Notes under the pieces: generated by a model
What the model saw: only the letters and a program-made list of their open reading frames with translations
Database searches by the model: none
What the model was told of the DNA's origin: nothing
Program-made: the position numbers and the translations under genes
In this document: positions 1 through 64,000 of the stretch, in pieces
Position numbering within the stretch: position 1 is the first letter of the stretch
How the letters are laid out: every line of letters begins with the position of its first letter
Source of the DNA: Dioscorea cayenensis subsp. rotundata
Taxonomy: Eukaryota; Streptophyta; Magnoliopsida; Dioscoreales; Dioscoreaceae
DNA length: 64,000 nt
Direction of reading: 5' to 3'
Assembly: GCF_009730915.1 (NCBI RefSeq)
Contig: NC_052481.1
Coordinates: 4,154,001 to 4,218,000 of the forward strand

Positions 1-407
1 ACAATGAATACATTGGACATATAACCATAATAAACAATTGTTTTTAACCAAATTTAAAGCTAGGACAAATAAAAACTTACAAATCCAAAAACAGAGGTTC
101 ATAGCACCGTAAAGTGCAATGGAATGAGAGAAGATGTCCAAAGTGCAGAGGTCCAATACCACTATAAAAAGATGTTGTTTTTGACTTCTTCCTTGAGCAT
201 ACTAAATGAAACCTAACAAAATAAAAAGTTAAGTTAAGTAGAGATAGAAAACCAAAAAGTGCATATGCTCCTACAATAAGTCTCTTAACATAATATTGCC
301 ATTTATAAAACAAGAAAATCATGTATATATTTATAAATTTAGTTAAAGCATTATAAGAAAATACAAATAACAAAAAAAAAATTGTTTATCAAATTTATAC
401 TTATCAT

Positions 408-2783
408 TCACAATTGTCCACGGCGAGATTTTATATTTTGAAACCGTTGGATGATTGTTTCATTATCAATGTTGTTGAATATATCTATTTCAATATATGT
501 AACCAAACAATCAGTCATCAAGTTATATCCCATATGGTTCCTTAGCTGATTTTCCACAATTTTCATTGCCAAAAATGTCATTTCTACACTTGCAGTTGCA
601 ACAGGTAATATTGAAGCCAATCTAACCAATAGAAACACAAGTGGTAAACAATATTATTCTTTGTCTCCACCAACTTCTCAGCAAGTTGACCAATCTCTTT
701 AATACCCAAAAATTCAGGATTAGAGCACATATCAATAATATAAGTTTCAAGTTGACTGTCAAGCCCCATAACTTTCACAGCTAAAAACTCAAGAGGATAA
801 AAACAAGCAAAGCAAATCAATTTTTTTTTATTAAATGCAGAAAAAGAGCTACCCGGGCTAAGACATGCTGCACAAAGAAGTAACTCCGTGTTAATCACGG
901 AGAAATGATTGTTGAGCTCTTGAAGTTGCCTATCTATAACGACATTGAATAACTCAACCTGATAATGATGCAAATTTGAGACATCAATAGCTTTATGTCG
1001 TGATCTTCCAGGGGGTGCATATTTGTTATTCATGCTAAGAACCAAAATGCTATATTATCCACAAAAAGAAAGGATTTCATGTAATAAAGGATCCCATCCA
1101 TCATCTCTCATCATTTGTAGCCTTTGTTTAGATATTTTAATCAACTCCATAGCATTAACTATGTCTTGATCCTTTCTTTGTAAAGACTTTGACAATTCAT
1201 TTGTAATGCTTAGCACATTTCTCATCAAATGTAAGTTGAATACGAAATCAAAAGATTGAAGCATTTGCAATAAGAATTGTGCTTCCACCTTTTGCTCTGA
1301 ATTTAAACCATTCTCACCAACATTTTCAACACATCAATCACAGAAAGGAACAAAATAATTAAGTTTAATAATGTTCCATAATGCGAGCCCCATCTAGTAT
1401 CACTGGCGCGTTTAAGACTAATTTCTTGGTTTAAACCTTTTCCACTTGCAAGCTCATCATTTTTTAGTGCCTCAGCAACTCTAGCAGCTTGACTTTCTCT
1501 AAGAATATCATACCTCTTACATGAAGCTCCAACAACATTAAGTAAACAACCAACATTCTGAAAAAGTGAAGCAATAGAACCTTCATTGTTTGTAACCACT
1601 ACAAGAGTTAATTGAAGTTGATATGCAACGCAATGAATATAGAAGGCAAACTCATTTTCCTTTAAAATCAAACTTTTCAAACTATTAAATTCACCCCGCA
1701 TATTAGCTCCATCATAACCCTGTCCACACAATCTTGATAAGCTTAATCCGTGATTAGAGAATATAGACTCAATTGCTTCTTTGAGTGACAATGCAGTAGT
1801 GTCAGAGACATGAACAATAGCTAAAAAGCGTTCAACAATATAACCTCTATTATTCATGTAACGCAAAACAAGAGCCATTTGTTACTTATTTGAGACATCA
1901 CGAAATTCATCTACTAAGATTGCAAATAAATCATCTTCTAACTCATTAATAATTGCCTTGGTTGTGTCACTTGCTGCAGCACTTATAATGTCATTTTGAA
2001 TATCATGAGCCATTAATTTTATATTCCTAGGAGCATTCTTCAAAACAATACTATTGATAGTTTCTTTGTGTTTAGCAAGAAAATGCAAGAGTTCAAGAAA
2101 ATTTCCTTGATTGTTTGATTCCTTGGATTGATCATGACTATAAAAAGGTAGCCCTTGTCGCAAAAATAAATCAAAGACAATCTACTGAAGCAGTCAATCT
2201 TGTGCGATATTCACTTCGAGCTTGATCTCCTTGCTTAATCAAAATAGAATGAATTATTTTGATTTTGATTCATCAAGTCTTGACATTTTCTATAAGCTTG
2301 ATTATGGGCACTATTAAGACTATCAATATGAGTTTTCAATCTATCTTTCTTATTCCAATTTGTAAAACCTTCAATGACAAATGAGTCTGCACTTCCTTGC
2401 TTTCTGATATCTGGTTTAAAAAGATAATAATATAAACAAAATGTAACATACTTAGCTATGCTATGCTCTAACCAATTTTCATACTCATCAAACCAACTTG
2501 GATTAAATCGACGCAACACATTTCCAATTCTTGTCTGTGAAAAATTATGATTATGTTGTTGGCAAGGTCCCTTTTGTAATTATGCTCTTCATACTTTATC
2601 TTGATCATTAGTATGATAAGTTGAAATTAAAGGACGAAGTCCTGGATCCACGGGTAGATTTTTTAAATAAACTTTAACATGAGCTTGCTTTGAACATTGT
2701 TGAGTTATTTGAGGCTCATCATTATTTTTAGGAGTTGAACTTGATTCTTCAGCCAATGATTTCCTTTTGAAGTATTTTTCCAT
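408..2783 (-). pseudogene. ZMYM1/TTF-type zinc finger hAT-like transposase, decayed
   Basis: Six consecutive minus-strand open segments (2783-2589, 2519-2235, 2163-1882, 1878-1303, 1288-1055, 1045-408) read as successive parts of one protein of the plant TTF-type zinc finger / zinc finger MYM-type 1 family. It starts MEKYFKRKS, the usual N-terminus. The TTF-like part follows (SADSFVIEGFTNWNKKDRL, 2235-2519), then the DUF4371-like part (DDLFAILVDEFRDVSNK), the RNase H-like core with LCGQGYDGANMRGE and DTRWGSHYGTL, and finally a hAT dimerisation-like C-terminus (ASVEMTFLAMKIVENQLRN, 408-638). Stops and frame changes separate the pieces, so no complete protein can be made. These proteins descend from hAT transposases, and the adjacent hAT terminus at 3799 agrees with that. 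The family is clear; exact domain borders are not. Confidence 0.85.
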
Positions 2784-3616
2784 TCACTAACATTAGAAAA
2801 AATAACAAAAGTTAAATGATAATTAATGTGATTATAGGAAACATTCACAACCTACAATAAAAACAACCTACTCAAAATTCAATGACTAAAGTATTCACAT
2901 TTCAATATTCACAACTATGATAATGACATATAACTGGCCTACTTAATTATGAATACAACAATAAAATTGACAATACTAATTAGTAATTACTTAATTGAAA
3001 TTTGAAAACAAAGGTCTTTCAAACCTGACATTTGTGACACTATTACATAATTTACATTTTTTTCTATGGATAAATATTATAATACATCTCTCTCCAGGAA
3101 ATGCATGCATTGTAAATTTGTAATATTGTATGTTCATCCATTATCCATAGTCCTTAGCCATAATTCATAGAGAAATTGGAATTATAGGATGGAATCATCA
3201 ATCATCAATCATGGAGATTATGGTTTTACCTAGGATTAAGTCTTTGAGATATGGATTGTGGAGAAGCCAGAATTCCCAAAAAAAGAAAAGGACGATGGCC
3301 GATGCTACACTACCAGATTAGGGCGGATCGGGAGCCGACGGATGGTGGTCGGTGCTACACTACCGGTGGTTTGGTGGAGTGATTGGAGTCGTCTCAGTTG
3401 TGGAAAGATTTTAATTTTTAGAACTTGGAGAGTTGGAGTCGGACTTTCGGAGAGATGGCCAAGAATCAAGATGAGGAGAAAAGAGAGGCTGGTCACGCTG
3501 GTGGCTGGAGAGAGATGGAGAATTGGGGATTGGGGAAGGCAATAGACTTTATAATGTATATTATAATATTATGTCATTATAATGTTATTATATACATATA
3601 TATTATATATACTAAT
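2784..3616 (-). other. Leader and upstream region of the hAT element, no gene
   Basis: From 2784 to about 3240 the sequence is AT-rich with no sustained frame. From about 3250 to 3545 it is more GC-rich, and read on the minus strand it is TC-rich with CATCTCTCTCCAGCC-type stretches, as in plant 5' untranslated leaders. Short frames exist on both strands (for example 3258-3545 plus), but they look like low-complexity products of the same GA/TC-rich stretch. I take it as the leader or promoter part of the transposon and see no protein I recognise. Confidence 0.4.
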
Positions 3617-3664
3617 ATCATATTCATATATGCTTTATGCGTAATGTTCTGATTCTCAAAAGTT

Positions 3665-3702
3665 AGGTTGACCCCCACTTTCTAATTTTATGGGGTCAAC
3701 CT
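3665..3702. repeat. Subterminal hairpin of the hAT element
   Basis: AGGTTGACCCC (3665-3675) is exactly complementary to GGGGTCAACCT (3692-3702), with a 16-base loop. It lies about 100 bases inside the terminus at 3799. Subterminal inverted repeats of this kind are common transposase-binding or fold-back features of hAT elements; that role is inferred. Confidence 0.75.
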
Positions 3703-3749
3703 TGCTTTTTTAAAGTAATATATAAATATGTATGAAAGAATTTTAAAAA

Positions 3750-3779
3750 TTTTTGTGGGGTCATCTGACCCCACAAAAA
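3750..3779. repeat. Perfect 14-bp hairpin next to the hAT terminus
   Basis: TTTTTGTGGGGTCA is followed by two bases and then its exact complement TGACCCCACAAAAA. The core TGGGGTCA shares the GGGGTCA word with the hairpin at 3665-3702, so both probably derive from one subterminal motif repeated near the end of the element. Confidence 0.8.
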
Positions 3780-3807
3780 CCTACATAGCTCCGTCCCTGG
3801 TTAAAAA

Positions 3808-3949
3808 TGTTCCGCATATCATGGAGCATATTTCATTGGATTTTAATGCCTACTTCTTGCTTAGTGCTAGGTATAACCATGTTGGTGATCATAGTCAGGT
3901 TCTTGATGTCTTGCTTTTTAAATACTTACAAGATATTGCCCTTTCTATT
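3808..3949 (+). other. Short unassigned open stretch between two transposons
   Basis: The plus strand stays open from the hAT end into the LTR at 3955. The residues (such as MEHISLDFNAYFLLSARYN) do not match a family I can name. The stretch is cut at 3954 by the solo LTR, and the sequence after the LTR (from 5991) does not extend it convincingly. It may be host sequence or an older transposon remnant. Confidence 0.2.
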
Positions 3950-3954
3950 CAAAT

Positions 3955-4445
3955 TGTCATGCCTCGGGACATGACAACCGCCGCGACAACCAACGGAGGG
4001 ATACCACACCACTTGATCCTCAAGTTGCTACAAGACTAACAAAAACCCTGGATTTCCACAGTCATAAACACAAATAACACAAATATAAAATACTCAATGT
4101 ACAGATTATAAAGGTAACACATTGGAAGCAGTAATTTCAACAACTGAATACAAGGTTTCAAAAGTTATAGAAATGTAGAGTTAATGACATAAGTGGATCC
4201 ATCTTCCTTTTACAATGCAACCGTGCACAAAAATAACAAATACCAATTTCTAAATGAAGATAAAAGAATAAATAGTTGCCAAGCACTATGCCCCACTACG
4301 ACGCCACCAACTACTAAAGCTTAGAAGGGAGGGAGAGGGGCTGAGTAACTTTGAAAAGAATATCAAACAGAATATAATAACCATCAACAATCAAGCTTTT
4401 GAATAAAAATATAACTTTGAAAGATATGATAATTTACGTAACATG

Positions 4446-4503
<58 letters not shown>

Positions 4504-5985
4504 AAATCCATAACCATCATAAATGATACATTTGCCTCAAATCAAGGTTTCACTTTCAAAATAACCATCTTCAAGAATAAAACTAGTTCGTAAAACATCA
4601 AACTGTGAAACTCGTCATAAAACTCATTATTTCCAAATATATGAAGGAACATTGCACCAAAAGTTTAACAAAATAATCATGGATCTCAAATAATATACTA
4701 CATCATAATAAGTCGATGAATGGTCTAGAAACCCTTCTAAACTATAGCCATGACTGCGGCTAAGTTTAGAGCCATTAAGGCCCTCATGTCCATGACGTTG
4801 ACCCACCAATTCCATATGGTGACTCCAGAATCCCGATGTATCATCCAATCAGGACTCTATGTGTCACCTGAGATGGATAAGTAAAACCGGGTCTTCCACA
4901 CCACCTCTATAGGCTGGTCCGTGGGGACCTCCTTACTGTAGCAGGCAGGTTACAACCCCATCACCATCAAAACCATCTGTAGGTGTATCAATAATATAAA
5001 TCACAATAACATATCAATTGCTCCATATCCAGGACTATGTTCACATACTAGGAATGAGTATCATTCCACATAAATCAATGTCATGAGCATAATAGGTGCA
5101 TAACTATCATACTTCATTTCAAACTCAATATCTCAACGCGATCTTATACATTTTCACCAAATAATAAGACTTTTGCTCATAATTCAATATTATAAAAATT
5201 CATATCTAACCCGATCAAAGCATCATTTCAATAGTGGTAAAACCAAGGAAAGCTTGCAGTTGAAACCATGAAGATTCATTAGTAATATTCCAAAAAAATT
5301 ATGTAACACAAAACTACACTCACAACTTAGGCAAGAAAGCCTCAAGCGCACTACTCCTCCCCTGGCTCCTTGCCTTGCGACGAGCCTTCACCACCTAATC
5401 AACCAAACATATGCACAAACAAGAACCAAGAATTACACAAAGACCGCAAGATTGAAACCCTAGGTTGTCACACAATGCAACCCTAATGAGGATTCATGGA
5501 TTCAACAAGATTGAAGGAAAACAAGGAAATATAAAGCAATGCAAACACTCCTCTCAAGTTCCAACAACAATAAGCAAGAAGAAGAACAAGGCACCAACTT
5601 AAATTTATATTCATCATTCATTCCATCACAAAGTAGAAAGAAGAGGATGTACTTACCTTTAGATCTTGAAGGACAAGGATGGATCTTCAAGGTTACAACA
5701 ATCTCCTCTCAAGCTTTCAAGCACTAAACATACAAGGAAGAGGGCAAGAGGCACTAAACATACAAGGAAAAGGGCAAGAATCAAGCTTACTACAAACCCT
5801 AGTTCCTCCACTCTCATCCAAACACAACCGAGAAATAAGGAGAGGAAGTAAGAAAGATAGAGGTATTTACCTTGCTAAACTCAAGGTAGAAAGAAGGAAT
5901 GAAGGATGAAGCTTCAATCTGTGGACTCCTTTTTTTCTCACCCGGCCTTTTAATTAGAGTTAGACCGGTTAAAATAAATGGATCA
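3955..5985 (-). mobile_element. Solo LTR of a Ty3/gypsy-type retrotransposon, 2031 bp
   Basis: The segment starts TGTCATGCC and ends GGATCA (TG...CA), and is flanked by the 5-bp direct repeat CAAAT at 3950-3954 and 5986-5990. There is no internal coding region. Its plus-strand start, TGTCATGCC..G, resembles that of the chromovirus LTR at 14924, which is in reverse orientation relative to its gene, so I infer minus orientation here too. Short frames inside it (4399-4593, 4627-4848, 5502-5909) are not genes. It has probably lost its internal part by LTR-LTR recombination. Confidence 0.65.
4450..4500. repeat. (AT)n microsatellite
   Basis: About 25 uninterrupted AT dinucleotides inside the solo LTR. 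Confidence 0.95.
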
Positions 5986-6364
5986 CAAATCAAATTTAAT
6001 TTCTTATGACTTCAAGAGATTATGGGTTCATGACTTCCATTAGAGGCAAGCTCTTAATGTTAATTACCCTGGACATTATCGCAGGAACCTCCGATTAAGA
6101 AATAAATGTGAACAAGGAAACATGTTGTGACAATCAATTTCATTCATTTCAATAAATATGAATTCATGGGCTTCATTGAAAATACAAGAAATTTGAAATC
6201 ATTTTGATTTATGAACTTGTGTCCGAACTGTGTCTCGGACATTTTTACATTTTGAATTTGATTTGTATTTCAAGTTCTGGATCCTCTATGTTGATGAATC
6301 ATAAACTTTATTTTGACTTTCCATAAGCTTCAGCTTTTATGTTTGTGAAACTTCCTTCAAGTCT

Positions 6365-6700
6365 TGACTTGTGAAACTCTTTGGGTCTTTGACTTTTGAT
6401 GTCTTGACACTGTTGAGTCCAATTGTCGATTTATATAGATTTTCAAATATTGACTTGTGAAACTCTTCGGGTCTTCGACTTTTGATATCTTGACATTGCT
6501 GAGTCCAATTGTCGATTCATATGGATTTTCAAATATTGACTTGTGAAACTCTTTAGGTCTTTGACTTTTGATGTCTTAAGACTGCTGAGCTCAATTGTTG
6601 ATTTATATGGATTTTTAAATATTGACTTGTGGAACTCTTTGAGTCTTTGACTTATGATGTCTTGAGACTGCCGAGTCCAATTGTCGATTTATATAGGTTT
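6365..6700. repeat. 86-bp tandem repeat, four copies
   Basis: The word TGACTTGTGAAACTCTT recurs at 6365, 6451, 6537 and 6623 (GTGGAACTC in the last), a constant 86-bp spacing. Each copy holds GGGTCTTTGACTTTTGAT or a variant, and GAGTCCAATTGTCGATT or a variant. Copies differ by point changes and no gaps are needed. The stretch from 5991 to 6364 before it is AT-rich with related TTGACTT words but no gene. Confidence 0.9.
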
Positions 6701-6940
6701 AATTTCAAGTCTTAACTCTTTTTCATATTTTGAGTCTTGACTTGTTACTTTGGCTTTGATTTTAGATATATATTTATCACATTATATATGTGTATATTTG
6801 AACATAGTGGTTGCATGTCTCATCACCATATTACATGCCTCGTCGGCAGTCTTATATGTCTCATTGCCATCTTGAAATATATATCTCGTCGTGTCTTGAA
6901 GTTAAACATATTTAATATTTCGAGCATGCCTCAAAATGAA

Positions 6941-7009
<69 letters not shown>

Positions 7010-8060
7010 TTTTTTTTTAAGTATGAATGTATATATATATATTGGGATGTTTATATATGTGTATATTTATGCTTGTCATATTCATCTCCATGTGCATGGA
7101 TGGGCCCACCTTTTGAAAATTCCCTCTTTAACAAATGATGCCTATATATATATATATATATATATGCATGTATGCCATGCCATTACATGCTTTATCATTT
7201 ATTTTTTTTTTTATTTATTCATTTACATGCATGTCTCTTTCATAGTGGGCCCATTTTATTTATTCATTTATTCATACATGTGAATATGCATGCATGCCTG
7301 GTGCTTCTCATTCTCCTATCATTTGTTCATTTCTATTTCTAGGTATATTCCCCTCGTGGTGGGACCCACTTTAAAATTTTTATTATGAATCAGAACGTGA
7401 TGCATGTTTCCCATTTTCATCTTAATCACGTGTTCACTTGCATGTATATTTTTTATGGTGGGCCCATTCTTTTTGGATTTTCTTTGTTTATATATTGAAT
7501 CATGCACGTATGCATGCATAGAGTCAAATCTCACTTTTCATGGTGATTTCATGATAGCATGATGTGGGTCTCTTGCACAAATGGGATATGAGATTATGCA
7601 AATCATTGGCAACCGTTAATGAGGTTCATCTCACATAAATTATTAATACATGTCGATATATATATATATATATGTATATGTTCAGATCATGCCCCAATAG
7701 AATCCCTATATTTCATTGGAGTAGACTAACATCTTCTTCAAAGAGCTAGGTTGAACTTGCCACTTCGAAAAGTTTTATGAAACTTGGCCAGAAAACTTGG
7801 CATATATGGCTTGCTTGCATACAAATCTCTGAACATAGATGGACATCAACAATTAACCAAAGGTTTAGATTCCAACCAGTTGACGTTCTTCTCCAAATAA
7901 TCCAAGCAATAAATTAACAAGACCCCCATTTCCAGTTAGACCAAATGAATGTTTAACCATAACATCATTGATCCTCGAGATTAACCTCATAATGATCATA
8001 TGGCAATGCATCACAATCCACCAAAGGAAATGGAGGATCATCCAAGGTTTTCTCCTCCTC
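6701..8060. other. Intergenic, AT-rich, microsatellite-laden
   Basis: It holds a (TA)n run at about 6945-7005, shorter TA runs near 7145-7165 and 7660-7670, and many ATGCATG words. Apparent frames at 6737-7283 are TA-repeat translations. At 7957-8060 the minus strand is open, with a protein-like stretch (DDPPFPLVDCDALPYDHYEV) that seems to continue on the far side of the MITE at 8064-8861. It is too short to assign. Confidence 0.5.
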
Positions 8061-8063
8061 TAA

Positions 8064-8861
8064 GGTAGTGTTTGGTGCCCTGGATATCCCAGGATAGGGA
8101 TGGGATATCCAGGGCTACAGCCCTATCCAGGTGTTTGGTTTTCTGGATGGGGCTGGATGGGGATGTCCCCCATCCCTGAAAATGGGATGCCACTCATCCC
8201 ACCATCTCATCCCTTTTTCTCTCTCTTTCTCTCATCCATTTCTATCTCTCTAAATATTTTAAACTAATTAACTTCAACTAAAAAAATTAAATTAAATAAT
8301 AAATAAATATGTTATTCATTAATAATCTATTAAAATAATTTAAACTAAATAAATAAAATATATTTTTATTAATTATTTGTTATTTAAAAAATTAAATACT
8401 TCCTAAAATATTTAAATTTTAAAAATTAAAAATATCATCCATTAATTAAATTAAATTAAATAATTTAAAAATATTTTTTAATGATAATTTGAAAATACAT
8501 TCTTAGTTTTTAACCTCTTGGTTATTCGCTACAGTTTCTAGGTATTCATAATAGTCTTCGTTTATTATGTTATTCATTAATAATCCATTAATAATCCATT
8601 AATAATCCATTAAAAATAATCCATTAAAAAATTTATCTATTAATATCCGTTATTTAAATCAAATACGTACTTAAAAATAAATATCCAAATATTTACAAAT
8701 CGTTATCCCTCTAACCAAACACTAAACAATCTTTATTCATATTCCTTACTATTAAATCCCTCCAACCAAACACTTAAACATGGATATTCCCATCCATGGG
8801 TATTTCATCCATCGATATCTCCCATCCATGGAATATTATATCCCACTATCCAAACACTACC
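8064..8861. mobile_element. PIF/Harbinger-type MITE, 798 bp
   Basis: The perfect 12-bp terminal inverted repeats are GGTAGTGTTTGG and CCAAACACTACC. The 3-bp TAA direct repeats lie at 8061-8063 and 8862-8864. A TWA target duplication and GGnnnTGTTTGG ends are the signature of PIF/Harbinger (Tourist-like) MITEs. Subterminal CATCCATGG/GGATATCCC words form further inverted repeats. The interior is AT-rich with no coding potential, so it depends on an outside transposase. Confidence 0.9.
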
Positions 8862-8929
8862 TAAGAGATGATCAAGAAAATGAGAGGAAAAGAGAGGAAG
8901 AAAAGGCATAAGAGGACCAAAATTCCCTT

Positions 8930-9450
8930 GTTTCATGGCCTAGCAAAGCCTTACATGGGTGTATACACATCTACACGGCTGTGTATCACCCCATATAATT
9001 ACTATAGTAACATGCTACAGTATTTTTGCTTCTACAGTACCACAGCTACAGTGCTACCAATCTGAATTCTAGAGAGTTACACTAGCAAATACGGGGTTAC
9101 ACGATCGTGTAGTTCCCATAAATTTTTCATAGAGTTACATAGGTAGGTACACGCCCAAGTACATGCCCGTATACCTTTCTGACCAATTGCAGAGTTTTCC
9201 AGATAGTTACATGGGCAGGTACACGGTTACAAGGCTGTGTACACGCCCATGTAATTCTCTGTCAGTGTTCTACGTCTTTAGAGGGTTACATGGTTGTCAC
9301 AGTACCACCGCTACAGTGATATGGCTACATTATAATTGCTACAATGCTTTTCCCTAAGAATTCTAGAGAGTTACACGGGCAGGTACATGGCCGTGTTATT
9401 CTCTGGTCAAGCACTCTAAACAAAAATGTAGAAATGACTATTCTACAACC
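8930..9450. repeat. Degenerate repeats built on an ACACGGGCGTGT-like motif and CTACAGT words
   Basis: GAGAGTTACAC-type starts recur near 9072, 9202 and 9372, each followed by versions of GGGCAGGTACACGG and a reverse partner (GTGTACACGCCCATGT). Words such as CTACAGTACCACAGCTACAG alternate between them. The same CACACGCCCGTGT motif occurs at 19340-19460 and 23190-23260 inside retrotransposon-derived sequence, so this is probably part of an old LTR element. No coding frame is convincing. Confidence 0.55.
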
Positions 9451-9959
9451 GTGTACTTCCCAAGCTGAACAAAACACTAAGAAGCACACCCAGAATGGGA
9501 GACAAACTAAAGAAAAGTCCTTAACATCACACAAATGCTCTAGTAGTTTGTTTTAAAGCGGTGCTTTTTTAGTTTGTTTTTTATTTTTGCTCTCATGATC
9601 ATGTATGAAAATCTTGTCATATTTTAATTTATTTTTCCTTCTTTTTCATCTACATTGAACAAGTGGCTATTATTATGTATGGGCATATATATATATATAT
9701 ATTTGGATTTATGGTTAAAACTACACACAAGATTATATGAATACAAATGTATATATATATATATAATCATGTCATGCAAATCTATACCCATATATATATA
9801 TATAGAGTTCATTCTTATATAATTATATTCACATGCATGTCCTGCCAACTGGTGAAGTGTGCCACCTGATGAATATATATTTGCATGCCCACCTACCCAC
9901 CTGCAACTTACATGCATGTTCCCAATTTTTTTTTTTTTTAAGCCATGGGTGATCATAAT
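9451..9959. other. Intergenic, no gene seen
   Basis: AT-rich with short (AT)n runs at about 9688-9702, 9750-9764 and 9789-9804. The minus-strand frame 9624-9956 is a translation of these runs. Confidence 0.6.
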
Positions 9960-10190
9960 ATGATTATATAAGAAATGAGGACAAACTACAATAACACCAA
10001 TAATACAATTATGGCCAGCCTGCTAGCTAGGGACCTCGCCAAGCTAAAGCTCTTGATTTGAAAAGGGTTAAAACAACCACATGAGCTCACTAGCCCATTA
10101 ATTAAAAGTAATAAGTAATTTATCTCCTCCACCATAGCATTTTTTGTGCCATGACTGCGAAGCTCACCAGTGGCGTTTAGTAATCGACAT
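9960..10190 (-). mobile_element. Chromovirus LTR fragment
   Basis: The block TTGATTTGAAAAGGGTTAAAA with CATGAGCTCACTAGCCCA (10054-10098) matches the LTR at 15223-15265, which reads CTGATCTGAAAAGGATTTAAAA and CATGAGCTCACTAGCCCA. Flanking sequence aligns only loosely, so this is an old, truncated copy of the same LTR family. Orientation is inferred from that LTR. Confidence 0.5.
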
Positions 10191-10315
10191 AATCTATGAA
10201 AGCAACATCAATCCATACATAATTTATCAATGCACTTAATATCACTTTTATAAACTACTCTTTATAAACACTGATATTGTTTGTGGCGCCTAACAGAAGA
10301 TGACTCAATCTCATA

Positions 10316-10986
10316 GGGTGCGTTTGATAAGTAAAAAAATGAGGGACAGTACATCACAAGCTCTCTTGTCCCTTGTTTGTTTTGTAAATAGGTTTGGAGT
10401 ACAACACAAGAAATTAGATGAGTACAGCACAAGTTGTTAAAAATTTTGTCCCACCAAAACCACCGTATAACTTTTTAAGTGTGGTACAGTACAATCAAAA
10501 GACAATTTTGCCCCTAGTTAAAATTAAAAATTACAACACCCAACCTTATTAACCCAATAAAAAATTTTGGAAATAAAAAATTATATTTGGTAAAAAATTA
10601 TTAATTATTTTTTATAAATTAAAAAATATATAATTATACCCTAATAATTATATTTTAGAAATTTAAAAAAATATAATTATACTCTAATAATTTTATAAAT
10701 TATAAAAAATTAAGTGATGGCTATCAAAAATGAGAAGAAATTTTAAAATATTTTGTCCTGTTAATTTTTTTTTTCAAAAACAACAAAATATTATACAAAG
10801 GGTATTATAGTAATTTTACAATTTTTAGTACAGTACTTGTGTAAATCAAACAGAAAACAGTACCAAATTTTTTGTGATGTCCATGAAATATCAAACAAAG
10901 AACAATACAAGCATTTGTGCTGTACTTAGGTATTTTTGCTGTGTTGTACTGCTTGTGCTGTACTTATGCGTAAATCAAACGGACTC
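10316..10986. mobile_element. Non-autonomous TIR element (MITE), 671 bp
   Basis: The start GGGTGCGTTTGAT and the end ATCAAACGGACTC are inverted repeats matching at 11 of 13 positions. ATA flanks both sides (10313-10315 and 10987-10989), within a longer CTCATA similarity. Inside the ends, AGTACAGCACAAG-type words are repeated in inverted orientation. A 3-bp duplication suggests PIF/Harbinger, but superfamily is not certain. No coding capacity. Confidence 0.7.
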
Positions 10987-10989
10987 ATA

Positions 10990-11046
10990 GTCATCTATGC
11001 GACTTCTATTCCTGTGTTCACCTATTACACATACAGTGATCATAAT

Positions 11047-11090
<44 letters not shown>

Positions 11091-12024
11091 AAACATGCAT
11101 ACATCATATTGAATAGATGGTCCTCTTTAATGTCCTCTGTATTTTTATTTGCCATTTGTAAAATAACAATTAAATCTATGCCAATTACAACAAGTTTATA
11201 ATATGATAAGCAAAAATATTGCATCAACAATACATTCTATCAGAGATTCAAAAAAGAATTTCATTTTAAATCAACTCTTTGTCTAGAATCAAATCACATA
11301 CCTTTTGAAATGTCACTATACCTATCAAGAACCAAATTTAAAATCTTCACAAAATCTTAATATTAAAAAAAAAATATAAGAATATGCTTTATTTATTGTT
11401 TTATTTACTAGCAAACGTGTAAAAATCTCAATTTGAAGGGTATATATATATGGGAAAGACAAGAAAATGAAAGATTGATTCGCATCAATTTGATAATAAA
11501 ACTATACATGATGGGGGTTTCATGCAAATGTGTGTTCATTAATACCACATAACAAATTATTATTTTCTTAATCAATTACATAACTAATTATTATTATTTT
11601 TAATTGTAGGGTCCATGCGTCAATTGTGAAGTCTTGTATTGGTTAGCTATATAAAATGATAATAAAATAGCTAAGTACTTATTTTAATATTTAATCCTCC
11701 CTAGTTGAACATAGACATCTAGATCAAAACATAGTTTAGAGTTAATCATTTTTATCATATCAAGCCTAAACTTCTTATGAAGTTTGTGTATGAGGTTGTA
11801 CGTGACTCAACTTCATCATTTTGTATTTAATTTATAATTATATAGTATAATTATTTCCCTTGTAAAGCTTTTTCAAAAATTAATTCAAATAATTTAAGGC
11901 ATGCAACTTGATTGGGGTTCGTAATATCAAAACTTAAAAAATAATAAATTACCAAACCACTTGAAAGCAATTTTTAAGCGTAGAGATAAGATCTTATCTG
12001 CCATTGTTATCAACTTATTAAGCG
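10990..12024. other. Intergenic, no gene seen
   Basis: AT-rich DNA with an (AT)n run at about 11049-11084. No frame or repeat that I can support. Confidence 0.6.
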
Positions 12025-12029
12025 ACAAG

Positions 12030-12705
12030 TGTTGGTTTTGTGGCCAAACTTTGATCCAGCCCATTTATTATTAATAATAAAGACAAGGGGGCAAAATGCA
12101 AAAATATGTGGGTATTGAGAAGGCAGCCATTCAGAGAAAAAAGAAAAAGAATCCTAGTTTTGTTCTCAGTGTGCATTTGAAGGAGGAAGACGAAGAATGC
12201 ATCTCTTCTTCTATTAAATCCCAATCAAATTGGCAAGTTTGTTTGGAGCTATCTTGGAGGGTAATTTCTCTAGTTTTTTCTTTGGTGTGATCATTCAAGG
12301 AAGGGGTTTTCTAGAGATATTATTTGTATTTTTCCATTTTTGGTGATGATCTCAAGTGTGAATTTGATTGAGGATTTTTTGTACTTGTTAATTTTGATAG
12401 TGGATTTGATTCTGAGTTTGACCCGTGGTTTTAAAAGTTGCTCCTACTAAAGTGGAAGAACACGTGTTCTTGAAAGTTGCTCCTACTAAAGGAATTGTTC
12501 GCTTTGGTGTGAAAGGTAAACTTAGTTCTCGTTTCATTGGCCCTTTCGAAATCTTGGAACGTATTGGTGAGGTGGTTTATCGGCTTGTCCTTCCACCTGC
12601 TCTCTCTCTCATGTACTTGTTAATTTTTTGTACATAATGTGTTCAATTTAGTACCCAAAATTATTCTATTTATATCTAGAAGAATTTGCTGTGAAAAACT
12701 CAACA
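12030..12705 (+). repeat. 5' LTR of the copia element, carrying foreign sequence
   Basis: Bases 12030 to about 12425 and about 12640-12705 align with the 3' LTR. The middle (about 12426-12640) does not. Where the 3' LTR has about 60 bases of its own sequence, this LTR has about 215 bases of chromovirus integrase sequence. The 676-bp length against 518 bp for the 3' LTR comes mostly from this replacement. Confidence 0.9.
12428..12640 (+). pseudogene. Chromovirus integrase C-terminal fragment inside the copia 5' LTR
   Basis: The plus strand reads VEEHVFLKVAPTKGIVRFGV followed by SRFIGPFEILERIGEVVYRL, the end of a Ty3/gypsy integrase (the GPF region) leading to the chromodomain. Nearly the same bases occur in reverse at 18200-18395 in the nested chromovirus block, but this copy keeps a base there that the other has lost (EILERIGEVV is intact). 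AAAGTTGCTCCTACTAAA is present twice (12433-12450 and about 12473-12490). After the fragment, TACTTGTTAATTTT repeats a word of the copia LTR, and GTACATAATGTGTTC is again chromovirus-like. This is a patchwork, not a simple insertion. Confidence 0.85.
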
Positions 12706-12707
12706 AG

Positions 12708-12719
12708 TGGTATCAGAGC
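12708..12719 (+). other. Primer binding site of the copia element (initiator tRNA-Met)
   Basis: TGGTATCAGAGC lies two bases after the 5' LTR end. It is the standard plant retrotransposon site complementary to the 3' end of initiator methionine tRNA, which primes minus-strand DNA synthesis. Confidence 0.95.
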
Positions 12720-12780
12720 GCGCGGTTTGTTAATCCTGAGATTCTTGGTGTGAATTGAAATAGAGGATTTTATATATACA

Positions 12781-14880
12781 ATGATAAAATTATCGGCTTC
12801 AAATTATTCAATTTGGAAGTCGAAGATCGAGGACCTTCTTTATTGCAAGGATTTATATGATCCCATTAAATTAGGAGCTACTAAGCCAACTGGAAAATCT
12901 GATGATTATTGGGAGAAAATGCACAGAAAGACTATAGGAATTATCTGACAGTGGGTTGATATAAGTGTATATTATCACATAAGCAAAGAAGTTGATGCAC
13001 ATGTGCTTTGGAAAAAAAAATTAGAAAATATGTATAAGAGTACTAATGCTCAAATGAAAGCTTTTGTTATAAAAAAGCTTGTGAATTTAAAGCTTTGATA
13101 TGGGCTATCAATTGCTGAACACTTAAGTGATTTTCAAGGTATGGTAAATCCATTGAGAACCATGAAAATAACACTAGATGATGCATTGCAAGCATTTTTA
13201 CTCTTGAGTTCTTTGCTTAACAGTTGGGAAACCTTGGTAGTGTCTCTTAGTAACTCTGCTCCAAATGGTGTCCTATCTTTATCTATGGTAAAAGATGGCC
13301 TTTAAAATGAGGAGACTAGAAGAAAAGATATAGGCATTGATAATTGATACTTCATAGTATTTTGTTACAATTACAGTGAACAGAGGCAGGAATAAGAGTA
13401 AAGGTCCTAAAGGGCGCTCTAAGTTAAGGGGCAAGTCATATCCAAAAGGAAAATTCACTTCCTATCATTATGGAAAAAAAGAGCATATGCAAAGGAACTA
13501 TAGGATCTGGAAAAAAGAACAGAATGAGGAGAAGATTTCAAAGAAGACAGATAACCAGAATACCACTGCAGCTGTATCTATTGAAGAGGAAGAGTTAGTT
13601 GTACTTATCTTTAATGATGATGAAAGCCAAGCTACTGATTCTTATATTGAATGGGTTATTGATTCAATGACATCATACCATGCTACATCAAAGAAGGATG
13701 TCTTTACTACATATAAATCAGGAAACTTTGGCAAGGAAAAAATAGGTAATAGCAGTTATGTAGATATAGTGGGTGTTGGTGATGTTTGTGTGGAGACAAA
13801 TGCCGGTTGCACATTTATTCTAAAAAATGTGTGACATGTTCCAGAGTTGTGCTTGAATTTGATTTCTACTCATGCTTTGGACCTAGAAGGTTATTTCAAT
13901 ATCTTTGGTGAAAAGAATTGGAAACTTACTAAAGGTTCAATGGTGATTACCAGAGGTAGTTTGTGTCATACATTATACAAGACTCAACTGAGGATGATTA
14001 AATTTGGCTTGAATGCAATTGAAAAGGAAGCTTCCCTAGATTTGTGGCACAAGAGGTTGGCACATATGAGTGAAAAAGGCTTGTAGATTTTGGTAGATAA
14101 GTCTCTCATTTCCTTTGCTAAAGGTATGAGTTTAAACCCTTGTGACTATTGTTTATTTGGCAAGTAACATAAAGTTTCATTTAGTAAGTCCCCTGAAAAA
14201 AAAAATAATGTTCTTGAGTTAGTTTATTCTGATGTATGTGGTCCCATTGATGTGGAAACTCTAGGGGGTAGTAGATATTTTGTTATTTTTATTGATGATA
14301 CTTCACGAAAGGTTTGGGTGTTTGTTTTGAGATCAAAAGACCATGTGTTTCATTACTTCAAACAGTTTCATGTCATGGTGGAATGAGAGAAGGATGCATC
14401 CTTGAAGTGTCTTCGCAATAACAATGGAGGTGAATACATTTCAAAAGAGTTTGAAAATTACTGCTTGGAGCATGGCATCAGACATGAGAAGACTGTTCTT
14501 GGTACTCCACAGCATAATGGTGTAGCTGAAAGAACAAATAGAACCATTCTAGAGAAGGTCAAATGTATGTTAAAAATGGCTAATCTGCCTAAGACATTTT
14601 GGGGTGAAGCCCTTAACACAGCTTGCTACCTAATGAATCGATCTCCATCAGCACCTTTTAGATTTTGATGTTCCTGAGAGAGCATGGTCTGGGAAAAATA
14701 TTACTTACTCTCATTTGAAGGTATTTGGATGCAAAACTTTTGCACATGTACCGAAGGAGCAAAAACAGAAACTTGATGACAAGGTTATTTCATGCATTTT
14801 TCTAGGTTATGGAAATGCAGAGTTTGGTTATAGGTTATGGGATCCAATGGAAAAAAAAAAGGTTTTTAGATCCAGTGGCT
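12781..14880 (+). pseudogene. Copia Gag, protease and integrase, decayed
   Basis: From ATG at 12781 the frame reads a copia Gag start (LSASNYSIWKSKIEDLLYCK) and continues with in-frame stops at about 12946 and 13096. A nucleocapsid-like basic stretch follows (13376-13500; SYHYGKKEHMQRNY is a zinc knuckle that has lost cysteines). The protease region has VIDSMTSYHAT in place of the usual D-S-G/T-A-S/T. The pre-integrase part ends LWHKRLAHMSEKGL (about 14041-14083). The integrase core includes LVYSDVCGPID, FIDDTSRKVWVF and GTPQHNGVAERTNRTILEKV (14402-14668). Stops at 13834, 14084 and 14165 and a frame change after 14660 rule out function. The frame is finally cut at 14924 by the chromovirus LTR. 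Confidence 0.9.
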
Positions 14881-14923
14881 GATTTTGAAACATTAGAGAA
14901 GAATATTTCAAGCAATGGTGATT

Positions 14924-17481
14924 TGTCATGCCCCGAACTTGGTGCGCTGACAAACGGCCGCAGACCCACAGGGCGGGCCCAGTGAACTTGTAAGGCCTCA
15001 AAACCTAAACACAGACTAGGAGTAGAAAATAAACTGACAGAAATACCAAATATGAGTACAACTTAAGGTTTACAACCAAGCTCGAATATAAAGCAAATGA
15101 AATACAGCAAAACTTACAAGGAGGTTCTTAACAACAATACAACTGATACAAAAACATAAGACATAACTCCAAAGAAGACATCTACTGGAAGCCTTCTAAG
15201 ATCCTTGGGTCTACTACTCCTGATCTGAAAAGGATTTAAAATAAATCCATGAGCTCACTAGCCCAGTAAGTAATCCAAAACAAACTGAAAGCAAAAGTTC
15301 AGGTCTGAAATTTGCACAAAAATCAATAACACAAAATAGTGTAAACAAAATCAAAAGGTAAAACAGTAAATAACAAAATCCAGAGTATATCTCCAAATTC
15401 ACTGTAAGTGACAAAAGTCATTTGTTTACCCTCGGTGACAGACCCGAGCCAAAATAACAGAAATCATTTATTTACCCTCGGTGACCCGAGACTGAATACC
15501 AGGTGGCAGTTGATTATTTCACCGAACGGACACGATGCGAAACTGCAGTCTCATTTTCCTAAAATTACTTATCGACAAGGTCAGGATTTAACCCCCCACT
15601 GACAGGGTTGCATGTCGCTTATTTGGAGACCAAAATATTCAGACACATTTCTAAGCCAAGAATACAAAATATTCACAAGTATTTTATGAAAATTAATCTA
15701 ATACAATAAAGTAAATAAATAAATAAATAAATAGATAAATAAAAAATGTAAAAGAATATACTCACTTTTCCAAGCCTAAGCCTGGTTCCCACTTTGAAGA
15801 AATAATAACAACATTTCACAAATATTTTCCCAAAATTCAAGAAAATAAATAATTTACCAATAAAATATAATACCACAAGTATAAATAATAGTGAAACCAA
15901 TAAATAATTATTCAACCAATCTCAAGGGTGAAATGCATAATTATTAATACAATAAAATACTAAAATTTGCAAAAATACAAAATCTAATGTGTCTCATCAA
16001 TTGAAGAAAAATGACCCACCTAATTCCAAAATATCTAGAAAAATAAATTCAAAGGAAACAATGTCAGAACAAGGATGGTAACAATTTTAGGAAGGAGGTA
16101 GGCAAGGACCTAAAGGCAAGTGGATATTTAAGGAATAAAAATATAACCAAATAATAAATAGATAATCTAAGTTGATGGCAGGTAGACCAAAGATTCAATC
16201 ATTTATTAACCTTAAGTTTTGTGTTATTGGAAATAAATAGGATTACAAAAAAGATAAACACTTTGCCAAATAATTGAAGGTAATAAAGGGAAATAACCTA
16301 TATAAGTTTTGGCAAGGTAATAATACCATGGTTCCAATGAAGTATAGAAACTTCTCTTCATCTAAAAACATAAGTCATGAACAAGATGACATTCCCACAA
16401 TAATTTTCAAAGAATAATTGCAAATAAATTTTCAGAAATTTTACATGAAAATAAACCCAAAACAACAAATTTTAAATACAAGAGTTCAAGGGATTACTTA
16501 CTTGGTGATCTCCTAAATTCAAAAGAAATCCAAGATGATGCTCAAGGTGGTCCTATAATCCAAGGGAAAACCAACCAAATAGACATGAATACTTGGAAGT
16601 GTTCAAGCACAAAGGTTAAAGATAAGCTAGTCTAAAATACCAACACTCTACTACAAAGCATGGTCTTTCTAAACACAAATTATAACTCAAGGATTCAAAG
16701 GAAGTAACAAAAACAAAACAAAACAAAACAAAACATCAAATGCTATAATTAAATGAACAGAACTCATGCCCTACCAACATAGTGGTTTACTATGCCAATA
16801 CATAACTATTTCAATTTATCACAACCAGGATGCATGCCATTTAAGTATTATTGTCATGCACACATAGTAAATAAACATAATCTATATATATATATATATA
16901 AGGGCAGGTGTATGCATGCAAAACTCATACACCAATGCATGGATCATGCAAGCTAACATTCAAGGGTGTAAACATAAGGTTTCATGCAAATGAGAACATG
17001 GTTTCTTGCACATGTATGAGTGGCTTCAAACATATATGCATATACATATGGAGGTGGTTTCATGTGTGTAAATATATATAAATATACATCCTTGGATGCC
17101 ATGAACTTGAGGTATTCAAGGGACACAAGAGTGATCTAAACCTATAGGTAGAAGTTGTTCTAGTATGACCAACTATTTAGTCTCTTGCATGAAAATGTAA
17201 ACATACATATATATAGCTTCCTACACACTCAATAGCCATGTTTTCATGTATGCAAATATAAATATATAGCTCCATGCATGGATAAGCCAAACACAAATCA
17301 AAATGGTGAAGCTCTACATGCAAACATCATCATCAAAGGCAACCATAGACACATGAGAGCATAGATCACCAACTAAAAGCTTCAAAACATGAATATTTAT
17401 TAGAAAATAATCTACCACCAAGCTCAAGATTTTAACAAACACAAGCTTCTCCCAAGACTATAGCATACCACTCTACCATCA

Positions 17482-17520
<39 letters not shown>

Positions 17521-17922
17521 TACCTAGCCTTTGGGGAAACACCGACGGCTACTTGATCTTCTTCTCCTCGCCTCCGGATGCCAAGACTACCGGTGGAGAC
17601 CTGAACTCCGGTGACGGATGACCCTCTTCTTCAAATTCCAAGTGAGTAAGATCAAGTGGGAGAATGGAGAGAAAGAAGAAAGATGGAGGAATGGAGAAGG
17701 GAGATGATCATAGGGTGTATACGTTCAGCCAAGAAGGAGACAATGACGAGATGGCATCCAGGAATCCCTCCGGGAATTCCTCTCTCTAGAAAAAGCTCCC
17801 AGCAAGGTGACAAGAAGAAGAAGAATAAGGGATTAAGGGTAAAGCAAACATGGTTAGCACTTAACTAGGTTTTAAGGAGACAAATAAAAGAGGTAGGTCC
17901 ACCATTTCTGGCGGGGTCCACA
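14924..17922 (-). repeat. Chromovirus (Tekay/Del-like) LTR, about 3.0 kb
   Basis: On the minus strand it begins TGTGGACCCCGCC just after a purine-rich tract (AAGGAGATGAGGAT) and the end of the chromodomain frame, and it ends GGGGCATGACA at 14924, giving TG...CA ends. A length near 3 kb is usual for Del/Tekay-type elements. It is the 3' LTR of the minus-strand fragment at 17946-18610 and interrupts the copia integrase/RT junction. No duplication of the flanking TGATT (14919-14923) is seen at the far end of the block, so that end is rearranged. Inside are a (GA)n run at 17485-17518 and short TA runs. Frames within it are not genes. Confidence 0.8.
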
Positions 17923-17945
17923 ATCCTCATCTCCTTAAAAAGAGT

Positions 17946-18610
17946 TTAGTCCTCTAAACTCGCACTTGGCCTGAGAAACAGAAAAGGATACTTCTCCCTC
18001 ATTTCAGACTCCAATTCCCAAGTTTCTTCATGCACATAATGATTTTTCCACTGAACTTTGACATAAGGAATGACTCGCTTCCTCAACTCTTGCTTCTTGA
18101 AATCTACAATCTTTACCGGCTGCTCTTTATAAGATAAATCACTATTTAGCTCAAATCCCAAGAACTGGATCACGTGATTAGGATTGGAAACATATTTCCT
18201 CAGCATGAAGACATGGAACACATTATGTACTCGAGAGAGAGCAGGTGGAAGGGCAAGCCGATAAGCCACCTCACCAATAGGTCCAAGATTTCGAAAGGGC
18301 TAATGAAACGAGGACTAAGTTTACCTTTCACACTAAAGCGAACAATTCCTTTAGTAGGAGCAACTTTCAAGAACACGTGTTCTCCCACTAGAAATTCCAA
18401 GCTTCTTCTTCTGTTGTCTGCATAACTCTTCTGCTGGCTCTGAGCTTCTTGTAATCGATCTCTAATTTGGCGAACCTTCTCAACTGTTATTTGCACAATC
18501 TCTGGCCCCAAAAGTTTTCTTTCTCCTACATTATCCCAACAGATAGGTGACCTGCACCGTCTCCCGTACAAAGCCTCATAGGGAGCCATCTGGATACTTG
18601 CATGGTAACT
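17946..18610 (-). pseudogene. Chromovirus integrase C-terminus and chromodomain
   Basis: Minus-strand frames give NSYHASIQMAPYEALYGRRC (about 18610-18550), then EHVFLKVAPTKGIVRFSVKG and the GPF-like stretch, then the chromodomain segment with IPYVKVQWKNHYVHEETWEL (18120-18010) and a stop at 17946. This is the end of a Ty3/gypsy chromovirus polyprotein; the chromodomain guides integration to chromatin. A base lost near 18285, compared with the copy in the copia 5' LTR, splits the frame. The upstream end is cut at about 18615, where sequence from another part of the pol gene begins on the opposite strand. Confidence 0.9.
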
Positions 18611-18624
18611 GTTTCCATAGGAAA

Positions 18625-18917
18625 AGAGTTGACTTTAGAATCCCTGGAGAAACAGAGTTCTCTTTTCTTGGGAGTGCTTCTGTAGTACTAGCTCGAGTAA
18701 TTTCTGCCCTACAAGCTAAGAAATTACTGTTGAGTGGATGCTCAGGAGTTCTCGCCACTGTGGTAGAAGTCAAGAATGGAAGTCAGGTGCTTGAAGATAT
18801 CCCAGTGGTGAGGGAATTTCTCGATGTTTTTCCTAAAGATCTTCTGGGGTTGCCTCCGGACAGTGAAATAGAGTTCTCTATTAACCTAGTCCCAGACACT
18901 AACTGCATCTCTAGGCC
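18625..18917 (+). pseudogene. Chromovirus protease-RT linker fragment, opposite orientation
   Basis: The plus strand reads VDFRIPGETEFSFLGS, SALQAKKLLLSGCSGVLATV, REFLDVFPKDLLGLPPDSEI and NLVPDTNCISRP, the standard start of the Ty3/gypsy reverse transcriptase module. It stops abruptly after ISRP and copia sequence resumes at about 18918. It is head-to-head with the minus-strand integrase fragment, so the block is an inverted, deleted chromovirus or two fragments joined. Confidence 0.9.
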
Positions 18918-19108
18918 ACTTTCAAGAAGTTCAAAATCATGAACAAAAAGCTCATTGGATAAAAGCTATACATGAGGAGATGAATTCTTTAATGAAGAAT
19001 AATACTTATGACCTTGTCGAGCTTCCTAAAGGAAGAAAAGCCTTAAAGAACAAATGGGTGTTCAAGTTGAAGATGGATGGTGAGAAGATAGTAAAATATA
19101 AAGCTCGC
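18918..19108 (+). pseudogene. Copia reverse transcriptase, N-terminal piece
   Basis: It reads HEQKAHWIKAIHEEMNSLMK, then LPKGRKALKNKWVFKLKMDG and YKAR, the opening of the copia RT domain (RVT_2). It is interrupted after YKAR by the insert at 19109, and the next residues of the domain appear at 19971. Confidence 0.85.
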
Positions 19109-19134
19109 TACCCCCAATACCTTCAGTTCAGCAA

Positions 19135-19325
19135 ACACTAGTGGAAGACGGCAAGATTAGTCAAAGCCTAATTTTGTCTAAGCTACTAAAGGAAGTGAGA
19201 CAATTGGGATGTAATGCTTTTGATGGCTCAGGTGATGCCATGGCTGCCAAGGAATGGTTGAAAAGGTCGCTTGCTACTTTTGAGGACTTGTGTCTGCCCC
19301 TATGTCTTCTCAAGATAGAGCTCTG
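19135..19325 (+). pseudogene. Ty3/gypsy Gag fragment
   Basis: It reads LLKEVRQLGCNAFDGSGDAM, AAKEWLKRSLATFEDL. The F-D/N-G-x-x-D-x-x-A-A-x-x-W-L pattern is the start of the retrotransposon Gag domain in chromoviruses. It is truncated at both ends and followed by the CACACGC(C/T)CGTGTG motif stretch. Confidence 0.75.
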
Positions 19326-19662
19326 AACTTCTGCAAAGAAACACACGCTCGTGTGGAAGTTTCCCACGGGCGTGTGACCGTCACAAAGTCGTTCACAGGG
19401 GCATTCACACGCCCCTGTGTCCTCTCAGGATGAGCTCTGAACGGAAACACACGCCCGTGTGGAATTATTATTTTCCAATAAAACAGAATCTTGAGGAATA
19501 ATAGGATAAACTCCATAATTTATTTATTTATTAAATATTTATTTATTTAACGGAGTCATTAAACTAAAGGAAAAAAACCAGAAAGAAAGAAAAATTCATC
19601 CTAAATACTAATCGGGAGACATTAATAAAGGAAAACACTAATCTAAAAGCATTATCATTCCT

Positions 19663-19970
19663 TCACTGCACTAGTGTCGGAAAACAACTCTTGGACCGAG
19701 AAAGCGCTGCAGCCTTCGAGTTGCCGTCATTGGCCTTTCGCCTCGGGCTTCTCGGCGTGGACTGGATCACAACGAAGTGCGGTGAGTCAATGCTCCGATG
19801 AAGTAACTGCCGCATAACAACGACGAGCCGATCATCGCCACTATCACTCCCCGCCGCAGCCGTCGCAGTCCTAAACGTCTCAATAAAACTAGTATGCCTT
19901 TCCAACGCCTCCTCCTTAGAGATCTGCCGTCCAGCTCGCCGCGCCTCCTCCTTCACCGCCTCATCACAAA
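19663..19970 (-). CDS. Unidentified GC-rich open frame, probably a captured fragment
   Basis: The minus strand is open from about 19980 to a stop at 19663, about 100 codons, with no obvious start codon needed at the upper end (an ATG lies at 19954-19956). It holds EEARRAGRQISKEEALERHT, SFIETFRTATAAAGSDSGDD and RLVVVMRQLLHRSIDSPHFV. It is rich in Arg, Ala and Ser and uses G/C at third positions, unlike the AT-rich transposon DNA around it. I do not recognise a family. It may be host sequence carried into the chimeric insert, or part of an unknown transposon Gag. The upper end runs straight into copia sequence. Confidence 0.35.
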
Positions 19971-20611
19971 GCTGGTCAAAAGTTTCAATCAGAAGCTAGG
20001 ACTTGACTTTGATGAGATTTTTTCTCTAGTTGTAAAGATGAGCTCTATTCAGGTTATTCTTGGATTAACCGCTAGTTTAGACCTTGAGCTTGAGCAGTTA
20101 GATTTAAAGACGACATTTCTTCTAGTGATTTGGAAGAAGAAATTTACATGGATCAACCAGATGGTTTTGAAGTAAAAGGGAAAGAACACATGATTTGCAG
20201 GTTAAAAAAGAGTTTATATGGGTTGAAACAAATGCCAAGACAGTGGTATAAAAAATTTGACTCCTTTATGGTAAGTCATGGCTTTATCAGAACAGATGTA
20301 GATCATTGTGTGTACTTTAAAGTGCTTCCAGATGGTAAATTTATCATCCTTTGGTTATATGTGGATGATATGCTGATAGTAGGACAAGATATTGCCATAA
20401 TTAATGGTTTGAAATAAGAGTTGTTTGTCTATTTTGACATGAAAGATTTAGGGCCACCACAACAAATTCTAGGTATGCATATTCTTCGTGACATGAGAGC
20501 TAAGAAGTTGTGGTTGTCACAAGTGAAGTATGTTGAGCGGGTTTTGAGTAGCTAGATTTAATATGAAGAGTGCTAAACCAGTTAGCACGGCTCTTGCTAA
20601 TCACTTTACAC
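19971..20611 (+). pseudogene. Copia reverse transcriptase, central and C-terminal piece
   Basis: It resumes with LVKSFNQKLGLDFDEIFSLV and carries LKKSLYGLKQMPRQWYKKFD and the catalytic YVDDML (20358-20375), the copia form of the Y-x-D-D motif. Frame changes at about 20130 and a stop at 20415 break it. Copia sequence continues to GTTAGCACGGCTCTTGCTAATCACTTTACAC and is cut at 20614 by the Harbinger element. Confidence 0.9.
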
Positions 20612-22685
20612 TTAGGTGTTGTTTGGATAAGCTTATAGCTGACCCAAAAGCACTTATTTTATAAGTTAAGTGCTTATGAGGTTTAATATTGTGTTTGGAT
20701 GGGCTTTTTTGAATAAGCTCAAGCTGTGAAATAAGCCCAAATACAACTTATTTTATAAGCTACAAGAGAGCAGCTTATGAAATAAGCTGTTTTTGATAAG
20801 TTATTTGGTTAAGTGTAATTACTAAAATGCCCTTAGCCAATCCAAAAATTTACATGCTTTTCTAACCCTAACTTCTATCAACCCCGTCTCAAATCAGCCG
20901 ACCCATCACCATCTCTCCAAGCTGCCGATCCTCGCCATCTCATCTTCGAACTGATGGGTTATTTTCCAAGGTATCCATCCAAAGCTCATACCTTTTCTCT
21001 AGTTGATTTTGGATGTGTTTACTGAGAAAAGCATGGAGATTTGATGATTTTTCTAGTGTTTATTGGTCTGATATTGAGGTGCTAGTCACGCTTCTTGTGA
21101 CTTCTTGATGATATTTTCCATGTTGGTTCTCTGGTTGCTTAGCAGCTAAGTGTATTGTTGGTTCTCTAATATTGAATAAATGCTTATTTTGTATATTTGA
21201 TTGCCTAGGTTTTAATTGTTTAAATCTTTACATTTCAGGGCATGGGTTTTAATTGCTATACAAGACATAAGGCATATTTTGTATATTTTTGGTTTGCATA
21301 CCAGTGAATATTAGTAAGCTGTTATTGGAAAATCTATAAATGGCATGAAAAAGAGAGAAACTCCTTTTATTTTGAAATGATGAAATGATGACAATTTTGT
21401 ATGAATGCAATGGGAAGAGGAATAATTATTGTCACCATTCGTCATAGCTATGCTAAAGTTGGTTAATTAAATCTAAGTTTGAAGGTGATTTGGATGTCAA
21501 TCCTCTCACTTATCACTCACCATCTTTTATTCCACTAGCCAACAAAAACCAGTTAGTGGTGATAGATTAATTTGAAATTTTTTAAACAAAATTAAGTTAC
21601 TAGGTGTTAGAATAATCCAAATTTAAGTTATATCTTATCTAGAAGCTGTCACCATTTCATTATGCAATTAATTAAGTGGTCGATTTGAAGTTGAATGATA
21701 AGTTTAACATAACTTTCAAGGTTTCCTAGAAGTGACATGTAGTTCATTGACCATACAAAAGAGACAAAAGAGACTATACCAATTTTAAGTGGTGGGAGTT
21801 GCACAATTTTTTTTTTTATATTTCTTTGGAGGTGTGCAAGTCAGTGTATTCTAATCATTAGATCCCTTTACATACATAACCATGTTTGGTTTCAGAGACT
21901 GGTTCATTAATTATCATTGCTCTGCTTAATTTATGATATATTAATTAATGTTCAATGATATATATACAAGATGAATGATTTGTTTATTACTTTCAAGGTA
22001 TACGAGAGTTGTCATACAGCTAGCCAACTCATCATGTTTAGTTGACAAAAATATATCTTAAACCATGTAATTAATTAGTACATTTTAATTATTGATCTCT
22101 CTCTCTTTTAGGAAAGGTTTTCTTGATTGTTTTTGGCATGCTTAGTGTATCAGCTTTGATTACTTTGAAAAATCAGCCACCTAATAGTGTTTTTTTTTTC
22201 TTTTTAATAGCTTTTCATGCTCGAGGGACGATTAAAAGGAGAAGCATATCATGGGGTCTAGGTGCAGTCATAGAGAATTACATAATACTATTTACAAGAC
22301 ATAAATATGGTTGTTATTAATGACACCTTATAAATACTATTTATAAGACATAATGCTATTTATGACACCTTATAAATAAATCTCGTTTAAATTTTAAGAT
22401 TGACAATAAGACGAAAGGATGTATACATAATATCATTCTTAAGTCATCCTAGCAAAATATATGCACAAGAATGACAAGAATATATTTATTTACAAGACAT
22501 CTTCCATAGAGTAACATTCTTAAGTCATCCTAGCAAGCTGTTTGATTGAATATGCAGCATGTTTTTTTGGGCATCTACTATGACTGTTATTAATGTCCTA
22601 ATAATATGATTGTATTTATTCAATGTGAGCAAAGAAGTCCATTAAGTGAAAACAAGATGACATCATTTGAAGGTTTTATTATATT

Positions 22686-24519
22686 TGATAAGTGCTTGTG
22701 TGATAAGAATAAGAAGTGTTCTTTCCTTATGATGAGCATTACTTTTATCGGGTTTTAATGCTAATATGTGTGTATTTATGCTACTTTCATGCAGATAGGG
22801 TTGTGAGGCCGAATATTAGAGAAAGAAGCCAATGTGGATCGTAAATGCACCAATTGGAGGAAATCTTGAGAAGGTTCAAACGCGGAGACATAAGTCGGGT
22901 TCGAAATGCGGGAATGTGTGCCAACCACCTCGTATTCAAGTTAGCACAACGATTTGGAGGGGCACAAGGGCAGTCACATTCAAGCATTCCGGCTTGTGCA
23001 TGTATAGCAAGATCTCACCAACATGTCCGTTATTGAACAAGCAAAACGATCTACGACGTAAACGTGTGCCCGTTTACGTTACCTCGATGAAAGCATGGAT
23101 TCGGGAGTGTTTTGGGCCGGTACTGTAGTAGGACACTGTAGCAGGTACTGTTTACAGCCGGCCGAAGAAGGATGAAAACAGAGAATCCATACGGGCGTGC
23201 GTTAATTCCACACGCCCGTGTGAAAAATCCACACGAGCACCAACATGGGCGTGTGGATTCCCGATTCTAGCCCTATTTAAAGCCGATTTCAGCACCGATA
23301 TCAGATCTTTTCTCCATCTTTTCCCCAACTTGAGAGAGAGCGGCGGCTAGGAATTGGGAGAGGTTCTACGGCTCCGACATCGCACTCCGTTTGGAAGAAG
23401 GTTAGTGGGAGAGCTTTCGTCGGCACCGATCTGGTGAGGTGTATCCTAGGCCGGACAAAGGGACCCTTGGGCGAGTAGGGGACTCTCCACAATACCATCG
23501 CCACGACTATCGAGGGATTTTCTATGGATACTTTGCTTTTACATTTGATTTCATTGATTGTAATTAGCTCCATGGAGAGCTAAACGTCCTAGTGGGTGCT
23601 TGGGTATTTGTAAACCCTAGGATGTATTCGTTTCATTGAACCTCTTTATTATGCTTTCAATTAATTGATGTTTTATTTGAGTTTCAATCTTTAGTGCTTG
23701 ATTGTATGAATACTCCCTTAGAGTGACACTAAGGTTGAGAGTTCTTGTTGTAACCCTTGTGAGTGAGTGACACACCACGAGAGTTAGACAAAGATAGATT
23801 GGAGAGGGTTGAGAGGGTGAGTCGAGAGGTAGCGGAACATCCCCTTTCCCCTCTGGTGTGATTTATTCTACCTCCATTTTCTCAAGTTCTTTGCGATCAT
23901 AGTAGAGTAAATGGGCTAAAGGATGACCTTTTGCTGGGGCTTAGTTGCGGGTGCAACGGAGTGAAGCGTTGAAGTGATTTTAGCACCTAGGGCTTAATTG
24001 TGGCTAGGGACCTTCCACCTGGACCAAAGGGTTAGGTCTACATCTAGGAAGAGGATTTATCACTTGGAATCACTAGAACTCATTGCAATTCTATACGAGT
24101 GTGAGGTTGAGAGGTTATTCAATTTCTCCTCCGGGACATGTACAGAGTTAGGCATGGTTAACCTTAGATTTGGGACCATGTATTTAAGGATCTCCACGAC
24201 TCATTATTGCATCAGTTAGAAAGTATAATAGAGGGTTCTTGCACTTGAAACGATTGTCCTAGGCAGAACAATATCCGGTACCCCATTTATATCGATTGCC
24301 TTACCTTCTCCTTTACTTGTGCTTTCTTTCTTATTCTTTTACTTTTGTTATTTCACATCTTGTCACAAATATATCACTATTTATTTTTCACTTAGTTAAG
24401 AAACAATTTAAGTGTTTTTATTCCCTACTCCCTGTGGATACGATACCCCATTCATCTGGGATTTTATTACTTCAACAAACTCGTGCACTTACGGGACATA
24501 TGCAAGGGGCGTTGTCAAA
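22686..24519 (+). mobile_element. Solo LTR nested in the Harbinger element, about 1.83 kb
   Basis: The segment starts TGATAAGTGCTTGTG and contains a typical long-LTR layout: CACACGCCCGTGTG motifs (23190-23260), a UTR-like region, and near the end ACTCCCTGTGGATACGATACC and CAACAAACTCGTGCACTT. ATATT flanks it at 22681-22685 and 24520-24524. The last bases read GTCAAA, two past a canonical CA, so the exact 3' border is uncertain. No protein coding is supported. The plus orientation is inferred from the direction of the U5-like end. Confidence 0.65.
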
Positions 24520-24677
24520 ATATTGACCTGTGCTTGAGAATGCTTAATTGGTATATGCTTTGTAGAAGATAAACAAGTATCATGACTATTTATTTTTCTT
24601 TTTAGGAATCATTTTTATAGTCAAGAATTCTAGTGTGGTGTATAAGGGCACAAATTCATAATCATATCCTCTTAAAA

Positions 24678-25735
24678 ATGGCTTCAAAACTAGAACCCAG
24701 AAGAGCTGCAGGTGGGATAGATTTAAGTGATGGAAATGCAGTTGTATCTGAAACTATTTCAAAAGCTAGATGGGATGACATAAAGACTGAATCGTTATTA
24801 AAGATATGTGTTGAGGAGGTTCAAGCTGATAATAGGCGCCACACCCACTTCACAAAAGAAGGATGGAAAAATATCATGGCAAAATTTTCTTTGAGAACAT
24901 GGGTAAGTTATAACTACAAGAAATTAAAAAATAAATGGGACATACTAAAGAAAGAATTCTCCATGTAGGCAAAGCTAGTGGAGCACCAGACAAGCCTTGG
25001 CTAGGACCCTATTAAGTGGACAATTGTGGCAAGCGATGAATGGTGGGAAAGAAAAAGACAAGTGAGCTTACAAAAATTATTTATTCATCTAATTCTTATG
25101 TTATTATTATCTTGGAGTAATTATAATAAATTGTCTTTGTTTTATTGCATTGTTTGCAACAGGAAAACCCAGAATATTTGAAATGGCGAAATGAGGGTCC
25201 AAAACTCCTAGACATGATGGAGATTTATTTTAAAGATGTGGTAGCGATAGGGTACATGGCAATGGTGCCATATGCAGACCCATCTACTGACAATGAAGTT
25301 TCTAATCATGATGTTCATAATGAGATGAATGAAAGAGAAACAAATGCAGACAACTTTCACATTGGCGATGCAACTCCTGAACAATGTAATGATACCCCAA
25401 GGCCTGAAACTAGCACATCACAAGATAAGAAGAAATGAACACTTCACGAAAAGAAAGAAAAAGTGCAACGGACAAATTACAAGAATCATTCGATCGTCTT
25501 ATGTCTGGGATGGATAAAAGCTGAAGACGAGGATCTCTATAGTATTGGCAAATGCATGGATTTGTTAGACATGATGCCCGGGGTTGAACGAGGGAGCCCA
25601 GAGTACTACCTCATGGTCAGGATGTTTGCAAGGAAAACTTATAGAGAGACCTTCGTGCACCTAATGAATAGGGATCCATTACTTGTTAAGGGCTGGTTGA
25701 ACATATTCAATATGGACAACATCGACCGATTTTAA
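24678..25735 (+). pseudogene. Harbinger Myb/SANT-like DNA-binding protein, decayed
   Basis: From ATG at 24678 the first exon holds a Myb/SANT-like domain (ARWDDIKTESLLKICVEEVQ, HTHFTKEGWKNIMAKF, NYKKLKNKWDILKKEF), as in plant L10-interacting MYB domain-like proteins and Harbinger ORF1. After an in-frame TAG at 24966 the similarity continues (IVASDEWWERKRQ) to a GT donor at about 25061; the next exon starts after TTTGCAACAG at 25163 (ENPEYLKWRNEGPKLLDMME). The C-terminal part needs a frame change near 25436 and ends SPEYYLMVRMFARKTYRETF and a stop at 25735. In this family the protein partners the nuclease and helps it bind transposon ends in the nucleus. Two stops and a frameshift make this copy non-functional. 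Confidence 0.85.
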
Positions 25736-26090
25736 CTTTAACAATAGTGCATTTATCCTTATATATGTTTGCACTTGTTCGCTATGTTGAACGTAGTTTG
25801 TTTTTGTGTTGAAGTTGTTGCTTTGAACTTAGTTCTCATGCTTATTTATAATTTGTTTTGTTAAACTTGTTTCTTATGCCTTTGGATTTGTTGAATATTT
25901 GTTAGAAACATTTGTTGTGTTAAACTTGTTTCTTATGTCTTTGGATTTGTTGAATATTTGTTAGAAACATTTGTTGTGTTAAACTTGTTTCTTATGGCTT
26001 AAGATTTGCTGAATTTTTTTTTGTTACGTGTTTGCCTTGTATGTTATCGTATTTATCATTTATTATGGTTTATGTAGGTATAACTAGACA

Positions 26091-27425
26091 ATGGATTTTG
26101 TGTCTGACTCAAATACAGAATTGAATGAGAGGATATCTGATTCAGAAGATGAAGATAGCAATTTGGATTTCTCATGGGAATTACTTGGAAAGATATATGC
26201 AGGTGCAGCAGTTGCACAATATCAATATATGAAGTTAATGTTAAAGAATGAGAAAAGAACATCTTCCGTGACTGGTCACATGTGGGTCAATGAGATACTG
26301 AATGGATCTGCAAATCGATTCTTTGAGCAATTTTGTATGCAAAAGTCTGTATTTAGGTGTTTGGTGACTGAACTTACTCAAAAGTATGGTCTACAACATA
26401 CGAGAAATGTCACCGCTGAAGAAGCAGTACTAATATTCTTATATACAATTGGACAAGGAGTTACTTGTAGAAATGTGGAAGAGAGGTTTCAACATTCTGG
26501 AGAGATAGTGCATCGACAGTTTCATTGAGTGTTGAAAGCTGTCCACAAACTTGAAAATGATATCATTAGACTAGTAGATAGGAATTTCAGAGATGTGGCG
26601 GAGCACATCCATGGTGATGATCGATATTGGCCTTACTTCAAAGATTGCATTGGAGCAATTGATGGAACACATGTGGCAATGTCCCCGCTGACAAACAAAT
26701 CCCGTTCATGAATAGGAAAGGGTACACATCAACCAATATTTTAGCTGTATGTGACTTCAATATGTGTTTCACATATGCACTTATTGGTTGGGAGGGATCG
26801 GCGCACGACACACGTATTCTACTTGATGTTTTACAAAATCCATCTATGAAGTTTCCTCAACCACCAGAAGGTTCGTAATTACCTAAAATAAATTTTAATT
26901 TCTACTTCTACTTTCTTATTTTTTTAATTATATCTTTTGATTATATTTTTTGTAGGAAAATATTACCTTGTGGATTCTGGATATCCTACCATGAAAGGGT
27001 TTCTAGGGCCATATAAGAGTGAAAGGTATCACATTCCACAATTTAAGATGTCTCGTGCTTCTAGGTCTCCTAATGAAGTATTCAACTATCATCACTCTAG
27101 TCTGAGGAGTGTTATTGAAAGAACATTTCGGGTTTGTAAGGCAAGATGGAGGATTCTACAAAATATGACCACGTACACAATGAAGGTACAATTTCAAATT
27201 ATATGGGCATGTTTTGCTCTACATAGTTATATTCGAAGAATGGGAAACAATTATTTAGATTCTCTTGAGGGCCTTGAAGACATTAACCAATTCCAAGAAA
27301 GAGAATTGGGCTTTGAGGATGATGGTGAAAGTTCATGGCAACAACCAACCAATGAAGACACCAAACAAATGATTAGAGTTAGAAACACTATTCGGAATCA
27401 ACTCTCCAATCAAGGTACAAGTTGA
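26091..27425 (+). pseudogene. HARBI1-like transposase (DDE superfamily nuclease), decayed
   Basis: Two exons can be traced: 26091 to about 26870 and about 26956-27425, with a GT...TTTTTTGTAG intron between. The N-terminal part is helical (TAEEAVLIFLYTIGQGVTCR). The DDE residues are visible: D in [10 protein letters not shown] (about 26655), D in [12 protein letters not shown] (about 26800) and E in [18 protein letters not shown] (about 27115). The end contains [19 protein letters not shown] at 26526 replaces what is normally an arginine after RQFH, and one base is missing near 26690, just after GTHVAMS, so the frame changes there. Otherwise the protein is well preserved, suggesting fairly recent activity before inactivation. 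Confidence 0.9.
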
Positions 27426-27677
27426 TTTTGCAATGTTTGTAAAAATGTTGTTATGGGTATTGTGAGTGTTAAAAAATCATTTGTATTCTTGTTATTAATT
27501 GTTGTATTGGTTGTTGTAGTTGTTAAAGCATATTAATATTGTTGTTGTTGTTATGGTAAAATATGCAATCTACTTGTAAGATGTTATTTAATGCGAATTT
27601 TATTGTACTAGTACTTAACAATATTGTTCCTCCATTGTAGAAATTATTAGTTGAATATTTATTATCATAATGTATTA

Positions 27678-27697
27678 AAAATAATAATAATAATAAT

Positions 27698-27730
<33 letters not shown>

Positions 27731-27890
27731 AATAATAATAAGAACAACAAAAAAAACAATAACAACAACAACAACAATAATAATAATAATAATAAGAACA
27801 ACAACAAAAAAAAACAATAACAACAACAATAATAATAGCCCTCATAATAATAATAATAGTAGTAATAATAATAATAATAATACATTTAAT
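27678..27890. repeat. (AAT)n/(AAC)n compound trinucleotide array
   Basis: About 210 bases of interleaved AAT and AAC triplets, with a few AGA and AAA interruptions, lie 250 bases after the transposase stop within the Harbinger element. Long Asn/Tyr/Leu frames here are translations of the repeat. Confidence 0.9.
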
Positions 27891-28185
27891 TATAAAAATA
27901 ACAATAGTGACAAATATTATTTATTTGTTAACTAAGGCATGTGAGTAATGTATAATTATTGAGTTATTATCATAATTCAGTAAAAAAGCATTTTAGTAAT
28001 TTCTCGCTATATAAGTACTTTTGAAATAAACATCCAAACATTTTCACAACTGGAAAAGTGCTTCTGAATCTACTACATACAAACAAAAAGATATACATAA
28101 ACACTTAACTTACTTTAAAAGTATTCTTTCCAAAAAGTGCTTTAAAAAAGCACTTTTATTAAAAGCCAATCGAAACGAGCCCTTA

Positions 28186-28930
28186 GAAAGAAATCTTATC
28201 TCACTACTCAAGAAGAAAAGGAAGATATGGCAGCAATTTCGTACTCTTCTACAGTTGGGAGTCTCATGTATGCTATGATATGTACCCGGCAAGATATTGC
28301 TCATGCAGTTGGTTTAGTCGGCATATTTCTCTCTAATCCAAGTAGAGTTCACTAGGAGGCTGTGAAGTGGATCTTTAGATATATGAGAGGTACTTCCAAG
28401 ATGTGTTTAGGTTTTGGAGGTTCAGAACCAATTCTAGAAGGATACACAGATGCAAATATGGCAGACGACCTTGATAATAGAAAGTCAACTTCATGGTTTG
28501 TGTTTACTTTTGCAGGGGAAACTATTTTATGGCAATCCAAATTGAAAAAATGTATAGCTTTATCCACCACTGAAGTATAGTATATTTCTTTAAGTGAAGC
28601 AGGCAAAAAAAATGCTTTGGATGAAAATATTTCTTCAAGAATTGGGCTTGAAACAAGATGAATATATAGTTAATTTTGATAGATAGAGTACATTGGAATT
28701 AAGAAAAAATGTCACATATCATTGTTGCACTAAGCATATTGATGTGAGGTACCATTGGATTCGTAATGCCATAAACAAGCAAGAAATATATCTAAAGAAG
28801 ATTTTCACTAATAAAAATTCAGCTAATATATTGACTAAAGCGGTGACTCCTGATAAACATCAGTTCTGTACCAAAACAGTGGGACTGAGTTGTAAATAAG
28901 GAGTTGAAGTGTGGACATTTCCCCATGGGC
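28186..28930 (+). pseudogene. Copia RNase H domain, decayed
   Basis: After the Harbinger end, copia sequence resumes: SSTVGSLMYAMICTRQDIAH, AVKWIFRYMRGTSKMCLGF, LEGYTDANMADDLDNRKSTS, and LWQSKLKKCIALSTTEV (28362-28580). This is the RNase H part of copia pol (the Y-x-D-A-D/N-x-A-x-D and S-T-S motifs). Further downstream CTKHIDVRYHWIRNAI and ANILTKAV (28731-28845) mark the C-terminus. Several stops and frame changes interrupt it. Confidence 0.9.
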
Positions 28931-28943
28931 TGGAGGGGGAGAT
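28929..28943 (+). other. Polypurine tract of the copia element
   Basis: GCTGGAGGGGGAGAT lies immediately before the 3' LTR start TGTTGGTTT, the place where plus-strand DNA synthesis is primed. Confidence 0.8.
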
Positions 28944-29461
28944 TGTTGGTTTGGTGGCCAAACTTTGATCCAGCCCATTTATTATTAATAAATAAAGACA
29001 AGGGAAAAATACAAAAGAAACCCTAAACATAAATATGTGGGTATGGAGAAGGCGGCCAATCAAAGAAAAAAAGAAAAAGTAGCATGGTTTTGTTCTCTGT
29101 GTGCATTTGAAGGAGGAAGACGAAGAAAGCATCTCTTCTTCTATTGAATCCTAATCAAATTAGCAAGTTTGTTTGGAGCAATCTTGGAAGGTAATTTCTC
29201 TAGTTTTTTCTTGGTGTGATCATTTAAGAAAGGGGTTTTCTAGAGATATTATTTGTATATTATTGGTGGTGATCTCAAGTGTAAATTTGCTTAAGGATTT
29301 TTTGTACTTGTTGATTTTGATAGTGGATTTGATTCGGAACAGGAGGGGTTTTCACATAAATTTTTGCGATTGCTTGATTGATTACATTTATTGTTCAATT
29401 TAGTACCCCAAATTATTCTATTTACATCAAAAAAAAAGAATTTACGGTGAAAAACTCAACA
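28944..29461 (+). repeat. 3' LTR of the copia element
   Basis: 518 bp, TGTTGGTTT...AACTCAACA, followed by the ACAAG target duplication (29462-29466). It keeps the LTR interior (about 29335-29395) that the 5' LTR has lost. The many point differences from the 5' LTR point to an old insertion. Confidence 0.93.
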
Positions 29462-29466
29462 ACAAG

Positions 29467-31380
29467 CTTATCAAAAATATATAGCTAAATATAAATTTTT
29501 ATAACATATATACACACAATAAATTTAAGGGTGAAAATGTAAATTATGTTAAATAAAGATGGTACAAATTCCACATTAAAAAGCCTTAAAAATTAATGAA
29601 AACTTCAAAGGAAATCCCTACCTTTAACAATATGTTATTGGTCAAAGTTTTATGTATGTTTAAATTATACATAAAATAATTTAAATTATAATTATAATTA
29701 AATATTTTAATTAAATAAATTCCTTTAATTATTATCCATTTTTAATTACTATACTTAAATATTTAAATAAAATAATACATGTAAACATTATCCACAAAAT
29801 GTTTTAGTTAAATGTTTTAATTAAATAATTCACTACAATTATTTAAAGCAAAAGTACAAATGTAATTTTCAAGCCAAATGAGACTCTTTCTGATTTTGGG
29901 GGGAATGAGATTCTTCAATGAGAAGGATTTCTACTCCTTAATGAAAATACTATTCACTCCGTTACTAGAGACCAAATAATGGCCAACGGTGAAAGGCAAA
30001 ATGATTACTATTTTAACATCGATGGTTACATTAGTCTAAACACACCCTTAAAGATTTGGACCACTTTTGTGAAGTACTATTATGTTTTTATGTATTCAAA
30101 GCTCCCTATTATATTTCCCTTGTAAATTTAATGATTACAGAGGCATTAGTTCAATCTCTACCATGGATATTGGACTTTTGGAATTCAAAAGGCAGCAAAC
30201 TAGTGTTGCAGTGCAACCATCTTTATTTTTTATATTCATTATGCTCTATAGTTTTATCTTTTAATTAACCAAATTAAGTTTGTTCTTGGTTTATAAATAA
30301 ATTCAATAAGTTAAATAACTTATGAGAATAAAATAACATGTTATTCTTTTGTAATTAAGTAATAATAAGTGTCACATGATCATAAGACTCATATATATAT
30401 ATATATATATATAATAGCAGCCATATTAAGAGAAATACTTCAATAGTATATCATAGGATAACAATCATGTAAGATATATGATGAATATAATGTTCTATGT
30501 ATCTAGGATAAGATTCATATTAGAACTATTTAACAATATTTCTTAATTAACTTGTAAAGAGTTAAGACATAAATAATTTATATTGAATAATGCTACCTCT
30601 AGTTGTATAATGTAAGTGTCAAGATAAGGATTATAATAATAATATTATTATTATGTAATTTGTGTACTTTATATGTAAACTAAGATATTTGATTTTGTAG
30701 ATTGTAGTTGTTGCTAGTAAATATTGAACAATGTTTAACATTATCTCTTAAAGAATGTACAAAATATTTAAAATTTAAAATGACTTTTTTCACTAATTAT
30801 GGAAAAATATTAATGAAACCATTATTACTAAGGTGTTATTGTTAACTTGTAAAAAAAAATAAAATTAAAGGAAAATGATTAAAGATTTTATTTTTTATAA
30901 GATTTTTTTTTTCATTTTGCAAAATTATATGATGGTTGTTTTGCTAAAATAATGTGTATGATTTCCTATTTTAAATTTGTATAATTTGGAAAGAAGAGAG
31001 AAAAAAATTATTTTTAATTCATTTACACTAGAGCAATTGGAGCTAAGAGATTAATAAAAACTTATTGGAGATTTATGATATGAACTTATTGTTGGTTCAT
31101 TGGTTGAATGCTAAAAAAATCTTAAAAGGTCCTCAGTTTAATTCTTTATGAAATTAATTGTAAGAGGTTTTTATTTTTATAGAACAATTAGAGCTAAGTG
31201 AGTCATAGAAACTTATTGGACATCTATAATCAAAAGTATTGTTGGTTCATTCGTTGAATGTTAAAATTTTTTTAAGAGATCTTCAATTCAACTCTTAACT
31301 CTTCTATTAAATGAACTCAAAGAGTTCTTATTTATTTATTATATCTAATTTTCATAGTTAAAGATACATGTGATGTGGTT
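29467..31380. other. Intergenic, very AT-rich, no gene
   Basis: Long A/T runs and an (AT)n run near 30391-30413. GGTCTTCAGTTTAA/GATCTTCAATTCAA-like phrases recur at about 31080-31150 and 31200-31290 (TTGTTGGTTCATT(G/C)GTTGAATG is present in both), a weak local duplication. The frames at 30056-30268 have no recognisable content. Confidence 0.5.
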
Positions 31381-31389
31381 TAAAAATTA

Positions 31390-32539
31390 GAATTCTAACC
31401 TAAACTCCTATCTTAGTGATCTGGAAAGAAGTTTAAAGAGAAGCTATTTGATTGGTTGATTAGGAAAGCACAACTCATATTAGAGATACACTTTAGAATG
31501 TTCAGGATTTTTTGAATCATAAAATTGAGTTTTGGGTTAACATTCTTATTCACAAATATAAGTATTTCAATTTTTGGACTCATTCAATTCTAGTTGGATG
31601 TTCATGTCTATTTAGAGGGCTCTACAAAACTACAAATGTTACTAAGCTGTATTTGTGTATAGAAATTATCAATCCTTTTAAAATGAGTGTGCTTTATGAC
31701 ATGGGCATTCAAAATTCATGGCTTCAATAATTGTTGCAATCTTGTGGTTGGTTGGGAAAGCCCAATGTGACAACATTTTCAACCAAAAAAAAAAAAAATC
31801 CCTAACTACAACCAACTTGGTAAATGGTTGTGGATCATGTTGAAGATTATAGCATTACTCCAAATCATTAGGCTTGGAAGAGTTTCTTCCTAATTAATAG
31901 ACCAAATCCTAGGAGTTATAGTATTTTTTCGACAACTTGCTGGAATATGGAAACAAGTAAAGGTGGAGTGGCCTTTTGCATTATTGACCATAATGCTTGA
32001 GTTTGTATTGCAAGAAGCTGTTGTTTAGAGGTTAGATAGAGGCTGGATGTGGGAATGAAAGTGCTACTAATTGCTCTGACATATGCCAGCCATTCCAACT
32101 TAAAGCTAACAAACTTGTTTCTCAACTGCCAAGAAACTTTGAGATGGGTGGAAGGTTTGGAGGATGAAGGTCATGGATGTTCGTGGGACATGATGTCTAG
32201 ACTTTAGCAGGAGCTTTTAAAGTTGAAATTTCCAAAGGCTTGTCTCATTCCATAGAGTTGGAATCAAACAACAGCTACCTTGGCTAGGCATGGTGCTAAT
32301 ATGGTCCACTTATTTTTGTTCCATAGGGGAATGGAGAAACCCAAGTGGTTAATGCGGATGATGGAAAAGATAGGCTATTCCTTCTAAGTTGTTGTTGCTA
32401 TAGTTCTCTTTGTCCTTGCCTTGCCTTGCCTTGCTTGTGGGTGTTCTTCAACCTCTGTTTTTTTTTAGTTTTTTTACCTTTGTCTTAGCTACTTTGTAGC
32501 CCTTTTTTCAAAAAATAAAAATAAAAATAAAAATAAAAA
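31390..32539 (+). pseudogene. LINE 3' remnant: RT C-terminal and RNase H-like domain, then A-rich tail
   Basis: The plus strand reads NHKIEFWVNILIHKY and LFRGLYKTTNV (31515-31650), resembling the post-RT part of plant LINE polyproteins. Then comes an RNase H-like (RVT_3) stretch with TSKGGVAFCIIDHN (31949-31990), LLIALTYASHSNLKLTNLFL (32060-32120), NCQETLRWVEGLEDEGHGCS and WNQTTATLARHGANMVHLFL (32258-32320). Stops and frame changes are frequent. The (AAAAT)n run at 32509-32539 is the expected LINE tail. No 5' part is present, consistent with 5' truncation. Confidence 0.75.
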
Positions 32540-35436
32540 TCTAGACAAGTGCTCTCATGCAGTGATTCAAGGTTAAGCTTAACTCTCAATAAGATCAAAA
32601 GCTTTACAAGATATTTAATTAAAGAGATCTTTGGAGATCTTATATAAGAGGAGATAGCAATTAGGCCACTGCTATGAGAGTACACAGTCTAACTATCTAA
32701 TAATCTCCATGAAAATATAAAAAGCACATGGCCAAAGAGCGTGCCAACCCTGATTTTACTCAAGTGTTGGATAAGACATTTATTGAAGTTAAATTATGAT
32801 TTAAGAGTTATAGCTCAAAGCATAGCTTGCTACTACTCCTATCAGTTGGAAATTTTATTGAAACACCAATGTTCAAGTCTTACAAAGATATCTTAGTCTA
32901 TTATCTTATGAGATCTCAGGTTCTTCCTTTCATCTTTACCTATCTTTCACCTTGATTTTATAAAATCCATTGTTCATGCCTTCTTATTATTGTCTCGCTT
33001 GAAAACTTAATATTCATATAAATTCCTCATTGATAATCACTCTATACATATACTTTGTTGTCATGACTTAGGTTATAATTGTAATAGATGATAGTTAGAA
33101 TTGGACCAGCCCAGGGCCAATACTAGAGCTATGAAGATTTAAATCCTTTTGACAACGAAACCCAAGTAAGAAACCCCTTTTTTCTTGCAAAATGACCCCA
33201 CATTGAAAAATAGACAAAAAGCTCACACACTTATATATACTCTTTGCCTTGCCTTCTTGAATAAGTCTTTTGAGCTCATGCTGGATTGCATGTTCTGTAT
33301 CATACATGTGCACACACATTGTACATTTGGCAAACAGGCAAACAGTCAACAGCGCATGTGGTGATGGTCCTCACTTTGCTAGCGGTCTATATATATATAT
33401 ATCATTTCCATTTTATTTTTTTGCTTCTTTAATTATCAGTTGTTATCTCCAAACAAATAATCTTATAGCCATTAGATACATTCATCCTAATAGATCCTAT
33501 TTGGACAATTGGATAACCTCTCCCATATATATATATATATATATTGTTTTACTGGACCAAAATTAACTAAGCCATTTTTTTACTGTAGACCCTAACAGAG
33601 TTGGAAGTTCTTACTAAAAAAATCTCCTTTATCTCACTATCTTTTGTGTTGAAATGTGTTTTTCTTTCCACACTCTTTTCAGTCCCTTGCTACACCTTTA
33701 TCAAGTGAGAACACAGCCTGTTAGCAGAGCAAGAAAATTACACAGCTGAAGCACAATAAATTTCTAAAATGTATGCCTAATCTTTCGTTGAGAAGTAAGA
33801 ACTGCAAGTTCTTTTTCAGCTGTTTTTTTTTATAATATTTTTTAAGTGCCTTGTTTTACTTGGTCAATATGGCAATTAGTCAAAACATGGTACAATAGAT
33901 GAGATTTTTGAGGTTTTTTCCCCTCTATTTGATAAATTTGAAGGAACTTCCCTATCCAGTCTTTTGACTTTGGGTGGCTAGTAGTTTCAACATACAGGCT
34001 GAGAAGTTCATAAGACACAGTTAATTACAAATTATGTCTTCAGGATTTAATTTAGTTTCACATTTTCATGATCAGAATATTACTTTTTAGATTTTTGTTT
34101 CCAAAATAAAACATTGCCTATATGATCAAATGTAAATGTTGTGCTATCAAACTTTATGTCATTTCATGGAATGGAACCTAATTCATTTCACTTGTTAAAG
34201 CTCACAACTGCAGTGTTTAGATATATTTTTACATTGCACATGACTCTTGAACTATTTGAGGCTTCTTTGAGTGATAATCTGTTTCCCTCATGGATCATGG
34301 TAACTTGTTTTGACTTGTGCAAGGTCTTACACTTTATGCAACTATAATCTTGACTTCTGATTTTTAATTTGTACAATGTTCTCAATAATTTGTAATTCTA
34401 TCATTGACTAACACATTTGGGATGTTTAGAATAAGACAGAGTTGTTGAAAAGGCCAACATGAAAATAAAGTCTTCTCCAACTTGTGGCTATCTTTGTCTG
34501 TCTTATCCAAGATCCAAACACCAGCTGCTCCATTTTTCTTCTTGTTTTAGTACTTACACCATGTGGTGGAAACTTGTTGTATATCCATCCAATTTTTAGT
34601 GCTTACCTGGCATTATATCAGCCATGTATTTTTGCAGCCAATTTTTAGTACTAGACATATATTTCTGCAGACTTGTTTAGGATAATTCACATTTGTCTCC
34701 AAGGTAATAATATTACTGTACATTTTGAGTACATATCCTTTGTCTTATCTTCCAATACCATCACACTTGAGCATGCAGTCCCTTAAATATGGAGAAAGAG
34801 CTATGATGGTGGCATTTCCTCCAATACGTGTACACATGATAAAATGACATGTAACTTGGAAGAAAGGAGCTTTTGATTCACATAATATTCTTAGAGGTTA
34901 GGTGAAGTAGTTGTCCTTTTGTAGGTTCATAGCTGACCAACCAAACATCAAGGTATCTCTTGTAAGAAAGGTTAATTAGAAATGTCCCCATAAACACATC
35001 ATGCAGTTCTACTCAGCAGAAATTATGACATTATATTTTCTAAATGATGCAATGTTTTAAAATATGAGATTGACATATATTCATTAAGAAATAAGGATGA
35101 GAAGGATGTTGATCTTGTTACTAACGGATGATATTGTTGAGTTAGCCCCACTTGGGAGGATCTATGAATAAATGTAGGTCCTATCCACATAATTAACAAT
35201 AAAAAAAACTATGTCAATATCTAGGAGTTACCGTGCATATGAAGTGAGAAACTAGGATGAAGTGAAGGGAAAGACTCAAGAGCTAGGACAGGATAAACTA
35301 GGATTTCATTCAAACTTTGGGTAGAGGATTGTTGCAAAAAGTTCTTGTTTGATCCTTCATTTGATTCCTTCTTGACGTCTTTTGTTTTTCATCTCTTATG
35401 GGATGATGCGTGTGTTACGTCCCTCCATTAGTGATT
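32540..35436. other. Intergenic, no gene seen
   Basis: No sustained coding frame. Short (AT)n runs lie near 33389-33402 and 33525-33544. The frames at 33095-33566 and 34141-34385 are short and carry no motif I can name. A remnant of a gene cannot be excluded. Confidence 0.45.
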
Positions 35437-35444
35437 GTTGTTAC

Positions 35445-36354
35445 CAAGGTTGTCAGACCCGGCCCGGGCAATGACCCGGCTAAGCCCAGGGGTCAGGGGT
35501 CAATGGGTTCAACCGGGTCGAACCGGGGTTGAACCGGGGTCAATAATTAAATATAAAAAAATATTATAATAATTAATAATAAGCAAATATAATATTAAAT
35601 CCATAATTATATTATAAAAAGCCCCTGCTCAAATTTGATATTTAAATTGATAAATGACCTTATATATGATGAGAGTTTTTCTAATTTTAGTCATTTATTT
35701 TTTTACATTTTTTTAAATATTTACAAATTTAATATATTAATATATAATTATCAAACTTCTCCCGTGTTATTTATTTATTTATTTGTTTATTGGTTGATTT
35801 TATTAAGATAAATAAGAAATTTAATTCATTAATTCTTATATCTCAATTGAGTTTTTATTTTTTTGTTTTTAAATTTTCTTATATTTTTTTATTTAATTAG
35901 AATACTTTTAATTTTATATTTTTTTATAATAAAAATTACACTCATTTATTGTTTTATTTTCTTAATAAATTAAATTTTTTTAGAAAGTATTTACATAATA
36001 CATTAATATATTTTATTTTTTTAAATGTTAATTTTTTTGTTGGTATATATATATATATATATTGTAATTCTATTTATTGATTATAAATTATAAATTAATA
36101 TTAATAAATATACACGATTTTTGTGGTTTTTTTAATGAGAAAAATAATCATAAATTATTAAATATTGTAAAAAATTAAACATTATGACTCGATTGACCCG
36201 TAGGGTCAACCGGTTCCCGATTGAACCGCCCTGGGTCACCGGGTTAACACCGGGTTTTTTAATACCCGGGTCAATAGGGATATCTGGGCAGACACTACTG
36301 GCTCCTGGTTTTTCCGGTTGAACCGGCCGGGCCGGTCCGGGTCAAACAACATTG
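35445..36354. mobile_element. hAT-type non-autonomous element with GC-rich ends, 910 bp
   Basis: A perfect 8-bp target duplication, GTTGTTAC, lies at 35437-35444 and 36355-36362. The ends CAAGGTTGTCAGACCCGG and, reversed, CAATGTTGTTTGACCCGG match at 15 of 18 positions. The terminal 100-160 bases on each side are packed with GGGTCAACCGGG-type words in both orientations, and the middle is almost pure A/T. Eight-base duplications define hAT. There is no coding capacity. Confidence 0.9.
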
Positions 36355-36362
36355 GTTGTTAC

Positions 36363-37393
36363 TATTGTGGTTGTATATTTTTAGTTGAATCTAGAAAGGA
36401 TTTTGTTATCTTATTGTTAACATAGTGGAAATGTTTTGAAATGGTTTTAATATCCCGTGGTTTTTTACCTTTTGTTTTTCACACTAAATAGTGTCCTCAT
36501 TTGTATGTTTTGATTGACTTTAACAATATTCGCTTTAAACCCCATTTTTTACATAAAAAGAGTCATATTAAAGACTACAATATCACGACTATAATGCTAG
36601 AGAATTTTTTACAGAACCCCGTATTTATTCCAGAGAATCTCCTAATTGTTCCAGAGCAACTAGAAGGAGAACACCGATAGACATATGCCGGTGCAGAGGT
36701 CATAAAGATTACAGGTAGAAATTTCTGATTTTAGCATTTTTGCTATAATACCCCTGCAAATTAATTGCTACAGTAATTTTTATATATATGAAAAAATAAC
36801 CACAGTAACTCCATAAAAAAAGGGACCAGTTTTCTGAATTGTTATTGTCCTTCTCTCCGACAGACGTGCATTTCTAGGTTTTGGATATCAATGATTTGTC
36901 ACATTAAGTATGAATTTACCTAATGAAGAACTAATGCTTGACTTCTATTTCCATAGCTGGGAAGTAAATGATATTATATGTCCACCATCCTCTGTCTCTC
37001 TCTCTCTCTCCAAATTTGTTTGCTTAAGCTACTACCAACCCCAATTTTAAATTAGTATAGGGTTTCTCTGATGTTTATTTCAGCTGTCATTACTTTGTAT
37101 AATAAATGAGGACTCCATATACTGCCATTCATACATCTTTATCTCATGAAATAAATAATTGCTTCAAACTTCCAAATGGAGGTAGTATGAAAACTTTACA
37201 ACCAAATATGATACTTAATTTTTACATCATCAAATCAATGAATTCAGTATTTGTGCTTCCTCTTCTATATATATGTCTTCACTTCCTGATCTAAAATACA
37301 TCTGATTCAAGAAATAAGCCTGCAATCATGAAGAAACCAATCAAACTTTAATAAAACTGATAAAATATATAGAACAATATTATTAGTTAGAGA
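36363..37393. other. Intergenic 3' of the MYB gene, no gene seen
   Basis: AT-rich. GCTACAGTAATTTTTATATATATG at about 36770 resembles the CTACAGT-rich LTR relics elsewhere in the window. A short CT run lies near 36993-37010. Confidence 0.5.
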
Positions 37394-37560
37394 GGACCGG
37401 GGCATAGCCCAACGGTACCTACTTAGCATTGAATTTGAGAGGTCTCGAGTTCGAGCCTCTCAACTTGCAATGTATAATGTCCCCTGTGGGAGTTCAGTGT
37501 AAAGAGCCGCATGCATGCAGGGGGATTTTATCCTTAAAAAGTCTATAAGTTATAAGTTAA
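37394..37560 (+). mobile_element. tRNA-derived SINE
   Basis: GGACCGGGGCATAGCCCAACGG carries a box A-like word (TAGCCCAACGG, 37405-37415), and 42 bases later comes a box B-like word (GAGTTCGAGCC, 37447-37457), the internal RNA polymerase III promoter of a tRNA. No acceptor-stem pairing or CCA-ready 3' end follows. Instead there is a non-tRNA body (GTCCCCTGTGGGAGTTCAG). That is SINE structure, not a tRNA gene. The 3' border is approximate. It sits head-to-tail against the 3' end of the MYB gene, within about 60-220 bases of the stop codon. Confidence 0.7.
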
Positions 37561-37615
37561 CTTGACTAACAACACTTATCACTTTCGTAATAAAAAAAAA
37601 TTTAAAAAAAAAAAC

Positions 37616-38602
37616 TCACTCAAGAATGTCTTTCCATCCAAGTTCGTTGTCCAGGTTCTCTAAGTTCAGTTCATCCCAATCTCTTGAACTGTTACAGTCT
37701 TCAGTCCAGTTCATATGATCTTGTATATCCTTCTGATTTTCAGGTGAGACTGGAACCACTGAAGGTGCAGGATTGGCAGAGTAATTACCAAAGAGACCAT
37801 TATTAGAGCCTGGACTATCAGGATTTGAAATCACTGCAGGCACTGACAATGCATCCTGAGAAACTCCCATTGATCCATGAACAAGCCCCTGATCAAATTG
37901 GTCATTGACTTGATGAGTTCCAATCAAAGCTGATGATGATTCCATAGTTGGATAGCGACAAGCTAAAAACTGCATCAGAATTTGAAGCAGCTGAAGTTTT
38001 GCAAGATTTGCAGCATCTGCTTGTAATCTGAGAGCATTTATATCAGTAGAGCATGTTAAGCTGTCATTGGAGTTTGTCGAAGCTAAGACTAAATTACGCA
38101 GAGAAGAAAACAGATTGAGATCAGTTCTCGGCTGATGTGTAACTGGATCAATACCCATTTGCAGGAGCTTCTTCTTCAGGTGAGTGTTCCAGTAATTCTT
38201 GATCTCATTATCAGTTCTTCCGGGTAAATGAGCAGCCATTGTTGACCACCTACAAAGAGTAATCAGCATCACAGCATTAGTTACTTTTTTACGCTCCTTT
38301 GATACGCGCTAGTCTATTTTAACAGGAAATAAAAATTACTTATTTCCAAGAATGGAATGGAGATGAATTATGAGTCTTTGTTCTTCATCATCGAATCGCC
38401 CTCGCTTAATATCCGGACGTAAATAATTTATCCACCGGAGTCTGCAGCTCTTGCCACTCCTGTTAAGTCCGGCGAGCTTAGGAAGCTGTATCCAACTCCC
38501 TTGGCCGTGTTTCTGTATGTGTTCGATGAGAATCTTGTCCTCCTCCGGCGTCCATGGGCCTTTCTTGATGCCGATTTCTTCGCAACACGGTGGCCTTCTC
38601 AT
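37616..38602 (-). CDS. R2R3-MYB transcription factor, MYB53/92/93-like
   Basis: Two exons, 38602-38340 and 38249-37616, join in phase (AA|G before W89) to 298 codons plus stop. R2 has tryptophans W17, W37 and W57; R3 has F70, W89 and W108, the normal R2R3 pattern. The second helix region reads [12 protein letters not shown]: Ser replaces the usual Cys49. The linker [18 protein letters not shown] and the later [17 protein letters not shown] motif (about 162-177) are typical of the subgroup containing MYB53, MYB92 and MYB93, regulators of suberin deposition and root branching in Arabidopsis. The C-terminus is acidic ([20 protein letters not shown]) and suits an activation domain. The usual first intron within R2 is absent; only the R3 intron is present. 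The bHLH-binding signature is not seen. Family is sure; the subgroup is likely. Confidence 0.95.
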
Positions 38603-38734
38603 TGATCAGGCTGTTTTCAACCCTTCAAATTGAGATAAATTTCTTTGCTATGAATGGTGCAACTAGCTATTTTTTTTAAAATAGAAGCAAGGTTTAGTAG
38701 GTATGTGCATTGTTTGTTAGAGAAGTGCATTTGG

Positions 38735-38741
38735 TTTTATA
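38735..38741 (-). promoter_or_regulatory. TATA box of the MYB gene
   Basis: TATAAAA on the minus strand, 133 bases before the MYB start codon, in an otherwise mixed sequence. It implies a leader of about 100 bases. Confidence 0.55.
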
Positions 38742-38785
38742 GGGCTGTGGTGTTGAAAAAGATGGCAGGTTTGTGTGTGGGAGAC

Positions 38786-38816
38786 GCATCTCTTTCATGT
38801 AAAGAAAAAGAGATGC
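38786..38816. repeat. Inverted repeat in the MYB promoter
   Basis: GCATCTCTTT (38786-38795) and AAAGAGATGC (38807-38816) are exact complements separated by 11 bases, 45 bases upstream of the TATA box. It could be a paired protein site or a chance palindrome. Confidence 0.4.
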
Positions 38817-38819
38817 AAT

Positions 38820-39199
38820 GTATTCAAAACTAGTGTCTAGCTCTGGGGCATTGCACATGCATATAATTAAGTTGATGGAGTTGAATGTACATTGATATCA
38901 TTATCTAATCACAGTTTGCATGGAAATTTTGATATATATGCACAATAAGTGTTTGCTGTTATTGAATAAAAATATTTAAAAACTAATTTTACAATCATTA
39001 ATATTAATGAAACCTTATCATTAGTTCCAAACAGGCAGAAAACATCAATAGTTTTAGCTTCATCAGCATTTTGCTAACTGAAGCTATGGACATTTATTTA
39101 GTTATTTATTAAAAAAAAAAAAAAGATTCTTACCTAGAGATCTTTCATGGTGTAAATGAAATGAAAAACAGAAACAAAAACATGAGAATTATCTTTGTT
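38820..39199. other. Spacer between the MYB promoter and the ABCB stop codon
   Basis: AT-rich with an A-run at about 39110-39124. It must hold the ABCB 3' untranslated region on the minus strand, but no clear poly(A) signal stands out among the A/T runs. Confidence 0.5.
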
Positions 39200-42100
39200 C
39201 TATTCATGGTTTAGTTGCTGTAAGCTGATCAACTTGTAATAAGCTCCATTTCTATGCTCTACAAGAGTCTTATGGTTCCCCTGCTCAATGATCTTCCCAT
39301 CTTGCAAAACTGATATGATATCAGCATTCTGCACAGTCGATAACCGATGCGCAACCATGATTGTAGTTCTCGCTTGCATGACATTATCGAGTGCCCGTTG
39401 GACAATGTTTTCTGATTCAACATCGAGCGCACTCGTAGCCTCGTCGAGAAGCAAAATGGCGGGGTTCTTGATGATGGCTCTAGCAATGGCGATACGTTGC
39501 TTTTGTCCACCGGAGAGTTGGATGCCACGCTCTCCAACCTTGGTTGAGTAGCCTTCTGGGAGGGCACTAATGAAAGAATGCGCATTTGAGATCTTCGCGG
39601 CCTCGATAATCTCTGCCTCTGATGCATCATCCTTGCCATAAAAGATGTTTTCGTATATTGTTGTTGCAAATAGAGCAGGCTCCTGTTGAACAAGACCGAT
39701 GCGGTTCCGAAGGGACTGCAGTTTAAACTCCCTGATATCTCTAGCTGCAGATTACCAGAAATAACATGCAAATATGAAGATCTCCACACAAAAAAATTGA
39801 AAATTCACTTTTATAAAAACGAGTGAAAATAAAATTAACACCAGCACATACCATCAATCATAACTTTCCCTGCAGTGGGATCATAGAATCTAAGAATAAG
39901 AGAAAGAACCGTGCTCTTCCCGGAGCCACTCATCCCAACCAATGCCATGGTTTTCCCAGAATTCACTGTCAAATCCAAATCTCTGAAGATCATATCACCT
40001 GGCCTTGAAGGGTAGCAAAACTCCACTCCCTTCAGCTCAACCATCCCACTAATATTTCCCGCATCAACCCCTGTGTCGCTCACCACCCCACTGCTCCTGT
40101 CCATCAATTCAAAAATTGATTCCACCATCTGATTCCCTTGGATAATATCTGGGAACAATGCCAAGGCCTCTGCCACGGCAAATGCAGTAATAATCAAGAC
40201 CATAAAGCATCTAATGACAGATAGGAAGCTGATAAGTTCTTTGGCTATCAATACTGAGCTGTACCTGAAAATTTTACACCAGGAAACACTTTGCAAGGAG
40301 AAACATAGGCCTAGGAATCCAAATTTATCTTTAACCAAGACTAAGTTTAACATACCACATTGCCAGGCCATAAGAGGAGAAGAGACAGAACTGAGAGAAA
40401 CCATAGACAATGCCTGTGATATGGCCACGTCGGTGAGAGCGCCTAGCAGGTTCATCCAGCTCACTGGCATATACTTTCAGAACTTTATCTTCCAAGCAAA
40501 ATGATGCAACTGTGCGAATGTTGCTCACAGCCTCTGCAGCAAGCATGTTAGGTTTCAAATAAGTCTTGCTGAAATCGCCACCAAATCCTCTTAAGAAAAA
40601 TTGCTGCAGTTTGAGAAACAAATGTTAAACTAGAGATGACGCTTCAACTTGTTTTTGGGTTCCTAGATGGTGAATGTGACGTGAATGAGAAATGATACCT
40701 CACTAATATTTGCACCGATTAAAAATGGAAAGGTGGCCACGATTACGAGAGTCAACCTCCAATTTAACATGAAAGTGATGACGAATGATGTTGTGATCAA
40801 TCCAGCATTATGTAGAAGAATATGAGAGCGATCAACAACTATCGTTCGAAGCAGAGTTGCATCAGTTTCTAGACAAGACGACAGAAATGTGCTGGTATGA
40901 CTAGTATCATCAAACCATCCAATCTCATTTTGTAGAATAGCTGGGATTCAATTGTTTATACCGAAGTCAATTAGATGTTTGCAAAGATCTTACAACATGA
41001 TAAGATGTGCTCAATGACAAGAAAATACTAGTTAAAAGATTCACACGGTCGAGCATTAGAGTAATCAGTCTATTATGATTATCACTAAAAAAAAAAGCAA
41101 TTTATGTTTTTCATTCCAATGAATCTGAACTGTATAAGCACTCATACTTCCACATAATCCTAAATTGAATTCAATAATGATTTCTGAACTTATTTGTTGA
41201 CGTTCGCTTAGATGGTCAACAGAAAAATAACAGAAAGAAACAGCACAAGTTTACCTCTAAAAATCTTCTCGCGGACACGGAGAGCAAGTCTCTCGCCCAT
41301 GATCCCAAAGTTGACATGCTGCACTGTATGAAAGACCAAGATAGAAAGAGAAGCACCACAGAAAAGGAAAACATTCTTCCTTATCTCCCTCTGGGTGCTC
41401 TCCCAGTCCATGTAGTAGGCAACAAGAGCCTGTGTCATCCAAAATGTTAATAATGGCATCTGAGCACCAGTCACAAAGGCACCAATGGTGCCAAACATAC
41501 CAAAGATCCAATCAGGAGCAACCAGGGAATACAGTCTTCTGAGAGAAACAGACTTCACTTTCAGTTTCTCAGTTGCCTCCAAATGATAATAGTTAAAGGA
41601 ATCCTTATCAGAGCAGAAACTGTGAAACTGTCTATCAGAGCCTCTGCACCAAAACATGAAAGAAAACAGAACACTGATCAACTCTCACAAATACGCAATA
41701 AGATATGACAGTTGTAGAGACCACTCAATATAATCACTAACCTTTTAGAATGTCCAATGACTGATGACCCTTGCACAGAACCAGATTCTTGAAACTGAAT
41801 TAGTGATCGATAGGTGCTCTGTGGGTCAAGCATGAGCTCATCATGTGTTCCAATCTCCACAATCTTCCCATGTTGGACAACTGCAATTACATTTGCATTC
41901 CTAATTGTTGACAGACGATGTGTCACTATCACCGTCGTGCATCCCACCATTGCACAGTTAAGCCCCTCTTGTATGCTCTTCTCCGACTCTGCATCAAGCG
42001 CACTAGTGGCTTCATCAAGGAGGAGGATTCTGGGGTTCTTGAGAATTGCTCTTGCAATTGCAATCCGCTGCTTCTGTCCTCCTGATAGTTGGATTCCGCG

Positions 42101-44960
42101 TTCACCAACCTGCATCAAATCATCTCTAAATAACACTCTCACAGCTAAATGAAACAAGGCAGTAAATTTATAACCTGTGTCTCGTATTTATCAGGAAGGT
42201 TGTCGATGAACGACTTGGCATTTGATAGTGCAGTAGCACGAAAGATCTCCTCCAAAGTAGCGTCTTCCTTTCCATGGAGGATGTTCTCACGGATGCTCAT
42301 GGAAAAAAGAGCAGGCTCTTGGTTAACCAACCCAATCTGTTGCCTCAGCCATTTCAGCTCTAACCTCTTGATGTCATGGCCATCCAGGAGTATACATCCA
42401 GAGAGAGGTTCGTAAAAACGTGCAATCAAGGAGATGATTGTACTCTTTCCAGAACCACTCCCACCAACAAGTGCGACAATTTTCCCTGCCGGGATGTCCA
42501 GAGTAAGCCCATCAAAGATAAGGACATCAGGCCTTGAAGGATAGCTATAACACAGGTCGCATAGCTGAATGTGCCCATCCACTTGATCCAAAGTATCTCC
42601 AGAGACTTTGCATGCTTTGTTAAACGCATTCCTCTCTATCATCTCCAAGATGGGGTATGCTGCTGCTTTGGCCTTGATGACTGCTGAGATGTTTGATGCT
42701 GCCTGTCCTAGTGACCTGCAACAATCCAATTCCAGAGCAAATTGCCTTTCAAACATTATGGTATTACATAGTTGAAACATTCGTTTAGATATGGGATAAT
42801 GGTCCAATTTCAAACTTCAGAGCCTTACAAGCCAGCCACAAAGACAATGATGATTGTGGTGAATGCTTCTGCCCCATTGCAAATGCCCTTGTGAACAATA
42901 CCACTGGTGAACCAGATAAGCAATGCCCATGAACAAGACAGCACACCATACACAGAACCCAGTCCGAGACCTTTGGCCCAAGCAACCTTGATCCCATATC
43001 TGTAAGTTTTTGAGAGCGCATTCATGTATGACTTCACAGCTTTCTCTTCTCCTACAAACGCTTGAACAGTGCGGATGTTTCCGATCACCTGCATTGCACA
43101 AATATCATATACAACTGCTGTCCACTGCACCGAATTTCACAAATAAAATAGAAGTATCAAAGATAAGGAAACAGGACCTCCTCTGCAATCTCTCCGGCCT
43201 CAACACAAGATTTCCGCACTTTGGCAACAAAAACAGCAGTGGCATAAGCAAATATGGCACCAGAAACTGCAATCAAGGGAACAACAGACAGTGTAACAAG
43301 GCTTATTTGCCAAATGTGAATGAATCCGATTGCAGAACCCACGACGAAGCGGCTCATACAGTGCACAATCTTCCCTATCTGCAAACACAATTTAAAGCAA
43401 ACTCACGACATCTATTGCACAAAGTGATTATAGCAATGCAATCCTTAGGAGAATTTAATCATCAATAACAGTCATCTTTCACAGAATTCATACAATCAAT
43501 TCTATGTATGAAAAAGGAACCTAATGAACCTTACGCAATAAAATGTCAGAACCTTTTTAAGATAAACTGATTTCAAGTTGAAAGAGAGAAAATTTTGCAG
43601 CAAATTCATATAAGACCAAATAATTTAAACTATTGCCACTGCTAAAAACACTGATTTATGACCTAGAAATTAGGAATCAATCAATAGTTCAGAATCAAGA
43701 GCATTCATTCTTAAATCCCACTGAATCTATGATTTCGCTATCAATTTAACCACTGAATTAGAAAAGGCAAAAAATTTCTCATGCTGTGCAAATCCACAAA
43801 TACTCATACTCACAAATCCCAAAGAAATGCAAACAAATTGCAGACTAGAAACATGCAAACAATTAGATATGATGAAAAAAATCATGATCAAGATAATCGA
43901 ATGCTCTCAAAGGAACAATTACGTATTCCAAACCCTACAGCTATAAATTTCAAATCAACTGAACTTTGAACGCACTAGTTCGCCAATGGCCATGGCAATG
44001 GCGGCGGTCGGAGTGGTGGGAACCAAAAGAAGAACCCTAGCCTGCCATCAGGATGGCCGTGGTCGGAGAAGTGGCTTCGCCGCCGGCCATGAAGCCGGCG
44101 GCGGAGCCCAAACTCGGCGGGTCGAGAGAAAAGTGCTTTTTGAGTGAGAAATTAATCAATATAATAACAATTCTATCTATTTTAATAATATTTTTTTTTT
44201 TTAATTATTTTAAATAATAAATTTATTAAAATAAATTTAAAATTCTATTTAATATTTTGAAATTGTAGCTTTAAAATTTATAATAATATGAAGATTTCAG
44301 GAATAAAAAAGCTTTTTCTTTTTAACTTTTTATTTATGACTAGGGGTGGCAATAATCTGTCCGGACTTGCCTCTGAGCTTTTGTCCGACCGGAATAAAAA
44401 GGGTTTTGGACATAAGATTTCGAAATCGCGGTAGGGTCCCGGACATGGATTGATTGTCCGGATTTAAATCCGGTGGTCCCGGACAGTAGAAATTCGGATA
44501 ACGTACCCTTTTAACCCTTAAAAGCTTTAAAAGTCTGCACAACCCAGTCCCATTTGTTTTATGCCCATTCTTCAAAAAAACTTTAAACATATATTGTTTT
44601 TTTCTATTAAAGACTTAGATTTTTTTCTATAATTTGAGTTGAGTTTTTGGATTATTGATTTTTTGCATTTAATGTGAATTAAATTATTTTTGTATAATTT
44701 AATATTTGAGCTGAACTTAAAAAATAAACTTTATAGAATTCGGACAAATTTGGACATCCGGACAACCCTGGGTTTTAAAAATAAACGGGGTTTTGGACAT
44801 GCTAAGTTTGTCCGGATTTCACAAACCCAGTGAGTCCGGACACAAGTTTTTTTATTTATATTAGTAGTTGTCCGGACCCGGTTTTGTCCGGACCCGAATT
44901 TTTGCCACCCCTATTTATGACTCTTGAAATATAGTAAAATTATTTGTCACCCCAACACCC

Positions 44961-45000
<40 letters not shown>

Positions 45001-47490
45001 TTACATTTATTTATTACTTTGGATTTTTAATGCCTAACTTTGGTATAAAATGAAATTTTTATTTTTTTCTATAAAATATTTTAATAATACATATTGCTAA
45101 ATATTAAATATGGAATTGGTTAAAATGAATACGTTTTGCTTTTTTTTTTGTTAAAAATAAAATTATATAATTAATTTTAACAAATTTGTCCTAATTTTTT
45201 TTAATTAAAATAGAAAATTTGAGTTTTTTTATAAATAGCTGATAAATGCCTCAATTTAAAAAAATTAGAAACGTACTTGGTGCCAACAGACGAAAGGTTT
45301 TTAACAAAAATTTGAGATTATATTCAAAACAAATTATAATAAAAGAGATTTTATACAAATAAAAGTAAAAAAATTTTGTTTAATTTAAAAACATTAAAAT
45401 TGTTCAAGTGTAGCAAGTAATTTCATTATTTAAAAAAAAAAATTCTAAAGAAAAAAAAAACAGATGTCATATTAGATGGATGACTTGTTTTATGGAGACC
45501 AGACTTTTTAATTAATTAATTCCAATTAAACTAACTTTTTTAAAATTAAATATTTTTAATTAATAATGCTATTACAAACTTTAGAATTTATTTATTTTAA
45601 AAAAAAAACATGTGGTGTTTGCTCAATGGCATGGGCACCCTAGTCAGTGGCATTCAATGCTGTAATTAATAAGCAGTAACTCCTAACTACAAGATATCTT
45701 TTCAGAGACTATAATTATATGGATACTGACCTTGCAACTGGCCCTATTCATTCACTAACTCATTTATTATTTATTTATTTATGAGGGGCACTTTAAAATT
45801 TAAATACTTCACCATCTTGATAAATTATTTATAATTATTTATTTTTTTTCTCAGAAATAATTTTGTCTTCATCTATAACATATTGGTAAATATCTTTCTA
45901 GCTAACTTATTGTGAGCTATTCAATACTCTGTTTTTGAGAACATTCATGCATATGTTTTATAAAACAATCATTATTACAAAAAAAAAAGGACAAAATTTA
46001 TAATTTTCTTCAATTTTTTTATCTGCCATGATTAATTAAATTTTATATACTAAAAAATTTAATTATTTCACAAAATTTTATAAAAAATAGTTATTTTTTT
46101 AAAATTACCTCTAATTTATATCTTCACATTTTCTCTCATATTTAATTTCAAAAAAAAAATTGAATAAAATATTAAAGGTAATTTTGAAAAAAAAAATAAT
46201 AAATGATTTTTGATGTTAGAAAATGACAAGATAAAAAATAACATGAATTTGTGACAGATAAAAAAAAAGAGAGAATATTAAAAATTGCAATAAAAGTTAT
46301 GTATAATTTTGATAATATATCAAGTCAAAAAAATACTATAAGTAAATTTTAATAATTTTCCACTGGCATTATTTATTGTGCCTTTTAGTTGGTGACCACT
46401 TTTTTTTTTTAAATTATTAATGCATTGTCCTATGATCAACTGTCAAAAATGAATATAGAGTCATATCATAAATAATCTATGGTGTAATTTTTTTCATAAT
46501 AAGTATAAATATAAAAAATAAATAAATTCATGTATGTATAACCTTTTCGGCGATTGCATCTTGTATAACGTTAACATCGCTAGTGATGGTGGCGATAACT
46601 TCTCCGGTCGAGGTTTCAGTGTCGAAAAATGCAATATCTCTACACAATAATGATTGTAGATATTCGATTCTCATCTTCGCTACTTGTCTTTCTCCAGTAT
46701 ACATCCAACATGCAACCTCTATCATATGCATATACACAAACACGTACACAAAGAAAAGTTAGAGCATGCATGCATGGCATACATATTGATTAATATTAAT
46801 TTACAAACAATATGTATATATATATTATAAGTTTAATTATTGTATAAGTCTCTGTAATTGTATACTTTCTGCTCTTTTAATCTTTGAAATATTTTTAGGT
46901 ATAATTAAGTCTTTATATTTAATCGAATTAAGTCATTTTAGTCCGTTTTGCAAGGATTTGATTGTACCTAAAAATATTATTGTGGATTAAAATGACTCAG
47001 TTCTATTAAATATGAGGATTTAATTATATCTAAAAATATTAAAAAAATTAAAAAGACAGAAAATACATAATTATAGGGACCTATATGGCGTCGGCAATTA
47101 AACTTATATTATATTGTCAATTAATCATACAATCTACTATTTGGTTTTCATGGGAAACAGTGAAGTGTATATATATATAAAATATATCACGAATAAATTA
47201 GTAAAGTGATCATGTACTGTTATACATAAAGAATAAAAGTAATCATGGGGAAAAGTGAAGTACATATATATCATGAATAAATGAAGAAAAGTGATCATCT
47301 AATGCTATTCATAAAGAATAATAATGATGTGTTTATATATATAGTTATGTATAGTTATGTACCTATCCAAGCTGAGAAGAGGATGACTATTCCCAAGTAA
47401 ACAAAATCAAGAGAATACTGCATGCAACAATGGAACAAGATGTAATGAAGTTAGTCTCACATAATTCTTGTATTTTATAAAATATGTGAA

Positions 47491-47523
<33 letters not shown>

Positions 47524-47902
47524 TATATCTTATGTGAGTGCATGGCATGTATAAGACCTTGGAAACTTGGGTGGAGATGGAAGTAGGGAAAAGATAAGCA
47601 GCACCAAAGACATTAATGAGCTTTCCAAAACAAAGAAAGAAGACAGGAAGAGAAGCTCCATGAACACAAGCTCCAACAAAGCCAAAGGCCATGAGAGTGC
47701 AATCCCATGCATCTGCAAAGAAGAAGAGCTTAAACCATGAACCCTTTGTTTTCACCTTTCTCTTCTTCTTCTTCTTCATCTTCTTGTTCTTGTTCTTTTC
47801 TTGTTGTTCTTGTTCTTTGGTCGATCTTTCATTTTGCTTCTTTTCAGACACTACTTCTTCATGATTGTTGTTCTCAATGATTGCTTCTCCAAACATGGCC
47901 AT
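39200..47902 (-). CDS. Full-size ABCB (P-glycoprotein/MDR-type) ABC transporter, complete
   Basis: Twelve exons on the minus strand (47902-47558, 47417-47363, 46718-46543, 43378-43178, 43088-42829, 42715-42175, 42109-41742, 41643-41255, 40940-40699, 40603-40356, 40264-39852, 39744-39200) have GT-AG borders and join in phase to 3783 bases, 1260 residues plus stop. This is normal ABCB length. Order: Lys/Glu-rich N-tail (20-55), first membrane domain, first nucleotide-binding domain (Walker [10 protein letters not shown] about 430, LSGGQ about 534, [13 protein letters not shown]-loop THRLST), linker, second membrane domain (about 670-1000), second nucleotide-binding domain (GMSGSGKST about 1052, LSGGQ about 1156, AHRLST). 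All catalytic motifs are intact. It is an ATP-driven plasma-membrane exporter type, closest in style to ABCB2/ABCB10; some ABCBs move auxin, but the substrate here is unknown. Intron 3 (3.16 kb) contains transposons. Confidence 0.96.
43975..44125. other. GC-rich island inside ABCB intron 3
   Basis: About 150 bases of GGCGGCGGTCGG / CGCCGCCGGCCATGAAGCCG-like DNA in an intron that is otherwise very AT-rich. On the minus strand it reads like plant exon or 5' leader DNA (GGCTAGGGTTCTTCTTTT, and an ATG followed by an Ala/Gly-rich frame that soon stops). It has the ABCB orientation, so it could be an alternative leader, a captured gene fragment or a dead transposon end. No protein is recognised. 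Confidence 0.4.
44341..44913. mobile_element. hAT MITE in ABCB intron 3, 573 bp
   Basis: The perfect 12-bp ends are TAGGGGTGGCAA and TTGCCACCCCTA. The 8-bp target duplication TTTATGAC lies at 44333-44340 and 44914-44921. TAGGGGTGGCAA is a classic plant hAT terminus. The subterminal TTGTCCGGAC/GTCCGGA words are repeated in both orientations (at least ten occurrences), as expected for transposase-binding sites. Confidence 0.95.
46831..47103. mobile_element. Fold-back MITE in ABCB intron 2
   Basis: The two halves are imperfect inverted copies of each other: GTTTAATT...TTTTTAGGTATAATTAAGTC and AATGACTCAG...ATTAAAC pair along nearly the whole length around a centre near 46960. The flanks are TA-rich, so a TA or longer duplication cannot be told from background. 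Its RNA would form a long hairpin within the ABCB pre-mRNA. Superfamily undecided. Confidence 0.65.
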
Positions 47903-48000
47903 CTTGGCCTTATCTGTTTGGATAAGAAGAGCAAAAAAGAAGTATAGGGTTTTGACAAAAGTGTAAGAGAGGTGGAGCTTGCTAGTGAAGTGTGCCCTTG

Positions 48001-48008
48001 TATTTATA
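48001..48008 (-). promoter_or_regulatory. TATA box of the ABCB gene
   Basis: TATAAATA on the minus strand, 99 bases before the start codon at 47902, between TA-poor flanks. The intervening sequence is a plausible short leader. Confidence 0.65.
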
Positions 48009-48009
48009 A

Positions 48010-48924
48010 TAACTATATAAATGTCACACGCTCAGAAGTACTTTAAATTTTAATTAATTAATTAACTAATTAATATCTATACGTACTCGGTCGCTACCAA
48101 AATTTTTCAAGGAACAAATAAATAATTTTTTTATTACATTTAATTTTTATTTATATTAAATATAGTATTAATAATTTAAAAAAATTAATTGTGTTTATTT
48201 ATTTCACCATATAATAAATCTTTTAAAATTAAGGCATGGCAACAATTTCTATTGTAGAGATTTATCAATTTTGATTTATGGAGTTGTTTAATGATATAAT
48301 TAGAGGTTTCATTATAAGTCTATATATAATATTGTTTCAAAATCCTTAAAATTATAAAAATTTAATGCCACATAAGAGAATTTGCCTGGGAATTTGCCTA
48401 ATTTAATGTATAGTCCTTTCACCTACCAACTATTTAAGAATTTGAGTTAAAGCACTTGAGAGTTCTATAACAAATATATCTCTTCCAACCAGTGTTTATT
48501 TTCATACACAACTATTCGAAATCACTTGTCTAAGTATTATAAATCTCTATCACTTAAACCAAATTCTTATTAGTTAATTTTTTTATTTTTATAATCATTA
48601 TATTGCTGATAATGTTTTTTCAAAATAATTTGTATGTATATTTACTTAATTAAATTTTGGAACAACATTAACTCATCTTGGGATATTTTGGAATAACATT
48701 AACTCATCTTGGGACATTTCATGTGTTTGGTTGGTTGTTGAGTACTTATTGGACAATCAAACCCACAACTCCATTAATTCACATACAAATAATTCTTTTC
48801 CCATATTTAATTATTTAAATAAATATCCATAATATTAATATAAACTAAAATCTATTACTTTATAAAATTACCCAATAACCTTTTTTTTTACTTTTATTTG
48901 TCCCTATTCATCCTTAAGCTTTAT
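48010..48924. other. ABCB upstream region, no gene seen
   Basis: AT-rich. A TTTTGGAA(T/C)AACATTAACTCATCTTGGGA phrase is present twice in tandem (about 48656-48715). No coding frame. Confidence 0.5.
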
Positions 48925-49297
48925 GGGCCGTTTATTACAACATAATAAAATTACTATGATAATACGAGTGGAAATGTTATATGGTTAAAAATATTACTGA
49001 AATTTGATATAATTATGTTTGGTTAGAAACTCTTATTATGGAGAATAGTTCATTGTTGTGTTTCATTGTCATGGTAATCAATTTGCTACAATATAAGAAG
49101 TTATAAGATTACCACGGTAATCCAAGGTAGACACCAAATTTGGTGGTAGGATTACCAATTTTCTTGATAATATTTATAAGTTGATAATGTAATATTACCA
49201 TCTAAATTATCACTGGTGCAATACCAAATATAGTAATATTTTAGATTACCACGTAACACGTGGTAATCTTTCTATATTACCGCGAACCAAACGGCCC
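48925..49297. mobile_element. Short TIR MITE, 373 bp
   Basis: It begins GGGCCGTTTATTAC and ends CGAACCAAACGGCCC, giving GGGCCGTTT as the shared terminus. Inside, GGTAAT and ATTACC words are repeated many times in both orientations. Flanks TTAT and TTAT suggest a TTA-type duplication, which would fit Harbinger, but alignment is one base ambiguous. Confidence 0.65.
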
Positions 49298-50585
49298 TTA
49301 TTATTCTTTGTCAGTCAAACTTGGTTAATTCCTCAATTAATGAAGGCATTTTATGTGACATGCAATACGGCCAAATGAATAAAATCACAATTTTTTTGAA
49401 TAAATGTTTATTTGAAACCTATAAATAAACCAAGGGTTTGTTTGAACCTATTATCAAGCATATGATTTAATTAGTTAATGTAATTGGAAAATTTAAAATG
49501 TAAAATAAAATCTCATTAAAATATACATAAATGAGTTTGATTTTTTTTAAATAAATAAACTTACCACTTATCATTACACTGTATAAACCCAAGTTTACAT
49601 GATTAGTAAAATAAAATAATTTGTTATAACTATATTTATGAAATTTACAAATAGATTTATTTTAATAAATCATTTGTAAGTTATTTTAAAAACTAAAACA
49701 TTTTTATAAATATTATACAGCTAGCCACACACCTACATTCAAGTTATATTTATAAGTGTATATATATAGTGTGTTATCACATGAACTGAGGTGTTTTTAG
49801 GTTAGCTTATCTATCTATCGTGTTTAAAAATTTAGCTTATTTAGTAGTAAATAACTTCAATTTTTTTTTTTGTTGAAACTGGACATGCCACATTGATCCA
49901 TATGATCACAAGCAATCAAACTTATTATTATGTTTTTTCTGCATTATCTCAAAAAAATAATATTATAATATTTCATAAAAATTTATTACAATTTCTTTTT
50001 CGGTTTCGGCTCTAAACTCAAAACTTCTATTACTATAGTGAGGGAGGAATTCATAAACTTGATTATAATCATAGAGGAGAAATTATTTTATTAATTTTCT
50101 TTTGAGGCACAAAAATATTGTAATGATGAGAAAAAAAATAACATATTAACTAAATAAAAAAAACCGAAGCTAAAATTAAATCGGTCACAATAATGAAAAA
50201 AAAAAAAATTCAAGTATGTCTTATGTCTTGATCTTTCCAACATTGGATTTTGGACGGTGCTAGCATCACAAGCAACAGTGATCACTTCTCTTGTTTTCAT
50301 TGAAATAACTAAGGTGAAAGATTTGATTAAATTCATATCATTTTGACTAATAAATGATATGATCTAATAATATAAAAGTTTTACAACATTACTTGACAAT
50401 TATATTCATTAATCAACTAGATTTTATATTAAAAAAAATAGATTGTTCTTTGGCTAAACACATTTACTAAGATGACAAATGAGTGGTCAATTTACATTGA
50501 TCGGAGGTTGAGTGATCCTTTCAAACTCTCTGTTTGGTAAGAGCTCGTGTTGTTCTGTTTGAGTTGATATGACAAGCTTTAATCA
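49298..50585. other. Intergenic, no gene seen
   Basis: AT-rich sequence between the ABCB gene and the duplicated ABCB flank. The minus-strand frame 50091-50336 has no recognisable features. Confidence 0.5.
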
Positions 50586-51060
50586 TTATGTTAAGAATAG
50601 TATTGAATCTGAAAACTATTATGATTTATTTAATTTTAAGCTATAAATACAGAGAAAGAGAGAGGGACAGAAAAATAAAGGTTTGATTGTTGTGTATTTC
50701 CAACGCTCTTGAAATGGTTATTTGCTATCTATTCTTTCATTTCATGACACTTATTAGTTTGATGGTGATCTCTTTCCTACCCATTTTAAGTACTTATCAA
50801 AATTTAATCCTATAAGACCTATAATCAAATTAGCAGAATATTTGTATATCAATTTTTTTTTATTTTTTTAAATTAATTAACAGTTTTTGAAAATTTATAA
50901 TTTTTCGGATCAATACCTCTCATATTTTTTTACTTATTATTCATCCTTTTAATTTTTATTTTTACTTATTATCTTGGTAAATTTTTTTTTTATAATACCA
51001 CAAGTATCTCGATGTTGTTGCATTGGAGCTTGTCTTCCTAACGATCTAGTGTTTGTTCAC

Positions 51061-51780
51061 GGGTTAATTTTTTAGGAAGTCACCCAACTTTGCCTTATTA
51101 TCATTTTGGTCATCCAATTTCAAAATATATCAAAGTGGTCACTCAAGTTATAAAAACTTTCACCGGGAAGTCACCCGAGACTCTCCGTCGCCCAATAGCC
51201 TACGTGGCGGCCGTAAAAGCCCAGTCAGCCACTAATGTAAACATTATCAAGCTTACGTGGCTTGTTCACGTCAGATTAAGTCGATGAGTCATCAAAACAA
51301 TGACACCTCAGCCATTTCTTCTTCTTCTTCTTCTTCTTCTTCTTCTTCTTCTTCTCTACATTCTTCTTCTCAGTCCTTTCTCCTTCTTTTTCTTCTTTCT
51401 CTGATTCTTCTTCTCTACCCTCTTCTTCTTTGTGCCAGTGTTCTAGAGACTTTTGAATCTAATCTTTTTTTCTTTATTTATTTTTTCATGTTTCTCAAAC
51501 TGTTTCCTAAGATAAAAATGCTCTTTTATTGCCATGTCGGGACCGTCATCCTGCTCATTTCATTGTCGGGAGATGATCGAGGAGATGATGGTGTTCGATC
51601 CCAACTATCATCTCTATTGACTCCACTGGATGATGTGATTCAACTGGATAAATTTGTAAAAAAATGTTTTTTTCTTTTGTCAAGCTTTGCATTTGTCAAG
51701 CTTAAGCAAGTCACCCTTACCTAGTGAATGATATATGCATAACATGTCAGGCATCTCTTTTCTCTTTTGCTTTTTTGGTG

Positions 51781-51875
<95 letters not shown>

Positions 51876-52605
51876 GGACCTTATATCATCGACGCCATGG
51901 AGGTGTGAGAAGGAGCCTGACAAGTCGACGATGCCAAGCTGAAGGTTACAGCTAACCCGGTGAGACCTCCACCATGCACGCCCTCTCAAGTGCTCCGTCT
52001 CTCATCCAAGTCCATCCGCAACATAAGCTCGAGATCGACCTCGAGCTCCACTACAGCTTCCATCGAAATGCCCAGGTTTTCTCCTCTCCTTTTTTTTTCT
52101 GTGGATAAGAACCATGCTTTTTGTGGATTTAGGGTTTTGAGAAGACTCTTCACTATTTCGTTTGTTTCTTTTAACTCATTTTGTAAGACAGGACTTGCAT
52201 TGATTTCTTCAAGTCTCGAGAACAATGGCACAAAGAAAAAGAGGGTAGAGAAGAAGAATCAGAGAAAGAAGAAAAAGAAGGAGAAAGGGCTGAGAAGAAG
52301 AATGTAGATAAGAAGAACCAGAAGAAGAAGAAGAAGAAGAAGAAGAAGAAAGGGCTGAGGTGTCATTGTTTTGATGACTCAGCGACTTAATCTGACGTGG
52401 ACAAGCCATGTAAGCTTGATAATGTTTACATCAGCGGCTGACTGGGCTTTTACGGCCGCCACGTAGGCTATTGGGTGACGGAGAGTCTCGGGTGACTTCC
52501 GGGTGAAAGTTTTTATAACTTGAGTGACCAATTTGATATGTTTTGAAATTGGATGACCAAAATGATAATAAGGCAAAGTTGGGTGACTTCCTGAAAAGTT
52601 AACCC
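51061..52605. mobile_element. Mutator-like element with long terminal inverted repeats, 1545 bp
   Basis: The ends GGGTTAATTTTTTAGGAAGT and (reversed) GGGTTAACTTTTCAGGAAGT open inverted repeats that stay alignable for about 390 bases, including the (TTC)n/(GAA)n stretch at about 51314-51354 and 52318-52352. A perfect 10-bp target duplication, GTTTGTTCAC, lies at 51051-51060 and 52606-52615. Long inverted repeats and 9-11-bp duplications are diagnostic of MULEs. No transposase is encoded. The unique core (about 51450-52210) holds (GA)n at 51784-51825, (ATG)n at 51826-51873, and a GC-richer piece at 51890-52075 that may be captured. Confidence 0.93.
51890..52075. other. Possible captured gene fragment inside the MULE
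   Basis: GC-richer than its surroundings, with exon-like composition, ending CATCGAAATGCCCAG followed by GTTTTCTC, which could be a splice donor. One plus frame gives SLIQVHPQHKLEIDLELHY before the putative donor. I do not recognise the parent gene and both strands have open frames here, so this is only a candidate Pack-MULE cargo. Confidence 0.3.
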
Positions 52606-52800
52606 GTTTGTTCACCAAAAAGAGAGCTAACCCTCTAGTACCTGGCCACAAACACACCGGAGAGGGTGAGGTCATCCCTCTCTTACCCAACCATAGGTAT
52701 ACAGATGATTTGTCATCCCTTGACCTATTATTTAAGAGGGAAAATAAACTACCATTCTTTTATTGTAGGGATGGTCTTGTTATTTTATTTATTTATTTAT

Positions 52801-53464
52801 TTTTTATTATATGAGCACTTAACCCAATCATTATATATATATATATATATATAGATACAAGTGCTATTAAGATCAAATCTCATTATAGGAAATGTAGGAA
52901 ATGCAGGAATGCCACGGAGAAATTGCTTTAGAATTACTCTGTCATCATTTGTAAACATTGGCGATCAAATTGGTGTTGGATTACTAATGGAATGAGACTT
53001 TATATGTAAAAATACTTAACATTAAATAAGTCAATTATAGTTTATAATTTAGTACTTATGAGAACAAAATAACATGTAAGTTTAACAATAAATAGTTGTA
53101 CTAATTGTAAACAACGATAAAAGAGAACTTTCCCCGATGAATATTTTGCAAATCAAACAAGACTTCTTGAGTAGTTTTGTGATTGATAAACTACTTGATA
53201 AGCGTCTAATATAGATAAGGTTTTTGGTTGACTTAGAAGCAAATAGTATGTGTTTAGTTTAGATGTAAGATAGAACCTAGAGCTTGATCAATGAGTTTGT
53301 TTGTATTGTAACTAATTAATTAACAAAAACTATAATATATGGGATATACTAAATAACTAATAGTTCCATTTGCTTTGATCAAACCGACAACAAGTTAAAA
53401 TGTGAAGACATGAAAGTAAGTCTTTATTTTTATTTATTTATTTATTTATTTTTTGTGATATAAA
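52801..53464. other. Intergenic relic zone, no gene seen
   Basis: AT-rich with an (AT)n run at 52833-52851. The last ABCB exon, expected between here and the relic at 53746, is absent. Confidence 0.5.
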
Positions 53465-53640
53465 ACATTGGATTTGACCCGATTTATCCCGGATGTATGA
53501 GAGTGAGGGGGCCTAACACTCTCAACAAGGAGCACATTCAACTGTCACGTGTCTTTACTTTTCATGAGAGCCGCGAATCAAACTCATGTCTCATTCAAAT
53601 GAAAAAAATTGAAATGACACTTGACCAAGAAATTTTGAGC
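53465..53640 (-). mobile_element. Probable SINE, minus strand
   Basis: On the minus strand, TTGGTCAAGTGTC resembles a box A, and about 30 bases later GAGTTTGATTCGCGG resembles a box B (GGTTCGANTCC with changes). A non-tRNA body with GCCCCCTCACTCTC and CGGGATAAATCGGGTC follows. No tRNA fold is complete. Both boxes are degenerate, so this is tentative. Confidence 0.4.
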
Positions 53641-53745
53641 AACTTCAAATTTTCAGCAAGGATGTTAGAACACTTTCATGTGAACTAAGATTGAAAACTA
53701 ATTAAGATAATTTAAGAAAGTAAAGAAAGCATTGAAGAAGAGCAC

Positions 53746-53880
53746 ACATACCATCAACCATCACTTTCCCAACAGTTGAATCATAAAAACTCATAATAGG
53801 AGCAAGCACTGTGCTCTACTGGACCCACTCATCCCTACCAATCACATGATCTCGCCAGAACTGACTCTAAGATCTAAGGG
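53746..53880 (-). pseudogene. ABCB exon relic (Walker A region of the second nucleotide-binding domain)
   Basis: On the minus strand the fragment corresponds to the end of exon 11 of the intact ABCB gene (39852-39970): it keeps LVGMSGS, then a disrupted Walker A, then a copy of the FYD(S/P)T(V/A)GKVM(V/I)DG end and the GT donor. GGTTCCG-type bases for the Gly-Lys of Walker A are lost (TCCAGTAGAGCACAG in place of a GGxGKST codon string). It is cut at 53880, where a GGGGGCGTTTGG terminus begins. It proves a former third ABCB copy between the two others. Confidence 0.85.
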
Positions 53881-54400
53881 GGCGTTTGGTTGTCAAGAGT
53901 AGATTAGGAGTGTAGTGGAGTGAGAATGGTACGAGGGGAAATGAAGTATCAGTGAGAAAGAAACATGTGTTTGGTTGATAAGCTTTGAAGAGTGTAATTC
54001 ATTGGGAATGGAAAAAGTATAGAAAATAAATATGATAAAATGACACGTGTGCCTTTTATGTAATTAAATGCTATTATATATAATAATAAATTATTTTTAA
54101 TTATATTTTTAAAAAAATTGAAAAATGTAAACAAACACTTTTTTTATTTATATTATTTTATATTTGATGTTACAACAGATAGATAATATATATATATATA
54201 TATTCCCTATTGATAATTATATTGTTTAGTGTTCTAAATTTATTGATGAGTAATTGCTTAAGAAAACTACTTAAAGAAATTAAAATTTTCATTAAAAATT
54301 CATTAAATTTATATATTCATAAACTATAGGAATTGGGCTAAAAATATTGTATGGCATGTTTATATAAAAAATAATAATAAATAAATTAAATGTATCTCCT
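53881..54400. mobile_element. Probable TIR element, one end visible
   Basis: It begins GGGGGCGTTTGGTTGTCAAG exactly where the ABCB relic stops, and GTGTTTGGTTGATAAG follows about 90 bases on. GGGGCGTTTGGTT-type starts are common in plant hAT and Harbinger MITEs. I cannot find the opposite terminus, so the right border is a guess. Confidence 0.4.
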
Positions 54401-54433
54401 AATTTAGACAAAATATTCAAAATATCCAAATCT

Positions 54434-55038
54434 CAAGACCAGCCAAGAGCACCGATCTGAAGGCGGTCTAAAATACTCAAATCTCAGGATCAGCCGAGAG
54501 CACTGATCTCGAGGCGATCCAAAATATCAAAAATACATAAATCTCAAGACCAGCCGAGAGCACTGATCTCGAGGTGGTCTAAAGTACCCAAATCTCAGGA
54601 TCAGCTGAGAGCACCAATCTCGAGGCGATCCAAAATACATAAATCTCAAGACCAGCCGAGAGCACCGATCTCGAGGCGGTCTAAAATACTCAAATCTTAA
54701 GATCAGCCGAGAGCAAGATCTCGAGGCGGTCTAAAATACTCAAATCTCAAGATCAGCCGAAAGCACAGATCTCGAGGCGATCTAAAATATTAAAATCTCA
54801 GGATCAGCCGGGAGCACCAATCTCGAGGCGATCCAAAATACATAAATATCAAGACCAGTCGAGAGCACCGATCTTGAGGCGATCTAAAGTACTCAAATCT
54901 CAGGATCAGCTGAGAGCACCAATATAGAGGCGATCAAAAATACATAAATCTCAAGACTAGTCGAGAACACTGATCTCGAGGCGGTCTAAAATACCCAAAT
55001 CTCAGGATCAGTTGAAACCATATATCTCAAGGTTATCC
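54434..55038. repeat. 51-bp tandem array of hairpin-forming units with alternating A/B types
   Basis: Twelve units of about 51 bp (54434, 54485, 54545, 54596, 54647 and onward). Each has a 5-base left arm, CAGCCGAGAGCAC(C/T)GATCTCGAGGC, and a 5-base right arm. A units pair AGACC with GGTCT. B units pair GGATC with GATCC. Types mostly alternate, giving a 102-bp higher-order repeat. Inner segments GCC/GGC and GAGA/TCTC pair as well, with a two-base GA bulge and a 7-base loop. The spacer is AAAATAC(T/A)(C/T)AAATCT. No coding frame is conserved. Confidence 0.95.
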
Positions 55039-55473
55039 AATTCTCAAGATCCAATTCTGGTAGTCTTTCTTGACAACCTGTAGAGCCGATGGATCCTTCC
55101 TGGGCAATAGTTGTTGTCCCTTAAGGGCCTGCAGGGGATCCTCTCCTACCACTAGTATCATCGCGTCATAGTCACAGACAGAAGAAGCCTTTCTCTAGGT
55201 AGAATGAAGACGTTGGTTTTCCGGTTCAACTTAAGCGATCATCTAAAAGGAAAGCCATCTCTCCAGAAGGTACGCCAGCTGACCCACTTTCTTTTTCTGA
55301 TTGGTCTGATAGTCAGCTGGAGCAATATTGTCTAGCTTGTGGCATTGATTTTGACATTCTTCATAATAACAAACATTCTTCTTTCGATTTCTCTAGACTT
55401 CTTGAATCTGATAGAGCTAGCTAGTCAAAGTCCCAGTCGGTCCTTCGAGATCTCGTTAGGATTCAGTTTCTTT
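55039..55473. other. Spacer or LINE 5' part
   Basis: More balanced base composition than the flanks, with short plus-strand open stretches leading to the LINE endonuclease start. It may be the 5' region of the LINE (end of ORF1 or leader), but no zinc-knuckle or other ORF1 motif is visible. Confidence 0.4.
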
Positions 55474-58400
55474 ATGAATATTCTATCTTGGAATGTTAGG
55501 TATTTAGGGAGACCAAATAAAAGACACATAGTTAGAGATTTCCTAGACCTCCACAATGCATACGTCTGCTTCATCCAGGAGTCAAAACTAGCTGTAGTGG
55601 ACAATGCAACCTAGTTGTCCATAGGGGGTGTAAAGTTGAATGGTTTTTGTTCCATTCCTACCCTTGGATCTGCCGGTGGAATGATCATTGATTGGAAAGA
55701 GACTTTGGTCTCAGGATCAGTAGTTCACTTGGGGACTTTTTGTCTTTCTGTGAAATTCATGAGTGTTTTAGACTATAATAACTAGCTGTGTACTTTAGTT
55801 TTTGTTCCAGTCGCTAAAACATATTAAGCCAATTTCTGTAAGGAAATATGAGATCGCAAACCATTTGATCAAACCCCTTAGGTTAATTGTGGGAATTTTA
55901 ACGTGATCTTTTCACTGACGGATAAAAATTCTAGAAACCCTAACTTGGAGGATATCCATAATGCCCAAGCTCTCCTCGAGGATTTGCATCTTTTGAAACC
56001 ACCTTTGAGAGGTAGGTAGTACACTTGGACAAATGGATAGCAAAATCCAGTTTGGGTTAGTCTGGACTGATTTCTCCTTTCCAAAGATTGGGTTTCCCAA
56101 CACCCAAGTGTACAATAAGTTTGCTACCCTAGATTCAGCTTGGACCACATTCCCATTTGTTTGGAATCTGGTAGACACAACTTCCAACCTCAACACTTCA
56201 AATTTGAATTGGCGTGGCTAGCCCACGAAGATTTCAATGATCTTGTCAAGGATTGATGGGCTGAACCTCTACTTGAAGGTTATGGTACGTTCGTCATGGC
56301 GAAGCATCTGGCCTGGCTCAAAGGTAAGATGAGGTTATAAGCCCGTCATACCTTTGGGGCCATTCACAACAGTAAATTAGAAATTTTTCATGCCTGACCT
56401 AGAGGTGATGGTCATCATTCAGGAATCTCGCTCGCTTAACCTCGAAGAAGACAGTCTTGACTCAGAGCTTAGAAAAGGGCCTTTCTTCTACCCTTCTACA
56501 GGAAGAAGTCTTCTAGAAATGGCAGTCCCTGATCAACTGGCTTAAATCTGGTGATGCGAACACCAAATTTTTTCATAAAGTCACAAATGGGCATCAAAAT
56601 AGGAACTTGATTATGCAGCTCACTATTGATGATAGCTGTGTGGTAGGGGATGAGAATATTGGCAAAGCTTTCACTACAATGTTTCGAACACAATTTGGAT
56701 CTGAACAAGACTTTAGACTCTATTTTTATTAGTCTTGTCTTCTGACTTTAAATCCTTTGTTGACTTATGACTTGGAAGCTTCTTTCACCCCAGCTGAAAC
56801 TAAAGCCACCACTTTTCAGTTGTGTGCTGACAAAGCGCCAGGACTAGACGGTTTCCCTTTGTTGTTTTTTCAAAAGTTATGGGATGTTGTTGAATGTGAT
56901 ATCGTTAAGCTCGATAATGAACTTTACTCACATTCATCGAACCTAGAAAGGATCAACTGGGCAAATATCGTCCTTATCAAAAAATACCAGTGCCCAACTT
57001 CGACTTCTAACTTTTGACCCATTAGTTTGATTAACTCTTCACTTAAGATTATCTCTAAGATTCTAGCAATGAGGTTAGCCAAAGTGATTGACAATCTTGT
57101 CGATAGGGAGCAGTCGCCATTCACTAGGGGGCTATTCCTCATAAATAACGTTGTTGCCACGGAAGAGACAATCTTCAGTCTCCAAAAGCGAATCATCCTT
57201 GGCAACATTGTTAAGGTCTATTTTGCCAAACCTTTTGATATGGTAGATTGAGATTTTCTTTTGGATCTCCTGGCAGCTAGGGGTTTCCGGCAACGTTGGA
57301 TTAGATGGATCTCCAATATTCTCCAGACTTCCAAAGCTTACATCCTTATTAATGGTTCACAAAAAGGTTATGTTCGATATCAAAGGGGGTTGTGTCAAGG
57401 CGACCCCCTATCATCGCTCCTATTTGTGTTAGCTATGGATGTTCTCAATTCTATGTTCTCGCATGCGCTGGCCTCGAGGGTCCTTTTTGGGGTCCCTTTC
57501 AGGTAGTTGGGGAACATGTGTCACATCCAGTATGCTGACGATCTTATCATTCTGTTGGCTGTGGGTAGAGAAGACCTTCGCATCATTAAGCTCCTATTCT
57601 TCCTTTTTTAGGGTATTTTTGGGCTCACAATTAACTTTCACAAGACTTATCTTGTCCCCACGAATCCCAATTTGCCTCCCAATCTCGGGGATTTGAATAC
57701 CCTTCATTGTACTTCGAGTTTGCTACCAATAACTTATCTGGGTATTCCTTTAGCTAGGAAAAGACCTAGGAAGCAAGATTGGGAGAAGCTTATCTCCCTG
57801 ATCAGGACCAAGTTTGTCTTTTGGAAAGCTAGTTTTCTCTCCCTGGGAGGCAGGCTCATTTTGATCAACTCTATTCTTTCTGCCATTCCAACATATTGGA
57901 TGTCCATCTTTAAACTGCCCTCATTGATTCTTCATCCTATTGATCATATTAAAAGAGATTTCCTTTGGAGTGGATCAGACATCGATAGACTCAAGTACCA
58001 CTTGGTCAACTGGAAGAGCCTATGTTAACCAAAGGAGCAGGGTGGCTGGGTCATTATCGACCTGGAGGAATTTAATTGTACTCTCTTAGGAAAATGGTGG
58101 TGCAAAACCTCCAAGGATGACTATTGGTGTGGCCATCTCCCTATCAAATTTAACTATTTCCGCCACACTTCAAATTGGAGCCTTCATTCTAGATCTCAAA
58201 GAAGAACTTCCTTCTTTTGGAAAGGCATCATTCTGTCCCTTGCGTCTTTTCATTTTTGTTTAAGAGTGGACATTTCTAATGGATCCTCCACCTTATTTTG
58301 GTTTAACAACTGGTATAATGGCTTGGCTCCTAAGCATGTTTAGCCTAATGCCTTCGTGCTCACCTCTTCCCCCTGGCTATCTGTGAAGGATACCATTGTG

Positions 58401-58790
58401 AGTTTCAAGATAACCTTATCTGCGCTAGGCCCGATTCTGAAAGAGGTTCAGAATTGGATCAATTCCACGTTGACATTCAGTATCGATTGCCAAGTTTGGA
58501 AGTTAGCTCCGAATGGAATTTTCTTGGTCAAATCCGTTTATTGGTTTCTAATCGATCGAGGCTCATGTGGCTTTTGTGGAATTTTCTTTCTCATGTTCCT
58601 TTTAAATGTTTTTGTCCTCAGAAAATCAATGCATTCCTTTGGCTCATGTGGGATGACAAAATCCTCACCTTAGATAATCTCTTTGCTAGGAGATGCAATT
58701 TGCTTCCCATGGCTAATTGTTCTCTTTGTCTCAATAAGGTCGAAACGGTGGATCATCTTTTTTTTTTTTTTTTGCTGCAATGTTAATGCT
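55474..58790 (+). pseudogene. LINE ORF2: AP endonuclease, reverse transcriptase, zf-RVT
   Basis: It starts MNILSWNVRYLGRPNKR, the opening of the AP-like endonuclease domain, with FIQESKL; the later GRQYTWTNGQQNPVW marks the same domain (about 56010-56050). The reverse transcriptase runs from KAPGLDGFPLLFFQKLW (about 56834) through RGLCQGDPLSSLLFVLAMDV (57390-57440) and the catalytic YADDLIIL (57533-57556). ITYLGIPLARKRPRKQDWEK and ASFLSLGGRLILINSILSAI (57735-57900) are the normal downstream landmarks, and zf-RVT ends with NAFLWLMWDDKILTLDNLFA and RCNLLPMANCSLCLNKVETV (58625-58750). More than ten stops or frame changes interrupt it. The RT active site itself is intact. Confidence 0.93.
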
Positions 58791-59355
58791 TCCTCTTAGC
58801 ATCGCTTCATGCTGGTACTAGGTTTTGGTATAGTTCTGACCTCTAGGTCTGATCTTTTGGGGGCCTGGATCAAGGATCTGGGACCCTAGCACCATTTCTC
58901 CTGCTCGCTTTTAGCAAGAGCTCTCATTTGTCAAATTTGGCTTGGAAGAAATGCTTGCATTTTTCAGTGTGTTTCTATGCTCGAGACTTCTATTTTCCTG
59001 AAAACTTGATTTATGTTTCTCTCTCCAGTAGATGAAGCCACTGTTGCCAAAACACAAAAGTTGGAGGAGGCTTCTTCTGCCATCAAACAATGTATTCAGT
59101 TCTCAGGGTCACCTCCGTGCATTGAGCGCAATCCTGATGACGGTTATGCAGATTTCATCAATTAGTCCGCTCTCCTATTCCCGTTCGTGGATCTGCTAGG
59201 GGGCTTCTGTCATCTTAAGGATTTGTTGTTTTTCTCGCTCGTTGGTCTTGTTTCCTTCGGTGGTCCTTTTATGTAGTTTTATTTTGTTGTTTTTCTCATT
59301 TATGTTCCACTTCTTGTGGACTTCGCTGTTGTTTTCTTTGTTTTTGTTGTTTGTT

Positions 59356-60643
59356 CACTACAAGAAATTATATTTTTAGTGATAATCAAAGTCGTTTCTA
59401 AAAAACAGTAATTTTGTCACTATTATTAAAAGTGGCCAATTTTTGATGTCATCACCTCTTGTCACAAGTACCTCCGTAGCAAATACAATAGTAACCACTT
59501 TAGAAATTTGGCCACAATTACACAAAAAATTTGTGACCAAATTATTGTCACTAAAAACTTCAATATTCGTGATAAAACTATGTAGTCCTGAATACTGTAT
59601 TTCTGATAAAATTATATTGTCACAAAAACCTTACTATTTATGATAATTTTGTTGACACAAAAATACGAAACAATGATGAATGAAGTGGTCACAATAGTTC
59701 ATTTTATTGTGACACTATTGTTGACACTTAAATGATTTAAAATAGTGTTTATTATTATTACATTAATTTTTTCCCTAATATAATAAGTGTTGACATGAAT
59801 ATAATTATTGGTGATAAATATAAAGTTATATCATAGACAATTTTTGTCACAAAAAATAAGTTGTTAGTAGCAAAATATTCTCAAACTATCAAATAAAAGT
59901 ATTAAATATTTCATAAAAATAGATAAATATTACTAAAAAGTACCAAATTCTTATTTCCAATATATAAAATTGGAAATTTAAATATGCAAAATACAATTAT
60001 AAAAATTTTCTAAACAATTTCTAATTTAAATTTAGAGATGGAGTACTCTTATATGCATTTGCTTTTTGCTTTTCAACCTCAATGTTAAATTTTCAAAGAT
60101 TTTAATTTTATTACAACTTGGTACCATTATTTCTTCTCAATTGAGAAGTGACAGATTCCATATTGCATTTGGCTTTTTATGTCTTAAATTGATATCATTA
60201 AAAAAATCACACAATCAAAATCTAAATAACACATAACTACTATGAACCTAAGATTCAAAGTACTGAAAAAGAAAACACTAATAAATAGTCATTATTGAAA
60301 AAATGCAATGTACACCTAAGATTCAAATTACCGAAAAATAAATCACTACAAATAACCATTATTGAAAAAAAAAAAATCCAATAAATCCAACTTTGAAAAT
60401 GAAAGAAAAAAAAAGCAAAAAAAAACAATTATCTCTTGTCCATTGCATAAACTAAGCAAAAGAATTTACGAAAAGGAAAAGAAGCAAATTTTCTGACCAT
60501 CAATGATATGCATCTCTACATCTTGGACACTTTGGTTCTCCGAATCAAATAAAGTCAAACCGTTGCCACCGATCTCCGTAGGCACATAAGTGCTCAAGAC
60601 TTCACCATGTACATTTATTCCTTTTATATATTACGTTCATTGA

Positions 60644-60680
<37 letters not shown>

Positions 60681-61375
60681 AAATTTACTTTTTTAAATTA
60701 TATTATCCAGATTTTGGTTGGTGGAATTTGGTAAAGATTTATTTAATTTAAATTTAAATTTTTAAATGATTTACTCTAATAATATAAATCTTAGTATGAT
60801 CTAAATTAAAGGCGTGTTTTCTAAGCCTTATAATATAAATTTTGAGTATTGGATAAATTATAATTTTGAAAACCTTTTAAATTTTATTTATAATTACTAA
60901 AAAACACCTAATAAATTTTTTAAAAAAATCTATACGTTAATCTTGAGATTGGGTTGGAAAATAGACTTTTTAATATTTTATCAATAATATAATTTTTACA
61001 AACCACATATACTAATTTATAAAAGACTATATATGTTTATTTATATTTTTATGACTATATCCTAAATTGTCGACACAATAAATAAGATGCATAATTGTGA
61101 TAGATACTAAATTGTCACAACTGAAATTGTAATAGTGATAAAATAGTTAGACATCACAACTAATCTAAACTATAGTGGAAATTAACTTTCTTATCATAAT
61201 AAATACAATAACAAGGTTAAAAAATTTAATTTTTGTTACAATATTTAGTAGACACTAAATGGTTGAATTTTTTGTGACAAAACTGTTGTAACAAAAAATA
61301 AATTTTGAGTGACGGAAAAAACTTTCACCACAACAAATGAAAATTATAGTGATGACAATATGAAAATTTAATTTT
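59356..61375 (+). mobile_element. CACTA-like non-autonomous element in the LINE 3' region
   Basis: It starts CACTACAAGAAAT, the canonical CACTA (En/Spm) terminus. Both terminal thirds are full of GTGACAAAA/TTTTGTCAC-type words in both orientations, such as at 59415, 59690-59720, 59840 and 61100-61330, like the subterminal repeats of En/Spm. LINE sequence resumes at about 61376. The opposite terminus (TTCTTGTAGTG) is not visible, so the right end is eroded. No transposase is present. An (AT)n run lies at 60650-60676. Confidence 0.75.
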
Positions 61376-61442
61376 TGTCTCGTCTTGTTTGTGTTTCTTT
61401 TTAATGCAATTGGGGTTTATCCAATTTATCAAAAAAAAAAAA

Positions 61443-62650
61443 TAACAAAAAGAGGATTACTAGTAAGATCTATTAGTATAAAAACTTACAATAGGGAACA
61501 TATATTAAATCCTTGGTAATCAACCAAAACAAAATCAACACAAACACATAACCAAACCAGATTAGGGTCTGAATTCATCAAAAGCGATAGATTAAACAAC
61601 AACCTAGATAGGAAACCTAGACATGGAACCCAACGAAGAATAAAGTCAAAAGAGCATATATAATCAAAATTGAACATGCTATCAAACATGTCGGAGTCAA
61701 AAATAGAAACTAAAAACCACATACCAAACTAGATGTAGAGGAATCACTAGTTGTAGGAGAAGGGAGAATAATTTTACAACAGCAAAAGAAAGACCAATGG
61801 CGCTCAAGCAAGGAGATGGTGAAGTTGGTTGTTGATGGAGATGAGAAATTTTGGAAAATATGGATATTCACTGCATAAGGAAGGCTAGTAAGCAGAGAAG
61901 AATAGGGCTGCAAGACAGAGAAATACCTAGATTCGAGGAAGAGAATGAAAAGGATAAGTGGGTGATCACAATGCAGGCATGTGATATCATGCGCACAATT
62001 CGACCCTTCACCCAGATAAAAGCTAAAGTTGACTTCCACAATTTTTTGGGGGAAGTTGAATGCTGAAGTGTGATGGTTTTGGAGGTGGTAAATCACTCAC
62101 TTTAGGCCTGACTTCAATCAAACACACTGAAATGATCGGTAGTATCCACTTTAGCAACTTCAGCCATAATGAAGTGAAACAAACACGCCTAATAATGAAT
62201 TCATGGTGGGCTAAATTGGTCATTTTGGTTTATTAGATATAAAAAATTATGAAAATAATCATTTTAACAACTTAAAATAAAATATAATACAAATGTACTT
62301 TAACTAGTTCACTTTTCAATATAATCAAATGTATAAAATTTAATGCTAGGGTTTATATCATAACAAAGAAATTTAGATTTTTTTTATATATATTTTGAGT
62401 TTTTTTAAAAAAAAATCTTTAGAATTATTGAGATATTTATAATGTTAGACTGACACAAATTTTGGTTAAATTACATAACTATAATAGCCAGATAATAATA
62501 TCATTGTTTCTAAATCTAACTCTATCACAACACTAACTTAATAGCTAAATAATAGTGTCATTGTCTTCAAATTTAACTAAATCACACTAATAGCGAAATA
62601 GCCTAATGGTAGTGTCACATGTTCTTATGTTTAAGTTGTTAAGACAAGCT
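61443..62650. other. Unassigned region, no certain gene
   Basis: On the minus strand 62096-61710 is open (128 codons; CAHDITCLHCDHPLILFILF) and leads into CTAGTTTG|GTATGTGG, a leader-with-intron-like layout, but I recognise no domain. At 62185-62203 the minus strand reads TTAGGCGTGTTTGTTTCA, a MITE-like end with no partner found. 62270-62650 is AT-rich, with TAACT(A/T)AATC-type words repeated in the 62470-62620 stretch. Confidence 0.35.
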
Positions 62651-63190
62651 ATTTATTAATTATATTAAAAATAGTATCTGAAAACTTATTTGATTTATTT
62701 AATTCTGAGTTATAAAAAGAGAGAAAGAGAGAGGGAAAAAAATTAAAGGTTTGATGCATGTGTATTTCCAACTCTCTGAAATGGGGGATTAATTATTTAA
62801 TTCTTTCATTTAAGGACATTTAGTAGTTTGGTGGTGATCTTTTTCTTTCCCAGTTTAGGTGTTTATGAAAATTTAGTCCCATTTGACCTATCATCAATCT
62901 GGCAAAATATTTGTATATCAAATATTTTAATTTTTTTTTAAAAAAATTAATTATTAGTATTTGAAAGTTTATAATTTTTACGATCAATCCACGGTTATAT
63001 TTTTTATTCATGCTTATTTATTTTTATTTTTAATTATTATTATTTTAGTATTTTTTTTATAAACACACTCGAAGGTAAGCCTGTTCTTCTCATATTCGAT
63101 GAACTTTCATCCCTCGACCTTAGAGATAGAGAAAGTAAATCATACTTTCCTATTGCAAGGATGGCCTTTCAAATTTTTTGTTGTTAAATT
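62651..63190. repeat. Right copy of the duplicated ABCB 3' flank
   Basis: It is colinear with 50586-51050 plus 52640-52800 once the MULE is removed. It is positioned about 320-860 bases after the stop codon of the ABCB gene at the right edge. This shows the duplicated unit included at least the 3' end of the gene and its flank. Confidence 0.75.
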
Positions 63191-63508
63191 TTTTTTTATA
63201 TATTTTGAGGTTTTTATAATATTTTTAAAAATTTTTAAGATATTTATGATACCAACCCGTCACATAATTTTAATATAGTTTATAATTATAATATTTATTT
63301 TTAAATATAGACATAATTAATATAGTTTATTATAATATTAATTTTTAAAATTCAAATATATGGGGAAGAAGTTAATCTTGGATGAGAAAAATTATTGTTC
63401 CAAGAACTTACATAAATCACAAGAAAACACAGGATTACAAAATCACAGTTAAATAAAATTGATCATTTAAAAACTACATATTTCTTTTTTATGGTTTGTT
63501 TTGTTCCT

Positions 63509-64000
63509 TCAATTCTTTTGTTGTTGCAAGTTAATCAACTTGTAATAGGCACCCTCAATGTTCTCTACAAGACTTTTATGACTTCCTTTCTCAATGATCT
63601 TCCCATCTTCCAAAACCGATATTTCATCGGCATTTTGGACAGTCGATAACCGATGAGCAACCATGACTGTTGTTCGTGTTTGCATAACTCTATCCAATGC
63701 TTGTTGAACAATACGCTCGGATTCGACATCAAGCGCACTTGTAGCCTCATCGAGCAGTAAAATAGCTGGATTCTTAATAATGGCTCTAGCAATAGCAATA
63801 CGTTGTTTTTGCCCACCGGAAAGTTGAAGGCCTCTTTCGCCGACTTTAGTTAAGTAGCCCTCCGGTAAGGCACTGATGAACGAATGTGCGTTCGCGATCT
63901 TTGCTGCTTCGATGATCTCGGCTTCTGATGCACCATCTTTGCCGTATAAGATGTTGTCATAGATGGTTGTCGCAAACAAAGCTGGCTCTTGTTGAACTAG
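63509..64000 (-). CDS. Second ABCB transporter gene, last exon, cut by the window edge
   Basis: The minus strand is open from the edge to a stop at 63509 and encodes the C-terminal 163 residues. It starts [17 protein letters not shown] (Q-loop) and continues with [14 protein letters not shown] (signature), [12 protein letters not shown] (Walker B), [12 protein letters not shown] (H-loop) and the end LINLQQQKN. It aligns without gaps through almost its whole length to exon 12 of the gene at 39200, ending differently (QQQKN against QQLNHE). No stop or frameshift is seen. It is transcribed in the same direction as the first ABCB gene, so the two are tandem copies about 16 kb apart. Whether the rest is intact cannot be seen. 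Confidence 0.93.

Follow-up and report, generated by a model that had tools for sequence, protein, structure and literature searches.

The 64,000-nucleotide stretch analysed here, referred to as the window, comes from the genome of Dioscorea cayenensis subsp. rotundata (contig NC_052481.1, positions 4,154,001 to 4,218,000 of the forward strand) and contains a tandem array whose units form hairpins. The bases of the outer stem differ between the units, while most of the pairing is kept. This locus raises the question of whether the pairing is maintained as a structure or reflects the history of the repeat. A reading based on the sequence only had named selection on a structured transcript, a structure-dependent amplification process or protein binding to a palindrome as candidate explanations. 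All positions are given in window coordinates.

Structure of the array in the window

A 51-bp tandem array was detected by Tandem Repeats Finder at 54419-55011 with 11.5 copies, a score of 692 and a higher period of 203 bp. By hand, 12 hairpin units of approximately 51 bp were registered across 54428-55038. The array starts about 70 bp inside a terminal repeat with TG...CA ends. The left limit of similarity to several other copies lies at position 54357 or at most approximately 20 bp from it. The following features were assigned:

54357..54427, plus strand: left LTR end (TGTTTATATAAA...) with an AT-rich leader that reaches the first repeat unit
54428..55038, plus strand: array of 12 hairpin units (51 bp) on the U3 side of the LTR, with a 9-bp insert past unit 2 and a 1-bp deletion within unit 6
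55039..55051, plus strand: last part-unit, degenerate (AATTCTCAAGATC), final LTR sequence before the LINE; called visually from the right-hand flanking sequence of other copies, boundary approximate
55052..59355, plus strand: dead LINE with remnants of endonuclease, reverse transcriptase and zf-RVT, assigned from Pfam pieces; left junction approximate

Three unit types are distinguished by their outer arms, namely A (AGACC/GGTCT), B (GGATC/GATCC) and M (AGATC/GATCT). The sequence-only reading listed the arms of the 12 units correctly in every case, down to the one mismatch each in unit 9 (C/A) and unit 10 (G/A) and the shorter outer stem of unit 12 (4 bp). The claimed alternation of A and B units with a period of 102 bp is present, but is broken at units 6-7 and by the 9-bp insert after unit 2. 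In other copies the unit spacing is often 51 + 60 = 111 bp.

No Rfam family matched within the window at the gathering score, and a tRNA scan found nothing. Two translations of the array had no Pfam match. Contigs of viruses and prokaryotes, scanned for exact patterns, likewise gave none, which is the expected result for a plant element.

Genomic copies and position within an LTR

The array is dispersed in the 584-Mb genome, with at least 69 match rows at many loci among the 40 of 766 candidates that were scored; some of these rows overlap in one array. A 25-base unit pattern yielded 277 exact matches genome-wide, compared to none for the reversed control. For comparison with the window, 20 copies (20 of the top 25 match rows) and 12 downstream extensions were retrieved, a sample that favours window-like copies since it was drawn from the top rows. 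An LTR start resembling TGTTTATATAAA was readable just before the array in 14 of the 20 copies, with left flanks that are mostly different, and its first base reads G in L013 and L019. The other six arrays (L009, L015, L016, L017, L021 and L027) have no readable TGTTTATAT start.

The terminal repeat begins with TGTTTATATAAA and ends with ...TCGATCCCACA. This conserved right end was found 3.6-8.8 kb past the last array core at nine loci, one of which (L038) runs into N before the right end. For the window copy itself, a search reaching 4 kb beyond the window revealed no right LTR end. Both LTR ends were located in six of 12 copies examined. Five of these are read as solo LTRs, because a single array cluster lies between their ends; one more single core match was seen near the right end of L037. 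Exact 5-bp target duplications flank four of the five solo copies (AGATC, CCATC, GCGAC and ATGAT, the last within a GAT repeat), and the duplication of the fifth agrees in four of five bases (CTTCC/GTTCC). The LTR is 4.5-5.8 kb long in five copies, i.e. four of the five solo copies and L023/L030. For L011/L037 the length would be approximately 6.8 kb with the end that has the matching duplication, and a nested repeat lies inside this copy. In the window, a 1.9-kb stretch at 22686-24509 (minus strand) shows 81% identity to a stretch within the L037 element body, and from this similarity we take it to be another dispersed repeat, nested in the L037 copy.

The sixth copy with both ends, L023/L030, is the 3' LTR of a longer element. 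Going upstream from the array of L023, a second LTR start (L043) was found, whose first 400 bp align with 361 identities, 28 mismatches and 22 gaps. For L023/L043, the one full-length pair examined, no target duplication was found (outer flanks AAAAC vs GAAAT at L043). The array is present in both LTRs of the element examined as well as in solo LTRs. Among 66 array clusters, condensed by hand from about 100 listed of the 277 exact matches, four same-strand pairs are 12.9-14.0 kb apart and two further pairs are separated by 2.2 and 5.9 kb. Among 40 listed right ends, two on one strand are 11 kb apart. An array lies at most 20 kb upstream of 17 of these 40 ends and none was found for 23, the list of arrays being incomplete.

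In L010, L013 and L023, retrotransposon coding sequence and a purine-rich tract, the latter recognised by eye, stand before the LTR. The junction between coding side and LTR reads GAAGGGGGCATT|TGTTTATAT in L010 and GAAGGGGCAATT|TGTTTATAT in L023. In L041, the sequence AATTCTGGCACGCCCGATGGGGAACC after the LTR end contains a TGG start and is a candidate primer-binding site.

Identity of the element and comparison with known arrays

Pieces of L010 and L023 were searched separately against Pfam and matched RVT_1 (8.9e-34), RT_RNaseH_2 (1.4e-15), RVT_3, a second RNase H (3.6e-16), and rve (5.7e-09), while a fifth piece, from L042, gave no match. The domain order in the open stretches of L010 and L023 is RT, RH, RVT_3/RNase_H and rve. 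The accessible text of PMC6317226 names an additional RNase H, placed between RNase H and integrase, as the mark of angiosperm Ogre/Retand elements of the Tat lineage. The array is carried by a Ty3/gypsy LTR retrotransposon of the Tat lineage, which is of the Ogre/Retand type by domain order.

Macas 2009 is cited for tandem-repeat arrays of this lineage. According to the available portions of PMC7004042 and PMC11963269, such arrays are common in Tat elements and sit between pol and the 3' LTR. As in Ogre and Retand, the array studied here is short, family-specific, carried by a Ty3/gypsy element with a second RNase H, and dispersed genome-wide together with its element. In contrast to the known arrays as these sources describe them, which lie outside the LTR, the yam array is located inside it, beyond both the purine-rich tract and the start of the LTR. 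Its units also differ in being hairpins with paired variants. The LTR also differs in length: Retand LTRs measured 315-1,194 bp in the survey as far as it is accessible (PMC7004042/PMC11963269), compared to 4.5-5.8 kb in the five copies mentioned above. The 72-bp repeat in the 3' UTR of the rotifer element Hebe is similar in being an array of variable copy number in a non-coding part of a retroelement, but Hebe is a non-LTR element, and hairpin units are not mentioned in the accessible text of that report (PMC2861651).

In the accessible open-licence literature, no report of an LTR-internal array of hairpin units in Tat elements was found, and nothing relevant on Dioscorea LTR arrays among the 10 listed papers out of 482. 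Tandem arrays of Tat elements as such are already known, and what differs here is the position inside the LTR together with the hairpin units. The earlier statement that no described family matches the array thereby receives a partial answer: tandem arrays carried by Ty3/gypsy LTR retrotransposons of the Tat lineage have been described.

Folding and pairing of the units

Based on these results, we regard the array with good confidence as a tandem-repeat region on the U3 side of a long Tat-lineage Ty3/gypsy LTR, close to its 5' end, with pairing that is mainly a product of history. In another reading, possible but clearly less likely, the hairpin is under selection as a structure, at the RNA or the DNA level, in the active element. 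Each unit would fold in the U3 at the 3' end of the genomic RNA or form a DNA cruciform. Its role could be in RNA stability, packaging or strand transfer, and pairing would be kept in master elements while dead copies decay. This reading is compatible with the LTR identity.

A selected structure is favoured by the finding that nine of the 12 window units reach z ≤ -2; the shared outer stem is formed in eight of them and another fold in unit 10. Unit 7 falls short of this value (z -1.6, another fold), as do units 9 and 12. The whole array has a z-score of -5.5, and none of 20 shuffles was as good. Against selection, equally good folds occur in the adjacent LINE. On its plus strand, -15.5 kcal/mol is attained by 3.5% and z -2.8 by 2.6% of 427 51-nt windows; the minus-strand values are 0.7% and 2.6%, respectively. 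A hairpin this strong in a single 51-nt stretch is not unusual, and the array would be obtainable from one founder hairpin by tandem multiplication.

Within the window, both-sided, pair-preserving changes occur in two of 11 stem pairs, 9-42 and 12-39. When all column pairs were ranked by mutual information, these took the 2nd and the 45th place, and the highest-ranking pair, 26-50, does not belong to the stem. Shuffling of site patterns among columns gave ordinary values for the fraction paired (P = 0.12-0.14) and borderline to ordinary values for the number of covarying pairs (P = 0.05-0.21). The sole unusual measure was the number of covarying cells (P = 0.0015-0.0033), which, given the alternation of A and B units, do not count as independent.

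For the family-wide comparison, 287 units in 21 copies were kept from 358 candidates and 71 were dropped for low score or gaps. At columns 9,12/39,42, the most frequent forms are AC/GT (65 units, type A), GT/AC (50, type B) and AT/AT (45, type M), followed by AT/AC (30), AT/GT (19), GC/GT (15), GT/AT (6) and rarer ones. The alternation of A and B is found in many loci. In L015 and L021, 25 of 29 units are of the M type. These two copies were also observed to share a left flank of their own, different from that of other copies, and perhaps represent a sister LTR subfamily with the ancestral unit. Outside the type-defining columns, A and B differ from M in few columns, a comparison that is partly circular as the types are defined by four columns. 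A third paired change, C-G to T-A at 16-36, is present in 20 units, 12 of which are of the GC/GT form.

Pair 12-39 is paired in 267 of 287 units, compared to 222.5 expected for independent columns, and pair 9-42 in 226 of 281 (195.1 expected). At 12-39, the T-G wobble (32) is more frequent than the C-A mismatch (10), which supports a selected structure, whereas at 9-42 the A-C mismatch (32/281) is about as frequent as the G-T wobble (29), which speaks against one. In an APC-corrected G test, 12-39, 9-42 and 16-36 ranked 1, 5 and 8 among 1035 column pairs. Likewise in favour of selection, the fraction paired (0.899 vs 0.869) and the number of pair-preserving double-change cells (203 vs 110) exceeded those of within-locus shuffles, with the observed values reached in 0/300 cases each. 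The number of pairs with any double change, however, is ordinary, being reached by 118/300 of the same shuffles.

Further points against a selected structure come from a tree-based null and from the state of the stems. Under the null, which was calculated with our own script and not with R-scape, E-values of 1.3 (12-39), 10.8 (9-42) and 17.2 (16-36) were obtained and no pair reached E < 1. Pairing at 9-42 under this null was 0.234, probably due to a mismatched root state; the overall P from the tree null (0/150) is therefore inflated and is not relied on. All eight outer pairs are kept in nine of the 12 window units vs 105 of 276 gap-free units family-wide, and at least one of them is lost in the remaining 171. 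Most sampled units are thus without the full stem today.

These values bear directly on the sequence-only reading, which had inferred compensatory changes at stem positions 1 and 4. The paired changes are real and are seen family-wide, but they represent a few unit types that recur at many loci rather than many independent compensations. The genome-wide search proposed there did find the array at many loci, but with many copies that carry uncompensated arm changes. Both findings named there as speaking against compensation, i.e. arm changes without a changed partner and a covariation test without significant pairs, were largely obtained. The pairing signal is a real pattern and rests mainly on about three old paired changes. 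It does not show present selection; selection in past active copies is possible.

Proposed origin of the paired changes

With the pairing read as mainly historical, the following course can be proposed. The M unit is taken as ancestral. Type A would have arisen from M by a change of pair 12-39 and type B by a change of pair 9-42, each by one pair-preserving double change that may have run via G-T wobble intermediates or via a template switch at the imperfect palindrome during replication. Single-change forms are present, of which AT/GT and GT/AT are wobbles and AT/AC is a mismatch. A-B dimers would then have been spread by amplification of the element. Because a few unit types were copied into many loci, the pairing seen in the window is mainly history. 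Multiplication of the units may have occurred by unequal exchange or by abnormal strand transfer during reverse transcription, the latter a hypothesis reported for Tat elements in the accessible text of PMC7004042. As the array directly follows the purine-rich tract, plus-strand synthesis would reach it early, a situation in which slippage may be favoured; a structure-dependent amplification process is possible.

In purely historical terms, it is left unexplained why three stem pairs rank within the top 8 of 1035 and why pairing exceeds all 300 within-locus shuffles. A more specific proposal, which we consider unlikely, is that a selected array of at least 11 hairpins sits in the U3 of a giant Tat-lineage LTR and had its stems swapped pair by pair in master copies, aiding upkeep, expansion or exchange of the LTR array in reverse transcription.

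Template switching during replication or reverse transcription, with one arm of an imperfect palindrome copied onto the other without selection, could also account for the paired changes. It is a possible mechanism within the historical explanation and a fair rival to stepwise change, and we consider it possible, though less likely than not. According to the accessible text of PMC8794818, template switching at an imperfect palindrome can produce paired changes at once. The process has been described for RNA stems there and for coding inverted repeats in the available part of PMC8604942. The hairpins of the former study resemble those found here in their multi-base, pair-preserving stem changes without many independent compensations, but they belong to RNA genes, as far as the accessible text goes, whereas a retrotransposon repeat is concerned here and the mechanism is only inferred. 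That A and B each differ from M by one outer-arm base pair fits such a switch, but judged from the sequence, the adjacent bulge and internal loop have not been homogenised. Since the single-change forms AT/GT and AT/AC exist, stepwise change suffices, which likewise counts against template switching.

Quite unlikely is a putative binding site for a transcription or silencing factor in an LTR enhancer, with both half-sites of the palindromic unit kept. The array lies near the 5' end of the LTR, where enhancers are located, and 11 to 23 core matches were found in each of 20 copies, both of which would suit a binding site. Pair-preserving changes that alter both half-sites, however, would match a fixed site poorly.

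The neighbouring LINE

The LINE interrupts the LTR copy of the window and is not a member of the family. Of its Pfam pieces, zf-RVT was above the cut-off, while endonuclease and reverse transcriptase were below theirs. No target duplications of the LINE were found, and neither the 20 other copies nor the 12 downstream extensions contain a match to it. The GC content of the array (44.5%) is closer to that of the LINE (41-44%) than to that of the left flank (22%); an assignment of the array to the LINE on this basis is ruled out by the LINE-free LTR copies.

A reading of the array as a coding minisatellite of LINE ORF1, with a 17-codon repeat KSQDQPRAPISRRSKIL and paired changes at synonymous third positions, has next to no probability: the period (51 = 3 × 17), four arm changes that are all synonymous in the KSQDQPRAPISRRSKIL frame and the direct contact of the array with a tail favour it, but stops occur in four of 12 units in addition to a frameshift, and it is rejected because other copies hold the array in an LTR without an adjacent LINE. 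The tail is presumably LINE ORF1-like and was not matched as such by Pfam. The third-position agreement in the KSQDQPRAPISRRSKIL frame is a coincidence. A synonymous-shuffle fold test (P 0.003-0.024) presupposed the coding reading and no longer bears on it.

Other elements in the window

Several further repeats were observed. At 51051-52615, an element of approximately 1.5 kb has the inverted ends GGGTTAA...TTAACCC and the same 10 bp (GTTTGTTCAC) on either side; we assume it to be a Mutator-type non-autonomous transposon by resemblance. Directly after the LINE, from 59356 onward, lies CACTACAAGAAA, which in our view resembles the end of a CACTA transposon. Another end matching CACTACAAGAAA was not found at up to two mismatches, to 4 kb past the window. 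At 53886-54100, GGGGGCGTTTGGTT follows TAA, presumably an indication of the end of a PIF/Harbinger-type MITE, and for part of this stretch a 74% match exists in L028 (3788-3929), on the opposite strand.

On the minus strand, a stretch of 58-60 bp at 6041-6099 is 77-80% similar to the right-end region of the LTR in five of eight element bodies searched. By this similarity it is possibly the remnant of a related LTR. An 86-bp tandem repeat lies nearby at 6356-6700.

Implications

A repeat can show a signal of compensatory change although its independent events were few: a handful of unit types, spread by tandem duplication and retrotransposition, mimic strong covariation within any one array. 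According to the accessible text of PMC7004042, tandem repeats of Tat retrotransposons are a recognised origin of novel satellite DNA in plants. The yam family extends the set of repeats known from these elements by a hairpin array located inside the LTR.
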